Shown here: in pieces, positions 1-64,000 of the stretch
Layout of the letters: each line of letters begins with the position of its first letter
Position numbering within the stretch: position 1 is the first letter of the stretch
The notes under the pieces: generated by a model
The model's input: only the letters and a program-made list of their open reading frames with translations
Databases searched by the model: none
What the model was told of the DNA's origin: nothing
Made by a program: the position numbers and the translations under genes
Assembly (NCBI RefSeq): GCF_000422765.1
Contig: NZ_AUGR01000002.1
Location: 62,001-126,000 of the forward strand
Source of the DNA: Neptunomonas japonica DSM 18939
GTDB lineage: Bacteria > Pseudomonadota > Gammaproteobacteria > Pseudomonadales > Balneatricaceae
Length of the DNA: 64,000 bases
Direction: 5' to 3'

Positions 1-1624
1 CTCCACCACGTGCACTAACTTCCTGCAAGTTGGCTTTAAGTTTATCCAACATATCATTGCGTGGAGCAACAGTCACAACAGGCATGTCTTTATCAACTAA
101 CGCCAAAGGCCCATGCTTAAGCTCTCCTGCTGGATAAGCTTCTGCATGAATATAAGAGATCTCTTTAAGCTTTAACGCCCCTTCCATTGCTATCGGGTAA
201 AGCGTTCCTCTACCTAAGAACAAAGAATGCTGCTTCTCAGCAAAGGCTTGCGACATTAGCTCAATATCACTATCCATTTGCAGTGATTCTTCAATCAATG
301 CAGGCAGTAACATCATTGATTCAACTATTTGGCGCTCCAGTGCTTCTGTTATTTTAAAGCGTCGGCCAATAACAAGCGTTGTTAACAGCAAACATACTAG
401 CTGAGTCGTGAATGCCTTAGTTGAAGCCACGCCTATCTCTGGGCCAGCATTGGTCATTAAGCACAGGTCAGACTCTCGAACTAGCGAGCTTCCCGGCACG
501 TTACAGATCGTCAGGCTCGCTAAAATTTGATCTTTAACATCACGCAATGCAGCGAGTGTATCGGCTGTCTCTCCTGATTGAGAGATAGAGATAAACAAGG
601 TACCTTCTTGAATTACAACAGGACGATAGCGATACTCACTTGCTACTTCAACATGACAAGGAATACCCGCTAGCCCTTCCATCCAATACTTAGCGATGAG
701 GCCTGCATGATAACTTGTGCCACACGCTATGATCTGAATTTGCTTAACCTGATCAAAGATAGGTGCAGCTTGCTCACCAAATGCTCGCTCATTAACTAGA
801 GCGTCTTGGATTCGATCCTGAAAAGCCGCCAATGTTACCGTTGGTTGCTCGTAGATCTCTTTCATCATGAAATGCTTGAACTTACCCTTCTCTGTCGCCG
901 AAGTAGCATGCTTATACTGAGTGACTTCTCGCTCAACTATTTCACCATTAATATCCCAAACAGTGATTTCGTCTCTTGTTAGGTGTGCAATGTCACCTTC
1001 TTCAAGAAACATAAAGCGATCGGTAACCGGCAACAGTGCCAACTGATCTGAAGCAATAAAGTTTTCACCAATACCCACACCAATCACTAAAGGGCTACCT
1101 TGACGAGCAGCGATTAGCTCACCAGGTTTATCTTCATGAATAACACCGAGTGCGAAAGCGCCGTCCAAAGAAGCGACCGTATCTTTCACTGCACTTAAGT
1201 GATCAGCACCTGATTTAATTGCCTGATCTAATAAATGAGCAATAACTTCGGTATCGGTTTGCGAACTGAAGTTATAACCAGAAATCATCAGCTCTGACTT
1301 TAGCTCTTCAAAATTCTCAATAATACCATTATGTACAACTGCGACTGATGTACCTGACATATGTGGATGAGCATTATGCTCAGAAGGCTTTCCATGTGTT
1401 GCCCAGCGTGTGTGTGCTATACCCGCAGAACCAGTCAATGGCTGGCCATCAAGAGCATCAGCCAGAGCCTGCACTTTACCCTCACGGCGTAATCGATGAA
1501 TTAGCTCACCATCCCAAACAGCCATACCTGCAGAGTCATATCCTCTGTACTCCAGTCGGCGTAGTCCTTCTAATAAAATCCCTGATACTGAACGCTCAGC
1601 TGTTGCTCCAACAATACCGCACAT
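1..1624 (-). CDS. glmS: Glutamine-fructose-6-phosphate aminotransferase (isomerizing), 3' end cut off
   Basis: Converts fructose-6-phosphate and glutamine to glucosamine-6-phosphate in the cytoplasm, the first step towards UDP-GlcNAc for peptidoglycan and LPS. Reading down from 1624 the protein starts MCGIVGA, so Cys2 is the N-terminal nucleophile of the class II glutamine amidotransferase domain. About 541 codons are visible and the frame still reads LQEVSARGG at the window edge. Family members have about 610 residues, so roughly the last 70 are missing. An AAGGAGAA Shine-Dalgarno precedes the ATG. The gene follows glmU by only 12 bp, so the two are probably one operon. No frameshift was seen in the parts translated. 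Confidence 0.95.
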   Translation of the reverse strand, partial: MCGIVGATAERSVSGILLEGLRRLEYRGYDSAGMAVWDGELIHRLRREGKVQALADALDGQPLTGSAGIAHTRWATHGKPSEHNAHPHMSGTSVAVVHNGIIENFEELKSELMISGYNFSSQTDTEVIAHLLDQAIKSGADHLSAVKDTVASLDGAFALGVIHEDKPGELIAARQGSPLVIGVGIGENFIASDQLALLPVTDRFMFLEEGDIAHLTRDEITVWDINGEIVEREVTQYKHATSATEKGKFKHFMMKEIYEQPTVTLAAFQDRIQDALVNERAFGEQAAPIFDQVKQIQIIACGTSYHAGLIAKYWMEGLAGIPCHVEVASEYRYRPVVIQEGTLFISISQSGETADTLAALRDVKDQILASLTICNVPGSSLVRESDLCLMTNAGPEIGVASTKAFTTQLVCLLLTTLVIGRRFKITEALERQIVESMMLLPALIEESLQMDSDIELMSQAFAEKQHSLFLGRGTLYPIAMEGALKLKEISYIHAEAYPAGELKHGPLALVDKDMPVVTVAPRNDMLDKLKANLQEVSARGG

Positions 1625-1636
1625 ACTTGCTTCTCC

Positions 1637-3001
1637 TTAGCCTTTCTTGACTGGGCGCTGCCAGTTAGACAAATTAGTTTGTTTGCCACGAGCAACCGCA
1701 AGCTGGCTTTGAGTAACTTCTTTCGTGATGGTAGAACCGGCACCGACAGTAGCACCAGAGCCGATCTTAACGGGCGCCACTAGAGCTGTATTTGAACCAA
1801 TAAATACTTGGTCACCAATTTCAGTCAAAGATTTATTCACACCATCATAGTTACAGGTGATGGTACCTGCACCAATATTAGTGTTTTTACCGATAACGGC
1901 ATCACCCACATAACTGAGGTGATTTATTTTTGATCCTTCACCTACAATCGCTTTTTTCGTTTCTACAAAGTTACCCACTTTGGCGCCAGCGGCAAGCTGT
2001 GTACCTGGGCGAATTCGAGCAAAAGGCCCTACATCGCAATTAGCGGCAATCGTAGAGTCTTCTATGACACTATTAGCACGGATATGTGTGTTATCACCGA
2101 TCGTTGCATTTTTAATAATGCAATTAGGTTCAATCAATACACCGTGACCCAACACTACATCGCCTTCAAACACCGCGTTTACATCGATAATGACATCACC
2201 AGCAACTGATACATTACCCCTTACATCTACACGAGAAGGGTCTGCTAGTGTTGCACCATTCAGCATTAGAACTTCTGCCTGCTGTAACTGGTGCCAACGT
2301 TCGAGTTCAGCTAGTTGAACTCGATTATTAACGCCCTGAACTTCTTGCTCACAAGCAGGGTGCTGAGTCTCTATGGAAACACTTTGCTCTGCTGCCATAG
2401 CAATAATGTCGGTTAAATAATATTCGCCCTGAGCATTATTCGAAGAAAGCAGTGGTAACCACTTAAGCAACAAGCCTGTAGGTACTGCCATTATGCCAGT
2501 ATTAACTTCTGTTACTTTAAGCTGCTCATCTGAAGCATCTTTCTGCTCAACAATGGCAATGACTTTATTGGCATCATTACGAATAATCCGACCATAGCCC
2601 GTTGGGTTTTGTAGATGTACTGTCAATAAACCCAAATTTCCTTTAGCGGCAATATCAACCAATTGCTGCATTGTCTCAGAGCGGGTGAGCGGTACATCGC
2701 CATACAAGATCAATGTGACGCCTTCAGGATCAACGTTAGGTAAGGCTTGAGCGACAGCATGCCCTGTCCCTAACTGCTCCTTTTGCATAGAGAATGTTAG
2801 TTTCTCATCAACAAGAGCGGTCTCTAGTAATGCTGCACCGTGCCCAATCACTACATGAAGCTTTGCCTGCTCTATTTGGCGAGCGTGGTCTATTACATGT
2901 TGCACCATCGGCTTTCCAGCGACAGCATGTAGAACTTTTGGCAGAGAAGATTTCATGCGGCTTCCCTGGCCCGCGGCAAGGATTACAATATCCGTTGTCA
3001 T
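1637..3001 (-). CDS. glmU: Bifunctional GlcNAc-1-phosphate uridyltransferase / glucosamine-1-phosphate acetyltransferase
   Basis: Catalyses the last two steps to UDP-GlcNAc. The N-terminal uridyltransferase domain carries the nucleotide-binding loop LAAGQGSRMK (residues 8-17). The C-terminal half is a left-handed beta-helix of hexapeptide repeats with the acetyltransferase stretch NFVETKKA. I start at 3001 (MTTDIVIL, 454 aa, close to the E. coli protein), because AGGA lies 7 nt upstream; the in-frame ATG at 3019 has no Shine-Dalgarno. It is the first gene of a glmU-glmS unit and diverges from a TrmB-type regulator, with a 112-bp shared upstream region. Confidence 0.96.
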   Translation of the reverse strand: MTTDIVILAAGQGSRMKSSLPKVLHAVAGKPMVQHVIDHARQIEQAKLHVVIGHGAALLETALVDEKLTFSMQKEQLGTGHAVAQALPNVDPEGVTLILYGDVPLTRSETMQQLVDIAAKGNLGLLTVHLQNPTGYGRIIRNDANKVIAIVEQKDASDEQLKVTEVNTGIMAVPTGLLLKWLPLLSSNNAQGEYYLTDIIAMAAEQSVSIETQHPACEQEVQGVNNRVQLAELERWHQLQQAEVLMLNGATLADPSRVDVRGNVSVAGDVIIDVNAVFEGDVVLGHGVLIEPNCIIKNATIGDNTHIRANSVIEDSTIAANCDVGPFARIRPGTQLAAGAKVGNFVETKKAIVGEGSKINHLSYVGDAVIGKNTNIGAGTITCNYDGVNKSLTEIGDQVFIGSNTALVAPVKIGSGATVGAGSTITKEVTQSQLAVARGKQTNLSNWQRPVKKG

Positions 3002-3113
3002 TATCCGATCCTGTAGCATCTAATGATGTGTTATTGGCAGAATTTATTTATGTCCGCTAATCTATATTATAGTTCAATTTATACAATACTTTTTGTCTGG
3101 AAAATTTTGACAA

Positions 3114-3854
3114 ATGCAATATTCAATTCTTGAAAGACTCGGCTTTGACCAGCGAGAAATAACGATCTACCGAGCCTTACTGTCGCTTGGCCCTAGCCCT
3201 ATAAGGAGCATTGCCGATAAAGCCGGTATTAATCGTGGTACAACTTACGACTGCTTAAAAGGGCTTCTACAAAAAGGTATTGTCAGCTATTTACCAAAAG
3301 GAAAGCGTCGCCTTTTCTCTCCACGCAACCCTGAAGTACTCTTACAGCTAGCTGAACAAAGGCAGCATGAGATAGAAAATACGATCCAACAGCTAAAAAC
3401 TTCGATCATTCCTGAGTTAAACCATCTCAAACCGGACTTTTCTGCTGCTAATGTTCAATTTTATGAAGGAGATGACGGGATTGAATTCGTACTCAGAGAT
3501 ATTTTGAGTAGTGTTTCTAAAAGCAATGAGCGGCAGTATTCTGTTTTTTCATCAAAGCCAATACGATCTCATCTGTATAGACCTTTTCCCAATTACACTG
3601 CTCAAAGGATCCAAAAACAGATTGGCGTTCGTGTTATTGCCATTGGTGATGGCGGCGAAGACGCCGAACTGTCAGAGAGAAAATGGATTAAAACAGAAGG
3701 TCATGTAGATGCCGCTTATATTGCTATTTATCCACCAAAATGTGCGATTATTTCTTTAGCCTCCAATAACTACCCAACGGCAGTACTGATAGATTCAAAA
3801 GAAGTCTCCGCAGCTCAGAAAATTATTTTTGATACATTGTGGGGTGTTCTTTAA
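3114..3854 (+). CDS. TrmB-family transcriptional regulator
   Basis: A 246-aa protein with an N-terminal TrmB-type winged helix (about residues 5-75: LGFDQREITIYRALLSLGP, then SIADKAGINRGTTYDCLKGL), a short helical linker (about 80-105), and a C-terminal domain of the kind that binds effectors in this family. TrmB proteins were first described as sugar-responsive regulators in archaea, and bacterial members are less studied. It sits alone on the plus strand between glmU and atpC and shares a promoter region with glmU. Control of glmUS by an amino-sugar signal is therefore a reasonable inference, but no operator could be proven. In Pseudomonas a DeoR-type regulator gene occupies a similar place. 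Confidence 0.75.
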   Translation: MQYSILERLGFDQREITIYRALLSLGPSPIRSIADKAGINRGTTYDCLKGLLQKGIVSYLPKGKRRLFSPRNPEVLLQLAEQRQHEIENTIQQLKTSIIPELNHLKPDFSAANVQFYEGDDGIEFVLRDILSSVSKSNERQYSVFSSKPIRSHLYRPFPNYTAQRIQKQIGVRVIAIGDGGEDAELSERKWIKTEGHVDAAYIAIYPPKCAIISLASNNYPTAVLIDSKEVSAAQKIIFDTLWGVL

Positions 3855-3890
3855 GGCTTCTACATATTTATAACAAATTTCAGACACAAA

Positions 3891-3915
3891 AAAGGCAGCC
3901 GAAGCTGCCTTTTTA
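3891..3915. terminator. Bidirectional rho-independent terminator
   Basis: A 9-bp stem (AAAGGCAGC / GCTGCCTTT) around a CGAA loop has A and T runs on its two sides. It lies between the convergent ends of the TrmB-type gene and atpC and can serve both. Confidence 0.85.
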
Positions 3916-3942
3916 TTCGATTGTAACTCAACGACGTCAGTT

Positions 3943-4368
3943 TTATTTACTGAGCTTTTTGCGAATTTGCTGTAGCGTGCGGAGTTGAGCCGCAGCTTCA
4001 GCCAGCTGAGAAGCAGCGCGACCGTATTCGAATTCGCTTTGCTTATCACCCATCGCTTGTTCAGCGTGTTTCTGCGCTTCAAGAGCAGCCGCTTCGTCCA
4101 GATCGCCTGCATGCAATGCAGTGTCTGCCAAAACGATGATCTTGTTAGGCTGTACTTCTAGGAAGCCGCCAGATACGTAGAAGATATCCTGTTCGCCGCC
4201 CTGCTTACGCATTTCGACAGGGCCTGGTTTCAGTTCCGTCAGAAGCGGAGCGTGACCTGGGTAGATACCCAGATCACCCAGGCTACCTGTTACTGATACG
4301 AACTCGATCAGACCAGAGAAGATCTCTTCTTCAGCACTTACGATATCGCAATGAACAGTCATAGCCAT
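3943..4368 (-). CDS. atpC: ATP synthase F1 epsilon subunit
   Basis: Central-stalk subunit that couples rotation to catalysis and can inhibit ATP hydrolysis. The 141-aa protein has the N-terminal beta-sandwich ([15 protein letters not shown], then [16 protein letters not shown]) and a C-terminal helical hairpin rich in Ala, Glu and Lys (about residues 90-140). It is the last gene of the operon, 33 bp after atpD, and is followed by a hairpin terminator. Confidence 0.97.
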
Positions 4369-4401
4369 GTTGTTTTCCTTCTAAAGGTTTACCAAAAGCA
4401 A

Positions 4402-5790
<1,389 letters not shown>

Positions 5791-5814
5791 TTAAATTTTA
5801 ACCCGTTCACCGCA

Positions 5815-6678
5815 TTAAACAGCCGCAGCACCACTAACAATTTCAGAAATTTCCTGAGTAATTGCTGCTTGACGAGCTTTGTTATAAATCATTTGAAGTT
5901 CGTCAATCAAATCACCGGCATTGTCAGTTGCACTTTTCATTGCCAGCATTCGCGCCGCCTGTTCACAGGCGTTATTCTCAACTACTGCCTGATACACTTC
6001 GGACTCAACATAACGCATAAGAAGGCCATTCAGCAGTTCTTTAGCGTCAGGTTCATAAATATAGTCCCAGTGATGATTCAGCAGCGCCTCATCGTCTTCT
6101 GCTTTCAGTGGAAGCACTTGTTCAACCTGCGGGGTCTGCGTCATTGTGTTAACAAAAGTGTTAGCCACAACATACAGACGATCCAGCTTGCCTTCAGAAT
6201 AAGAGTCCAGCATAACCTTCACAGCACCGATCAGATCCGTTACTTCTGGCTGATCACCCAAATGGGTTTTTGCTGCTACTACATTACCGCCGTAGCTCTT
6301 AAAAAATGAGACTGCTTTAGATCCTAACGCGCAAACGTCAATTTCGACGCCTTTGTCGTTGAACTCTTTCATGCTTAACATGGCTTTCTTGAACGAGTTA
6401 ATGTTCAGTCCACCACAAAGTCCACGGTCAGTTGCTACAATAATGTAACCAACACGTTTAACTTCACGTTCCTGCATGTAAAGATGCTTGTATTCAGGAT
6501 TTGATTTTGCCAAATGCTGAATAACACCACGGATACTGCGAGCGTACGGGCGGGAAGAATGCATGCGATCCTGAGCTTTACGCATCTTTGACGCAGCAAC
6601 CATTTCCATGGCGCTGGTAATTTTGCGTGTGCTACCGATGCTCGCTATTTGCGTCTTAATCTCTTTTCCGACTGCCAT
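5815..6678 (-). CDS. atpG: ATP synthase F1 gamma subunit
   Basis: Rotor shaft of F1. The 287-aa protein has the usual N-terminal coiled-coil helix ([21 protein letters not shown], then [10 protein letters not shown]), the central Rossmann-like part ([14 protein letters not shown]), and the conserved C-terminal helix ending in [23 protein letters not shown]. It lies between atpA and atpD on the same strand. Confidence 0.97.
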
Positions 6679-6747
6679 AGATCCGCCTATCTAACCTTAA
6701 CTTAGTAAAGGCCTGCAAAATAATACAGGCCACCACTCACTGAGTGC

Positions 6748-8292
6748 TTACCAAGTCTGAGTTGACTTGAACTTATCAATACCTGCTTTGAACTGTGCAG
6801 CGATTTCATCGCTGAAGCTACCGCTCTTGTTGATATCGTTCATCAGATCAGCGTATTCGCTGTTGAAGAAAGAGATCAGAGCAGCTTCAAAACTACCGAT
6901 TTTGTTAATTTCAACGTCTTTCAGGAAACCTTCGTTTGCTGCGAATAGGCTAAGGCCCATATCTGCAACAGACATTGGTGAGTACTGTTTCTGCTTCATT
7001 AGCTCAGTAACAGCCTGACCATGCTCTAATTGTGCACGTGTTGCATCATCTAGATCAGATGCGAACTGCGCGAACGCAGCCAATTCACGATACTGAGCAA
7101 GCGCCAGACGTACACCACCACCCAACTTCTTGATGATCTTAGTCTGTGCTGCACCACCTACACGTGATACAGACAAACCAGCGTTGATCGCTGGACGTAC
7201 ACCTGCGTTAAACAGGCTACTTTCTAAGAAGATCTGACCATCAGTAATGGAGATAACGTTGGTTGGTACGAAAGCAGAAACGTCACCGCCCTGAGTTTCG
7301 ATTACCGGTAGAGCTGTCAAAGATCCGGTCTGACCTTTCACTTCACCATTTGTGAATTTTTCTACGTAATCAGCGTTTACACGAGCAGCACGCTCAAGTA
7401 GACGAGAATGCAAATAGAAAACATCACCAGGATAAGCTTCACGACCAGGTGGACGACGTAACAACAGAGAGATCTGACGGTATGCCCATGCCTGTTTAGT
7501 CAGGTCATCGTATACGATCAAAGCATCTTCACCGCGGTCACGGAAATATTCACCCATAGAGCAACCAGCATAAGGAGCTAGGAACTGCATGGATGCAGGA
7601 TCAGAAGCACCAGCAGCGACTACAATGGTATGATCCATTGCGCCATGCTCTTCTAGCTTACGTACTACGTTTGAAATCGTAGACTGCTTCTGACCAATGG
7701 CAACGTAGATACACGTTACACCAGTACCTTTCTGGTTAATGATCGCATCAATCGCGATAGCTGTTTTACCGATTTGACGGTCACCGATAATCAACTCACG
7801 CTGACCACGGCCTACAGGTACCATCGCATCAATTGCTTTCAGACCTGTTTGTACAGGCTGGTCAACTGATTGACGATCAATTACACCTGGCGCTACTTTT
7901 TCAACAGCGTCAGACAATTTAGCCTCAATAGGGCCTTTTCCGTCGATTGGGTTACCAAGCGCGTCAACAACGCGGCCTCGTAGTTCCGGTCCGACCGGTA
8001 CTTCAAGGATACGGCCAGTACAACGAGCAGTCATGCCCTCGACTAGGCCTTGGTAATCTCCTAATACTACTGCACCGACAGAGTCACGCTCAAGATTGAG
8101 CGCCATACCGTAAATGCTGCCAGGGAATTCGATCATTTCCCCGTACATTACGTCAGCTAGTCCGTGGATCAAAATGATACCATCGGATACGCTGACGATA
8201 GTGCCCTCATTTCGGGCTTCAGAAGACACATCCAGCTTTTCGATGCGCTTCTTGAGAATCTCGCTGATCTCAGATGGATTCAGTTGCTGCAT
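6748..8292 (-). CDS. atpA: ATP synthase F1 alpha subunit
   Basis: Non-catalytic nucleotide-binding subunit that forms the hexamer with beta. The 514-aa protein has the N-terminal delta-contact helix ([17 protein letters not shown]), the beta-barrel, the P-loop GDRQIGKT at about residues 170-177, and the [10 protein letters not shown] arginine-finger segment in the C-terminal part. It follows atpH by 15 bp. Confidence 0.98.
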
Positions 8293-8307
8293 GGTTATTC
8301 CTCATAC

Positions 8308-8844
8308 TCAGGAATTAAGTGCTTCAGCTAGTTTCGCCAAACGGGCGCGAACTGAGCCGTCGATTACCAGGTCTTGTGTCCGTACTACAACACCACCCAA
8401 GATATCTTTATCTACGGTAGATGTTAGTGTTACGTCCCGACCCAGCTTAGCGCTGAGTGCCTGAGTTAATTTCTGTTGCTGTTGCTCATCCAGTTCATAA
8501 GCAGTTGTCAAATCGATATCGACTGACTTCAGCAAATTTGCTTTGAGCTGCTCGAACTGCGCATTAACTTCTTGGAGCAAACCAAGACGCTGGTTTCCAG
8601 CTAGTAACCGTATGAAATTCTCACCTGCTTCATCCAGATGGTCTTTACATACCGATACCATAGCGCCTGCTTTTTGCTCACTCGTTAGCGCAGGATTGCC
8701 CAACACGTTAGCCATAACACTATCATTAGCTACTACTGCAGCTGTTGAAAGCATTGTTGACCACTGATCCAAACTGCCCTTTTCTTGAGCGAATTCAAAT
8801 GCAGCTTTTGTGTAAGGACGAGCGACTGTATTGAGTTCAGCCAT
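8308..8844 (-). CDS. atpH: ATP synthase F1 delta subunit
   Basis: Links F1 to the peripheral stalk. The 178-aa protein has the six-helix N-terminal domain (ARPYTKAAFEFAQEKGSLDQW) and the conserved C-terminal segment DKDILGGVVVRTQDLVIDGS, followed by RARLAKL. It lies 12 bp after atpF and 15 bp before atpA. Confidence 0.97.
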   Translation of the reverse strand: MAELNTVARPYTKAAFEFAQEKGSLDQWSTMLSTAAVVANDSVMANVLGNPALTSEQKAGAMVSVCKDHLDEAGENFIRLLAGNQRLGLLQEVNAQFEQLKANLLKSVDIDLTTAYELDEQQQQKLTQALSAKLGRDVTLTSTVDKDILGGVVVRTQDLVIDGSVRARLAKLAEALNS

Positions 8845-8856
8845 CGTAAACCTCGC

Positions 8857-9327
8857 TTAAAGCTCCGCTGCTAGTTTATCAACCAGCTGAGCGTGGGCTG
8901 CTTTGTCGACCGACTTCTCAAGAATCTTTTCAGCTCCAGCTACTGCAAGTGCAGCAACCTGTGAACGAAGAGTTTCTTTCGCACGGTTAACATCCTGTTC
9001 GATTTCAGCTTGAGCCGCTGTCTTGATGCGTTCTGCTTCAACACGTGCTTGCTCTTTAGCTTCGTCGACTAGTTGACTAGCCCGCTTATTAGCCTGTTCG
9101 ATGATGGCGGCTGCTTGTTCTTTGCTTTCACGCATATTCGCAACAGCTTTTTCTTGTGCTAATTGCAAATCGCGCTGAGCACGTTCAGCAGCGTCCAGAC
9201 CTTCAGCAATCTTTTTCTTACGTTCTGCTAGGGCACCTGTAATTGGTGGCCATACATACTTCATGCAGAACATAACAAAGATAGCGAATGCGATGGCCTG
9301 ACCAATGATGGTTAGATTGATATTCAC
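8857..9327 (-). CDS. atpF: ATP synthase Fo b subunit
   Basis: Peripheral-stalk subunit. The 156-aa protein has one N-terminal membrane helix (about residues 5-27, [20 protein letters not shown]) followed by the PPI turn. The rest is a long charged helix rich in Ala, Glu, Lys and Gln (about 35-150) that dimerises as a coiled coil. Size matches the E. coli protein. There is a single b gene and no b' gene. Confidence 0.97.
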
Positions 9328-9398
9328 GCCATTACCTCTCGCGGTTGTTCTAAAAAGTAGTTACCCATTTTATTGGGAATGGTTTGCATCTCTACTTA

Positions 9399-9679
<281 letters not shown>

Positions 9680-9719
9680 GAAATTTTAAAACAAAATCTT
9701 TTTATTCAGCGATTACACA

Positions 9720-10559
<840 letters not shown>

Positions 10560-10970
10560 TTAAAGTTTTAGGAATCGGTAATTCGCTTTCATTTGTAAGT
10601 ACCAACCGGATACCTGTAGCAAGATGAAAGCAAAAAATAAGGAAAATGGGCTCAAAGGTCGAACCATGATAAAGACAGCGGAAAACCCTACTATCGATAT
10701 CGCCATTTTCCATATTTGACCGATATACATTTCTGCCAGTGCTCGATTTGCTGAGCTTTTCTGGCGACCGAATAGTAAACGTTTCGCAAAATAGGCATTG
10801 GGTAGCAAATAAAGTAGCCCTCCCAGTAGTACTGAGTAGGCTTGCGTCACTCCATAAAGCAATGTGATGACGGCCATTACTGCTATCAAAAGAGCCTGTA
10901 TTAGAAATATTCTAATAACTCTGTGTCGTGTCGCCTGAGTATGCTTTCCTGGCTTCAGGTTCATATCCAA
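10560..10970 (-). CDS. atpI: ATP synthase protein I
   Basis: Small membrane protein at the head of the operon; in other bacteria it helps assemble the c ring and is not essential. The 136-aa protein has four hydrophobic segments (about residues 20-40, 45-60, 85-103 and 108-125) and the pattern YSVLLGGLLYLLPNAYFAKR typical of proteobacterial AtpI. It is the first gene after the promoter at 11033-11061. Confidence 0.9.
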   Translation of the reverse strand: MDMNLKPGKHTQATRHRVIRIFLIQALLIAVMAVITLLYGVTQAYSVLLGGLLYLLPNAYFAKRLLFGRQKSSANRALAEMYIGQIWKMAISIVGFSAVFIMVRPLSPFSLFFAFILLQVSGWYLQMKANYRFLKL

Positions 10971-11032
10971 GTTTCACCTTCAGTGAGACTCTTTTGCTCT
11001 ATTTTGGAAACCTGTTTCCAATCAGCGTGCCG

Positions 11033-11061
11033 ATTATATGGGGTTAGCCCGAGAGACTCAA
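11033..11061 (-). promoter_or_regulatory. Sigma70-like promoter of the atp operon
   Basis: On the minus strand TTGAGT is followed after exactly 17 bp by a perfect TATAAT. The -10 is about 60 bp upstream of the atpI start, in the only gap large enough for the operon promoter. The near-consensus elements fit the high expression expected of ATP synthase. Confidence 0.75.
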
Positions 11062-11151
11062 CCTGATAGTAAGGGTTTTGCACTAATGTCTTATCGCAGA
11101 TCATACTTAAGTCCTTAAAACATCCACCTTGTAGAGTTTTTACTTGAAAAT

Positions 11152-12036
11152 TTACTCTGCAAAATTTTTCAATATATTTTCTAATGCGTCAGGAGAATCG
11201 TACGCTATTGTGATTTTTCCCTTACCTTTGCTGCTTTGGTTAATCGATACTTTAGCTGCAAAACGACGCGATAAGTCACTCGATATCTGTTCAAGCTGAG
11301 GATCTGTTTTTTTTGCTTCACGCACAGTTTTAATAGCATCACCGGCTTGCCATTTCCTAACAAGCTCTTCCGTTTGTCTTACAGACAACGCCTTACCTAC
11401 CACTTCTTGGGCGGCTAATAACTGTTGCTCTAACTCCAAACCAAGCAATGCTCGCGCATGGCCCATCTCTATATCACCATACTCCAGCATTTTTCGGACA
11501 TCATCAGTCAGCTTCATCAGACGCAGTAAATTAGTGACTGTAGAGCGAGATTTACCTACCGCATCAGCTACTTCTTGCTGAGTTAATTCAAATTCATCTT
11601 GTAAGCGTTGTAGCGCTATCGCTTCTTCCATCGGGTTCAAATCTTCCCGTTGGATATTCTCTATCAACGCCATTGCGATAGCTGCTTCATCAGGCACATT
11701 TTTAATAATGACAGGTATTTCATCTAACCCTGCCATTTGTGACGCTCTCCAGCGACGCTCACCGGCTATAATTTCATAACGACCATCCTCAACCGATCGA
11801 ATTATGATTGGTTGAATAACTCCCTGCACACGAATAGAACTAGCTAAGTCTTCTAAGGCTTCTGGCTCTAGATCACGCCGGGGTTGATAGCGACCACGTT
11901 GAATTTTATGAACAGACATCAGTTCATAGCCGCTTTTTGGTGTTTCTACCTGCTGATCGGAAGAAACCTCATCTTCTGTATTGATACCCGCCAGTAACGC
12001 ATCCAGTCCGCGACCTAAACCTCTTTTTTTCACCAT
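11152..12036 (-). CDS. parB: Chromosome partitioning protein ParB (Spo0J-like)
   Basis: Binds parS sites and spreads along the DNA as a CTP-dependent clamp, loading condensin and working with ParA in origin segregation. The 294-aa protein shows the N-terminal ParA-activating stretch KKRGLGRGLDALL, the ParB/CTP-binding box with GERRWRAS, and a helix-turn-helix (LTQQEVADAVGKSRSTVTNL, about residues 158-177). The C-terminal dimer domain follows. It starts 2 bp after parA ends. A perfect parS site is at 58736-58751. Confidence 0.97.
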   Translation of the reverse strand: MVKKRGLGRGLDALLAGINTEDEVSSDQQVETPKSGYELMSVHKIQRGRYQPRRDLEPEALEDLASSIRVQGVIQPIIIRSVEDGRYEIIAGERRWRASQMAGLDEIPVIIKNVPDEAAIAMALIENIQREDLNPMEEAIALQRLQDEFELTQQEVADAVGKSRSTVTNLLRLMKLTDDVRKMLEYGDIEMGHARALLGLELEQQLLAAQEVVGKALSVRQTEELVRKWQAGDAIKTVREAKKTDPQLEQISSDLSRRFAAKVSINQSSKGKGKITIAYDSPDALENILKNFAE

Positions 12037-12038
12037 TA

Positions 12039-12851
12039 CTATGCTTCCTGTTGCTCGGCTTTCTGGGAGTTCTTTAATTCTTGCGTTGTTTTTCTTATCA
12101 ACTCACCTGCTAATGCAAGGTAGGCTACTGATCCGCGTGAGTTTTTATCATAAAACAATACGGGCAACCCATGAGATGGCGCTTCTGCTAAACGAACATT
12201 GCGTGGAATAACTGTGCGATAAACCTTGTCACCAAAATAATCAACGAGATGGTTCGATACATCTTTCGTCAAGCTCATTCGTGGATCAAACATGGTACGC
12301 AGAATCCCTTCAATTCTTAAATTAGGGTTCAGACGTTGGTTTATTTTATCGATAGTGCCAATTAATGAGCTGATACCTTCAAGAGCATAATATTCACACT
12401 GCATAGGTATGATGACACCTGACGATGCAGCAAGCGCATTAACTGTCAGCAAATTGAGTGATGGCGGGTTATCGATCAGTACGAAGTCATAATTATCTAT
12501 GATAGGAGCGAGTGCCGTTTTTAAGCGAAACTCTCTTCTAGGAAGTTGTAATAACTCAACTTCTGCAGCCGTTAGATCACCGTTTGAGCCAATAACGTCG
12601 TAGCCCACTTTTGGGTTTTTAATAATGGCGTCTGCCGCTGTCGATTTTCCCGTCAACAATTCATAAGCAGAGTGCTGTAAATCATGCTTATCGACCCCGC
12701 TACCCATAGTAGCATTGCCTTGAGGGTCTAAATCGACCATCAATACACGCTTCTTGGTCGCAGCAAGTGATGCAGCTAGATTGACGCAGGTTGTCGTTTT
12801 CCCTACACCGCCCTTCTGGTTAGTTATCGTCAGGATCTTAGCCACGTTCAC
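12039..12851 (-). CDS. parA: Chromosome partitioning ATPase ParA (Soj-like)
   Basis: ATPase that forms nucleoid-bound dimers and moves ParB-parS complexes. The 270-aa protein has the deviant Walker A KGGVGKTT (about residues 13-20), the Walker A' stretch VLMVDLDPQGNAT, and the Walker B-like FVLIDNPPS. The start is a GTG overlapping the rsmG stop (GTGA), with GGGAGA just upstream, so translation is probably coupled to rsmG. A second GTG two codons later is also possible. Confidence 0.96.
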   Translation of the reverse strand: MNVAKILTITNQKGGVGKTTTCVNLAASLAATKKRVLMVDLDPQGNATMGSGVDKHDLQHSAYELLTGKSTAADAIIKNPKVGYDVIGSNGDLTAAEVELLQLPRREFRLKTALAPIIDNYDFVLIDNPPSLNLLTVNALAASSGVIIPMQCEYYALEGISSLIGTIDKINQRLNPNLRIEGILRTMFDPRMSLTKDVSNHLVDYFGDKVYRTVIPRNVRLAEAPSHGLPVLFYDKNSRGSVAYLALAGELIRKTTQELKNSQKAEQQEA

Positions 12852-13477
12852 ACTCTCCCAAGAACCATTAAGTGCCGAGCGCCATGAGTGCCTGCTACAT
12901 TCAGTGAATGACTGGCTTTTAACTCAATATCTGGCGGCAGTTGAGTTAACTCTTCAGTAGGATATAAACCTTTCATGGCAAGAAAAACACCATCTTGGCG
13001 GCACAACTGGTGTGTCCATTTGATCATATCAGTCATAGAAGCAAAGGCACGCGAAACAACCTCATTGAATGGTTCATCATCGCATTGCTCTGCACGGCCA
13101 TTAATAACCGTTAAATTAGTTAACCCTAATTCAACTTTTACCTGATTCTGAAAACGTGTTTTTTTACCATTACTATCTAATGTGGTGACATCTAAACTAG
13201 GGCAACAAATAGCCAACGGAATACCAGGTAAGCCTGGGCCACTGCCTACATCGATAATTCGAGGACCTTTTACGAATGGCAGTAAACTTAAACTATCCAA
13301 TAAGTGGCGCGTGATCATCTCAGCAGGGTCTTTTACGGCAGTAAGATTATAGGCCTTATTCCACTTCACTAATAATTGTAGATAAGCCATTAACTTATCT
13401 ACCTGTTCATCTGATAACGAAAGCTTCATCTCTTGCGATTGTCGTACCAGTGAAGCACGTAATTGTGTCAAATCCAT
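12848..13477 (-). CDS. rsmG: 16S rRNA (guanine527-N7)-methyltransferase
   Basis: Methylates G527 of 16S rRNA with SAM; loss gives low-level streptomycin resistance in other bacteria. The 209-aa protein has the SAM-binding motif IIDVGSGPGLPGIPLAI (about residues 73-89) and the conserved VVSRAFASM. Its ATG overlaps the mnmG stop (TAATG) and its stop overlaps the parA start, so mnmG, rsmG and parA form a tightly coupled set. Confidence 0.96.
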   Translation of the reverse strand: MDLTQLRASLVRQSQEMKLSLSDEQVDKLMAYLQLLVKWNKAYNLTAVKDPAEMITRHLLDSLSLLPFVKGPRIIDVGSGPGLPGIPLAICCPSLDVTTLDSNGKKTRFQNQVKVELGLTNLTVINGRAEQCDDEPFNEVVSRAFASMTDMIKWTHQLCRQDGVFLAMKGLYPTEELTQLPPDIELKASHSLNVAGTHGARHLMVLGRV

Positions 13478-15372
13478 TAACCAGTGGCCTTTTGTTGCTT
13501 CTTAATCATTTGTTGTTTCTTAATGTTAACCAATAGTAACGAAATTGCGGCAGGAGTCATGCCTTGAATCCGAGATGCGTGTGCAATACTGACTGGTCGC
13601 TGCTCTTGTAACTTACTTTTTAATTCGTTTGAAAGACCACCGACTACTTCGTAATCAAAATCTTCAGGTAGAGGTGTATTCTCTTGCAGCTTAACCCGTT
13701 CAATATCTTCAATTTGACGGTTGATATAACCCTCATACTTAAACTGTATTTCTACTTGCTCAGCAACCAAAGGGTCAGTTACCGCTTCACCTTTTAATTC
13801 AGAAACATCCGCATATTTTAGCTCTGGACGACGAATCAGATCTGCTAAATTATATTCACGCTGCATTTCTGAAGAGAGTTTATCTTTAATTTTCTCTGCC
13901 GCTTCAGTGCCAGGCTGTATCCATGTGCTACTTAAACGTTGTTTTTCTTGCTCAATCGCTTCACGTTTCTTACAAAAAGCATCCCAACGTTCATCACCCA
14001 CTAAACCTAGCTCGCGACCTTTTTCTGTTAACCGAAGATCAGCATTATCTTCTCTTAAGACAAGTCGATATTCCGCACGGCTAGTAAACATCCGATAAGG
14101 TTCAGATGTTCCCATGGTAATGAGATCGTCCACCAGCACACCAATATATGCCTCATCACGACGTGGGTACCATTGGTCCTGATCCAGAGCTCTTGCTGCA
14201 GCGTTTAATCCAGCAAGTAAACCCTGAGCTGCCGCTTCTTCATAACCTGTAGTGCCGTTAATTTGACCAGCAAAATAAAGTCCCTGAATAAATTTTGTCT
14301 CTAATGTGTGTTTTAAATCCTGAGGATTGAAGAAATCGTATTCAATCGCATAACCAGGTCTGAGTATATGAGCGTTTTCAAAACCACTAATAGAGCGAAC
14401 CGCAGCCAATTGAACATCAAACGGTAAACTCGTTGAAATGCCATTCGGATAAAGTTCGTGAGTCGTTAACCCTTCAGGTTCAACAAAAATTTGATGCTGA
14501 TTCTTATCAGCAAAACGCATTATTTTATCTTCAATTGAAGGGCAATAACGTGGGCCTGCACCTTCGATAACGCCTGTGTATAAAGGTGACCTGTCTAATG
14601 CGGCGCGAAGAATATCATGGGTTTGTTCATTAGTATGTGTAATAAAACAGCTAATTTGTTCAGGGTGATCAGCTTTAGAACCCATAAACGACATTACCGG
14701 CCTTGGTGTATCACCAGGTTGAGCCTGCATAACTGAAAAATCAACACTACGAGCGTCTATACGTGGTGGCGTACCTGTTTTCAAGCGTTCGACACGAAAT
14801 GGAAGTTCCCGTAAGCGCTTAGCTAAAGCGATTGATGGAGGGTCTCCAGCTCTACCTCCTGAAAAATTTTCCATTCCTATGTGGATTAACCCACCTAAAA
14901 AAGTACCTGCTGTCAGCACAACTGATTTAGCAATAAAACGAATACCCGTTTGGGTAATTACACCTTTAACTTCGTCTTGTTCAACAATTAAGTCATCAGC
15001 TGATTGCTGGAATATTTGCAGATTAGGCTGATTTTCAAGAATGCTACGTATGGCTGCTTTGTAAAGAACTCTATCTGCTTGAGCACGTGTAGCACGTACT
15101 GCAGGTCCTTTTCGAGAATTCAAAACTCGAAATTGAATTCCACCTTTGTCAGTAGCACGAGCCATTGCTCCATCGAGAGCATCGATCTCTTTTACAAGAT
15201 GGCTTTTCCCAATACCACCAATTGCTGGATTACATGACATCTGACCAAGTGTTTCGATGTTATGTGTTAACAACAGTGTTTTAGCGCCTTTACGAGCAGA
15301 AGCTAATGCGGCTTCTGTTCCCGCATGTCCTCCGCCAATAATAATGACATCAAATTGATCAGGATAGTCCAA
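13477..15372 (-). CDS. mnmG: tRNA uridine-5-carboxymethylaminomethyl modification enzyme, FAD subunit
   Basis: With MnmE makes the cmnm5 modification at U34 of several tRNAs. The protein has the FAD-binding motif [15 protein letters not shown] near the N-terminus, MSCNPAIGG, and [18 protein letters not shown] in the C-terminal half. I choose a TTG start at 15372, because GAGGT lies 7 nt upstream and the product ([12 protein letters not shown], 631 aa) matches the usual family N-terminus. The ATG at 15405 would add 11 unusual residues and has no Shine-Dalgarno. The 5' end faces the oriC candidate. Its usual partner mnmE is 16 kb away. Confidence 0.95.
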
Positions 15373-15419
15373 TGCTTTTACCTCGATATAAAGCAGGTTA
15401 CTCATCTATTTACAGCGAA

Positions 15420-16020
15420 ACAGATTTGATAGGACGAGCATTATACAGTCTTAATTGATTGAAGGAATGTCTAAAAATTGACCAATTTTATACTTTAACT
15501 TCTTTCTTCTAAATAAATATTAAAGGTATATGTATATATATATAAGATTATTGTTGTTGTTATTATTAAGCAGCCCCTTATCTGTTCTTAAACCTATATT
15601 TATCAACAAAAACAAGTAGATAAAGCTAATCAAACAGGGCCTTGAAACTGTCAGATACCTCTGTTGTATAAGTATATAAGGTGTGCATAAAATAGCGAGT
15701 TATGCACAGGTGAAACTACCCCCAACTTGATCACCTAGATATCCCCTGTTTTACACAGACGTTACTCACAGCAAGAATAAAAGTGGTTAACTAATGAATA
15801 ACCCAAAACCTAGATGTGGATAAACCTGTGTAAAGTGTGAATAACTTAGAATGTGAATAAGTTATATGAAAAGATAAAAGTGTGATTTATCATTTTATCA
15901 ACAGTGGATAAGTCTTTAATAGTTATATTTAATTATTTAAAATCAATATGTTACATATGTATATGATTTAGAGTGTAGATAACTTTTGTGTAAGAAAATG
16001 TGAGTGATTTACAATTTTAA
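15420..16020. other. Candidate chromosomal replication origin (oriC)
   Basis: A gene-free, very AT-rich stretch beside mnmG. It holds five perfect DnaA boxes (TTATNCACA or complement) at 15682-15690, 15700-15708, 15815-15823, 15836-15844 and 15852-15860. Five more have one mismatch: 15600-15608, 15749-15757, 15895-15903, 15903-15911 and 15974-15982. The A/T-only tract around 15500-15570 is a likely unwinding element. A second A/T-rich tract lies at 15915-15965 and a consensus IHF site at 15941-15953. Only a couple of GATC sites were seen, so Dam/SeqA control of the E. coli type is not suggested. The position next to gidA/mnmG is the same as in E. coli and Vibrio. Confidence 0.8.
15941..15953 (+). 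promoter_or_regulatory. IHF-like binding site in the oriC candidate
   Basis: AATCAATATGTTA matches the IHF consensus WATCAANNNNTTR at every defined position. It lies between DnaA-box-like sites at 15903-15911 and 15974-15982. In E. coli oriC an IHF bend assists DnaA assembly, and a similar role is inferred here. Confidence 0.55.
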
Positions 16021-16026
16021 GGGAAT

Positions 16027-16050
16027 GATCAGCCTATAGAGAGGCTGATC
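16027..16050 (-). terminator. Hairpin downstream of the GMC oxidoreductase gene
   Basis: A 9-bp perfect stem (GATCAGCCT / AGGCTGATC) with a 6-nt loop lies 30 bp past the stop of the minus-strand gene. The following T tract in that direction is poor, so termination may be weak. It would shield the oriC candidate from transcription. Confidence 0.5.
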
Positions 16051-16079
16051 GGAACAAAAAAAGTAGAAAATAATTTCAA

Positions 16080-17681
16080 TTATTTGCTTAAAATCATCTC
16101 AGCAGCCTTTTCTGCAATCATAATTGTGGGTGAATTGGTATTTCCAGAGGTAATAGTGGGCATAATTGATGCGTCGGCTACGCGGAGTTGGTCGATTCCG
16201 TGGACTTTTAATTGTGAATCAACAACTGACATTGAGCTGTTACCCATCTGACAGGTACCAACAGGGTGAAAAATAGTGGTGGCAATATCACCTGCAGCTT
16301 TAATGAGTTCCTCATCAGTATTAATCTCAATACCCGGTTTAAACTCTTCTGGTTGGTACTGTTTAAAGGCGCCTGCTTTACAGATATTTCTACTGAGTTT
16401 TAGTGCGTCAGCGGCCACCTGCTTGTCTTCTTCGTGGCTTAGATAGTTAGGTGTGATGACGGGAGAGGCGTAGGGATTAGCTGAGCTTAACCTAATATGG
16501 CCACGGCTTTTGGGCCTGAGGTTGCAAACAGAGACGGTAATAGCTGGAAACTTATGTAGTGGGTCCCCCAACTTTTCGCAGCTCAGTGGTTGAATATGGT
16601 ATTCGAGATTAGCTGTATCATATTGTTTATCGCTTTTCGCGAAGCCTCCTAATTGGCTCGGTGCCATTGATAAGGGGCCCCGTCTAAAAAAAGCATAGTC
16701 AAAAGCCATTTTGGCTTTGCCTAGCCAGCTATTAGCCTGTTCATTGAGGGTGTCAGCATTTTGGACTTTAAATACAGCCCTAACTTGTAAGTGATCTTGT
16801 AGGTTTTCACCAACACCAGGAAGATTGTGGACAAGGTCTATGTTGTGTTGTTTTAAGAGGTTGGGATTGCCTATCCCTGAACGTTGTAAAATAATGGGAG
16901 AAACAACAGCACCGGCTGATAATATGATTTCTTTATTCGCTCGAGCGTAGGTGGGAATGCCTTGAGCATCGAACGCAACACCTAAAGCTCTTTTATTTTC
17001 AATGTGTAAACGGTCAACATGAGCACAGGTAATAATCGTTAGATTGGGTCTATGTGCTATTGGGTGTAAGAACCCAATAGCTGATGACCAGCGCTTGCCT
17101 TTTTTCTGATTTACTTGAAAATAACTAAACCCTTCGTTGTCTCCCGTATTAAAGTCATCTATTGAAGGTATGCCTGTTTCGGCAGCAGCTTGCCTGAAGC
17201 TGTCCAGTATTTTCCATGAAAGGCGCTGTTCTTCTACTCGCCACTCGCCATTGGCTCCATGCATATCGGATGCACCTGAGAAGTGGTCTTCAGATTTTTT
17301 AAAATATGGTAGAACATCATCCCAACTCCATCCTTCATTGCCTAAAGCAGCCCAGTGATCGTAATCTTGTTTTTGACCACGCATATAGATCATGCCGTTA
17401 ATAGAAGATGATCCTCCTAACACTTTACCGCGAGGGTAGTTTAGTGCGCGTCCATTAAGCCCTGCATCTGCTTGTGTTTTAAAACACCAATCAGTTTTAG
17501 GATTGTTCATGGTGTAGATGTAGCCGATAGGGATATGAATCCAGGGGTAGGTGTCTTTTGTTCCTGCTTCTAATAGCAGGACTTTATTTTTTGGATCAGC
17601 TGAGAGTCTATTAGCTAATACGCAGCCTGCTGAACCTGCTCCAATAATGATATAATCAGCCTGAAATTCACACGGGTGCAT
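16080..17681 (-). CDS. GMC-family FAD-dependent alcohol/choline-type dehydrogenase
   Basis: A 533-aa glucose-methanol-choline oxidoreductase. It has the N-terminal FAD motif YIIIGAGSAGCVLANRLS (about residues 10-27), the GMC signature PRGKVLGGSSSINGMIYMRG (about 84-103), the second signature GAVVSPIILQRSGIG, and the catalytic histidine in FHPVGTCQMG. Such enzymes oxidise alcohols in the cytoplasm or at the membrane. AlkJ-like alcohol dehydrogenases and BetA-like choline dehydrogenases share these motifs, so the substrate cannot be named. There is no betB or betI nearby, which argues against a choline operon. AGGAG lies before the ATG. It stands alone beside oriC. Confidence 0.88.
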   Translation of the reverse strand: MHPCEFQADYIIIGAGSAGCVLANRLSADPKNKVLLLEAGTKDTYPWIHIPIGYIYTMNNPKTDWCFKTQADAGLNGRALNYPRGKVLGGSSSINGMIYMRGQKQDYDHWAALGNEGWSWDDVLPYFKKSEDHFSGASDMHGANGEWRVEEQRLSWKILDSFRQAAAETGIPSIDDFNTGDNEGFSYFQVNQKKGKRWSSAIGFLHPIAHRPNLTIITCAHVDRLHIENKRALGVAFDAQGIPTYARANKEIILSAGAVVSPIILQRSGIGNPNLLKQHNIDLVHNLPGVGENLQDHLQVRAVFKVQNADTLNEQANSWLGKAKMAFDYAFFRRGPLSMAPSQLGGFAKSDKQYDTANLEYHIQPLSCEKLGDPLHKFPAITVSVCNLRPKSRGHIRLSSANPYASPVITPNYLSHEEDKQVAADALKLSRNICKAGAFKQYQPEEFKPGIEINTDEELIKAAGDIATTIFHPVGTCQMGNSSMSVVDSQLKVHGIDQLRVADASIMPTITSGNTNSPTIMIAEKAAEMILSK

Positions 17682-17864
17682 AACTTCTCCTGATGCTCTT
17701 TCGCCTGCTTGGCTAAGAGTTGTTATTTTTATTTGATATACCCCTTTTTAACAAGTAATGGTTCTTTTTTATACGCTCAATTAATCGACTAGTCATCGTC
17801 GTGCTTTATTAGCCATGAGCTGAACTCTTACATTGGCTGTTGTCTTAGTCCTTATTTTGTTCAG

Positions 17865-17902
17865 GGTTAGCTCCTTCAATGTATGAAGCTAACCTTTATT
17901 TT
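17865..17902 (+). promoter_or_regulatory. Terminator-like hairpin in the mtgA 5' leader
   Basis: GGTTAGCT and TTCA pair with TGA and AGCTAACC around a short loop (with a 2-nt bulge), followed by TTTATTTT and then the mtgA Shine-Dalgarno GGAGG. It could be an attenuator or the end of an upstream transcript; no upstream plus-strand gene was found. Confidence 0.35.
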
Positions 17903-17914
17903 GGAGGCTATTGA

Positions 17915-18622
17915 ATGGCGAAAAGATCAATATTAAATTCGCTATGGAGATACGTATTTTTAACATTACTAACAGTATGTTTGCTGTCATTAGCTATTAT
18001 TGGCCTCTTTAAGGTGGTTAATCCTCCGTCATCTTCTTTTATGTTGGTCGATCAATGGCAGAACCCTGAACGTGAAGTCCAACATGTCTGGGTTGATCTT
18101 GAGAATATTTCACAGTGGATGCCATTAGCCGTTATTGCCAGTGAGGACCAAGGCTTTGTTAAGCACTGGGGCATTGATACACAGGCATTAGTGATCGCAT
18201 TAAAGGATTACCGTAAAAAGGGCTCACTTCGTGGTGCGAGTACCATTTCTCAACAGACAGCAAAAAATCTTTTTCTTTGGAATGGCAGGCATTACATACG
18301 TAAGGTTTTAGAATTGGGCTTTACATTGGGGTTGGAAGGCCTATGGTCTAAAAGGCGCATTATGGAGGTATACCTTAATATTGCAGAGTTTGGTGATGGT
18401 ATTTATGGGGTGCAAGCGGCCAGCCAACATTTTTTTGGAATCAAGGCTCGCTACTTAACCAGAACACAGGCTGCTAAGCTCGCGGCTGTGCTGCCTAACC
18501 CTAAAAAGTATAATGCAGGGCGCCCTTCTACTTATATAAAGCAACGTGTCGCGTGGATTAAGCGGCAAATGAAGCAGCTAGGAGGCAAAAACGCTATTCA
18601 GCCATTATTACGCGGTCAATAA
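17915..18622 (+). CDS. mtgA: Monofunctional peptidoglycan glycosyltransferase
   Basis: Polymerises lipid II into glycan strands in the periplasm. The 235-aa protein has one N-terminal membrane anchor (about residues 12-34) and a single GT51 domain. The catalytic Glu is in VIASEDQGFVKHWG (about residue 73), followed by RGASTISQQTAKNLFLW and EVYLNIAEFGDGIYG. No transpeptidase domain follows, which separates it from class A PBPs. GGAGG lies 7 nt before the ATG. It converges with puuD, with only 2 bp between the stop codons. Confidence 0.95.
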   Translation: MAKRSILNSLWRYVFLTLLTVCLLSLAIIGLFKVVNPPSSSFMLVDQWQNPEREVQHVWVDLENISQWMPLAVIASEDQGFVKHWGIDTQALVIALKDYRKKGSLRGASTISQQTAKNLFLWNGRHYIRKVLELGFTLGLEGLWSKRRIMEVYLNIAEFGDGIYGVQAASQHFFGIKARYLTRTQAAKLAAVLPNPKKYNAGRPSTYIKQRVAWIKRQMKQLGGKNAIQPLLRGQ

Positions 18623-18624
18623 AG

Positions 18625-19806
18625 CTAGTTTTTTTGTAACCAGTCAGCGAGCGCTATTCTTTCTTTGTCTGTCATACCTGTTTTGTTCATAAATGGCATA
18701 TCTTTTGATATAACGGCGCGAGCATGAATGCGTGGAAGCCACTTCATTATCTGTTTTTCTGTATCGTAAATGACGCCTGCAGGTGCTGTTGTAAATAGCT
18801 CATCAGTTGGAGTAGCACTATGGCAGCTACGACAACGTTGCTGAATCAAGCTGACCGCTTCACTATTAGAAAGCGCTTTACTTGAAGGGTCCAGGCTTAC
18901 CGGTTTAGGCGCTATGACCCAAGCTAGTGCTATAAACGCTAACAATGCTGAGACCAAAATAAATGGCTTAACGATGCCTTTATGTCGCAAGTTAAAGAAA
19001 TGACGTGCCCATGCTGCAATCAACATTATCGCCCCCAAAACTAGCCAGCCGTATTCGTGGCCGTATGTCATTGGGTAGTGGCTGCTGAGCATAATAAAGA
19101 GCACAGGCAAGGTCGCGTAGTTATTATGAGTTGAACGTAACTTTGCGTTCATTCCGTATTTTGGGTCAGGCGCTTCGCCTTTTTCAACAGCTGCCACCAG
19201 TGCGCGCTGTGCAGGCATAATACCGACGAGTACATTCGCAGCCATAGAGGTACCAATGATCGCACCTACGTGAATATAAGTACCTCTATCACTCAAGACT
19301 AAGCCTAGAGCAAAGGCAACAAGGGTCAGTAAAACCAACATAACTAGGCCAAATATCAAACCATGATTAACTAATGGTGACTTACATGCCAAATCATAAA
19401 TAATGACTCCACCCAAAATGCTACCTAAACCAATAGCAATAGCAGAAAGCTGAGATATGTCGGCTTTACTTGTATCGATTAAGTAGGCATCAGCACCGAC
19501 ATAATAGATCAAGCTGAGTAATAAAAAGCCCGTTATCCAGGTACTGTATGCTTCCCATTTGAACCAATGCAGAGTCTCTGGCATCTGCTCAGGCGCTAGT
19601 CGATACTTGGCAACTTCGTAAAAACCACCCCCATGTATTGCCCAGAGATCCCCAGAAATTCCTTTGTCTTTTTTCCATTGCGCAGGGCTTTGTAGTGTGT
19701 TGTCTAACCAGATGAAATAGAAAGAGGCGCCAATCCAAGCAATCGCTGTGACTACGTGTAAGAAACGCAGTATTAAGCTGATCCAATCTATTAGGTAAGG
19801 ATCCAT
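18625..19806 (-). CDS. puuD: Urate hydroxylase PuuD (membrane, with C-terminal cytochrome c domain)
   Basis: Oxidises urate to 5-hydroxyisourate, passing electrons to its own cytochrome domain. The 393-aa protein has an N-terminal urate oxidase-type membrane domain with about eight membrane helices (residues 10-300; starts DWISLILRFLHVVTAIAWIG; DLWAIHGGGFYEVAKYRL). A C-terminal c-type heme domain has CRSCHS (about residues 326-331) and a likely Met ligand in KDMPFMNKTGM. It stands near the purine module but in the opposite direction, with its start facing the ABC genes. No 5-hydroxyisourate hydrolase, OHCU decarboxylase or allantoinase gene is in the window. Confidence 0.88.
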   Translation of the reverse strand: MDPYLIDWISLILRFLHVVTAIAWIGASFYFIWLDNTLQSPAQWKKDKGISGDLWAIHGGGFYEVAKYRLAPEQMPETLHWFKWEAYSTWITGFLLLSLIYYVGADAYLIDTSKADISQLSAIAIGLGSILGGVIIYDLACKSPLVNHGLIFGLVMLVLLTLVAFALGLVLSDRGTYIHVGAIIGTSMAANVLVGIMPAQRALVAAVEKGEAPDPKYGMNAKLRSTHNNYATLPVLFIMLSSHYPMTYGHEYGWLVLGAIMLIAAWARHFFNLRHKGIVKPFILVSALLAFIALAWVIAPKPVSLDPSSKALSNSEAVSLIQQRCRSCHSATPTDELFTTAPAGVIYDTEKQIMKWLPRIHARAVISKDMPFMNKTGMTDKERIALADWLQKN

Positions 19807-20163
19807 ATTTCATGCCTCTTATTACGCCACTAACATGATAAAATGCGAAGACTCGGTGCATTACAGAATTAAAAAGTATCTGTTTATCAAAGGTAACGAA
19901 TATTTAATAGTTTGTTTTTGAATGGTTTTTTATTTCTTGAGAAGCTTATTTAGCATCCATCTGAAATAATATTTGTATTCAAGTTATTCAAAAACTTGTC
20001 TTATTAGTCAGGTTTTGTATTAATTCTGCCATTGTGCGTTAAAAATAAGAATCTATTTTTGAGCGGTTGGCTGGTTTTTTGCACTTCTGAGAGAAACTAA
20101 TTTTACATTAGTACTGTGCAGTACATGATGCAAAGAATGCTCAACGGTGAGAAGAGGACATAC
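19807..20163. promoter_or_regulatory. Divergent regulatory region between puuD and the purine ABC genes
   Basis: 357 bp without a supported gene. A possible plus-strand promoter is TTGTCT-16 bp-TATTAA at 19996-20023. An inverted repeat, GTACTG-TG-CAGTAC, lies at 20111-20124 about 40 bp before the chosen start of the ATPase gene and could be an operator. The region is AT-rich. No regulator gene of the module is nearby. Confidence 0.4.
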
Positions 20164-21777
20164 ATGAACACTCCTACGGCAAGTTTTCAGCCCGACCGTC
20201 CCAAACGGCTTATTATGCAAGGTATTACCAAGCAGTACCCTGGTTGCCTAGCAAACGATAGCATTGATATTGATATCGGCGTAGGAGAGATACATGCCTT
20301 GCTGGGTGAGAACGGCGCAGGCAAAAGTACCTTAATGAAAGTTATTTACGGTGTGGTTAAACCTGATGCTGGAGAGATAACCTGGGAAGGCGACAAGATC
20401 CGCATTAAAGATCCAGCGCATGCCAGGAAGTTAGGCATAGGTATGGTATTTCAGCACTTCTCCTTGTTTGAAACTCTCACCGTTACCGAAAATATCGCTT
20501 TAGCACTAGGTGATGAAGCTAAGGATATGAAAGCCTTAGCTGAGAAAATACGCACGGTATCGGCACGTTATGGAATGGCGCTTAACCCTGAGCGCTATGT
20601 TCATTCACTATCGGTAGGAGAAAGGCAGCGCGTTGAAATCGTACGTTGTCTTGTGCAAGATATTCGTTTGCTAATCTTGGATGAACCAACATCAGTGTTA
20701 ACGCCTCAAGAGGTGGATACGCTTTTTGTGACGTTACGTCGTTTAGCAGAAGAAGGTTGCAGTATCTTGTTTATTAGCCACAAACTAAACGAAGTTAAGG
20801 CCTTGTGTCATCGTGCTACTGTGTTACGTGGAGGGAGTGTATCAGGTGCTTGTCTTCCTGCAGAAGAAGATGCATCCAGTATGGCACGGATGATGGTAGG
20901 CGATGAAACCCCTATCAGCATGGATTATGACAAGGTTCAGGGGCAGGATATATTTTTACAAATTCGCGGTTTGAGCCGCATCAGTGAAGACCCTTTCGGT
21001 GTTGATTTAAAAAATGTTAATTTGGATGTACATGCCGGTGAAATTGTTGGTATTGCCGGTGTTGCGGGTAATGGCCAAGAAGAGTTATTAGCAGCACTTA
21101 GTGGCGAAGACATCATTAAAAACCATGATGCTATTCATTTCCCATGTGGCCCGGTTGGGAATTTATCCCCAGAAAAGCGTCGCGGTAAAGGACTCGCTTT
21201 TGTGCCTGAAGAGCGCTTGGGGCGCGGTGCTGTACCTGATATGAGCTTGAAAGATAATGCCCTGCTAACCGGCTTTTTAACAGGCTTGATTAAAAATGGA
21301 ATGATTGACCATGAGAGCACTGAAAGCTTTGCAAAAAAAATCATCAAAAAATTCAAAGTAAAGACGCCCAATAGTGGCACGCATGCCAAAAGCTTATCGG
21401 GTGGTAACCTGCAGAAATTTATTATTGGTCGTGAGATTATGCAAAACCCACGATTATTAATAGCAGCCCACCCCACGTGGGGAGTAGATATTGGCGCGGC
21501 AACGGCTATCCATCAAGCATTGATTGAATTGCGAGATAACGGTGCAGCTATTTTGATCGTGTCCGAGGATATCGATGAGCTATTTCAAATATCAGATCGC
21601 TTGTGTGCTTTGTGTGATGGTGCTCTTTCCCCGATCAAACCCGCTCCTGATACAACCGTAGAAGAAGTCGGACGCTGGATGGCGGGCATATTTGATACAG
21701 ACGTTTGTGACGCTCTAGCGCCCGAAACCCAAACAGTTTCTGCAAATGCAACGGCTGGCGCCGTTCATACTCATTAA
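20164..21777 (+). CDS. BMP-type purine/nucleoside ABC transporter, ATP-binding protein
   Basis: Duplicated ABC ATPase like YufO/NupA, RbsA and MglA. The first nucleotide-binding domain has Walker A GENGAGKST, signature LSVGERQRVEI and Walker B LLILDEPTS. The second is degenerate at its Walker A (GVAGNGQEE) but has signature LSGGNLQKFI and AAHPTWGVDIGAA. About 538 aa. I start at ATG 20164 (MNTPTASFQ) because GAGG lies 6 nt upstream; the in-frame GTG at 20116 has none and overlaps the inverted repeat. The next two genes are the permeases, 11 bp on. Substrate is inferred from the neighbouring 8-oxoguanine deaminase and XPRT genes. Confidence 0.88.
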   Translation: MNTPTASFQPDRPKRLIMQGITKQYPGCLANDSIDIDIGVGEIHALLGENGAGKSTLMKVIYGVVKPDAGEITWEGDKIRIKDPAHARKLGIGMVFQHFSLFETLTVTENIALALGDEAKDMKALAEKIRTVSARYGMALNPERYVHSLSVGERQRVEIVRCLVQDIRLLILDEPTSVLTPQEVDTLFVTLRRLAEEGCSILFISHKLNEVKALCHRATVLRGGSVSGACLPAEEDASSMARMMVGDETPISMDYDKVQGQDIFLQIRGLSRISEDPFGVDLKNVNLDVHAGEIVGIAGVAGNGQEELLAALSGEDIIKNHDAIHFPCGPVGNLSPEKRRGKGLAFVPEERLGRGAVPDMSLKDNALLTGFLTGLIKNGMIDHESTESFAKKIIKKFKVKTPNSGTHAKSLSGGNLQKFIIGREIMQNPRLLIAAHPTWGVDIGAATAIHQALIELRDNGAAILIVSEDIDELFQISDRLCALCDGALSPIKPAPDTTVEEVGRWMAGIFDTDVCDALAPETQTVSANATAGAVHTH

Positions 21778-21788
21778 AGGAGTGGTAG

Positions 21789-22886
21789 ATGTTTCTTAAA
21801 TTAGTACCGCGTGCCGAACACTCCCGTAAGATGGCTTATTTATCCCCCTTGTTAGCCGGTGTTCTTACTTTGATTACCGGAGGCATCTTTTTTTACCTGC
21901 AGGGGCATGATCCTCTTTTTGCACTAAAAACGATGCTTTATACACCTATATCAGATACCTATGGTTTAGCAGAGCTGTGCGTGAAAACGGCACCTATATT
22001 ACTCTGTGCTATTGGTTTGGCCATCGTATTTAAGGCACAAGTGTGGAATATCGGTGCCGAAGGGCAGCTTTTGATTGGTGGGCTTACTGCCAGCGCGTTA
22101 GCTGTCAATATTATCGAAGTGGAAGCGGCGTGGGCTTTGCCGGCAGTGATGTTGGCGGGAATTGCTGGTGGTGCTCTATGGGCATTATTAGCGGCGTGGC
22201 TGAAAACCCACTTCAATGCGAATGAAATTCTAACAACCATCATGTTTAACTATATAGCGCTTAACTTACTTATATTCTCGGTGCATGGTCCGTTAAAAGA
22301 TCCTGATGGGTATAACTTTCCTGAATCTGCCATGTTCGGTGATGCTTCTTTATTACCAGTATTAGTAGAAGATACTCGGGTACACGCCGGTATCTTGTTT
22401 GCTTTGTTAGCGGTGGTGGTTATTTGGGTTTTATTAGCGAGAAGCTTTATCGGCTTTCAAATAAAGGTATTGGGACTAGATGCCAGTGCTGCAAGACTCG
22501 CCGGCTTTAAGGATAAAAAGCTTGTATGGATTGCTATGTTAATCAGTGGTGGTTTGGCAGGTCTTGCCGGTGCAGGTGAAGTAGCAGGCCCATTAGGGCA
22601 GCTAGTACCACAAATATCACCGGGTTATGGTTATGCCGCCATCATTGTGGCTTTTTTAGGGCGCTTACACCCCATAGGTATTTTGTTTGCTAGCCTGTTA
22701 ATGGCCCTCATTTATATGGGCGGAGAGATGGCTCAGATTGAGTTGAATATGCCGCTGGCTATTACCGGCTTGTTTCAAGGGATGCTGCTGTTTTACCTTC
22801 TCGCTTGTGATGTCTTAATTGGTTACAAAATTAAATTTCCTTGGTCGGGTATGGATACAGTGACAAGCCGTGTGGAGCAACAATAA
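21789..22886 (+). CDS. BMP-type purine/nucleoside ABC transporter, permease 1
   Basis: 365-aa integral membrane protein of the branched-chain amino acid/ribose permease superfamily (NupB/YufP-like), with about nine hydrophobic segments. Family features include NIGAEGQLLIGGL (about residues 86-98) and LKTHFNANEILTTIMFNYIA. The stop overlaps the start of permease 2 (TAATG), so the two are translated as a pair. It works with the ATPase upstream and the BMP-family binding protein at 25.9 kb. Confidence 0.9.
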   Translation: MFLKLVPRAEHSRKMAYLSPLLAGVLTLITGGIFFYLQGHDPLFALKTMLYTPISDTYGLAELCVKTAPILLCAIGLAIVFKAQVWNIGAEGQLLIGGLTASALAVNIIEVEAAWALPAVMLAGIAGGALWALLAAWLKTHFNANEILTTIMFNYIALNLLIFSVHGPLKDPDGYNFPESAMFGDASLLPVLVEDTRVHAGILFALLAVVVIWVLLARSFIGFQIKVLGLDASAARLAGFKDKKLVWIAMLISGGLAGLAGAGEVAGPLGQLVPQISPGYGYAAIIVAFLGRLHPIGILFASLLMALIYMGGEMAQIELNMPLAITGLFQGMLLFYLLACDVLIGYKIKFPWSGMDTVTSRVEQQ

Positions 22887-23812
22887 TGGATATTGATCTG
22901 ATTACGAATATTCTCTACGCCATGATACGCACAGGAACACCGCTGCTGATTGTAGCGCTGGGTGAAATGGTATGTGAAAAGAGCGGCGTGTTGAATCTAG
23001 GCCAAGAAGGCATGATGCTAATGGGCGCAGTGGCTGGGTTTATCGCGACATGGCTGACGGGCAATCTATTTTTTGGTTTTCTGATGGCAATTGTTGCTGG
23101 TGTAGTGATGTCGCAATTATTTGCCATGATAGCGCTGGGGCTTAATGCTAACCAAGTAGCGACAGGCCTAGCGTTGACTATTTTTGGAGGCGGCTTGTCG
23201 GCGTTTATTGGTTCAAGCTTTGTGGGTAAACCCATTGAAGGGTTGGAAGTGATTGCTATTCCTTTCCTTAGCGATATCCCTGTGATTGGTAAGATGTTAT
23301 TTGCTCAAGACTTAGTTGTTTACCTCTCTTTTGTCTTATTTGGCGTTATCTTTTGGTTTTTCCGCTCCAGCCGTACCGGCTTAATTGTAAAGGCTGTTGG
23401 AGAGAACCCGCATGCTGCTAATGCGATCGGTTTGCCTGTGATGCGTACGCGTTATTTGGCCGTAGGTTTTGGTGGTGCAATGGCGGGCTTAGCCGGAGGT
23501 TATCTATCACTGGCTTATACACCTCTGTGGGCTGAGAACATGACAGCTGGGCGCGGTTGGATTGCACTAGCATTGGTTGTTTTTGCTAGCTGGCGCACTG
23601 AGAGAATATTGCTGGGTGCTTATCTCTTTGGTTTAGCCAGTATTCTACATTTGGTAGCGCAAGGCTTAGGCTTTGCCGTCTCGCCAAACCTATTAGCGAT
23701 GCTACCTTATATTGCTACCGTGTTGGTGTTGGTAATGATGTCGCGCAACCAAGGGCGCAGTAAAATGTATGCGCCGATCTCTTTGGGCAAACCTTTTCAT
23801 GCGGGAGCTTAA
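22886..23812 (+). CDS. BMP-type purine/nucleoside ABC transporter, permease 2
   Basis: Second permease of the complex (NupC/YufQ-like). The start at 22886 (MDIDLITNILYAMIRTG, 308 aa) overlaps the stop of permease 1 and has GGAG upstream; a longer reading frame beginning at 22841 lies inside permease 1 and was not used. Family motif KSGVLNLGQEGMMLMGAVAG is at about residues 32-51. About eight to nine membrane helices. The deaminase gene follows 5 bp on. Confidence 0.9.
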   Translation: MDIDLITNILYAMIRTGTPLLIVALGEMVCEKSGVLNLGQEGMMLMGAVAGFIATWLTGNLFFGFLMAIVAGVVMSQLFAMIALGLNANQVATGLALTIFGGGLSAFIGSSFVGKPIEGLEVIAIPFLSDIPVIGKMLFAQDLVVYLSFVLFGVIFWFFRSSRTGLIVKAVGENPHAANAIGLPVMRTRYLAVGFGGAMAGLAGGYLSLAYTPLWAENMTAGRGWIALALVVFASWRTERILLGAYLFGLASILHLVAQGLGFAVSPNLLAMLPYIATVLVLVMMSRNQGRSKMYAPISLGKPFHAGA

Positions 23813-23817
23813 GATAG

Positions 23818-25185
23818 ATGGTTGAAAACAGCTCCCTGTGGATAAAAAATCCACTGGCCATTTTGTCGAACCCAGAAAACGATGCACGCGGCGGCATTGT
23901 TGTTTCAGACGATAAAATTATTGAGCTGGTAGCTGTAGGGGAAATGCCCTCTCAGCCATGTGATCAGGTTTATGATGCCAGCCGACATGTCATACTGCCG
24001 GGGCTGATTAATACTCATCATCACTTTTACCAGACACTGACTCGCGCCTATCCTGGTGCGTTGAATAAAGAACTGTTTCCCTGGTTAAAGACACTCTACC
24101 CCCTGTGGGCAGGCTTAGAGCCTGAGATGTTAGCTTCTGCCAGCCGCTTGGCGCTAACAGAGTTGATGCTATCGGGTTGTACATTGGCAGCAGATCATCA
24201 TTACCTGTTTCCTGACGGTATGGAAAACGCCATTGATGTACAGGTGGCTGAGGCTGAAAAGCTGGGCATACGGGCGATGTTGACGCGTGGTTCGATGAGC
24301 CTGGGTGAGAAAGATGGTGGCTTACCACCACAAACAACGGTTCAGAGTGAAGAACAAATACTGAGTGATAGTGAGCGGCTTATCCAGCGTTATCACCAAC
24401 GTGGTGAAGGCGCCATGATTCAAATAGCACTGGCCCCCTGTTCACCTTTTTCCGTAACGCCAGAGATTATGAAATCAAGTGCATTGCTAGCACAATGTCA
24501 TGATGTGCGTCTGCACACTCACTTAGCTGAAACCATCGATGAAGAAACATTCTGCTTGCAACGTTTTGGTATGCGCACTGTTGATTATCTTGAGAGCGTA
24601 GGCTGGTTATCGTCACGCACCTGGTTAGCACATGGTATTCACTTTGATGATGAAGAGATTCGTCGTTTAGGTCAGGCGGGTGTGGGTGTATGCCACTGCC
24701 CTACCTCTAACATGATGCTGGCATCAGGTATTGCTCGCACAAAAGAGTTAGAAGCGGCGGGTGTACCCGTTGGCTTAGGCGTGGATGGGTCGGCATCAAA
24801 TGATGGATCCAATATGATTCAGGAAGTTCGTCAGGCTTTGTATCTACAGCGCTTACGTTATGGGTCATCGGCTGTAACGCATTTTGATGCATATCGCTGG
24901 GCTACACAGGGCTCTGCTACTGTCTTAGGGCGAAGTGATGTAGGAGAAATAGCACGGAGTAAGCAGGCAGATTTGGCAATGTTTAAGTTAGATGAGCTAC
25001 GTTTTTCAGGCAGTCATGACTCATTAGCAGCCTTACTACTTTGTGGTGCTGAAAAAGCTGACCGCGTTATGATCGCTGGGCGCTGGACTGTCGAAGATGG
25101 TGAAGTGCCAGGTGTTGATAGACAGGCGCTAATCGCTGAGCACAGCGCCTTAGCCAACAAGCTGGCGGCTAAGCTGTCGCACTAG
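23818..25185 (+). CDS. 8-oxoguanine deaminase (amidohydrolase family)
   Basis: Probably deaminates 8-oxoguanine to urate. The 455-aa metal-dependent amidohydrolase has the HxH metal motif in INTHHHFYQTLTRAYPGA (about residues 65-82), the third histidine in HTHLAETIDEETF, and the metal aspartate in GLGVDGSASNDGSNM. The sequence resembles the P. aeruginosa enzyme Pa0142 as I recall it; guanine deaminase and triazine-hydrolase (TrzN) relatives share the fold. Production of urate would explain the nearby urate hydroxylase PuuD. It is the fourth gene of the ABC operon, 5 bp after permease 2. Confidence 0.82.
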   Translation: MVENSSLWIKNPLAILSNPENDARGGIVVSDDKIIELVAVGEMPSQPCDQVYDASRHVILPGLINTHHHFYQTLTRAYPGALNKELFPWLKTLYPLWAGLEPEMLASASRLALTELMLSGCTLAADHHYLFPDGMENAIDVQVAEAEKLGIRAMLTRGSMSLGEKDGGLPPQTTVQSEEQILSDSERLIQRYHQRGEGAMIQIALAPCSPFSVTPEIMKSSALLAQCHDVRLHTHLAETIDEETFCLQRFGMRTVDYLESVGWLSSRTWLAHGIHFDDEEIRRLGQAGVGVCHCPTSNMMLASGIARTKELEAAGVPVGLGVDGSASNDGSNMIQEVRQALYLQRLRYGSSAVTHFDAYRWATQGSATVLGRSDVGEIARSKQADLAMFKLDELRFSGSHDSLAALLLCGAEKADRVMIAGRWTVEDGEVPGVDRQALIAEHSALANKLAAKLSH

Positions 25186-25295
25186 AATACTTTTACACTA
25201 GAAAAACCTGACTATTAGGTTATGATTTCTGACAATGTCATGTCTTGTTATTTTTTTGTAAGACATGTGAAGCTTTGATTGATGAGGAATATTTG

Positions 25296-25805
25296 ATGGG
25301 ACAGTCGCCATACAGTAAAGATTTTCCAGTAACTTGGGAGGAGCTGCATCGTAACTCCCGCGCGCTATCATGGCGATTGCTGGAACTAGGCCCGTGGAAA
25401 GGTATTATCGCCATCACTCGTGGAGGTTTAGTGCCTGCTGCTATTCTAGCTCGTGAGCTAGATATCCGTTTGATCGATACCGTATGCGTTACCAGCTATG
25501 GTGTTAACGACGAAGGCGATGCAGCAATGCACCAGGGAGAGCTGAACATTCTTAAAAGTGTCGAAGGCGATGGTGAAGGCTTTTTGCTGGTAGATGACCT
25601 CGTTGACACGGGTAAAACCGCTCGGTGTGTACGTGAAATGCTACCTAAAGCACATTTCGTAACCTTATATGCTAAGCCTGCTGGTAGGCCTTTGGTTGAT
25701 ACGTATGCGATGGAAGTCAGTCAGGATACCTGGATTAGATTCCCGTGGGATATGGAGTACACCTTCTCAACGCCGTTAGCTGATAGAACAAACAACCCGG
25801 GCTGA
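25296..25805 (+). CDS. gpt: Xanthine phosphoribosyltransferase
   Basis: Transfers phosphoribose from PRPP to xanthine or guanine for salvage. The 169-aa protein has the PRPP-binding motif [14 protein letters not shown] (about residues 93-106) and the N-terminal [20 protein letters not shown]. coli Gpt has 152 residues. I start at ATG 25296 ([10 protein letters not shown]) with GAGGA upstream; the frame is open back to 25245 but that extension has no ribosome site. The 110-bp gap from the deaminase contains a small AACCTGA/TTAGGTT hairpin, so a separate promoter is possible. Confidence 0.9.
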
Positions 25806-25850
25806 GCGTTTTAGCCAATAATAAAAAGTATTTTAACGAGGATTTCCGTA

Positions 25851-28018
<2,168 letters not shown>

Positions 28019-28094
28019 GTTTAGACGCGCTATTCCTTTTACTTAGGTTTAGTATATGCCCTCCTACTAAACCATTATCTGCGGCAGTCGTGCT

Positions 28095-29075
28095 ATGAAT
28101 AAACAGCCATTTTTTGAATTAAAGCCCGATACCGTTTTGTACGCTGTAGAGTCTCTTGGCTACTTAAGCGATGGACGTATCATGGCGCTCAATAGCTATG
28201 AAAACCGCGTCTATCAGGTGGGTATTGATGAGAAGACACCGCTTATTGCTAAGTTTTATCGCCCCCAACGTTGGAGTGATGAGCAGATACTAGAAGAACA
28301 TCAGTATATGTATGAGCTGGTGGATCAAGAGCTATCTGTTGTCGCTCCGATGAAAAATGCCAATGGCGATAGCTTGTTTCGTTACGAAGATTTTCGCTTT
28401 TCCCTATTTGAACGTCGCGGTGGGCGTGCTCCAGAACTAGATGATCCTGAACATCAGTTTCAATTGGGGCGTACTATCGGTCGGATACATCAAGTCGGCC
28501 AGTCTCATGATTTTATCCACAGGCCTACTATGGATATTCAAAGCTATGGAATCGACAGTGCCGATTTTATTAGTCGAGAATTTATCCCCAGCTCGTTAAA
28601 AAATGCGTATGACAGTCTTACATCGGATCTTCTACGTGAGATTGATGCTGCTTTTAAACGTGCAGGAGACGTGAAGTTGATACGCGTGCACGGTGACTGC
28701 CATGCGGGAAATATTTTATGGCGTGATGATACGCCACACTTTGTGGACTTTGACGATGCGCGTATGGCGCCGGCTATCCAAGATTTGTGGATGTTTTTAA
28801 CCGGAGATCGGCATCAGCAACAGTTACAGGTCGGTGAAGTGATAGAAGGCTACAATGAGTTCGCTGACTTTGACCCCCGCGAATTACATCTAGTTGAGGC
28901 GCTACGAACGCTACGGATGATGTACTACGCTGCATGGATTGCGAGGCGTTGGGATGACCCTGCCTTTCCTCATAATTTCTCTTGGTTTAATACAGAGCGT
29001 TACTGGGGTGAGCATCTATTACAGCTACGAGAGCAGTTCTTTGCATTGCAGCAACCCGTATTGAAACTATTGTGA
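28095..29075 (+). CDS. srkA: Stress response serine/threonine kinase, YihE type
   Basis: 326-aa APH-fold protein kinase that in E. coli protects against programmed cell death under envelope and oxidative stress. Kinase features include the catalytic loop RVHGDCHAGNILW (about residues 197-209) and the metal-binding HFVDFDDARMAPAIQDLW. The N-terminal region (LNSYENRVYQVG) replaces a canonical glycine-rich loop, as usual in the family. In E. coli it neighbours dsbA; here it follows the purine genes, and no dsbA is present. Confidence 0.92.
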   Translation: MNKQPFFELKPDTVLYAVESLGYLSDGRIMALNSYENRVYQVGIDEKTPLIAKFYRPQRWSDEQILEEHQYMYELVDQELSVVAPMKNANGDSLFRYEDFRFSLFERRGGRAPELDDPEHQFQLGRTIGRIHQVGQSHDFIHRPTMDIQSYGIDSADFISREFIPSSLKNAYDSLTSDLLREIDAAFKRAGDVKLIRVHGDCHAGNILWRDDTPHFVDFDDARMAPAIQDLWMFLTGDRHQQQLQVGEVIEGYNEFADFDPRELHLVEALRTLRMMYYAAWIARRWDDPAFPHNFSWFNTERYWGEHLLQLREQFFALQQPVLKLL

Positions 29076-29109
29076 TATCCGCATATTGAGACCGCTCTTG
29101 AGGTAATGA

Positions 29110-30453
29110 ATGTCTAATCATCAGGCGAGCAGTCAACCTAGTAGCCCTGTCCATGTGTGTGTGGCAGGCATTACGCTGTATTTAATGATATTGCTTTCAG
29201 TTGTAAACGGGCTCAGTGGTGCTGTTCCTAGCTGGTGGGCGGGTGTCGCAGGTTGGTTGGCTGCGTTGTTGCTATTACGCCGTGTACGTAGGATGCAACT
29301 CCTGCAGTCTGGCCTGATGCTGCTGGTGGGTGTTAGCTGCTTGTTATGGAGCTTTGCACACAGTGAAGCGGTGCTATGGTTAAAAGCGTTGAGCGCCAAT
29401 CAAGCTCTTGTAACTATGTTAGCAGCGGTAAGTTTTTTGCGTTTGATAGCTGCTTCTTCGATGAGTGAAAGCCACAGCGAACCACAAGGTAAAAGTGCTT
29501 TCTGGAAAACGTTACTAGGCGTTCATTTTTTTGGATCAATTATTAACCTGTCTGCAATGATGATTATGGCGGAACGCCTTAATCAAAAGCAGTCTTTAAC
29601 CATGACACAGGCAGCGACTCTTTCGCGTGGCTTTGGTACGGCGGCACTCTGGTCGCCTTTTTTTGCCGCAATGGGGGTGGCACTTACTAACGCGCCTGGA
29701 GCACATTTATTTGTGTTAGCCATTGCCGGCTTACCCATTGCTGGGGTTGCTTTGTGGCTGGCAGGAACAGACATTACTAAAGAGATAGAAGTAGAGGAGT
29801 TTAAAGGTTATCCACTAGACTTATCGGCCCTGTGGATGCCTACACTGTTGGCTATCTCTATTATGGCCTGTCATTTTTTACTGCCTTTGGTACCTGTACT
29901 TACACTGATCTCTTTCTTATCGATCTTATTACCGTTTGTTGTACTGGTTTTTAAAAAGTCCGCTATCGGAGAAAAGCCCCCGACAGGCTTGCCTGTGTAT
30001 AAACACCACATTCTTAATGTTATCCCCAATATTGGTTCGGAATTATTACTATTTCTGGCTGCTGGCGTTCTCGCAGTAGGTATTGGTTCTGTGATGACAT
30101 CGGCTGATTTAACACTTGGCTTTACCAGTTTTGGTGCATGGCAAGCCAGTGGTCTGTTGATAATATCTGTGGTTTTGGCGATTGTTGGTGTACATCCTGT
30201 TATTACTGTTGCTACGGCGGGTGGCTTGCTCGCAAACATTAATGTTGCACCTGACTTATTGGCGATGACATTTTTGATGTGTTGGTCTGGTGGGGTGATA
30301 GCGTCCCCGTTATCTGGGATGCATCTGACGCTCTCTGGTCGCTTTAATATCAGTAATTTTCAGCTGTTCATGCGTAATCGACGTTTTTCAGTCAAGTTTT
30401 TGCTTTTACAAATTAGTTTTTTACATCTTTATAACGCGCTCGGCGTGCTATAA
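29110..30453 (+). CDS. Polytopic membrane protein, possible ion-transporter superfamily member
   Basis: 447 aa with about eleven or twelve hydrophobic segments, split by a polar loop near residues 220-235 (TDITKEIEVEEF) and another near 290-300. Two halves share repeat-like features: TLSRGFGTAALWSPFFAAMG in the first and GGVIASPLSGMHLTLSGRFN in the second. These Ser/Gly/Pro-rich re-entrant stretches recall the SLC13/ArsB/GntP-type ion transporter superfamily. I do not recognise the family and cannot name a substrate. It lies 34 bp after srkA in the same direction. Confidence 0.6.
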   Translation: MSNHQASSQPSSPVHVCVAGITLYLMILLSVVNGLSGAVPSWWAGVAGWLAALLLLRRVRRMQLLQSGLMLLVGVSCLLWSFAHSEAVLWLKALSANQALVTMLAAVSFLRLIAASSMSESHSEPQGKSAFWKTLLGVHFFGSIINLSAMMIMAERLNQKQSLTMTQAATLSRGFGTAALWSPFFAAMGVALTNAPGAHLFVLAIAGLPIAGVALWLAGTDITKEIEVEEFKGYPLDLSALWMPTLLAISIMACHFLLPLVPVLTLISFLSILLPFVVLVFKKSAIGEKPPTGLPVYKHHILNVIPNIGSELLLFLAAGVLAVGIGSVMTSADLTLGFTSFGAWQASGLLIISVVLAIVGVHPVITVATAGGLLANINVAPDLLAMTFLMCWSGGVIASPLSGMHLTLSGRFNISNFQLFMRNRRFSVKFLLLQISFLHLYNALGVL

Positions 30454-30531
30454 CTCTTAAATATCTACTTTCTCTATTCACCTTAGCTATTTATCTCAAT
30501 GCTTTTTTTGACAGTATAAGAGGCCAATGTC

Positions 30532-31374
30532 ATGAGTGATTCGTCAAACTATACGCCACCCAAGGTCTGGACTATGGAAGCACCCAGTGGTGGGGAGTTC
30601 GCTAATATCAATCGTCCGGTTGCCGGTGCAACTCATACTAAGGAGCTGCCTGTGGGTAAGCATCCTTTGCAGCTTTATTCTCTTGCGACGCCTAATGGTA
30701 TGAAGGCAACCATTATGCTGGAAGAGCTATTAGCACTTGGATATAAAGATGCAGAGTACGATGCTTGGTTGATCCGTATTACGGAGGGGGATCAGTTCTC
30801 AAGTGGTTTTGTTGAGGTTAATCCTAATTCTAAAATCCCTGCGCTTGTGGATAACAGTACCGAAAAGGCAACGCGCGTTTTTGAGTCGGGTTCTATTTTG
30901 TTTTATCTCGCTGAAAAGTTTGATGCGCTACTGCCTAAGTTGATAGCCGACAGGACTGAAGTGATGAACTGGCTGTTTTGGCAGATGGGCTCTGCGCCCT
31001 ATCTTGGAGGTGGTTTCGGGCATTTTTACGCCTATGCCCCCGAGAAGTTTGAGTACCCGATTGATCGTTTTACCATGGAAACTAAGCGTCAATTAGATGT
31101 GCTTGACCGCGCATTGGCTGAGCGCCCGTATATTGCAGGAGACGAATACAGCATTGCTGATATTGCTATCTGGCCTTGGTATGGGGGCTTAGTGCTGGGG
31201 CACCTCTATGATGCTGGAGAGTTTCTATCCGTACATGAATATACACATGTGCAGCGCTGGGCGAATGATATTGCTAAGCGCCCTGCTGTTATTCGTGGTC
31301 GCAAGGTCAACCGCACCTGGGGCGAAGAAGCTGATCAGGTACCTGAACGCCACAAAGGTGCTGACCTAGATTAG
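30532..31374 (+). CDS. yghU: Glutathione-dependent disulfide-bond oxidoreductase (GST family)
   Basis: 280-aa member of the YghU/YfcG group of glutathione transferases, which reduce disulfides with two bound glutathiones and have little classical GST activity. The thioredoxin-like N-domain begins LQLYSLATPNGMKATIML (about residues 44-61) and ends with the NSKIPALVD and ESGSILFYLAEKF glutathione-binding stretches. The helical C-domain has YSIADIAIWPW. AGAGG lies 8 nt before the ATG. It converges with mnmE across 41 bp. Confidence 0.93.
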   Translation: MSDSSNYTPPKVWTMEAPSGGEFANINRPVAGATHTKELPVGKHPLQLYSLATPNGMKATIMLEELLALGYKDAEYDAWLIRITEGDQFSSGFVEVNPNSKIPALVDNSTEKATRVFESGSILFYLAEKFDALLPKLIADRTEVMNWLFWQMGSAPYLGGGFGHFYAYAPEKFEYPIDRFTMETKRQLDVLDRALAERPYIAGDEYSIADIAIWPWYGGLVLGHLYDAGEFLSVHEYTHVQRWANDIAKRPAVIRGRKVNRTWGEEADQVPERHKGADLD

Positions 31375-31415
31375 ATGTTGTTTACTGGTTGATTAGCTTT
31401 GGATGAGAAGGAAGA

Positions 31416-32783
31416 CTATTTTCCAATACAGAAGCTGGAAAAGATTCTTCCTAATAAATCATCATTGCTGAATTGGCCGGTAATCTCTCCTAAGGCTTGC
31501 TGAGCTTGCCTTAGGTCTTCAGCGAGTAGTTCACCTGCACCGTTGTGGATAAGTTGATCTCGACCAGTTTCAAGCAGTTGTGAAGCAGTATTGAGTGCTT
31601 CAAGATGGCGACGACGAGCTAAAAAACCGCCTTCAGTTGTGGCTTGGTAGCCCATACAGGTCTTAAGGTGGTCACGAAGCGTCTCTATGCCCTCTCCCGC
31701 TTTAGCTGAGAGATTGATTAGCGTATGGCCGTGTACCTCTTGTAGGCCAAACCCTTCGCCGCTCAAGTCGGATTTATTACGGATAACCGTGATTTTACTT
31801 TGATCTTGTAGCTGATCGACAAACTCAGGCCAAATTTGATGGGGATCATCAGCATGTGTCTTTGTACTATCGACCATCAATAGCACTCTGTCTGCTTTGT
31901 GAATCTCTTCCCAGGCGCGGCTAATACCAATACGTTCAACTTCGTCGGGGGCGTCACGTAAACCTGCGGTATCGATAATATGTAGCGGCATGCCATCAAT
32001 GTGGATATGTTCACGTAACACGTCACGTGTTGTCCCGGCAATATCGGTCACAATGGCGGTTTCTCTTCCTGCTAGTGCATTTAGCAGGCTAGATTTGCCC
32101 GCATTGGGGCGTCCTGCAATCACAACACTCATCCCTTCACGAATCAAACTCCCCTGCTTCGCTTCACTCAATACAGCAGCGAGGTTGGCAATAATGCCGT
32201 GCAGGTCAGAGAGCACTTTTCCGTCTGCCAGAAAATCGATCTCTTCTTCGGGAAAGTCGATAGCCGCTTCAACATAGATACGTAACTGGATAAGTGATTC
32301 TACGAGCGTGTCGATTCGCCGAGAAAACTCTCCTTGTAAGGAACGTAAAGCACAGCGTGCAGCTTGTTGTGATGAGCTGTCGATAAGGTCTGCGATAGCT
32401 TCTGCTTGGGCGAGGTCGAGTTTGTCGTTTAAAAAAGCACGTTCAGAAAACTCACCAGGTCTGGCAAGCCTGGCACCAAGTGATTGTACTCGCTGTAGCA
32501 GGAAGTCCATCACTACAGGGCCGCCGTGGCCTTGTAGCTCTAAAATGTCTTCACCGGTAAACGAATTAGGGCCAGGGAAATAAAGCGCTATCCCCTCGTC
32601 CAGCTCGTTTTCTTGTGCATCTTTAAATGCCCCGTAATGTGCATAACGGGGTTTAGGTAAGTAGCCAAGAACCTGCTTTGCAATTTCTGCAGCCTTGGGG
32701 CCTGATACACGAATAATTCCCACACCTCCACGCCCGGGAGCGGTGGCTTGTGCAGCAATGGTTTCTTGAGATATCAGGCTCAT
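31416..32783 (-). CDS. mnmE: tRNA uridine-5-carboxymethylaminomethyl modification GTPase
   Basis: Partner of MnmG in U34 modification. The 455-aa protein has the N-terminal tetrahydrofolate-binding domain ([13 protein letters not shown]), a helical domain, and an inserted GTPase domain: G1 [12 protein letters not shown] (about residues 223-234), G3 DTAGLRDA, G4 NKSD. It ends in the conserved FCIGK with the Cys of the family. The gene lies 70 bp after yidC, with a strong hairpin terminator in between, so it needs read-through or its own promoter. Confidence 0.97.
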
Positions 32784-32810
32784 AGGTACTCCGTTTTTCT
32801 TGCAGCATTG

Positions 32811-32838
32811 AAAAAGGCTCCCTCAGGAGCCTTTTTTT
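32811..32838. terminator. Strong hairpin terminator between yidC and mnmE
   Basis: Eleven-bp stem AAAAAGGCTCC / GGAGCCTTTTT with a CTCA loop and T or A runs on each side, so it can work in both directions. On the minus strand it sits after yidC and only 28 bp before the mnmE start. Confidence 0.85.
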
Positions 32839-32853
32839 GTACGTGACGTTATC

Positions 32854-34518
32854 TTAAGTCGCGCTAGGTTCTGCTTCAATCTGTTTATTGATTACATATT
32901 GCTGTGCAATCGACAGAATGTTGTTCACTACCCAGTACAGTGTCAGACCTGCAGGGAACCACAGGAAGAAGAAAGTAAACATGATAGGCAGCATCTTCAT
33001 TACTTTAGCCTGCATTGGATCTGGAGGTGTTGGGTTCAGCGATTGCTGAATAAACATACTCACGCCCATGATGATTGGCAGAATAAAGTAAGGGTCTTTT
33101 GCTGAAAGGTCTGTTAGGTAGAGGAAGTCTGCGTGACGTAGCTCAACAGATTCCATTAGCACCCAATACAAAGAGATGAAGATCGGCATCTGAGCAACGA
33201 TAGGTAAACAGCCGCCTAACGGGTTGATCTTCTCTTTCTTGTAGAGCTCCATCATGGCCTGGGACATCTTCTGTCGATCAGCACCGTGTAGCTCTTTCAA
33301 ACGCGTCATTTCAGGACCGAATTTACGCATTTTCGCCATAGATTTGAAGGCTTTAGCATTTAACTGGAAGAGTAATGCTTTCACCAGAAGCGTGATGCAA
33401 ATAATAGTTAGCCCCCAGTTTCCTACAAGACCGTGTATCCACTTAAGCACTATGTAAAGAGGAGATGCAATCCACCACAACCAACCAAAATCAAGAGTAC
33501 GATCCAGCATTGGAGCCGCCGCTTCCATCTGGTCTACATCTTTAGGACCTGCATAAAATGATGCTGAAACAGTTTTCTCGCCACCAGCAGGTACTTCAAA
33601 TGAAGGCGATACAAAACCTGCAATGTAGTTACCATTAAGCTTGCGTGTGCTGTATGTGTATTCAGCGCCAGGTGTTGGTATCCATGCACTTAAGAAATAG
33701 TGCTGTACCATGGCTGCCCAACCATCAGCTGTTGTTTCATTGAAATTGACTTCATTAATGTCATCAAAATCATATTTTTGATAACTATCTGTCGTCGTTG
33801 AAAAAACAGGACCAAGGTAAGACTGCATACCCATATCGGTAGATGAGTTAGGGTCAGCACTTTGGTCGCGTTTAATCTGTGCAAACAAGTTTGCTTGGAA
33901 TAGTTCACTAGAGCCGTTATTAACAATATATTCTTGGCCGATAGTGTAAGAATTTTTACTAAAGACGTAACGCTTAGTAATGTTAACGCCTTTAGCATCG
34001 CTAAAAACTAAATCAACATTAATGCTGTCTTGTCCATCCAGAGTGTATTCGCTTTTCGCTACTGAGTAGCTAGGGCGCCCTTCTGGATTAGCATCTGGGC
34101 CGTTTGTACCCACTAAGCCACTTTGTGAAACGTAAGTGCGATTAGTATTTTGTTCAAGCAAGATAAATGGAAGCTCGCTTCCTAGTGTTGCTTTGTATGC
34201 AGTCAAGGCTACTTGAATAATATCGCCGCCTTTCGCATCAATCAGAACATCTAGAACATCAGTTTTAACTGTGATTAGTTGTGCTGGCGTAGTGCCTTCA
34301 GTGACTGTTCCTGTTGTTGGTAGCTCACCAGAAGTGCTCTTTTCAGCAGTAACTGCAGTAGGAAGGTCGCTGCTTGTTGACGCACTGCCATAGACAGAAA
34401 CAGAAGCAGCCGGGGCTTGTGCTGTTGGTTGCTGACCGTAATCCTCATTCCACTGTAAAACCAGCATATATGAGATAAGTGCCAAGGCGGCAACTAGTAT
34501 GACTCGCTGTACATCCAT
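32854..34518 (-). CDS. yidC: Membrane protein insertase
   Basis: Inserts and folds inner-membrane proteins with or without Sec. The 554-aa protein has an N-terminal membrane segment (RVILVAALALISYMLVLQWN), a large periplasmic domain (about residues 50-345) and the five-helix C-terminal core. The core includes MAKMRKFGPEMTRLKELHGADR (about 392-413; cytoplasmic loop), GGCLPIVAQMPIFISLYWVL and the last helix YWVVNNILSIAQQYVINKQ. The start is only 13 bp from the rnpA stop, leaving no room for yidD. Confidence 0.97.
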   Translation of the reverse strand: MDVQRVILVAALALISYMLVLQWNEDYGQQPTAQAPAASVSVYGSASTSSDLPTAVTAEKSTSGELPTTGTVTEGTTPAQLITVKTDVLDVLIDAKGGDIIQVALTAYKATLGSELPFILLEQNTNRTYVSQSGLVGTNGPDANPEGRPSYSVAKSEYTLDGQDSINVDLVFSDAKGVNITKRYVFSKNSYTIGQEYIVNNGSSELFQANLFAQIKRDQSADPNSSTDMGMQSYLGPVFSTTTDSYQKYDFDDINEVNFNETTADGWAAMVQHYFLSAWIPTPGAEYTYSTRKLNGNYIAGFVSPSFEVPAGGEKTVSASFYAGPKDVDQMEAAAPMLDRTLDFGWLWWIASPLYIVLKWIHGLVGNWGLTIICITLLVKALLFQLNAKAFKSMAKMRKFGPEMTRLKELHGADRQKMSQAMMELYKKEKINPLGGCLPIVAQMPIFISLYWVLMESVELRHADFLYLTDLSAKDPYFILPIIMGVSMFIQQSLNPTPPDPMQAKVMKMLPIMFTFFFLWFPAGLTLYWVVNNILSIAQQYVINKQIEAEPSAT

Positions 34519-34531
34519 AAGTTTAAGACCG

Positions 34532-34909
34532 TTAATCTTGCTTGTTAAGTACGTGTTTGGATTTTTTATTCAACCGAGACCAACACTTATCGGCAAGGCG
34601 ATGTAACTCGCTTGCGCTCATATCACCCAGTCCTGGACGAGCCAGAATGATCATATCGACGGGTGGTAGTTTATGTTGATTAAGGCGAAATGACTCGCGA
34701 ATGATACGCCGAACATGATTACGTTTCACTGCTCTACGTACATTTTTTTTTGAAATCACAAACCCGAGACGTGGATGTTCGAGTCCGTTATGACGGGCTA
34801 GGATAAGTATTTTCTGGTCTGGCACCTTGATAGTGACACTATCAAAGACCTGTTGAAAATCCCCGGCAGTCAACAGGCGCAGCTGTCGGGGATATCCGAA
34901 TTCGGTCAT
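34532..34909 (-). CDS. rnpA: Ribonuclease P protein component
   Basis: Basic protein cofactor of RNase P, which matures tRNA 5' ends. The 125-aa protein has the RNR signature in KKNVRRAVKRNHVRRIIRES (about residues 54-73) and the N-terminal FGYPRQLRLLTAGDFQQVF. It follows rpmH by 29 bp, the usual operon. The C-terminus (KKSKHVLNKQD) is a little longer than the core. Confidence 0.95.
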   Translation of the reverse strand: MTEFGYPRQLRLLTAGDFQQVFDSVTIKVPDQKILILARHNGLEHPRLGFVISKKNVRRAVKRNHVRRIIRESFRLNQHKLPPVDMIILARPGLGDMSASELHRLADKCWSRLNKKSKHVLNKQD

Positions 34910-34938
34910 TCAACTACCAGATCCGGTCGCAGTCTGTA

Positions 34939-35073
34939 TTAAGCAGACAGACGCGAACGGCCTTTTGCACGACGGCGGTTGATAATTGCGCGACCACTTT
35001 TAGTAGCCATGCGAGCACGAAAGCCGTGTGTACGAGCACGTTTTAAAACGCTTGGTTGAAATGTTCTTTTCAT
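34939..35073 (-). CDS. rpmH: 50S ribosomal protein L34
   Basis: 44-aa, very basic ribosomal protein, too short for most ORF calling. Reading down from the ATG at 35073 gives [20 protein letters not shown], then [20 protein letters not shown] and RLSA before TAA, which is the complete family pattern. It is first in the rpmH-rnpA-yidC row and points away from dnaA. Confidence 0.98.
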
Positions 35074-35539
35074 CAGTCAGTACCTACTATTAACGCTTGT
35101 TAAGTGCTCGGTTATTAGCTGGCTGAAGCTACAGAGCAAAATTAAGACGCGAAATTCTAGTGAATTAATTAGGATAATTCAAATGGTTTTTTAGTTAATA
35201 CGTTAAAAGAGGTAAAGAAATTTACCTGACCTATATTCTGACTCAGGGGATAAGTAAAACTGTATAAAAATGTTTATAAATCTTCATTTCAATATATAAC
35301 AATGGCTTAGCCTGTTAGTAACTCGTTATGTATCATGTTGATTTACTGTTTGTAAGTTGAAAACAGTATAAAAAACATACAATTTTCCGTTTGTTGGTGC
35401 TCTTGTTATAATTTTCACTTAAGTTATCAATATTTAGCATTGCTGTGTGGATAAGTGCTGTGGATCACTGTAGAATAGCGGCTATATAACAGTAACTTAT
35501 GCTGTTTTCAGTGCGAATCATTATTTTTGCGGAGAGTTT
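35074..35539. promoter_or_regulatory. dnaA-rpmH intergenic region
   Basis: 466 bp without a gene, carrying the divergent promoters of rpmH and dnaA. There is one perfect DnaA box, TGTGGATAA, at 35446-35454 and a one-mismatch box at 35459-35467, close to the dnaA start. A TATAAT-like -10 lies at 35407-35412 with a poor -35. Two adjacent boxes near the promoter fit DnaA autoregulation. In Pseudomonas this interval is oriC, but the box density here is much lower than beside mnmG. Confidence 0.6.
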
Positions 35540-37054
35540 ATGTCGGGAGATTTGTGGGAACGTTGTTTGCCTAGTTTGCAAAGTGAGTTCCCTGCCCAGC
35601 AGTATAATACTTGGATTCGCCCATTGAGTGCTGATGAAAGCCAAGATTCTGTTGTGGTTCTTCTTGCTCCCAATCGATTCGTTCGCGATTGGGTAAATGA
35701 TAAATTCCTCTCTCGTATTCGACAGGTCGTCAGTGATGTATCTGGCGATATCAGTATTGATGTACGCGTGGATATTGCAGCAATATCTACCGGTGCTTCT
35801 CAAGCGAGGCGCATGCCTCCAAGGCCTCGCCCTGCTGCTCCGCCACCCGTATCTGCTTATGTAGAGCCTGAACAAGCAGAATATGAGCAGCGAGCGCCAT
35901 CAGTACCTAGCAAAGAAGTAAGTGCTCACAACCCTCCAGTTGCAGTTATACCAGCGCCTCAGCTTGAATTAGACGTAGGTGTTTCTGAACCTGGCAGAAC
36001 TATCGATGTAAATGTTGAGGGTGGTTTACGCCACCAATCAAACTTGAATAGAGCATTTACGTTTGAGTCCTTTGTTCAGGGTAAATCAAACCAGTTGGCA
36101 TTAGCCGCCGCACAACAAGTTGCAGACAACCCCGGTGGTGCTTATAACCCACTGTTTATATACGGCGGTGTTGGTTTAGGTAAAACCCATTTAATGCATG
36201 CTGTTGGCATGGAAATGCTGCGTCAAAATCCTAATGCTCGTATCGTTTATCTACACTCTGAGCGTTTTGTTGCTGATATGGTTAAAGCATTGCAGTTGAA
36301 CGCCATTAATGACTTTAAACGTTATTATCGTTCTGTTGATGCCCTGCTGATCGATGATATTCAGTTTTTTGCAGGCAAAGAGCGCTCCCAAGAAGAGTTT
36401 TTCCACACCTTTAATGCTTTGCTTGAAGGTGGTCAGCAGATGATTTTGACCAGTGACCGCTATCCTAAAGAAATTAACGGTGTTGAAGAGCGTTTAAAAT
36501 CACGTTTTGGTTGGGGCTTAACTGTTGCTGTTGAACCACCAGAATTAGAAACACGCGCCGCTATTGTTATGAAGAAAGCTGCAGAAGCAAAAATTGTACT
36601 GCCAGATGACGCTGCTTTCTTCCTTGCACAGAAGATTCGTTCTAACGTTCGTGAGCTTGAAGGTGCGCTTAAACGTGTCATTGCGAACGCTCATTTTACA
36701 GGTAATGCAATAACTACGCCTTTCATTAAAGAATCATTGAAAGACTTACTGGCATTACAGGACAAACAAGTTAGTATTGACAATATTCAGCGTGTGGTCG
36801 CGGAGTATTATAAAATTAAGATATCCGATTTGTTATCTAAGCGCAGAAGCCGCTCGGTAGCACGTCCACGTCAGGTTGCGATGAGCATCTCTAAAGAACT
36901 CACTAATCACAGTTTACCTGAGATTGGGAATGCTTTTGGTGGTCGCGATCATACGACAGTGTTACACGCTTGCCGTAAAATCAAAGAGTTACGGGAAAGT
37001 GAACCGGATATTAGAGAAGATTATCAGAACCTGCTACGTCATCTGACGGCGTAG
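35540..37054 (+). CDS. dnaA: Chromosomal replication initiator protein
   Basis: AAA+ ATPase that binds DnaA boxes and opens oriC. The 504-aa protein has N-terminal domain I ([20 protein letters not shown]), a Pro-rich linker (about residues 90-150), and the AAA+ core with Walker A GGVGLGKT at 209-216 and Walker [10 protein letters not shown]. The DNA-binding domain carries the signature [15 protein letters not shown] near the C-terminus. It is the first gene of dnaA-dnaN-recF-gyrB and lies 20 kb from the best oriC candidate. Confidence 0.98.
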
Positions 37055-37082
37055 TACCGGAGCGGAATAAAGGTAGATTGCC

Positions 37083-38186
37083 ATGAAATTCGTTATTTCA
37101 CGTGAAGCACTAATTAAACCGCTGCAATTGGTAGCGGGTGTGGTGGAGCGTCGTCAGACACTTCCAGTGTTGTCCAATATTTTATTGGTTGCTGAAGATC
37201 ATAAACTGTCGATGACAGGGACCGACCTTGAAGTTGAGCTGGTTGGTTGTGTGATGCTTGATGAGCCTGCAGAGCCGGGTTCTATCACCGTACCGGCGCG
37301 TAAGCTTATGGATATTTGTAAATCACTTTCTGATGATGCACAGATTGAAATGACCCTTACCGGCCAAAAAATGATTATTAAGTCTGGTCGCAGCCGCTTT
37401 ACGCTGTCTACCCTGCCTGCTGTTGAGTTCCCAAATGTTGAGGATAGTCCGCAAACATTTGATCTGACTTTGTCACAAGGGCAGCTACGTTATCTTATTG
37501 AGCAAACGGGTTTCTCGATGGCTCAGCAAGATGTACGTTACTACCTAAATGGTATGTTGCTGGAGATTGCTGACGGCTCATTACGTACGGTTGCTACTGA
37601 TGGCCACCGTTTGGCAACGAGCGTTGCTAGTGTTGAAACCGATCAACAAACAGCTCAGCAGATTATTGTTCCTCGTAAAGGGATTCTAGAGCTGGCACGT
37701 TTGCTTCAACATGGCGATGAGCCGCTTAAGTTAGTCGTAGGTGCTAATCATATTCGCGCTCATGTAGGTGATTTTATATTCACCTCTAAGTTGGTTGATG
37801 GGAAATTCCCAGATTACCAGCGTGTTATTCCACGTAACGGCGATAAGTATGTATTAGGTGATCGCCAAGCCTTACGTAAAGTGTTTAGCCGTATCGCGAT
37901 CCTCTCAAATGAGAAGTACCGTGGTGTTCGTTTGACGTTGACCAGCGGCTTCTTGCAAGTGATGGCAAATAACCCAGAGCAGGAAGAAGCAGAAGAAACC
38001 ATCGCTATTGACTATGAAGGCGACTCTCTTGAGATTGGCTTCAATGTTAACTACTTGCTGGACGCGTTATCTATCCTGAATTCTGATGTGGTTCGTTTTA
38101 CCCTGTCTGATTCTAATAGCAGTGCATTAATCGAAGGCTATGATGAAGAGGGTAATCTCTACGTTGTCATGCCGATGAGAATGTAA
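37083..38186 (+). CDS. dnaN: DNA polymerase III beta sliding clamp
   Basis: Ring-shaped processivity factor. The 367-aa protein shows the three-domain clamp pattern: MKFVISREALIKPLQLVAGV at the N-terminus, DVRYYLNGMLLEI and TDGHRLA in the middle domain, and the conserved C-terminal LYVVMPMRM. It follows dnaA by 28 bp. Its first codons contain a 14-of-16 match to parS (37094-37109). Confidence 0.98.
   Translation: MKFVISREALIKPLQLVAGVVERRQTLPVLSNILLVAEDHKLSMTGTDLEVELVGCVMLDEPAEPGSITVPARKLMDICKSLSDDAQIEMTLTGQKMIIKSGRSRFTLSTLPAVEFPNVEDSPQTFDLTLSQGQLRYLIEQTGFSMAQQDVRYYLNGMLLEIADGSLRTVATDGHRLATSVASVETDQQTAQQIIVPRKGILELARLLQHGDEPLKLVVGANHIRAHVGDFIFTSKLVDGKFPDYQRVIPRNGDKYVLGDRQALRKVFSRIAILSNEKYRGVRLTLTSGFLQVMANNPEQEEAEETIAIDYEGDSLEIGFNVNYLLDALSILNSDVVRFTLSDSNSSALIEGYDEEGNLYVVMPMRM
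37094..37109. other. Degenerate parS-like sequence inside dnaN
   Basis: TATTTCACGTGAAGCA differs from the perfect parS 16-mer at two positions and keeps the CACGTG core with flanking TTT and AA. It is in coding sequence (ISREA), so it may be chance, but ParB tolerates some mismatches. Confidence 0.35.
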
Positions 38187-38201
38187 GATAGGATGACTTG
38201 T

Positions 38202-38223
38202 GTGAAGCCGGTTTCGGCTTCAC
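38202..38223 (+). promoter_or_regulatory. GC-rich hairpin at the recF translation start
   Basis: Perfect 9-bp stem GTGAAGCCG / CGGCTTCAC with a GTTT loop, located 15 bp after the dnaN stop and 10 bp before the recF ATG. No T run follows, so it is not a standard terminator. It would hinder ribosome access and may keep RecF low. Confidence 0.5.
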
Positions 38224-38233
38224 GCTACACTTT

Positions 38234-41760
<3,527 letters not shown>

Positions 41761-41810
41761 TGTCATTTCTGTCATTTGAAATGAAATGCCTTCTCACTAG
41801 TGTGAAATAG

Positions 41811-41840
41811 AAAAAAGCAGCCCATCGGCTGCTTTTTTTT
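41811..41840 (+). terminator. Rho-independent terminator after gyrB
   Basis: Stem AAAAAAGCAGCC / GGCTGCTTTTTT with a CATC loop and an uninterrupted T run. It ends the dnaA-dnaN-recF-gyrB unit and marks the left border of the accessory region. Confidence 0.9.
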
Positions 41841-41942
41841 CGCCCTATACTCAGGAATACGTCAGGTTTGTGCCAAGAGCGACATCGATATCAAACTGAT
41901 AGGAAAAAATAAATGGGTAGGTCATAAAGCTCTTTCTATCGG

Positions 41943-42734
41943 CTAACCACGGTTTTTACGATATTCATCTGGTGTTGTATCGAGTAAGCGTCGGAACATA
42001 GCGATAAAGGAAGAAGCCGTACTGTAACCTAGATCCAGAGCGACACTTTCAACACTAGCGCCTTCTTGTAGCATGGGAACCGAGCGCATTACTTTCAGCC
42101 GCTGACGCCATTCACTCAGAGCGATACCTAGATCCTGTTGTGCTTTGCGCGCTAAGGTCCGCTCAGAGGTTCCGAACTTTTCTGCTAATGCTTTTATCGA
42201 GCAGTTACTGTTTGGGTTGTCTTTTAAATAACTAAGCACCTTGTTCAGTAAAGGATCATTAGAATCTGGAAGATAGCTGCCCGCGCTGGGAGTAATAACC
42301 AACTGATCCAGTATCACATCTAATAGTTTGTTTTCTTCCAGTGAATAGGGAGGTTGCGGTGGATTAAGCCGTAGGTGATTTAGCATCGCTCGGAGCATCG
42401 GGTTGACCAACAAGGCGCAGGTTTTTTCTGGCATGCCGCGTTCAGCGGCCAGTTCTTGATCTATATAGAGTGAACAGTGGTATGAGGCATGACGGTTGCT
42501 GCCATGATGCCTTGAGCCTGGGGGGTGCCATAAACCGAAACTAGGAGGAACACGAAACTCTTTACCCTCTGCCTGCATTGCTAATACTCCGCTGAAAGAA
42601 TAGACAAACTCACCCCACAGATGCTGATGCGGAGGATAGATTGTGCCTTCAGGCATTGAGCGCAATTGAAGGAAGACTGGTTGCGGCAGTGTCTGGAGTT
42701 CCAGTGGCGTATGGATAAATGGCTTTTTCGACAT
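41943..42734 (-). CDS. AraC-family transcriptional regulator with N-terminal cupin
   Basis: 263 aa. The N-terminal half is a cupin-type sensing domain (YPPHQHLWGEFVYSFSGVL at about residues 33-51, with two candidate metal histidines). The C-terminal half has the double AraC helix-turn-helix (SIKALAEKFGTSERTLARKA; VESVALDLGYSTASSFIAMF). It diverges from the EamA transporter gene at 42832 across 97 bp, the usual layout for a regulator and its exporter. The effector is unknown. Confidence 0.85.
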   Translation of the reverse strand: MSKKPFIHTPLELQTLPQPVFLQLRSMPEGTIYPPHQHLWGEFVYSFSGVLAMQAEGKEFRVPPSFGLWHPPGSRHHGSNRHASYHCSLYIDQELAAERGMPEKTCALLVNPMLRAMLNHLRLNPPQPPYSLEENKLLDVILDQLVITPSAGSYLPDSNDPLLNKVLSYLKDNPNSNCSIKALAEKFGTSERTLARKAQQDLGIALSEWRQRLKVMRSVPMLQEGASVESVALDLGYSTASSFIAMFRRLLDTTPDEYRKNRG

Positions 42735-42831
42735 GCCTGGCCGATCCTGATTATGCTTTGTCTGATTTTAGCTATATCAATAAAATTAGACAAACCATAA
42801 TGTGACCTCATGTTCATTTTGAGGAATAGGT

Positions 42832-43749
42832 ATGGGAACCCGCAAATCACTCGACCTTTTTGCCTTCGGCTGTATGCTGCTATTTTGTATCGTTATGGCC
42901 TCACAGCAAGTGGTACTGAAAGCGGTCGCAGATGATATTACTCCGGTTTTCCAGATAGCGTTGCGCTATGGCATTGCCATTATGCTTCTTGTATTACTCA
43001 TTCGAACCAAGCGATCGCAGGTTAAATTAGCTCCTGAGAACCGCTTACCAGCCATATGGATCGGGGTGCTGTTTACTTTGGAGTTTTTGTTTGTAGGGGA
43101 AGCATTAACTTATACCAGCGCCTCTCATACGATTGTTCTTCTCTACACTTCACCGATATTTGCAGCCATAGGTTTGCACATAAAGATTCCTAATGAGCGT
43201 ATGAATAGCTTCCAATGGTTTGGCATAGCGCTTACTTTTGGAGGCACTGCCTTAGCTTTTTTGGGGGGAGAAGATATAAAACTTAACGCCGCTATCTTTT
43301 GGGGAGATCTGCTGGCACTGCTAGGAGGGGCTGCTTGGGGAGCAACTACGGTTGTCGTTCGTACGACCGGATTAGCGGCTTTACCGGCGAAGCAGGTCCT
43401 GCTTTATCAGCTGTTAATCGCATTTGTTGTGCTAACTCTATGGTCTGTTTGGACTGGGCAGACAGATGTAAATCTAACGCCCGCGGTAATGGCAAGTCTT
43501 GCCTTTCATGGTATTGGCGTTGCTTTCCTCGCTTTCTTGCTCTGGTTCTGGCTATTAACCCACTACAAAGCCTCTCAGCTTGGTATTTTATCCTTCATGA
43601 CCCCTGCTCTTGGTGTCTTACTCGGTAGTTGGTGGTTAGACGAGAAAATTGAACCCAACTTTGTTATAGGTACAGGGCTAATTATTGTTGGTATTTTGTT
43701 AGTTAGCAGTCATGGTTGGTTTACTTCACAAGTAAAGCGCTTTTCGTAG
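42832..43749 (+). CDS. EamA/DMT-family transporter
   Basis: 305-aa inner-membrane protein with ten predicted membrane helices in two EamA repeats (first half about residues 8-140, second about 150-295; LGVLLGSWWLDEKIEPNFVIG is typical of the second). The family exports amino acids and other metabolites. AGGAATAGGT lies before the ATG. Its last 40 bp overlap the 3' end of the GlxA-type gene on the other strand. Control by the divergent AraC protein is inferred. Confidence 0.88.
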   Translation: MGTRKSLDLFAFGCMLLFCIVMASQQVVLKAVADDITPVFQIALRYGIAIMLLVLLIRTKRSQVKLAPENRLPAIWIGVLFTLEFLFVGEALTYTSASHTIVLLYTSPIFAAIGLHIKIPNERMNSFQWFGIALTFGGTALAFLGGEDIKLNAAIFWGDLLALLGGAAWGATTVVVRTTGLAALPAKQVLLYQLLIAFVVLTLWSVWTGQTDVNLTPAVMASLAFHGIGVAFLAFLLWFWLLTHYKASQLGILSFMTPALGVLLGSWWLDEKIEPNFVIGTGLIIVGILLVSSHGWFTSQVKRFS

Positions 43750-44723
43750 TCACTGGGTGTTATTTTTATCAATCGGACAAAGGATCGTCTCATCCCCTCT
43801 TCGTTGCCAAAACCACACTGTTTGGCAATAACTTTCATTGATAACTTTCCGTTTTCTAACATGCTACGTGCTGCTTCAACACGCATCGCTTCAACTGCTT
43901 TGGCTGGGGTTTGCTTTGTTTCAGCAACATACAACCTCGCGAAGTTTCGAGCACTCATTAACGCTTGATTGGCTAAGATTGAAACATGAAGGTCTTGATC
44001 AAGGTTACATCGCATCCATTGATGAAGACTATCGAAACGCCCGTTACCATCTGCAGTCTGTACTTTTAAAGCCTCGCTAAATTGTGACTGCCCTCCGGGT
44101 CGAACAACGTAGGTAACTAATGATCGCGCTAAATAGAGTGCCGCAGAACGACCAATATCATCAGAGATCATAGCGAGTGCCATATCAAGCCCGGCAGTAA
44201 CACCGGCAGAGGTCCATACATTTCTATCGTTAATAAAAATGGGTTCCGACTCTACTTTTATATCGGGGTAGAAAGCGCCAAGTTCTTCACAGGACTCCCA
44301 ATGAGTTACCGCGCGATGACCTTTGAGTAAGCCGCACGCGGCTAATACAAACGCGCCGCTGCATATAGACCCTACTCTTTTTGATTTAGAAGCTAGTTCA
44401 GCGATACCTGCTAAGAGGTCGGCGTTTTGGCTAGCTACCCTCGCGCCTGATCCACCGACAACGATCAGCGTATCAATATAGTGTTCTGTCCATTCCCATA
44501 TGGATTCAGTGGACAGTGAGACAGGGGTATCAGAATTAATCGAGTTGCCGTCTAGCGATAAAATTGCGGTTTTATATACGGCAACGCCACTCTCATCCTG
44601 AGCGTCTGCAAAGGCCTGTAGAGGCCCTGCAAGATCGAGTAACTTGATATTTGGATACACTATAAAGGCAATGATAGGTCGGTGTTTTTTATGTTGTGAT
44701 TGCATGGCAGTAAAGGAGCTCAT
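43710..44723 (-). CDS. GlxA-type regulator: DJ-1/PfpI domain plus AraC HTH
   Basis: 337 aa. The N-terminal glutamine amidotransferase-like domain (about residues 15-190) has LLDLAGPLQAFADA and a Cys in the nucleophile position (GSICSGAFVLAACG). The AraC double HTH is at about 225-325 (LHVSILANQALMSARNFARL; MKVIAKQCGFGNEEGMRRSF). Relatives include GlxA and the glycine betaine or arginine regulators GbdR and ArgR. The substrate pathway is not evident from the neighbours. It converges with the EamA gene with a 40-bp overlap of coding sequence. Confidence 0.88.
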   Translation of the reverse strand: MSSFTAMQSQHKKHRPIIAFIVYPNIKLLDLAGPLQAFADAQDESGVAVYKTAILSLDGNSINSDTPVSLSTESIWEWTEHYIDTLIVVGGSGARVASQNADLLAGIAELASKSKRVGSICSGAFVLAACGLLKGHRAVTHWESCEELGAFYPDIKVESEPIFINDRNVWTSAGVTAGLDMALAMISDDIGRSAALYLARSLVTYVVRPGGQSQFSEALKVQTADGNGRFDSLHQWMRCNLDQDLHVSILANQALMSARNFARLYVAETKQTPAKAVEAMRVEAARSMLENGKLSMKVIAKQCGFGNEEGMRRSFVRLIKITPSDYEKRFTCEVNQP

Positions 44724-44788
44724 TATGGCATTCCTGCCAAATATAAAATTGCTATTTTAAACGTCAAGTCACTGGATAGGAACTAAGA

Positions 44789-45055
44789 ATGCTTATTTTA
44801 AAACCGAACTGTGAATGCTGCGATGTTGACCTGCCTCCTGAAAGCCAGAATGCCAGAGTGTGCAGCTTTGAATGCACTTTTTGTAATGACTGTGCTGATA
44901 TGAAATTTCATGGCGTATGCCCAAACTGCGGTGGCGGGTTTGTACCGCGGCCAATACGGCCAACTAAGCACCTTGAGAAACACCCCGCGTCAGCAGTGCG
45001 TTTCAATAAGGGTCATGCTGAATGTGCTAGTTATGCTTCTAGCATTACTAGGTAA
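44789..45055 (+). CDS. DUF1272 small zinc-ribbon-like protein
   Basis: 88-aa protein of the DUF1272 family, with cysteine pairs typical of metal binding: CECCDVD, VCSFECTFCNDC and CPNCGGGF. The remainder (FVPRPIRPTKHLEKHPAS) also follows the family pattern. Function is unknown. AGGA precedes the ATG. It diverges from the GlxA-type gene across 65 bp and is closed by a strong terminator. Confidence 0.85.
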   Translation: MLILKPNCECCDVDLPPESQNARVCSFECTFCNDCADMKFHGVCPNCGGGFVPRPIRPTKHLEKHPASAVRFNKGHAECASYASSITR

Positions 45056-45090
45056 GTAAAAGCCGCTCTAATCGAGCGGCTTTTACTTTT
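45055..45090. terminator. Hairpin terminator after the DUF1272 gene
   Basis: Long stem AGTAAAAGCCGCTC / GAGCGGCTTTTACT with a 5-nt loop, followed by TTT. The stem begins at the DUF1272 stop codon. It may also stop transcription from the mandelate racemase-like gene on the other strand. Confidence 0.85.
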
Positions 45091-45153
45091 GTGACGTGTA
45101 ACTTGAGCTGTCAATTTTGGTGCGTTTTTACGGTAAGAACGGGAATTTTAAGC

Positions 45154-46260
45154 TTAGTTAATACTAAATTGTGCAGCAACATCATCATCCCAATCCATTC
45201 CTAAGCCGGTGTTGCTTCCTACTTTAGCTAGGCCATTTTCGATTTGGAGTGGTTCTTTAAGCAAGGGGTTCCACCAATCACAATATTCAAGCCAGTGAGC
45301 GGTGGGTGTTAGACAAAGTAATTGCGCACTAACTTCTGGCCATAGGTGTGTTGATACAAGTTTTTGATGGCTTGCACATATTGTCGCAGCTCTTAGCCAC
45401 CCGCTTACCCCCCCTATTTTCATAACGTCTAGCATTACGAAATCTGAAGCATCAGCATCTAAAGCATGCTGGAGATCTAAGGTATTCCACCAGTTCTCAC
45501 CACACTGGATAGGGATGGATGATGTGTTTTTAACAACTGAATGGCCTTTGTAATCATGTGCCAAGGTAGGTTCTTCAATCCACGTAATTTCTGCATCATT
45601 AAAACGTTTAGTTCGCTCTATTGCTTCGGTGGGCGTTAAGCATTGGTTGTAGTCAAGCATGATGTCTATTGTTGGCCCTACTGCATTTCGTATTGCAGAT
45701 ACTACGCGAAGCTCTTCTTTTATATCAGGATATCCAACTTTAGCTTTTACACCTCTAAAACCCGCTTGGGCTAATTGAGTAGCTGTTTCGGCTGAGCCCT
45801 TTTCGCCTTCAAAACCAATAGCGCCATAAACTGGAATAGTCTTTTGAGCACCCCCGAGTAATTGTACTAGGTTACAGTCATGTAGCTTTGCATGAGCATC
45901 CCATAAAGCCATGTCTATTGCGGCTAGGGCCATGCCCACTAACCCCTGGCTTCCTAATAACCTGAATCGGGAGCTAAGTTGCTGTTCTAAAGCGATTGGA
46001 GCCAAGACTTGTTTTTCTATGAGAGGGCTCATGTTCATAACCAAGTCGGCTACGGGTTTAAGAGCTATGGGAGTATAGGTGAATACTATACTATGGCCTG
46101 TTATGCCCGTATTTGTATATATAGTCGTTAAAACCAACGGCGACTCCGATACAATACCACTTGCCGTTTTGTGTTCCTTTTCCATTGGAAGCCTAATTGC
46201 TAGGACTTCTACTCCCGTTATAATCGCCTGTGATGGTGTCGCCATTTTATATACACCCAT
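45154..46260 (-). CDS. Mandelate racemase-like enolase superfamily enzyme
   Basis: 368 aa of the mandelate racemase/muconate lactonizing group, which abstract an alpha-proton with Mg2+. All key residues of P. putida mandelate racemase appear at a constant offset of +8: Lys172 and Lys174 (VKAKVGYP), metal ligands Asp203, Glu229 and Glu255 (LDYNQ, WIEEPTLAHDY, CGENW), the Asp278-His305 dyad (LDVMKIGG, THLWPE) and Glu325 (AHWLE). Mandelate racemase or a very close alpha-hydroxy acid racemase is likely. It is an orphan, with no mandelate dehydrogenase or benzoylformate decarboxylase beside it. The start could also be the second Met (MATPSQ). Confidence 0.82.
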   Translation of the reverse strand: MGVYKMATPSQAIITGVEVLAIRLPMEKEHKTASGIVSESPLVLTTIYTNTGITGHSIVFTYTPIALKPVADLVMNMSPLIEKQVLAPIALEQQLSSRFRLLGSQGLVGMALAAIDMALWDAHAKLHDCNLVQLLGGAQKTIPVYGAIGFEGEKGSAETATQLAQAGFRGVKAKVGYPDIKEELRVVSAIRNAVGPTIDIMLDYNQCLTPTEAIERTKRFNDAEITWIEEPTLAHDYKGHSVVKNTSSIPIQCGENWWNTLDLQHALDADASDFVMLDVMKIGGVSGWLRAATICASHQKLVSTHLWPEVSAQLLCLTPTAHWLEYCDWWNPLLKEPLQIENGLAKVGSNTGLGMDWDDDVAAQFSIN

Positions 46261-46371
46261 ATTTTTTTATTGTCATTTGGAGTCTATTACGCCTAGATAC
46301 TGTGGCAACTATGTTGGGGTGACTGGTCTGACCTAGAGTAAGAAGCTGTTTCTGTGTTCCACTTAGCTAAT

Positions 46372-46400
46372 AAAAAACCACTCATATAGAGTGGTTTTTT
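46372..46400. terminator. Bidirectional terminator between nhaA and the racemase-like gene
   Basis: Stem AAAAAACCACTC / GAGTGGTTTTTT with an ATATA loop and A/T runs on both sides, located just after the nhaA stop on the minus strand. Confidence 0.85.
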
Positions 46401-46428
46401 ATTTGCTGAAATGTGTTGCTTCAATGAA

Positions 46429-47844
46429 CTAATGATGAGGATTTTCAGGCACTAATTCTGGTTCATCATCACTGCTGTGCTGCTTTTTAGATGTCAGATA
46501 AAGCCATGTAAATCCAACTAAGCCTGCAGTAAGTGAAGCAAATAGAATCCCTGTTTTAGCCATCAATAAGTCTTCTGGGTGGTTCACAAAGCCTAGCTCT
46601 GCGATGAAAATAGACATGGTAAAACCTATTCCCCCCATGAATGAAACACCAATTATATGGTTCATATTGAGGCCTTTAGGCAGCTCGCTTACTCCCAGTT
46701 TTACAGCGGCCCAGGTGAAACCAGCGATCCCGATCAGCTTGCCGAATACTAGGCCTAGGCCTATACCCATCGCTACCGGATGCGACAGAACACCACCAAT
46801 ATTTCCAAAGTCTATCGGTACGCCTGCATTGGCAAGCGCAAAAATAGGAATAACGAGATAGGCTGATGAAAGATGTAGCTTGTGCTCAAGCGTTTGAGCA
46901 GGCGCTTGTACTAGGTTAACCCCATTACCAAGTGCGCGGACACGAGAGCGTAACGCATCGTTAACGAGTATGTTTTCATTCTTTTTAAAGGCAGATGTTA
47001 TTTTCTCTACACCCTCCTGAATTTGAGAAAGGAATCGCTTCGGGTCATATTTGGGCTTCATGGGAATCGTAAAGGCTAATATAACCCCTGCCAATGTGGC
47101 ATGAATACCACTCTTGAGCATGGCTATCCATAGGATAATGCCTATGAGTATATAGGGCAGTAAGGTGCGTACGCCTCCCAAGTTGAAGCAAATCAAAATG
47201 AAAATTGAGAAGCCCGCCAACACTAGTGCAGTTACATTGAGGCTTTCAGTATAAAAAAGCGCAATGACTATTACTGCACCTAAGTCATCCACAATAGCCA
47301 GAGCGACTAGAAACATCAGAAGACTTTGCGGAACTCTATTTCCTAATAATGCTAAGGCCCCTAACGCAAATGCTATATCAGTTGCCATTGGGATGCCCCA
47401 CCCATCTAGGGTGTGGCCGCTTGGGTTGATGGATATATAAATCAAAGCGGGTACTAGCATTCCGCCAACAGCAGCAATAATCGGTAACAGTGCCTGCTTC
47501 ACATTAGCAAGCTCGCCCACTAGAAGCTCACGTTTTAATTCCAGTCCTACAACGAGGAAAAATATAGCCATAAGGCCATCATTGATCCAGTGGTGCAGTG
47601 ATTTGGATAGTTGGAAACTTTCTAGCCCGATAGTGAAATAGAGCTGAAAAAAGTCATGATAGTGATGAGCCATTGAACTGTTAGCAATAAACAGAGCAAT
47701 AACAGCACAGAGCATCAGCAAAACACCACTAGTCGTTTGCCTGTGAATAAATTCATCTATTGGCGAGAGCACCTTGTCAAATGCGAGCTCCCAAGGCGCT
47801 ATGTATTCTTTCCCTTTCCCTAAAGGCCTGCGCTTGCGCTTCAT
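46429..47844 (-). CDS. nhaA: Na+/H+ antiporter NhaA
   Basis: Exports Na+ in exchange for protons; important for pH and salt balance in marine bacteria. The 471-aa protein has about twelve membrane helices and the essential aspartate pair in VALAIVDDLGAV (about residues 189-200), with MATDIAFALGALALLG before it. It is about 80 residues longer than E. coli NhaA because of N- and C-terminal tails and an extended loop (about 280-330). It is monocistronic with its own terminator. Confidence 0.95.
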   Translation of the reverse strand: MKRKRRPLGKGKEYIAPWELAFDKVLSPIDEFIHRQTTSGVLLMLCAVIALFIANSSMAHHYHDFFQLYFTIGLESFQLSKSLHHWINDGLMAIFFLVVGLELKRELLVGELANVKQALLPIIAAVGGMLVPALIYISINPSGHTLDGWGIPMATDIAFALGALALLGNRVPQSLLMFLVALAIVDDLGAVIVIALFYTESLNVTALVLAGFSIFILICFNLGGVRTLLPYILIGIILWIAMLKSGIHATLAGVILAFTIPMKPKYDPKRFLSQIQEGVEKITSAFKKNENILVNDALRSRVRALGNGVNLVQAPAQTLEHKLHLSSAYLVIPIFALANAGVPIDFGNIGGVLSHPVAMGIGLGLVFGKLIGIAGFTWAAVKLGVSELPKGLNMNHIIGVSFMGGIGFTMSIFIAELGFVNHPEDLLMAKTGILFASLTAGLVGFTWLYLTSKKQHSSDDEPELVPENPHH

Positions 47845-47947
47845 TATGATCTCCCTTTGAGATTTAGCTCAAACTGTATAAAACTCACAAAAGATGTATG
47901 TTTAATTATTTCGCGCAAGATTTCACCTATTTATTCCCAATTAGCAC

Positions 47948-48355
47948 TTATGACTGTTGGCAGGGATAAAGATTTCGTAAAGCTAGATAAACAGCACTGG
48001 CTTTTTGTAAGTCTTTGCTACTGTTGGCGCTTTTAACTTCTTTAAGAATAGCGCTTATTACAGTTTTTTCTGAAGTTTTCTCTGGGATACAAAAACCGGC
48101 ATAGTATGTGGCTGGTACAGCCGCTTGGCGCTCACCTACACGAGTTTTAAATGCTCTCTTGAAAAAGTCTGATGGTTCCTCGTTTTTAATATAAGTATTA
48201 AAGCGTTTAATAATGACACGATCGGTTAACTGTGCACCAGCTAAAAAGCCAGCAACATAGGTACTATCTATATCATCATTTTGCATATTTTCTGCGAGTA
48301 AAGAAGGGGAAAACAAAAAAGCCAATATTGTGAAGATATGTGCAAATTTTTTCAT
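47948..48355 (-). CDS. Small exported protein, Rap1a/Tai-like
   Basis: 135 aa with a Sec signal peptide (FAHIFTILAFLFSPSLLA|EN). The mature part has YVAGFLAGAQLTDRVI, FCIPEKT and a C-terminal AVYLALRNLYPC. The paired cysteines in FCIPE and the final YPC match the Rap1a/Tai domain pattern as I know it, which includes periplasmic immunity proteins against type VI amidase effectors. No effector, VgrG or other T6SS gene lies nearby, so an immunity role is only an inference. It lies upstream of nhaA on the same strand with 103 bp between. Confidence 0.6.
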   Translation of the reverse strand: MKKFAHIFTILAFLFSPSLLAENMQNDDIDSTYVAGFLAGAQLTDRVIIKRFNTYIKNEEPSDFFKRAFKTRVGERQAAVPATYYAGFCIPEKTSEKTVISAILKEVKSANSSKDLQKASAVYLALRNLYPCQQS

Positions 48356-48467
48356 TATTTCACCTCAGGTGTTAAATGACGAGATTACTGACATTATCGT
48401 TGACTGCTTTTCTCTCAACTTGAATAACTGGACTTCTAGAAAGAGCGCTAGAATTATTATGTGGTGC

Positions 48468-48523
48468 TTTCTATATAGATAGAAATTGATAATAACTATG
48501 TTATAAATAGATAATTATCTATT
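48468..48523. promoter_or_regulatory. Two palindromes upstream of the LysR gene
   Basis: TTTCTAT-ATAG-ATAGAAA at 48468-48485 and the perfect 18-bp palindrome AATAGATAATTATCTATT at 48506-48523 share the half-site ATAGA/TCTAT and are about 38 bp apart, centre to centre. Another palindrome, TTCTAGAA, lies at 48434-48441. They end 16 bp before the LysR start, in the 184-bp gap to the divergent Rap1a-like gene, and are likely operator half-sites for the LysR protein. Confidence 0.55.
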
Positions 48524-48539
48524 CATTGGGTCGCTTTTT

Positions 48540-49478
48540 ATGGCTAAGTTACACTCGCGGATTGGAACATTCCGGCAATTAGAAATTCTACTGGCTGTCT
48601 ATCAGACGGGATCAATCACCGCGGCTTCGAAAAAGTTGTTCCTAACGCAACCAACAGTGTCCATGCAGCTAAGGAAGCTCTCTGATGCGGTGGGAGTGCC
48701 TATCTACGATCATGTAGGGCGTAAGCTAGTATTCACACAGGCTGGCTTAGAAGTTATTAACAGCGCCCGTGATGTGTTAAATGGTATAGAGCGGCTCGAA
48801 ATGAAGCTATCCGACCTTCAAGGGTTGAAGGTGGGTACATTGCGTTTGGCGGTTGTGACTACCGCAAAATATTTTATACCGCACCTCTTAGGGGAGTTTT
48901 TAAAGCTCTATCCTGATATTGATATAAATTTTAAAGTTGGTAACCGTCAGCAGATCATGGATCGGTTAGCGACAGGCGAGGATGATTTCTATGTTTTCCA
49001 TCACCCGCCTGAAAGCGCTAAGCTGCATTTACATGAGTTTTTACCGAACCCTTTGGTAGCGATAGCTCAAAAGAATCATCCACTTGCCGGTGAAAAAAAC
49101 ATTTCGTTAGAGGCCTTTGCTGATCAGCCGTTTTTGATCCGCGAGGCAGGGTCTGGTACTCGTCACGCAATAGAACAGCACTTTTCCCAACATGGGATTC
49201 GGCCAAATGTGAGGATGACCATAGAAAGCAATGAAGCAATAAAACATGCGGTGATGTCTGGGCTCGGTGTTTCTATTCTCTCCAGTCATACGCTTGCGTT
49301 TGGCGGCAGTGGAGGGTTGGTTGTGCTGGACGTACAGCAATTACCTATTACAACTAAGTGGTATCTTGCGAACTTGCAGGTTAAAAAACTTTCTGTCGTT
49401 GCACATACATTTCTTGAGTATATTACCGCTTATGAAAGAGAGAGCATGCTCTCGCAGATGCAAGAAAAGTATAAGTAA
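48540..49478 (+). CDS. LysR-family transcriptional regulator (CbbR-like)
   Basis: 312 aa. N-terminal winged helix (TFRQLEILLAVYQTGSITAA, then SKKLFLTQPTVSMQLRKLSD) and a type 2 periplasmic-binding effector domain (about residues 95-300; LRLAVVTTAKYFIPHLLGEF). The sequence style resembles CbbR/RbcR-like regulators, but no RuBisCO gene is in the window. It diverges from the Rap1a-like gene; the palindromes at 48468-48523 lie between them. A hairpin terminator follows. Confidence 0.88.
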   Translation: MAKLHSRIGTFRQLEILLAVYQTGSITAASKKLFLTQPTVSMQLRKLSDAVGVPIYDHVGRKLVFTQAGLEVINSARDVLNGIERLEMKLSDLQGLKVGTLRLAVVTTAKYFIPHLLGEFLKLYPDIDINFKVGNRQQIMDRLATGEDDFYVFHHPPESAKLHLHEFLPNPLVAIAQKNHPLAGEKNISLEAFADQPFLIREAGSGTRHAIEQHFSQHGIRPNVRMTIESNEAIKHAVMSGLGVSILSSHTLAFGGSGGLVVLDVQQLPITTKWYLANLQVKKLSVVAHTFLEYITAYERESMLSQMQEKYK

Positions 49479-49498
49479 AAGCAGCCCCGCGGCTGCTT
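49479..49498 (+). terminator. Hairpin terminator after the LysR gene
   Basis: Perfect 8-bp stem AAGCAGCC / GGCTGCTT with a CCGC loop, starting directly after the stop codon. The T run after it is short (TTGTATATT). Confidence 0.65.
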
Positions 49499-49536
49499 GT
49501 ATATTAAGTGAAATGAGTGCGTTTAGAGGCTCAAAA

Positions 49537-50073
49537 CTAGACGCGTGCACCAAGCATACGTCTGAGTGTCCCGTCTTTATCAATTAAGTGGTGTTTTAAC
49601 GTACCGACGACATGAAGTACAACGGCCAATATCAGCAGCTTGCCTCCTAAACCATGAATTGTTCCTCCTATATTACCTATCACCTCATTGCCCTCTCCTG
49701 CCGCGATTAACTCGACCCCAAACACGCCTACGGAATGGCCCCCTCCAACTGACATTAAGATTCCTGAGATAGGCATAAACACAGTTCCAGCAAGTAAGAA
49801 TATATGAGCAGCGGTTGCAAACCTTTGTTGCCATAGCGGCGTGACTGTCAGAGGTTGCGGCAGTTTACTGCGCAGCCGATGTACCACGCGGTAGAGAGCA
49901 AATAGTAATATCAACACACCGATCGACTTATGTATGCCAATGAGGAAACCTTTATCAGGAGAGCGAGGCAGCTCTTCTAGATAGAGCCCGAATGCGAGGC
50001 TTCCGATCATCGCAAAGGCAATCAACCAGTGAAGAGCGACAGTGTGTTTAGAAAACTTTGATAGGGTATCCAT
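49537..50073 (-). CDS. Cytochrome b561
   Basis: 178-aa di-heme b-type cytochrome of the prokaryotic b561 family, embedded in the inner membrane. Four hydrophobic helices (about residues 12-30, 45-63, 88-106 and 142-160) carry candidate heme histidines in KHTVALHW, GIHKSIG, TAAHIFLL and VVLHVVG. Family members shuttle electrons from quinol, for example to superoxide. It stands alone, convergent with the LysR gene. Confidence 0.88.
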   Translation of the reverse strand: MDTLSKFSKHTVALHWLIAFAMIGSLAFGLYLEELPRSPDKGFLIGIHKSIGVLILLFALYRVVHRLRSKLPQPLTVTPLWQQRFATAAHIFLLAGTVFMPISGILMSVGGGHSVGVFGVELIAAGEGNEVIGNIGGTIHGLGGKLLILAVVLHVVGTLKHHLIDKDGTLRRMLGARV

Positions 50074-50296
50074 ATTAATTGCTCAAACGATATTAGGAGA
50101 TGGAAGTTTAACGGCTCCCCTATCGGTTATTAATAACTGAAAATGTAAAGCTAGGTAAAGATTTGTAAAACGAGAGAATCGCTTGATACAGATAAGTTGA
50201 TGTGCGCTTGTACTGCTAGTTTTTAGTACTTGACCAGTAACGTTAAACTGTTAAGTTAGTGGTGTTTTATAACTAATTCCGCACTGGAGGGTATTC

Positions 50297-50332
50297 ATGT
50301 TTGTAGTCAACACCTTCCGGGCAGTCGTCTGA
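50297..50332 (+). CDS. Possible 11-residue leader peptide upstream of rsgA
   Basis: ATG with the strong Shine-Dalgarno GGAGGG 5 nt upstream opens an 11-codon frame, MFVVNTFRAVV, ending in TGA at 50330-50332. It lies in a 358-bp gap with no other gene, 99 bp before rsgA. Codons 7-10 contain one arm of a long inverted repeat (50317-50324). The peptide ends in RAVV; hydrophobic -AVV endings occur in some drug-dependent stalling leaders (IAVV in ErmAL1), a similarity too short to prove anything. Existence as a translated peptide is inferred. Confidence 0.45.
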   Translation: MFVVNTFRAVV

Positions 50333-50427
50333 TCTCACGTAACACCTGATTTCTCTGCCCGGTTTCTAAGCCGGGGCTTACCAGCCCCTGATGAAACGTT
50401 TCTATGATGCTTTTATGCGTCAGGGCT
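50317..50427 (+). promoter_or_regulatory. Competing hairpins in the rsgA leader (possible translational attenuator)
   Basis: Five segments can pair in mutually exclusive ways. Segment 1, CCGGGCAG (50317-50324), pairs with segment 2, CTGCCCGG (50355-50362). Segment 2 (CCCGG 50358-50362) pairs with segment 3 (CCGGG 50371-50375). Segment 3 (GGGGCT 50373-50378) pairs with segment 4 (AGCCCC 50383-50388). Segment 4 extended (AGCCCCTGATG 50383-50393) pairs with segment 5 (CGTCAGGGCT 50418-50427), which contains the rsgA Shine-Dalgarno AGGG. A local hairpin TGATGC/GCGTCA (50405-50422) is a further option. The layout is like erm-type attenuators, read by eye. Confidence 0.5.
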
Positions 50428-50431
50428 TACT

Positions 50432-51481
50432 ATGACTACAAATTACTCTTTATCCCAATTGGGTTGGACTTCTTTTTTTCAGCAACAGCTTTCTCTCGAG
50501 GAGTGGGATGTTTTTATTCCTTCACGCGTTGTAGCGCAGCACCGTTCTTACCTCGAACTGATTAATCTACACGGAAAGCAAAGGTTACCACTTGCCAGTG
50601 ATATGCCGCTTCTTACTGTAGGTGATTGGCTTTTACTTGATGGAAAAGGCCGCTTTCATCGGGCGTTAAATCGGTTGTCGTTTTTCTCGCGCAAAGCACC
50701 GGGTAGCAAGTTGGTATCCCAATCTATAGCTGCAAATGTTGATACAGTTTTTGTTACGTGCTCACTCAATAGCAATTTCAGCCTGAACCGTATCGAGCGG
50801 TATTTGTCTCTTGTGAAAGACGCTGGTGCAGACGCTGTTGTGGTACTGACCAAAGCGGACCACTGTGAAGATGCGATGAGTTATGTTCGCAAGGTTCAGG
50901 CACTTGATACTCTATTGGTTGTTGAGGCCGTCAATGCTCTTGATGCTACGAGTATTCAAGGCTTAGATGCTTGGTGCGGTGAAGGAAGAACGATTGCGTT
51001 GCTAGGCTCTTCTGGTGTGGGAAAATCAACATTGATCAATACCTTGCTAGGGTATGCAGAACAAGCAACAGGCTTGATTCGTGATGCCGATGATAAAGGT
51101 CGGCACACTACCACAGCGCGAACTATGCATTTTATGCCTTGTGGAGGGATTCTTTTAGATTTACCTGGGATGCGAGAGCTACAAATTGCAGACTGCGAAC
51201 AAGGTGTTAAAGAGACCTTTACTGACATTAGCGACTTAGAAAAGCTATGTCGATTCAGTGATTGTCATCATCAGGACGAGCCGGGTTGCGCAGTTCAAGC
51301 GGCTATTGCATCTGGAGAGTTAGAGAGCCGGCGCTTAGCTAGCTTTAACAAACTAATGCAAGAGCAAGCTTTTAATAGTGCCTCGTTGGCTGAAAAGCGC
51401 GCTAATGATCGAGCCAAAACTCGCTTTTACCGCTCTGTTTCATCTCATCATGCTAAACAACGTAAAAAAGGATGGTCGTAG
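50432..51481 (+). CDS. rsgA: RsgA-type ribosome small-subunit-dependent GTPase
   Basis: 349-aa circularly permuted GTPase acting in late 30S assembly. An OB-fold N-terminus (about residues 30-95) precedes the GTPase motifs in permuted order: G4 VLTKADH (about 137-143), G1 LLGSSGVGKSTLIN (about 190-203), G3 DLPGMRE. A zinc-binding C-terminal region has CRFSDCHHQDEPGC. The start LSQLGWTSFFQQQL and the absence of the usual neighbours orn and psd suggest the stand-alone RsgA paralogue found in many proteobacteria; whether a second copy exists elsewhere cannot be seen. It has an unusual 5' leader. Confidence 0.9.
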   Translation: MTTNYSLSQLGWTSFFQQQLSLEEWDVFIPSRVVAQHRSYLELINLHGKQRLPLASDMPLLTVGDWLLLDGKGRFHRALNRLSFFSRKAPGSKLVSQSIAANVDTVFVTCSLNSNFSLNRIERYLSLVKDAGADAVVVLTKADHCEDAMSYVRKVQALDTLLVVEAVNALDATSIQGLDAWCGEGRTIALLGSSGVGKSTLINTLLGYAEQATGLIRDADDKGRHTTTARTMHFMPCGGILLDLPGMRELQIADCEQGVKETFTDISDLEKLCRFSDCHHQDEPGCAVQAAIASGELESRRLASFNKLMQEQAFNSASLAEKRANDRAKTRFYRSVSSHHAKQRKKGWS

Positions 51482-51505
51482 GCTTTAATTCTTGGGCTTA
51501 AACCT

Positions 51506-51533
51506 CAGCGGCGGCAAGTGCCGTCGCTGTTTT
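51506..51533 (+). terminator. Rho-independent terminator after rsgA
   Basis: Ten-bp stem CAGCGGCGGC / GCCGTCGCTG (one G-U pair) with an AAGT loop, followed by TTTT, 25 bp past the rsgA stop. Confidence 0.75.
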
Positions 51534-51545
51534 ATGTATCGCTGA

Positions 51546-51569
51546 GAGCGTTTAAGAGCGTTTAAGAGC
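51546..51569. repeat. Tandem 10-bp repeat between rsgA and lysA
   Basis: The unit AGAGCGTTTA occurs twice and is followed by a partial third copy (AGAGCG), just downstream of the convergent rsgA terminator and before the lysA stop. It is probably a slippage product with no evident role. Confidence 0.6.
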
Positions 51570-51579
51570 GGTATAAGGC

Positions 51580-52839
51580 TTACAGCTCATATTCTATGAG
51601 TTGGGCTTGTGTGATCTCTTTACGAATAATCTGCGTTTCAGTACCGCTAACCAGTAGCTCTGGCAGAATACTTCGGCTGTTATAAGTTGAACTCATCACC
51701 GACCCATAAGCACCCGTGCAGAGAAAAGCAACGAGCTCGCCTGCTTTCAGTGATTTGCTCAATGGGTAGCTGCGCGCAAAGGTATCAGTGCTTTCGCAGA
51801 TAGGACCGACAATGTCATAGTGACGTATAGCAGAGTCATTATCAGTATTGGTTGGTACAATGGGGTGTGATGCTTGGTAGAGAGCAGCTCGCATTAAGTC
51901 GTTCATAGCTGCATCAAGGATCAGGAATGGGTTGGGCTGTGCTTCTTTGATGTAGCTTATACGTGAAACCAACACTCCCGCGTTTGCTACTAGAGAGCGC
52001 CCTGGTTCAACGATAATACGGCCCCTGAAATTGGCTGTAGAACGAGCAATTTCTTGAGCAACTGACACTAAATCTAAGTTCGCTCCATCCCCATAATCCA
52101 CACCAAAACCTCCCCCTAGGTCTAGGCTGTTAATAGAAAAGCCCGCTTCTTCGAGTTTTGTTGCCAAAGCCATCAATTTCTCAATCGCTTGGCGGTAAGG
52201 AGTAACGCTTTGGATTTGTGACCCTATATGCATTGCTAACCCACTCAGCTTTATCCAAGGGTGGTCTGCATAGCACTGATAGAGAGATAAGGCTTGTTCG
52301 ATCGTGATGCCGAATTTATTCCCTTTGCGCCCTGTTGTGATATTTTTATGAGTATCGACTGCTACATCAGGGTTAACACGAAGAGCCGCGTTAATTGATC
52401 TAGCGTGTTGTGTTGCCAGCGTAGCGAGTAGCTCTAGCTCTTCTACCGACTCCACATTAAATTGACCAACACCCGCATTAATAGCCAGCGTGAGTTCGAC
52501 CGTCGTTTTACCTACTCCTGAAAATATCATTGATTTTTCGGGTATGCCAGCTGCTTGAGCGCGCAGTAGTTCTCCACTAGATACGAGGTCAACACCTAAT
52601 CCTTGGTCGGCTATTAGCCTTAAAATACTTAGATTGCTGTTCGCTTTCATCGCATAGTGAATATCCATGCCATGAGGCTTGAACGCTGCTTGACAATGAT
52701 GAATATTGGATAACAGCTGGGCTTTAGAGTAGCAATAAAAAGGTGTAGTAGTTTTTGCCGCAATCGACTCGATACTACATGCTTCGATGTGTAACTGGTC
52801 TTGGGTATAGAGAATGTGTTCAGTGAGTGGCAATGTCAT
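51580..52839 (-). CDS. lysA: Diaminopimelate decarboxylase
   Basis: Makes L-lysine from meso-diaminopimelate with PLP. The 419-aa fold III enzyme has the PLP lysine in IHYAMKANSN (about residues 59-68), the glycine loop SLDLGGGFGVDYG, and the C-terminal LCTGAYGSVMSSTYNSRS at the dimer active site. It stands alone, without dapF or lppL; those would be expected elsewhere. It diverges from an Lrp/AsnC regulator across 207 bp, which may control it. Confidence 0.93.
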   Translation of the reverse strand: MTLPLTEHILYTQDQLHIEACSIESIAAKTTTPFYCYSKAQLLSNIHHCQAAFKPHGMDIHYAMKANSNLSILRLIADQGLGVDLVSSGELLRAQAAGIPEKSMIFSGVGKTTVELTLAINAGVGQFNVESVEELELLATLATQHARSINAALRVNPDVAVDTHKNITTGRKGNKFGITIEQALSLYQCYADHPWIKLSGLAMHIGSQIQSVTPYRQAIEKLMALATKLEEAGFSINSLDLGGGFGVDYGDGANLDLVSVAQEIARSTANFRGRIIVEPGRSLVANAGVLVSRISYIKEAQPNPFLILDAAMNDLMRAALYQASHPIVPTNTDNDSAIRHYDIVGPICESTDTFARSYPLSKSLKAGELVAFLCTGAYGSVMSSTYNSRSILPELLVSGTETQIIRKEITQAQLIEYEL

Positions 52840-53046
52840 TATGAAGACCTATATGATGATAAAAGACGTCGTCTGTGTGTTTATAAGCTTACGAAAATAG
52901 GCTTGTAACCTCTGCTGCTAAATGCGTTGAATTTGCTGTTAAAGTGACGTTATTTCAGTAAGATTGCCGTGAATAAGAGCAGTTTATCGGTAGAGGTGAT
53001 TTGTGTTATTTATCTGTGAAAATATAAAAGTAATGAGAGAGCTGTA

Positions 53047-53466
53047 ATGGATAAATTTGACAGCGCCATTCTTGACCTTCTTGCGCAAAATGCCCGACAG
53101 CCATTGGCTGCAATAGGTGAATCTATTGGTCTATCACGTACGGCGGTTAATGACCGTATCCGTAAACTTGAAAGCCAAGGAGTGATCTGTCGTTACACCA
53201 TTGAGAGAGGAGATATACAGGAGCAGCAAAGCGTATGTGCTTATTTTGAGTTGACGTTTAGGCCTTTCGACCTGCCTGCAGTGAAACAGAGCATAAAAGC
53301 GATTGTGGAAGTTCGCCAAGCACATGCCTTGAGTGGAGCAACGGATGTATTAGTGTTTGTAGAGGCTCGATCAATGGAGCGCTTGACTCATGTACGCCAA
53401 CAGCTAGCAGAGTTACCGCAATTAGAGAAAATTGTTACTTCAACAGCGCTAGAGCAATTAGTCTGA
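53047..53466 (+). CDS. Lrp/AsnC-family transcriptional regulator
   Basis: 139 aa, a little shorter than E. coli Lrp. N-terminal helix-turn-helix (DSAILDLLAQNARQPLAAIG, then ESIGLSRTAVNDRIRKLESQ) and a C-terminal RAM ligand-binding domain (about residues 65-135; ALSGATDVLVFVEARSMERL). GAGAGAG lies before the ATG. The divergent position to lysA suggests control of lysine synthesis by an amino acid; this is an inference. Confidence 0.9.
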   Translation: MDKFDSAILDLLAQNARQPLAAIGESIGLSRTAVNDRIRKLESQGVICRYTIERGDIQEQQSVCAYFELTFRPFDLPAVKQSIKAIVEVRQAHALSGATDVLVFVEARSMERLTHVRQQLAELPQLEKIVTSTALEQLV

Positions 53467-53645
53467 AATGCAAACACTGCTACTGGCTCAGTATTCTATT
53501 TAACAGTATTTAGATAAGAACTACTCGGGCAGTCTGTTATCTGTCTGAATGGCAGGATTACCGTAGTGCTTTGGCTGCAACGTTATCCCGACAGATAATA
53601 CATGCCAATAGTAATGTAAAGTTTTTATATAGTTGTTGGAATGTT

Positions 53646-53668
53646 TAAGGGAGGTCGTGCCTCCCTTA
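53646..53668. terminator. Hairpin between the Lrp gene and the small exported protein gene
   Basis: Nine-bp stem TAAGGGAGG / CCTCCCTTA with a 5-nt loop, 15 bp past the stop of the minus-strand gene. T runs are short on both sides, so its strength is uncertain. Confidence 0.55.
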
Positions 53669-53683
53669 TGCAATATCACAATA

Positions 53684-53980
53684 TTATAGTTGGGCTTCAG
53701 TGGATCCAGTGGGAGCGACTAAACCTGTCAGCGCAACTGTCGTGCTATAAGCGTTAACTAGGTTGTTATTACCATTACCCAAATGGGCTTGTACAGAAGC
53801 ACCTAAGTCAGATAGTGGGCTACCAACAGATGCAAAACCTTGGGCAGTTGCCACATGGCCCGTAGCTAGGTTAGCTTCAACAGACTGAGCAGAAAAATTA
53901 TTTAAACCACCGGCGAATGCCTGAGAAGTTAAAAGAGCAGAAGAAAGAAGAGCTGTAGTTAGTAAAGTTTTCATGGTCAT
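53684..53980 (-). CDS. Small exported protein of unknown function
   Basis: 98 aa, family not recognised. A clear Sec signal peptide (MKTLLTTALLSSALLTSQAFA) leaves a mature protein of about 75 residues beginning GGLNNFSAQS. It is rich in Gly, Asn, Ala and Ser, with GNGNNN near the middle and no Cys. The true start may be the third codon (MKTLL), with AAGGAA upstream. It lies alone between the Lrp and SLC13-type genes. The composition suggests a surface or periplasmic structural peptide, but nothing further can be said. Confidence 0.65.
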   Translation of the reverse strand: MTMKTLLTTALLSSALLTSQAFAGGLNNFSAQSVEANLATGHVATAQGFASVGSPLSDLGASVQAHLGNGNNNLVNAYSTTVALTGLVAPTGSTEAQL

Positions 53981-54278
53981 TTCCTTAAAGTAGTTCAGCG
54001 TGTTTCGCTGTTGATGGTGCTACTTTAAAACCAGCAGCTGAAACCAAACTGAAATAGGAAAACTTTTTACTTTTTACTTTTTAAGTAAAGCTTATATATT
54101 TCTTGATTCATCAATACCGACACCTTGCCGTCACTCATGCTAGCAACGCTCGTATACAAGTAATTATCTACCTCAATTTTTCTGAGGTAGAACCTCCAGA
54201 TAAACAATTAGATTAGCCTAGTGCTTAGGTGGCAAAGTTACCCCATTACAGGATAAGTGCCGCAAGCAAGGTTTATTT
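53981..54278. promoter_or_regulatory. Repeat- and hairpin-bearing region upstream of the SLC13-type gene
   Basis: 298 bp without a supported gene. It holds three tandem CTTTTTA units (54063-54083) and an inverted repeat CTACCTCA / TGAGGTAG (54168-54175 and 54183-54190). A competing ACCTC at 54192-54196 could pair with the second arm. The hairpin lies about 90 bp before the transporter ATG and could regulate it. Confidence 0.4.
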
Positions 54279-55748
54279 ATGACAAAACAAACATCCCCTT
54301 CGAATAGCCCATTGGCAGAAAATATTGTCGAAACCAATAGTTCATCAATACTGAAGAATAGACTCTTACAGATACTCAATAATCGTATATGGCACATTTT
54401 TATTATCGTAGTTGCTGCTATATGTGCTGCAGGGACCGCGGTACAGTTTGTCTCTATCGATATGGCTGTTGTCGCTGGGCTAACGGTATTTTGTATTGGC
54501 TTATGGGCCACGGCTGCCGTTCCTGAGTATTGGCCAGCGCTGGCGTTTTTTCTCGTTGCTGTGGTCTTTGAAATAGCACCTGCAGAGGTTGTGTTCTCAG
54601 GCTTTCACTCATCAACTTTTTGGCTGTTATTTAGCGGTATGGTTATTGGTGTAGCTATACGCCATACAGGAATTGGTAAACGTGCAGCGGGCCTTTTGTC
54701 ACGCATGTTAGGGTTGCGCTATAGCCGTGTTATTTTAGGTATTGTTGTCTTTAGCGTCTTACTTGCTTTTGTGATGCCCTCTTCGATGGGACGTATTGTT
54801 TTATTGATTCCTATTATTATTGCTCTTGCGGATCATATGGAATACAGCTCAACCTCTAATGGGCGCATAGGAATGCTTACGGCGGCGGCTTTCGGTACAT
54901 GGTTACCCGCGTTCGCTATTTTACCTTCCAATGCACCTAATATGATTTTGGCTGGAATGGCAGAAAATCTATATGCATACGACGTTTCTTATTGGAGCTA
55001 TTTGCTGCTGCACTTTCCTGTATTAGGTCTTATTAAAGCGGGCTGCTTGGTTTTACTCATTGTTTGGATGTTTCCAGACAGAGACCCTGTCCATAAAGAG
55101 TTATATAAAGACGATAACGTCGCAATGAACTCTACGCAATGGCACTTAGTTGCCTTGCTGGGTGTGTGTCTTGCCTTTTGGCTCTGTGATGGTATTCATC
55201 ATATTTCCCCTGGGTGGGTAGGCTTAGCCGCTGCACTTTATTGCCTTTGGCCGTATTCTAACCTGACCTCAAAAAACTGCTTAGATAAAGATATAAAGTA
55301 TGGGTCACTTTTTTTTGTCGCGGGCATTATGGGCTTAGGTGCGGTTATTTCTTCAACTGGCTTGGGTGAAGTAATGGTACAAAGTTTGAGTGGGTTCGCT
55401 GGCTTTTCAAGCGAGCGACCGTTGTGGAATGTTATCGCGTTGACGGTAATCTCTACATTGGTTGCATTGTTGGCAAGTTTACCGAGTGTGCCCGCGGTTA
55501 TGAGTCCTATTAGTGATAACTTGGCGAGCATTACAGGTTTACCTTTGGGCACAGTACTCATGACACAGGTCTTAGCCTTTTCCAACGTGTTTTTGCCCTA
55601 TCAGTCTCCACCCTTAATTATGGCTATGCAGCTGGGTAACCTACCGTTGGGTGCAATGAGCAAGTTGTGCATAGCATTGTTCGTCTGTAGCACGCTAATA
55701 TTGATTCCACTAGACATATTGTGGTGGCACTTTCTAGACGTGTTTTAA
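54279..55748 (+). CDS. SLC13 (DASS)-family anion permease
   Basis: 489-aa inner-membrane protein with about twelve helices after a polar N-terminal tail of about 35 residues. Family features are the two re-entrant Ser/Asn/Pro motifs: FVMPSSMGRIVLLIPIII and WLPAFAILPSNAPNMIL in the first half, and LLASLPSVPAVMSPISDNLA and NVFLPYQSPPLIMAMQ in the second. Members carry dicarboxylates, sulfate or other anions with Na+. The exact substrate cannot be told. A LysR gene follows 55 bp downstream in the same direction. Confidence 0.85.
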   Translation: MTKQTSPSNSPLAENIVETNSSSILKNRLLQILNNRIWHIFIIVVAAICAAGTAVQFVSIDMAVVAGLTVFCIGLWATAAVPEYWPALAFFLVAVVFEIAPAEVVFSGFHSSTFWLLFSGMVIGVAIRHTGIGKRAAGLLSRMLGLRYSRVILGIVVFSVLLAFVMPSSMGRIVLLIPIIIALADHMEYSSTSNGRIGMLTAAAFGTWLPAFAILPSNAPNMILAGMAENLYAYDVSYWSYLLLHFPVLGLIKAGCLVLLIVWMFPDRDPVHKELYKDDNVAMNSTQWHLVALLGVCLAFWLCDGIHHISPGWVGLAAALYCLWPYSNLTSKNCLDKDIKYGSLFFVAGIMGLGAVISSTGLGEVMVQSLSGFAGFSSERPLWNVIALTVISTLVALLASLPSVPAVMSPISDNLASITGLPLGTVLMTQVLAFSNVFLPYQSPPLIMAMQLGNLPLGAMSKLCIALFVCSTLILIPLDILWWHFLDVF

Positions 55749-55803
55749 GAGGCTCTTCTTTTTTATTGATAGATCATAGTAAGAACTTTCTGGTAGGAAC
55801 TAA

Positions 55804-56688
55804 ATGGAAATTCATCAACTAAAAACACTAGTGACTGTTGCGCGAGAAGGGAGTATCACTCGCGCAGCTGAACGGCTTTATTTAAGTCAACCTGCGGTGA
55901 GTGCACATATAAAAGCCATTGAAGAAACACTGGGTCTTACCTTGTTTGAGCGTACTCCTAAAGGAATGAGTTTGACTAGCGACGGTAAGCGGTTACTTGC
56001 AAAAGCAGAGCACACCTTATTAGTGCATCGAGAGTTTATTGAGGAAGCCGCCAGTATTAAAGAGAGTGTTTCTGGGAAGTTGCATATTGGTGCTGGTGGT
56101 AACGAGAGTACAGAAATACTAGGTCAGCTGCTTATGCGCCTTTCTGATAGCTATCCCCAGCTAGAGGTAGTTGTTCATCAATATGCAACTTCGCTCGATA
56201 TTCTTAACGGTATCCGTGATGCGCATTTAGATGCGGGTTTCTACAGTGAAGTGGGAGAATCCGATGCAATGTTTACTACGGTAGAGGTTTCTCGCTTTGG
56301 TATTTTTTTAGCGGCGCCTTTAGGGCTGGTGGCTATTGAGCAGCCCCTAGACTGGTCTGTGCTCGCAGAGTTGCCTTGGATATGTCCTACGTCTAGTACT
56401 TGCTGTGGGCGTGCAGCAGAGCGTCTATTTCAGGAACATTCGATACAGCCTAAGCAAGTTATCAGTATTGATGGTGAAAGCGTTACACGCACCTTGATTG
56501 CGGGTGGTGTTGGTATCGGCCTCTTACATGCTAATGCAGCTAAGGATGCACTCACTAATGGTGATGTGGAATTGCTGTGTGAGGTGCAAAGTACGGTTAG
56601 AGTACTATTTGCACACCTTTCTAGACGTAACCAAGACCCTTTACTAAACGCGGTAAGTTCTCTGTTAGGTGAGGCACTTGCTCTGTGA
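55804..56688 (+). CDS. LysR-family transcriptional regulator
   Basis: 294 aa. N-terminal winged helix (MEIHQLKTLVTVAREGSITR, then AAERLYLSQPAVSAHIKAIE) and an effector domain (about residues 90-290) with CPTSSTCCGRAAERLFQEHS. AGGA lies 5 nt before the ATG. It is downstream of and co-directional with the SLC13-type gene, which may be its target or operon partner. Confidence 0.9.
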   Translation: MEIHQLKTLVTVAREGSITRAAERLYLSQPAVSAHIKAIEETLGLTLFERTPKGMSLTSDGKRLLAKAEHTLLVHREFIEEAASIKESVSGKLHIGAGGNESTEILGQLLMRLSDSYPQLEVVVHQYATSLDILNGIRDAHLDAGFYSEVGESDAMFTTVEVSRFGIFLAAPLGLVAIEQPLDWSVLAELPWICPTSSTCCGRAAERLFQEHSIQPKQVISIDGESVTRTLIAGGVGIGLLHANAAKDALTNGDVELLCEVQSTVRVLFAHLSRRNQDPLLNAVSSLLGEALAL

Positions 56689-56753
56689 ACACCCCCGCAG
56701 ATGGATAGTTTTTCTTGTTGTAGTTCGTCTTATCTACCCGGCATTACTATGAG

Positions 56754-57683
56754 TCACTCGCGTATTAGTTTGCGATATTGAGCGGGGGTTATACCAACAT
56801 ACTGCCTGAAGGTACGCCCAAAATGGCTTTGGTTACTGAAGCCACATTGTAGTCCTATAGCGCTTAAGGATGTCAGCTCCTCTTCATGCTGTGAACTGGC
56901 TAGTAGCTCTTTAGCATGGTCAATTCTTAGTTGGGTAAGGTATTGGTGTGGAGTACATGCCATGCTCGTTCGGAACATTCGATTAAAATGAAAGGGGCTC
57001 AGCTGTGCTACGCCAGCAAGATCTTCTAATGATACGGCCTCTCCTAATCTGCTGTGAAGGTATTCAATAACACGATTACGCACAGCTGTTGTTAAACCCC
57101 CACGAAATAACTCAGGTGCAGTGCCAAGGCGTATATGCTGTTTAAGCAGATGCAGCATTATTGCTTCGCTGCCCTGTTGCAAAGCTAGGAAGTCACTACT
57201 GTCTTGCCAATGCAGTGGCAAGACTTCGTTATGCAGTATTTGTACTAACTGCGGATCATTTACATAGGTTAAGTCAGGCAATTCTATACAGCGTGGATCT
57301 AGGTCGAAAGCCGTGATGGCTAGCTTTCGAATAGCATCGTCACTGAAGTACAGATGTATGAATTCAAGATGGCTTTCTATCTCCCATTTTGAATCATGCC
57401 CAACCGGGAAAAGACAAACACTGCCTGGTTCCCCTCTGAGTTGCGGTAGATCGCATCGACGGACCTGCGTGCCTCCACCTTGAAGATAAATACTCAGTGT
57501 ATGGTGACTAAGGTTTTGGTAGGTCACACGATCCCAGTCGTTAGCCCAATGGGCAAAGCTAAGACCTCCAGGTAGTTCACAGATATTTCTTTGTACAGCA
57601 TTTGAGGCCGCTAGTGTGTCATCCACCCTACTGGATGGCTGCTTACAGGGGCTATGTTCTCGTGCGGTAATTAGCTGCGTCAT
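56754..57683 (-). CDS. AraC-family transcriptional regulator
   Basis: 309 aa. The N-terminal part (about residues 30-150) is a divergent sensing domain with HHTLSIYLQGGGTQVRR. The C-terminal double HTH (VSLEDLAGVAQLSPFHFNRM; LSAIGLQCGFSNQSHFGRTF) is canonical. It diverges from an EamA transporter gene across 146 bp, the same regulator-exporter layout as at 41.9-43.7 kb. No clear Shine-Dalgarno was seen at the chosen ATG. Confidence 0.87.
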   Translation of the reverse strand: MTQLITAREHSPCKQPSSRVDDTLAASNAVQRNICELPGGLSFAHWANDWDRVTYQNLSHHTLSIYLQGGGTQVRRCDLPQLRGEPGSVCLFPVGHDSKWEIESHLEFIHLYFSDDAIRKLAITAFDLDPRCIELPDLTYVNDPQLVQILHNEVLPLHWQDSSDFLALQQGSEAIMLHLLKQHIRLGTAPELFRGGLTTAVRNRVIEYLHSRLGEAVSLEDLAGVAQLSPFHFNRMFRTSMACTPHQYLTQLRIDHAKELLASSQHEEELTSLSAIGLQCGFSNQSHFGRTFRQYVGITPAQYRKLIRE

Positions 57684-57829
57684 GGTTTTAGTCTATCACC
57701 AGTGTTTGACAGGGTGTTTGTTAATTGATGTGTTGCTACCAGCTAACCGCAAGATAAGAACAAAATAGCAAGATCATGATATCTGCTCCTAGGAATAAGT
57801 CTTAGCATGCTAGGTCTTAGGAGAAAGCC

Positions 57830-58729
57830 ATGAATGCATTTTTATATTTAAACACGGTATTAATTTGGGGTACGACGTGGATAGCCATCCATTGGCAGGC
57901 AGGTGAGGTGCCTGTTCTCGCATCAGTATTTTATCGCTTTGCTATTGCGGGTGTAGTGCTGCTGCCGTTGCTCTACTTGTTCCGACGTGTACAAACCACA
58001 ACGCGAGCGGATCACGGCTTTATGCTGCTGCAAGGTGTATGTTTGTTCTCAATGAATTTCGTATGTTTTTACACAGCAAGTCATACTATTGCTAGTGGGC
58101 TGTTGTCAGTTATTTTCTCTGCTGCCACCTTATTCAACGCAATGAATAGTCGATTGTTTTGGGGAGAGCGCCCCTCTTCTGAAGTTTTTTTCGCAGGAAT
58201 TTTAGGCGTGTTTGGGCTTTGCTTAATGTTTTGGCCTGAGCTTAGCCGTAACGGTTTTGAGCTATCTGATTTAAAAGGAATTGGTTTGGGGCTATTGGGT
58301 ACATACCTTTTCTCATTAGGAAATATGATTTCCTTGAGGCACAGCAAACAAGGGCTGAAGCCGTTAACAAGCAATGGTTATGCAATGATCTATGGTGCAC
58401 TCTTTCTTGCAGGCTTGATATGGATTACTGGTACGCCTTTGATATGGGATTCGAGTTCTCGTTATGTCGGGAGTCTGCTGTATTTGGCTATTATTGGGAC
58501 GGTTATAGGCTTTACTGCTTACTTGTCTTTAGTTGGTCGTATTGGCGCTAACAAAGCAGCCTATGCGACTGTAATGTTTCCTGTTGTCGCGCTTAGCCTT
58601 TCGACCGTTTTTGAAGGTTATGTGTGGAGCCTTAGCAGCGTGGTTGGCTTGTTATTGGTTTTGTTAGGCAATGGTTTAATATTGGGTGTTCGTTTACCTG
58701 GACGTGGCTTTTTAAATAAAAGTGCTTAA
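57830..58729 (+). CDS. EamA/DMT-family transporter
   Basis: 299 aa with ten predicted membrane helices in two EamA repeats. The N-terminus NTVLIWGTTWIAIHWQAGEV and the second-half GTVIGFTAYLSLVGRIGANK are typical of the family. TAGGAG lies 6 nt before the ATG. It is clearly different in sequence from the EamA protein at 42.8 kb, so this is not a recent duplication. A perfect parS site begins 7 bp after the stop. Confidence 0.88.
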   Translation: MNAFLYLNTVLIWGTTWIAIHWQAGEVPVLASVFYRFAIAGVVLLPLLYLFRRVQTTTRADHGFMLLQGVCLFSMNFVCFYTASHTIASGLLSVIFSAATLFNAMNSRLFWGERPSSEVFFAGILGVFGLCLMFWPELSRNGFELSDLKGIGLGLLGTYLFSLGNMISLRHSKQGLKPLTSNGYAMIYGALFLAGLIWITGTPLIWDSSSRYVGSLLYLAIIGTVIGFTAYLSLVGRIGANKAAYATVMFPVVALSLSTVFEGYVWSLSSVVGLLLVLLGNGLILGVRLPGRGFLNKSA

Positions 58730-58735
58730 GCCTAA

Positions 58736-58751
58736 TGTTTCACGTGAAACA
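58736..58751. other. parS centromere site
   Basis: TGTTTCACGTGAAACA is a perfect 16-bp palindrome identical to the conserved bacterial parS core. It lies in the intergenic space after the EamA gene, about 43 kb from the oriC candidate and 46 kb from parB. ParB should load here and spread over the flanking DNA. Confidence 0.93.
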
Positions 58752-58768
58752 TTGTAATAGCAGGCAAT

Positions 58769-58796
58769 AAAAAAACCGGCCTAAGCCGGTTTTTTT
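58769..58796. terminator. Bidirectional terminator between the EamA gene and glyS
   Basis: Stem AAAAAAACCGGC / GCCGGTTTTTTT with a CTAA loop and A/T runs on both sides. It serves the convergent EamA and glyS transcripts and lies 17 bp from parS. Confidence 0.9.
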
Positions 58797-58819
58797 ATAT
58801 ACAGTAAAATAAGTATTGT

Positions 58820-60871
58820 TTAGCTGTTCAGCAACGAAATATCTGCAGTACGTAAGAACAAAGCACGAAGCTTGGCAAGAATCGCTATACGATTATTGCG
58901 AACCTTAATGTCTTCATCCATAACCATTACAGCATCGAAGAACGCATCAACATCAGTCTGGAGTGTAGCTAACTCAGCAAGTGCCTTGGTATAGTCACCG
59001 GCTTCGAAAAGTGGCTGTATACGGCTTTGCAATGCATCAACACTGTTGTTTAGAGCAACTTCTTCAGCTTGGTTAAGTAGTGGTGCTTCGACAGAAGCTG
59101 ATTCGCTGGTTTTATTTTTGGCAAGAATGTTAGAAACACGTTTATTCGCAGCAGCCAGTGATGCGGCTTGTGGCAATGCCTTAAAGTTATTTACAGCGTT
59201 AACACGCTTATCAAAGTCTAAAGGTTGTGTTGGACGAACAGCAACAACGGCAAGGTAGCTATCAATAGAAACCCCTTTGTCTTCATACCATGCGCGTAGT
59301 CGCTCCAGCATAAAGTCTGTTACCTGCTTCGTTGCAGTATCTGCAGCGGGTAAATCTTTATGCAAAGAAACCGCTTTAGCAACAACGTCTGTTAGGTCGA
59401 GGTTTAATTCGCGTTCAATGATAATGCGAAGGATACCTAATGAAGCACGACGAAGTGCGAATGGGTCTTTAGAGCCTGTAGGTGGCTGCTTGATACCAAA
59501 CAAGCCAGTCAGTGTATCTAAACGATCCGCCAAGGCAACAGCAATACCGGCATTGCTTGCAGGCAGTTCGTCCCCAGCAAATTTTGGAAGATATTGCTCG
59601 TTGATAGCTGTAGCCACTTCGTTAGCTTCACCATCATTCAATGCATAGTGATAACCCATGAGGCCTTGGAGGTCTGTGAATTCGAATACCATGTCACTAA
59701 GTAAGTCACCTTTTGAAAGGTACCCTGCTCTTTTAGCATTATCTACATCAGTGTTCAGAAGCTCTGCTATATAGCCTGCCAACTCAGAAATGCGCTTGGC
59801 TTTATCAAGTACAGTGCCTAATTGGTTTTGAAAAACTACGCTAGATAGCTTTTCCACTCGTGACTCAAGTGTAGTCTTCTTATCTGTCTCAAAGAAGAAT
59901 GCAGCATCAGCTAAGCGAGGACGAATAACTTTTTCGTTACCTGCGATAACCTGTTGAGGGTCTTTAGATTCAATGTTGGCAACAGTAATGAAGTAAGGCA
60001 TCAGGCTGCCTTCACTGTCTACTGCATGAAAGTACTTCTGGTTTTCTTTCATGGATAGAATGAGTGCTTCAGGAGGAACATCAAGAAAGCGCTCTTCAAA
60101 GCGGCCAGTAAGTGCGACTGGCCACTCATTTAGGGCAGTAACTTCATCAAGCAGTTCAGGGTCGATTTCTGCTGTGCCACCAATATCGCTGCCTGCTTTA
60201 ATGATCTGAGCTTCAATTTTAGCGCGGCGTTTTGCAAAATCAGTAATGACATAGCCTGGTGAAAGTAGTTTTTCTTCATACTCGGAGGCTGCCATCAACT
60301 CAATTTCTTGGTTGTAATGGAAGCGATGGCCGCGTGTTTTGCGTCCTGAAGTCACACCCAAAATTTCAGCTGGAACTACTTCATCTCCAAATAGTATTAC
60401 TAACCATTTAGATGGTCTTACGAACTCAATGCGGCTCGCACCCCAGCGCATGCGCTTTGGAATGGGTAGTGCATTAATTGAATCTTGTATAAAGCTAGGC
60501 AGCAACGAAATGGTATCGCTACCCTTTTCTGTTGCGCGAAATACAAAGTAATCACCTTTGTTAGTTTCAAGCACTTCGAGCTCGCTAGCCGAAATACCAC
60601 AAGAGCGAGCAAAGCCATCTATGGCTTGCTGCGGTGCTTTACAAGATGGGCCGCGTTTCTCAACAGCGGTATCGGGTTGTTCGCTGCTCAATGCAGAAAT
60701 TTTAACGGCTAAGCGGCGCGGAGCTGCAAATGAACTGACTTCTCCAAAGCTAATATTGGCTTTAGTCAGGGCATCGGTAATGCCTTTGGTAAAGGCATTA
60801 GATAGGTTATTGAGGGCCTTCGGTGGCAACTCTTCAGTACCGAGTTCTACCAGGAAATCACGTGCTGTCAT
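58820..60871 (-). CDS. glyS: Glycine-tRNA ligase beta subunit
   Basis: Beta subunit of the alpha2beta2 bacterial glycyl-tRNA synthetase; contacts tRNA. The 683-aa protein begins DFLVELGTEELPPKAL, has MRWGASRIEFVRPSKWLVIL (about residues 140-159), an HD-like middle region, and a C-terminal anticodon-binding domain (FDAVMVMDEDIKVRNNRIAI). Its ATG overlaps the glyQ stop (TAATG), so the two are translationally coupled. A shared terminator follows. Confidence 0.97.
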   Translation of the reverse strand: MTARDFLVELGTEELPPKALNNLSNAFTKGITDALTKANISFGEVSSFAAPRRLAVKISALSSEQPDTAVEKRGPSCKAPQQAIDGFARSCGISASELEVLETNKGDYFVFRATEKGSDTISLLPSFIQDSINALPIPKRMRWGASRIEFVRPSKWLVILFGDEVVPAEILGVTSGRKTRGHRFHYNQEIELMAASEYEEKLLSPGYVITDFAKRRAKIEAQIIKAGSDIGGTAEIDPELLDEVTALNEWPVALTGRFEERFLDVPPEALILSMKENQKYFHAVDSEGSLMPYFITVANIESKDPQQVIAGNEKVIRPRLADAAFFFETDKKTTLESRVEKLSSVVFQNQLGTVLDKAKRISELAGYIAELLNTDVDNAKRAGYLSKGDLLSDMVFEFTDLQGLMGYHYALNDGEANEVATAINEQYLPKFAGDELPASNAGIAVALADRLDTLTGLFGIKQPPTGSKDPFALRRASLGILRIIIERELNLDLTDVVAKAVSLHKDLPAADTATKQVTDFMLERLRAWYEDKGVSIDSYLAVVAVRPTQPLDFDKRVNAVNNFKALPQAASLAAANKRVSNILAKNKTSESASVEAPLLNQAEEVALNNSVDALQSRIQPLFEAGDYTKALAELATLQTDVDAFFDAVMVMDEDIKVRNNRIAILAKLRALFLRTADISLLNS

Positions 60872-61824
60872 TACTTATCCTCCTGATGAGCTGCTAATAT
60901 TTCGTTGCGTAATGCTTCAGGCGCCAGCGGGAAGCCAAGCTCTTTACGCGTGTTATAGTAGCCTTGTGCAACACCGCGGGCTAAGGTTCTAACGCGTAAT
61001 ATATAGCGCTGTCGTTCTGTCACCGAAATGGCATGGCGAGCATCAAGCAGGTTAAATGTATGAGAAGCTTTTAGAACTTGCTCGTAAGCTGGTAGTGGCA
61101 AATTGACTTCAAGAAGCTTGTTACATTCTGCTTCGTAGTGATCAAAATTCTCAAAAAGTTTTGGCACATCGGCGTGTTCAAAGTTGTAAGTAGATTGCTC
61201 TACTTCGTTTTGGTGGAATACATCGCCATAGGTCACTACGCTGCCGTCCGGGCTTTTTGCCCAAATGAGATCATATACGCTATCGACGTTTTGCAAATAC
61301 ATAGCAATACGTTCAAGGCCATAAGTGATCTCACCTGTAACGGGGTAGCATTCTAATCCGCCGGCTTGTTGAAAGTATGTGAATTGCGATACTTCCATTC
61401 CGTTAAGCCAGATTTCCCAGCCTAAACCCCAAGCACCTAATGTCGGTGATTCCCAGTTATCTTCTACAAAGCGCACATCATGGACCAGTGGGTCAACACC
61501 AACACGTTGTAGTGATTCCAAATACAGCTCTTGGATATTATCTGGTGAAGGCTTCAGTGCAACTTGGAATTGATAATAATGTTGCAGGCGGTTTGGGTTC
61601 TCACCATAGCGGCCGTCTGTTGGGCGTCGGCTTGGTTGAACATAGGCTGAGCGCCATGTCTCTGGCCCTATTGCACGCAAGAATGTAGCAGGATGGAATG
61701 TCCCCGCACCCACTTCCATATCCAGAGGCTGAATGATAACGCAGCCCTGTTCAGCCCAATAGGTTTGGAGTGCCAGGATCAATCCCTGGAACGTACTTAC
61801 ATCCGGAGTCACATTGTCCGTCAC
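60871..61824 (-). CDS. glyQ: Glycine-tRNA ligase alpha subunit
   Basis: Catalytic subunit; activates glycine with ATP. The conserved region begins [20 protein letters not shown] and continues with [20 protein letters not shown] and [20 protein letters not shown], the class II motifs of this family. I place the start at GTG 61824 (317 aa), because GGTGG lies 5 nt upstream. The ATG at 61836 gives four more residues without a Shine-Dalgarno, and the frame is open to 61878. E. coli GlyQ has 303 residues. Confidence 0.93.
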
Positions 61825-62061
61825 GGAAACCACCATTTTGAAATAGAGTGAAAAATTTAGCGCTAAATTATACACCATTGGCTTTGTTTTTCCTTTTCAA
61901 AACGCAGCACAACGGGCCGAAATCATCTAAGTGGGTGGTATCCTGTTAAATGTGAGCTCAGCTAATTGTAGTAATTAGTACAAATTAATTATGAATATCT
62001 GTTTTATTAATTTTTTTGAGCAGGATTATATATAATGTCATTTTTGTTTTGAGGGCGTGCG

Positions 62062-62958
62062 ATGAAGCACTTGAAAGCTATTCTCGCTATTGTAGTATTA
62101 GGGTTGATGTCATTACTTCCATTAAAGTGGGCTCAGTCGTTAGGTGCTTTTATTGGTAAGCGATCATCAAAAAATCATGGCTCAAACTTGTATCGTATTA
62201 CTAAGATTAATGTTGATCTGTGTTTTCCTGAGCTGTCTCCCGAACAAAAAAAGAAGCTTATTACTACCAGCCTTATAGAAACTGGTAAGACATTTTCAGA
62301 GATGGGTATGTCTTGGTTATGGCCTCCCGCGCGCTCTCTTAAAACTATTAAGCAAGTAAATAATGAGTCACTCGTTGAAGAGAGCTTGTCACATGGTAAG
62401 GGCGTTATCCTGATTGCTCCTCATCTTGGTAACTGGGAAATTCTCAATTTATATTTGTCTGGTCGTTATACTTTTACGGCTATGTATCGTCCTCCAAAAC
62501 TAAAATTGATGGACGATATGATTAAAAAGATGCGGGCACGCTTAGGTACAAAGCTTGCTGCTGCTGATGCTTCAGGTGTCAGGATTGTTATGAAGGCACT
62601 TAAGCGAGGTGAGATGGTTGGAATACTGCCCGATCAAGAGCCAGCTATTGGTGGTGAGTACGCTTCTTTTTTTGGTAATTCTGCTTACACTATGAAGCTG
62701 CTACCACAACTCGCCAAACAAACGGGGGCTAAGGTTATCTGTGGTTATGCCGAGCGTTTGGGAAATGGTGAAGGCTTTAATCTTCATTTCATTGAAGCAG
62801 ACCCTTCTATCTACGAGAAAGACCTGTCAGTAGCAATTGACGGGATGAATCGCTCAGTAGAGCGCTGTGTTAGAGCGCTTCCTGAGCAGTATCAGTGGGA
62901 ATATAAGCGTTTTGATCATCAGCCTGAAGGTGTATTAAGGCCCTATCGGAAGCACTGA
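62062..62958 (+). CDS. LpxL/HtrB-family lysophospholipid/lipid A acyltransferase
   Basis: 298-aa inner-membrane acyltransferase with an N-terminal membrane segment (about residues 4-22). The catalytic HX4E motif is in IAPHLGNWEIL (about residues 113-123), followed by MYRPPK and GILPDQEP, all typical of late acyltransferases of lipid A and related enzymes. In Pseudomonas an LpxL-like gene also lies near glyQ. The acceptor (lipid A or ornithine/phospholipid) cannot be decided. GAGGG precedes the ATG. It converges with trkH across 2 bp. Confidence 0.87.
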   Translation: MKHLKAILAIVVLGLMSLLPLKWAQSLGAFIGKRSSKNHGSNLYRITKINVDLCFPELSPEQKKKLITTSLIETGKTFSEMGMSWLWPPARSLKTIKQVNNESLVEESLSHGKGVILIAPHLGNWEILNLYLSGRYTFTAMYRPPKLKLMDDMIKKMRARLGTKLAAADASGVRIVMKALKRGEMVGILPDQEPAIGGEYASFFGNSAYTMKLLPQLAKQTGAKVICGYAERLGNGEGFNLHFIEADPSIYEKDLSVAIDGMNRSVERCVRALPEQYQWEYKRFDHQPEGVLRPYRKH

Positions 62959-62960
62959 GA

Positions 62961-64000
62961 CTAGCGTTTCCAGAATGCTGGCGTAAATAGTACGAGTAGT
63001 GTAAATACTTCTAAGCGCCCTAGTAGCATAGCAAAGCACAGTATCCATTTGGCTGTTTCGTTTAGGTTGCCATAGTAAACGGCAACGTCACCCAGGCCTG
63101 GCCCTAAGTTGTTCAGTGCTGCACCAACCGCAGACCATGCCGTGACTTGATCAAGCCCTGTTCCTAGTAGTGCAATTAGCATGATAATGAATACAATCAA
63201 GTACACAGAGAAAAAGCCCCATACTGCTTCTAGCACGCGATCAGAGATTGGTTTGTTGCCAAGCTTAACGGGTATTACCGCATTGGGATGTACTAACCGC
63301 ATGATCTCTCGGTAGCCTTGCTTAAGAATAAGCAATACGCGAATCACCTTCATACCGCCGCCGGTAGAGCCTGCACAACCTCCAGCAAAAGCCGCTACAA
63401 ATAGCATGAATGGCAACATGACGGGCCAGTGCGCAAAGTCTGCTGTAGCAAAACCTGTGGTGGTCGCTATAGAAACAACCATGAAAATAGATTTTCGCAT
63501 AGATTCAATTGGTGCGTATGTTTCTGTGCTAATAAGTACGAGCATTGTGATCAGTGTGACAGCAGCGAGTATGCTTACATAAAATTGAAACTCAGGATCT
63601 TGGAAGTAATGCAGTATGGTTTTTTGGCGCCATGCAAAGAAGTGCAAACTGAAGTTTACGGCAGAAATCACCATAAAGAAGATGCAGATTGCTTCGATAA
63701 CAGAGCTGTCAAAGTAACCAATACTTGCATCGTGTGTTGAAAATCCACCTATAGCTACGGTTGAAAAGCTATGGCCTATAGCATCAAAGGGAGTCATGCC
63801 CGCGGCCCAGTAACCTAGTGCGCAGGCAATAGTGAGCGATAGATAGATATACCAGAGTGCTTTTGCTGTTTCTGTGATCCGTGGTGTTAGCTTGCTGTCT
63901 TTTACTGGTCCTGGCGTTTCTGCTCGGTATAGCTGCATCCCCCCGATTCCCAGCATTGGGAGTATTGCAACGGCGAGAACGATGATACCCATACCACCAA
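62961..64000 (-). CDS. trkH: Trk potassium uptake system membrane subunit, 5' end cut off
   Basis: K+ channel-like subunit working with TrkA. About 346 codons are visible, running off the right edge; the full protein has about 480, so some 135 N-terminal residues are missing. Two of the K+ selectivity-filter stretches can be seen: VAIGGFSTHDASIGYFD and TTTGFATADFAHWP, with a further P-loop at LNNLGPGLGDV. GGMKVIRVL and LGRLEVFTLLVLFTPAFWKR at the end are typical. The frame is open at the window edge (GGMGIIVLAVAILPMLGIGG). Confidence 0.94.
   Translation of the reverse strand, partial: GGMGIIVLAVAILPMLGIGGMQLYRAETPGPVKDSKLTPRITETAKALWYIYLSLTIACALGYWAAGMTPFDAIGHSFSTVAIGGFSTHDASIGYFDSSVIEAICIFFMVISAVNFSLHFFAWRQKTILHYFQDPEFQFYVSILAAVTLITMLVLISTETYAPIESMRKSIFMVVSIATTTGFATADFAHWPVMLPFMLFVAAFAGGCAGSTGGGMKVIRVLLILKQGYREIMRLVHPNAVIPVKLGNKPISDRVLEAVWGFFSVYLIVFIIMLIALLGTGLDQVTAWSAVGAALNNLGPGLGDVAVYYGNLNETAKWILCFAMLLGRLEVFTLLVLFTPAFWKR

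Follow-up and report, generated by a model that had tools for sequence, protein, structure and literature searches.

The gene rsgA2, coding for a paralogue of the ribosome-assembly GTPase RsgA, is preceded by a short leader frame whose first codons are able to pair with the rsgA2 start. This leader is probably a cis-acting translational attenuator of the toiL/erm kind, induced by early ribosome arrest (we put the probability at about 0.6). In line with such a function, the frame lies upstream of rsgA2 with a ribosome site of its own, and folding in silico predicts that the ribosome site of rsgA2 is sequestered when the leader is empty. The features, with positions in the window (the whole stretch of 64,000 nucleotides that was analysed), are as follows.

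50286..50291, + strand: leader Shine-Dalgarno GGAGGG, read in the sequence and conserved among relatives
50297..50332, + strand: leader frame MFVVNTFRAVV, 11 codons and TGA, start type ATG-NNT-GTW
50299..50309, + strand: 5' strand of helix P0, in leader codons 1-5, pairing with the rsgA2 start
50317..50324, + strand: arm 1 (CCGGGCAG), inside the leader frame, conserved
50355..50362, + strand: arm 2 (CTGCCCGG), partner of arm 1 or arm 3
50369..50378, + strand: arm 3 (AGCCGGGGCT), partner of arm 2 or arm 4
50383..50393, + strand: arm 4 (AGCCCCTGATG), partner of arm 3 or arm 5; 4:5 is weak among relatives
50418..50425, + strand: arm 5 (CGTCAGGG), including the rsgA2 Shine-Dalgarno
50433..50443, + strand: 3' strand of helix P0, the last two bases of the start codon and rsgA2 codons 2-4
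50432..51481, + strand: rsgA2, RsgA-family GTPase paralogue of 349 aa, assigned by domain and profile matches

The earlier note on this DNA described a GGAGGG ribosome site opening the 11-codon frame MFVVNTFRAVV, followed by a chain of pairings among five arms, the last of which contains the Shine-Dalgarno of the GTPase gene. All of these elements were found exactly as described. The frame starts with ATG at 50297 and stops with TGA at 50330-50332, its ribosome site is kept in relatives, and arm 5 includes the rsgA2 Shine-Dalgarno by its coordinates (50418-50425). The four pairings are 1:2 (50317-50324 with 50355-50362, 8 bp, -15.8 kcal/mol), 2:3 (50358-50364 with 50369-50375, 7 pairs, -10.9 kcal/mol), 3:4 (50373-50378 with 50383-50388, 6 bp, -10.8 kcal/mol) and 4:5 (50386-50393 with 50418-50425, 8 pairs, -11.9 kcal/mol). 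P0, a helix of 11 pairs between 50299-50309 and 50433-50443 (-12.5 kcal/mol), was absent from that description. It is mostly present in the minimum-energy fold of the leader stretch, the 160 bases of which fold more stably than 200 out of 200 dinucleotide shuffles (z -3.35).

The rsgA2 product contains the RsgA GTPase domain (PF03193, 144.8 bits against a threshold of 30) and matches TIGR00157 above its cut-off (133.8 bits against 100); its closest solved structures are RsgA chains. Its score with NF008931, the canonical RsgA equivalog, is 150.1 bits against a cut-off of 360. Canonical rsgA is a separate copy in the same genome (G000:C14), a 341-aa frame sharing 35% identity with rsgA2 across query residues 97-309. 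Judged by these matches, the gene in the window does belong to the RsgA family, as first supposed, and is a paralogue existing beside the canonical copy. According to a review, RsgA sits on the 30S subunit at helix 44 and the A-site (PMC6912228, excerpts). The upstream neighbour of rsgA2 is a divergent cytochrome b561-like gene, scoring under the cut-off of that model, and the downstream neighbour is the convergent lysA; a search for promoter-like sites upstream on the + strand found none.

No element of this form had been described as far as the earlier note was aware, and this is borne out both by Rfam and by the open-licence literature, among the matches listed. None of the Rfam 15 families matched the window at the gathering threshold, and the best score for the leader alone was far under threshold. 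No description of such a leader before rsgA was found in that literature, among the matches listed: a leader peptide is mentioned in the excerpts of PMC6912228 in the reference list only, yjeQ, engC and GTPase are absent from the text of PMC2864571 and PMC2659441, and rsgA from that of PMC8632094. Search for tRNA and tmRNA genes returned nothing.

Further, we examined distribution of rsgA2 and its leader. The orthologue search covered 116 genomes at family level, where orthologues exist; they were also detected in 84 of 390 genomes at order level (E<=1e-40) and in 32 of 369 at class level (E<=1e-45). Matches at phylum level occur in 89 of 398 sampled genomes (E<=1e-45), and some of them may represent other RsgA branches. 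Close relatives, such as L001 with rsgA2 89% identical to the window gene, keep the entire leader; its arm cores are invariant and its spacers vary. A covariance model spanning leader to arm 4 was built from 22 sequences (L026 was excluded from the model alignment A3). With matches limited to E<1e-3, thereby setting weaker ones (E 0.001-0.1) aside, it detected 22 elements among the 116 family genomes and 8 further ones among the 390 order genomes. All 30 are located directly upstream of rsgA2 by coordinates, one of them an apparent remnant. Twenty of the 30 served to train the model and so match by construction; the ten absent from the model are those of G044, G105, G078, G145, G380, G361, G152, G197, G284 and G132. 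Together with the type-I leaders, as we call those of close relatives, these matches confirm conservation of the short frame.

Two kinds of loci deserve mention in their own right. At L169 (G044:C182), an intact leader element precedes a 75-codon frame matching the N-terminus of rsgA2 only, which looks like a gene in decay that has retained its control region. Two genomes, G108 (L021, L103) and G284 (L054, L157), carry two rsgA2 copies, each with its own leader.

Irrespective of arms, a leader of the form ATG-NNN-GTN (7-24 codons, behind a ribosome-site-like sequence) is present in 67 of 142 rsgA2 upstream regions, a count in which at least two (L056 and L069) are chance matches; about half of the 142 orthologue loci show no such leader. 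At phylum level, 11 of 29 loci have the leader frame. It was detected in none of eight canonical rsgA loci, with 700 bases before the match examined. In the window, counting both strands (128,000 strand-bases), the leader motif has a single other match, at 58039 (+): a short frame starting ATG-TTT-GTA (MFVLNEFRMFLHSKSYYC) whose ribosome site is weak, probably a product of chance. In 12 genomes, the bare 5' pattern matched 55 times and the reversed control pattern 27 times; 11 of the 55 are rsgA2 leaders by coordinates, and the short motif by itself is therefore not specific. Short leader frames of other sequence also occur before rsgA2, by eye at least in L093, L096, L128, L131, L135, L140, L141 and L143, which suggests that leader control of rsgA2 extends beyond the MIV type.

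To follow the consequences of leader occupancy, 23 type-I leaders were folded with a ribosome mask set at each leader codon, under equilibrium conditions in which co-transcriptional order plays no part. The mean cost of opening the rsgA2 start was 16.5 kcal/mol with an empty leader, 9.9-10.7 kcal/mol with the ribosome at codons 1-9, and 14.9-16.3 kcal/mol at codons 10-12; three loci (L022, L074 and L075) showed little or no effect of the mask. With a tighter target, from Shine-Dalgarno to ATG, 18 of the 23 loci were folded. L008, L022, L048, L074 and L075 were excluded, and since the last four have no clear P0, the averages describe a favourable set: 9.0 kcal/mol with an empty leader, 4.2-5.4 at codons 1-3, 4.7-5.5 at codons 4-9 and 7.4-8.5 at codons 10-11. 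In the model, the empty leader contains P0, 1:2 and 3:4. A ribosome at codons 1-3 removes P0 alone, one at codons 4-9 brings about a switch to 2:3 and partly to 4:5, and at codons 10-11 P0 is back.

These models outline a possible course of events. Without a ribosome on the leader, P0 would close over hairpins 1:2 and 3:4, and rsgA2 would be shut, as sequence and folding both indicate. A ribosome held at codons 1-3 is predicted to melt P0 while 1:2 and 3:4 are kept, and rsgA2 would be open. At codons 4-9 arm 1 would be covered too and 2:3 formed, with P0 still open; at the stop codon P0 would re-form and shut the gene again. We infer that in unstressed cells a fast run of ribosomes to the stop would keep rsgA2 low, and that pausing in the first codons would yield more of this extra 30S-assembly GTPase. 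Candidate causes of such pausing are start-site drugs, faulty initiation, cold, immature 30S subunits and shortage of aminoacyl-tRNA. Because the predicted open range starts as early as codon 1, causes acting at initiation or at the first elongation steps would be favoured.

Covariation of the arms, proposed earlier as a check, is not significant in the type-I set against a tree-based null. The test comprised 21 type-I taxa (L034 and L103 were left out), 60 simulations and 13,232 pairs, none of which was significant; one of the 60 simulations reached the value of the best proposed pair, before any correction. This is partly due to arm cores that never vary. Arms 1-3 show almost no variation; visible compensatory changes are confined to the end of 1:2 (L048, L074, L075) and two positions of P0 (L003/L006 and L033). 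Among type-I relatives, P0 contains a T-T mismatch in four (L026, L029, L030, L032), and a fifth, L022, has lost it. Since the standard test yielded no significant pair, comparisons with shuffled and swapped sequences were made at the level of clades.

Clade labels were assigned by hand from family and genus codes, giving 25 clades, or 30 sub-clades in the chain test. For L034, with an interrupted frame, the start was set by hand in the swap, chain, clade-folding and codon tests; the partner-overlap and energy test was run without this adjustment. The latter test used 64 loci, that is, the 67 leader loci minus the chance matches L056 and L069 and minus L129, with GTG as codon 3. In 47 of the 64, the downstream sequence that pairs best with the leader start overlaps the start of rsgA2, compared with 38% for shuffled leader starts; at clade level the values are 0.75 and 0.34 (p=2.7e-4). 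Pairing energy of the leader start is better than in composition shuffles (p<0.05) at 28 of the 64 loci. Leader and start also fit each other better in native combination than after exchange of partners between clades (p=0.0035 and 0.0087). The partner sites themselves differ: type-I leaders pair with rsgA2 codons 1-4, and leaders of the MIVIRDLQAW type with the rsgA2 Shine-Dalgarno and start codon. As far as sequence comparison can tell, pairing between leader and start is kept while the sequence changes.

Folding across the 25 clades gave a corresponding picture. With an empty leader, rsgA2 starts are more closed than those of shuffles (8.7 against 6.7 kcal/mol, p=0.001). A ribosome at codon 2 lowers the opening cost by 2.26 kcal/mol, versus -0.11 in shuffles (p=1.4e-4), and the mean effect is 2.37 or 1.91 kcal/mol with footprints of 12 or 18 bases per side; at the leader stop there is no effect relative to shuffles (p=0.6). 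Opening at codon 2 is predicted in 17 of the 25 clades and is missing in eight (f1g12, f1g16, f14, f6, f38, f80, f120 and f14b). Counting differences above 0.5 kcal/mol, a ribosome at codon 1, 2 or 3 eases opening relative to an empty leader in 16 clades, and hinders it in 5, 5 and 4 clades, respectively. Nine phylum-level loci were folded as well (2 of the 11 leader loci, L253 and L254, were left out); the codon-2 effect exceeds 1 kcal/mol in three and is below -1 in four, and these nine stand outside the 25-clade statistics, which their inclusion would weaken.

The switch proposed in the earlier note would work in the opposite direction. A ribosome on the leader would promote 2:3 and 4:5 and shut rsgA2, a free leader would form 1:2 and 3:4 and leave it open, and rsgA2 would rise upon failed leader initiation. 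Its structural half agrees with our data in part: the four pairings all exist in the window, and when arm 1 is masked, about 5 pairs of 2:3 and about 3 of 4:5 do form in the model. Across 30 clades, leader codons form on average 11.1 pairs with arm 2, against 5.5 in shuffles (p=8e-8), and the exchange from 1:2 to 2:3 is commoner than in shuffles (0.56 against 0.09, p=0.001). The regulatory half fares differently. The start is predicted to open under a ribosome on the frame, not to be hidden, and it is the free leader that is predicted to be closed (9.0 against 4.2-5.5 kcal/mol). Between the 2:3/4:5 and 1:2/3:4 states, the cost of reaching the rsgA2 start differs by no more than 1.3 kcal/mol; the predicted sign is reversed because P0 dominates. 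Moreover, three links of the chain are found at a rate of 0.16 against 0.009 in shuffles (p=0.08), and all four are completed in no native and no shuffled sequence. The window itself scores two links, 1:2 and 2:3, in the automatic test, and 4:5 is the weakest part of the chain. We consider this switch unlikely. What does carry over is the broader suggestion that expression could depend on ribosome behaviour: from sequence and models, the conserved leader and its alternating structure are suitably placed for it.

Codons 1-3 of the leader are conserved in an unusual way, and this conservation spans about 20 clades. At codon 2, 55 of 69 rows have ATT and the rest mostly AGT, AAT or TTT; codon 3 is GTA (46) or GTT (20) across leader rows. 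A scan permitting any codon 2 found ATT in 55 of 56 AT-N codons, with one ATA and no ATC. Relative to the codon use of the genes, non-ATT at codon 2 was expected 11.1 times in 20 clades and seen 0.06 times (P ~2e-8), and GTC or GTG at codon 3 was expected 11.6 times in 24 clades and seen twice (P ~1e-5). One tRNA is thought to read both ATT and ATC. By these counts, conservation of AUG-A(N)U-GU(A/U) lies in the bases rather than in the peptide. Conservation of Met-Ile-Val at the peptide level was rejected, because codon 2 changes at its middle base and hardly ever at its third. Past codon 3 the peptides diverge (MIVVNTFRAV, MIVVITHPVKAAA, MIVIRDLQAWSKQS, MIVFMPNWAIA etc.), and with residues varying in this way the leaders do not encode a conserved arrest peptide.

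A separate observation concerns leader bases 5-7, which read TTG, GTG or ATG in the +1 frame in 63 of the 64 leaders; in 37 of the 64 a stop comes next. Interpretation as a second start codon was set aside as too weak, few independent changes lying behind the pattern.

The identity of codons 2-3 bears on the idea that isoleucine or valine shortage makes ribosomes stall at the open position, so that rsgA2 is induced in starvation. Most leaders indeed encode Ile-Val there, often with a third branched residue at codon 4, and stalls at codons 2-3 would fall within the predicted open range. Yet codon 2 may also specify Ser, Asn or Phe, the constraint acts on bases and not on residues (as seen from the preference of ATT over ATC), no run of regulatory codons or intrinsic terminator accompanies the leader, and the rsgA2 product makes no amino acid. 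Amino acid attenuation is hence quite improbable in our opinion. Transcription attenuation of the trp/his type was rejected outright, since no intrinsic terminator was found and a run of regulatory codons is lacking.

Likewise improbable is a constitutive set-point, in which leader and structure merely lower or buffer basal rsgA2 translation by re-initiation or coupling and respond to no signal: variable peptide and length of the leader, the 8 of 25 clades and 6 of 9 phylum-level loci with no clear predicted opening, and the fact that no signal has been identified count in its favour, but at clade level the predicted opening is limited to the first codons and does not occur at the stop, which exceeds what a set-point needs.

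An attenuator induced by early arrest, the reading we prefer, has well-known counterparts. In the leaders of ermC/ermB and cat86, arrest within the leader peptide frees a sequestered ribosome site via alternating hairpins. The rsgA2 leader would share with them the unmasking of a downstream site by an arrested leader ribosome, here predicted; it differs in having no conserved arrest peptide, in its predicted open position at the first codons, and in controlling a ribosome-assembly GTPase instead of a resistance gene. By analogy, the nearest measured counterpart is toiL, the upstream frame of E. coli topAI-yjhQ, in which structure joins the frame to the topAI ribosome site (PMC12121999, excerpts). 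Ribosomes held anywhere in toiL unmask that site, and this includes ribosomes that tetracycline or retapamulin traps at the start codon (PMC12121999, excerpts). Both systems combine a short upstream frame with pairing to a downstream ribosome site, in the manner of a Gram-negative translational attenuator, and in both, by description for toiL and by prediction for rsgA2, stalls at the start codon or within the frame unmask it (PMC12121999, excerpts). On the contrary, toiL precedes a toxin-antitoxin gene and not an assembly GTPase, has a conserved N-terminal peptide in place of conserved bases in codons 1-3, and responds to stalls at the end of the frame, where the rsgA2 leader is predicted to be closed (PMC12121999, excerpts). 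A more distant parallel is the uORFC-6-1 motif before hflX, a ribosome rescue factor gene of Bacillales: here too a candidate upstream frame lies within RNA structure, but gene, phylum and structure are different and an effect on transcription is suggested (PMC8632094, excerpts). The trp/his/ilv attenuators resemble the rsgA2 leader in a leader frame with mutually exclusive RNA helices, and differ in the terminator and codon run that it lacks (PMC2659441, excerpts).

If early arrest does control rsgA2, a paralogue of a ribosome-assembly GTPase would be under such control in many lineages, and ribosome assembly would be joined to sensing of translation stress. The second RsgA would gain a testable role in stress, drug response, cold or faulty 30S assembly, and the leader could serve as a built-in reporter for finding its own trigger. 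RsgA2 is related to the factor by which the decoding centre of 30S subunits is checked and matured. The leader might act as a test substrate for 30S quality, on whose strong ribosome site immature or misassembled subunits load, pause in the conserved AUG-AUU-GUA/U, melt P0 and yield RsgA2; this extension is speculative and we hold it to be rather unlikely. If true, it would amount to a feedback loop, with failure of early translation inducing the enzyme for its own repair.

Two additional pairings were noticed in the window. The leader Shine-Dalgarno region 50284-50292 can form 9 pairs with 50312-50320 (leader codons 6-8), both segments being well conserved among close relatives, and leader initiation may be tuned as well by this pairing. 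Further, TAAGCC at 50367-50372 can pair with GGCTTA at 50424-50429, adjoining the rsgA2 start. Relatives have AACC:GGTT or AGCC:GGCT as their versions of this helix, a possible sixth one.
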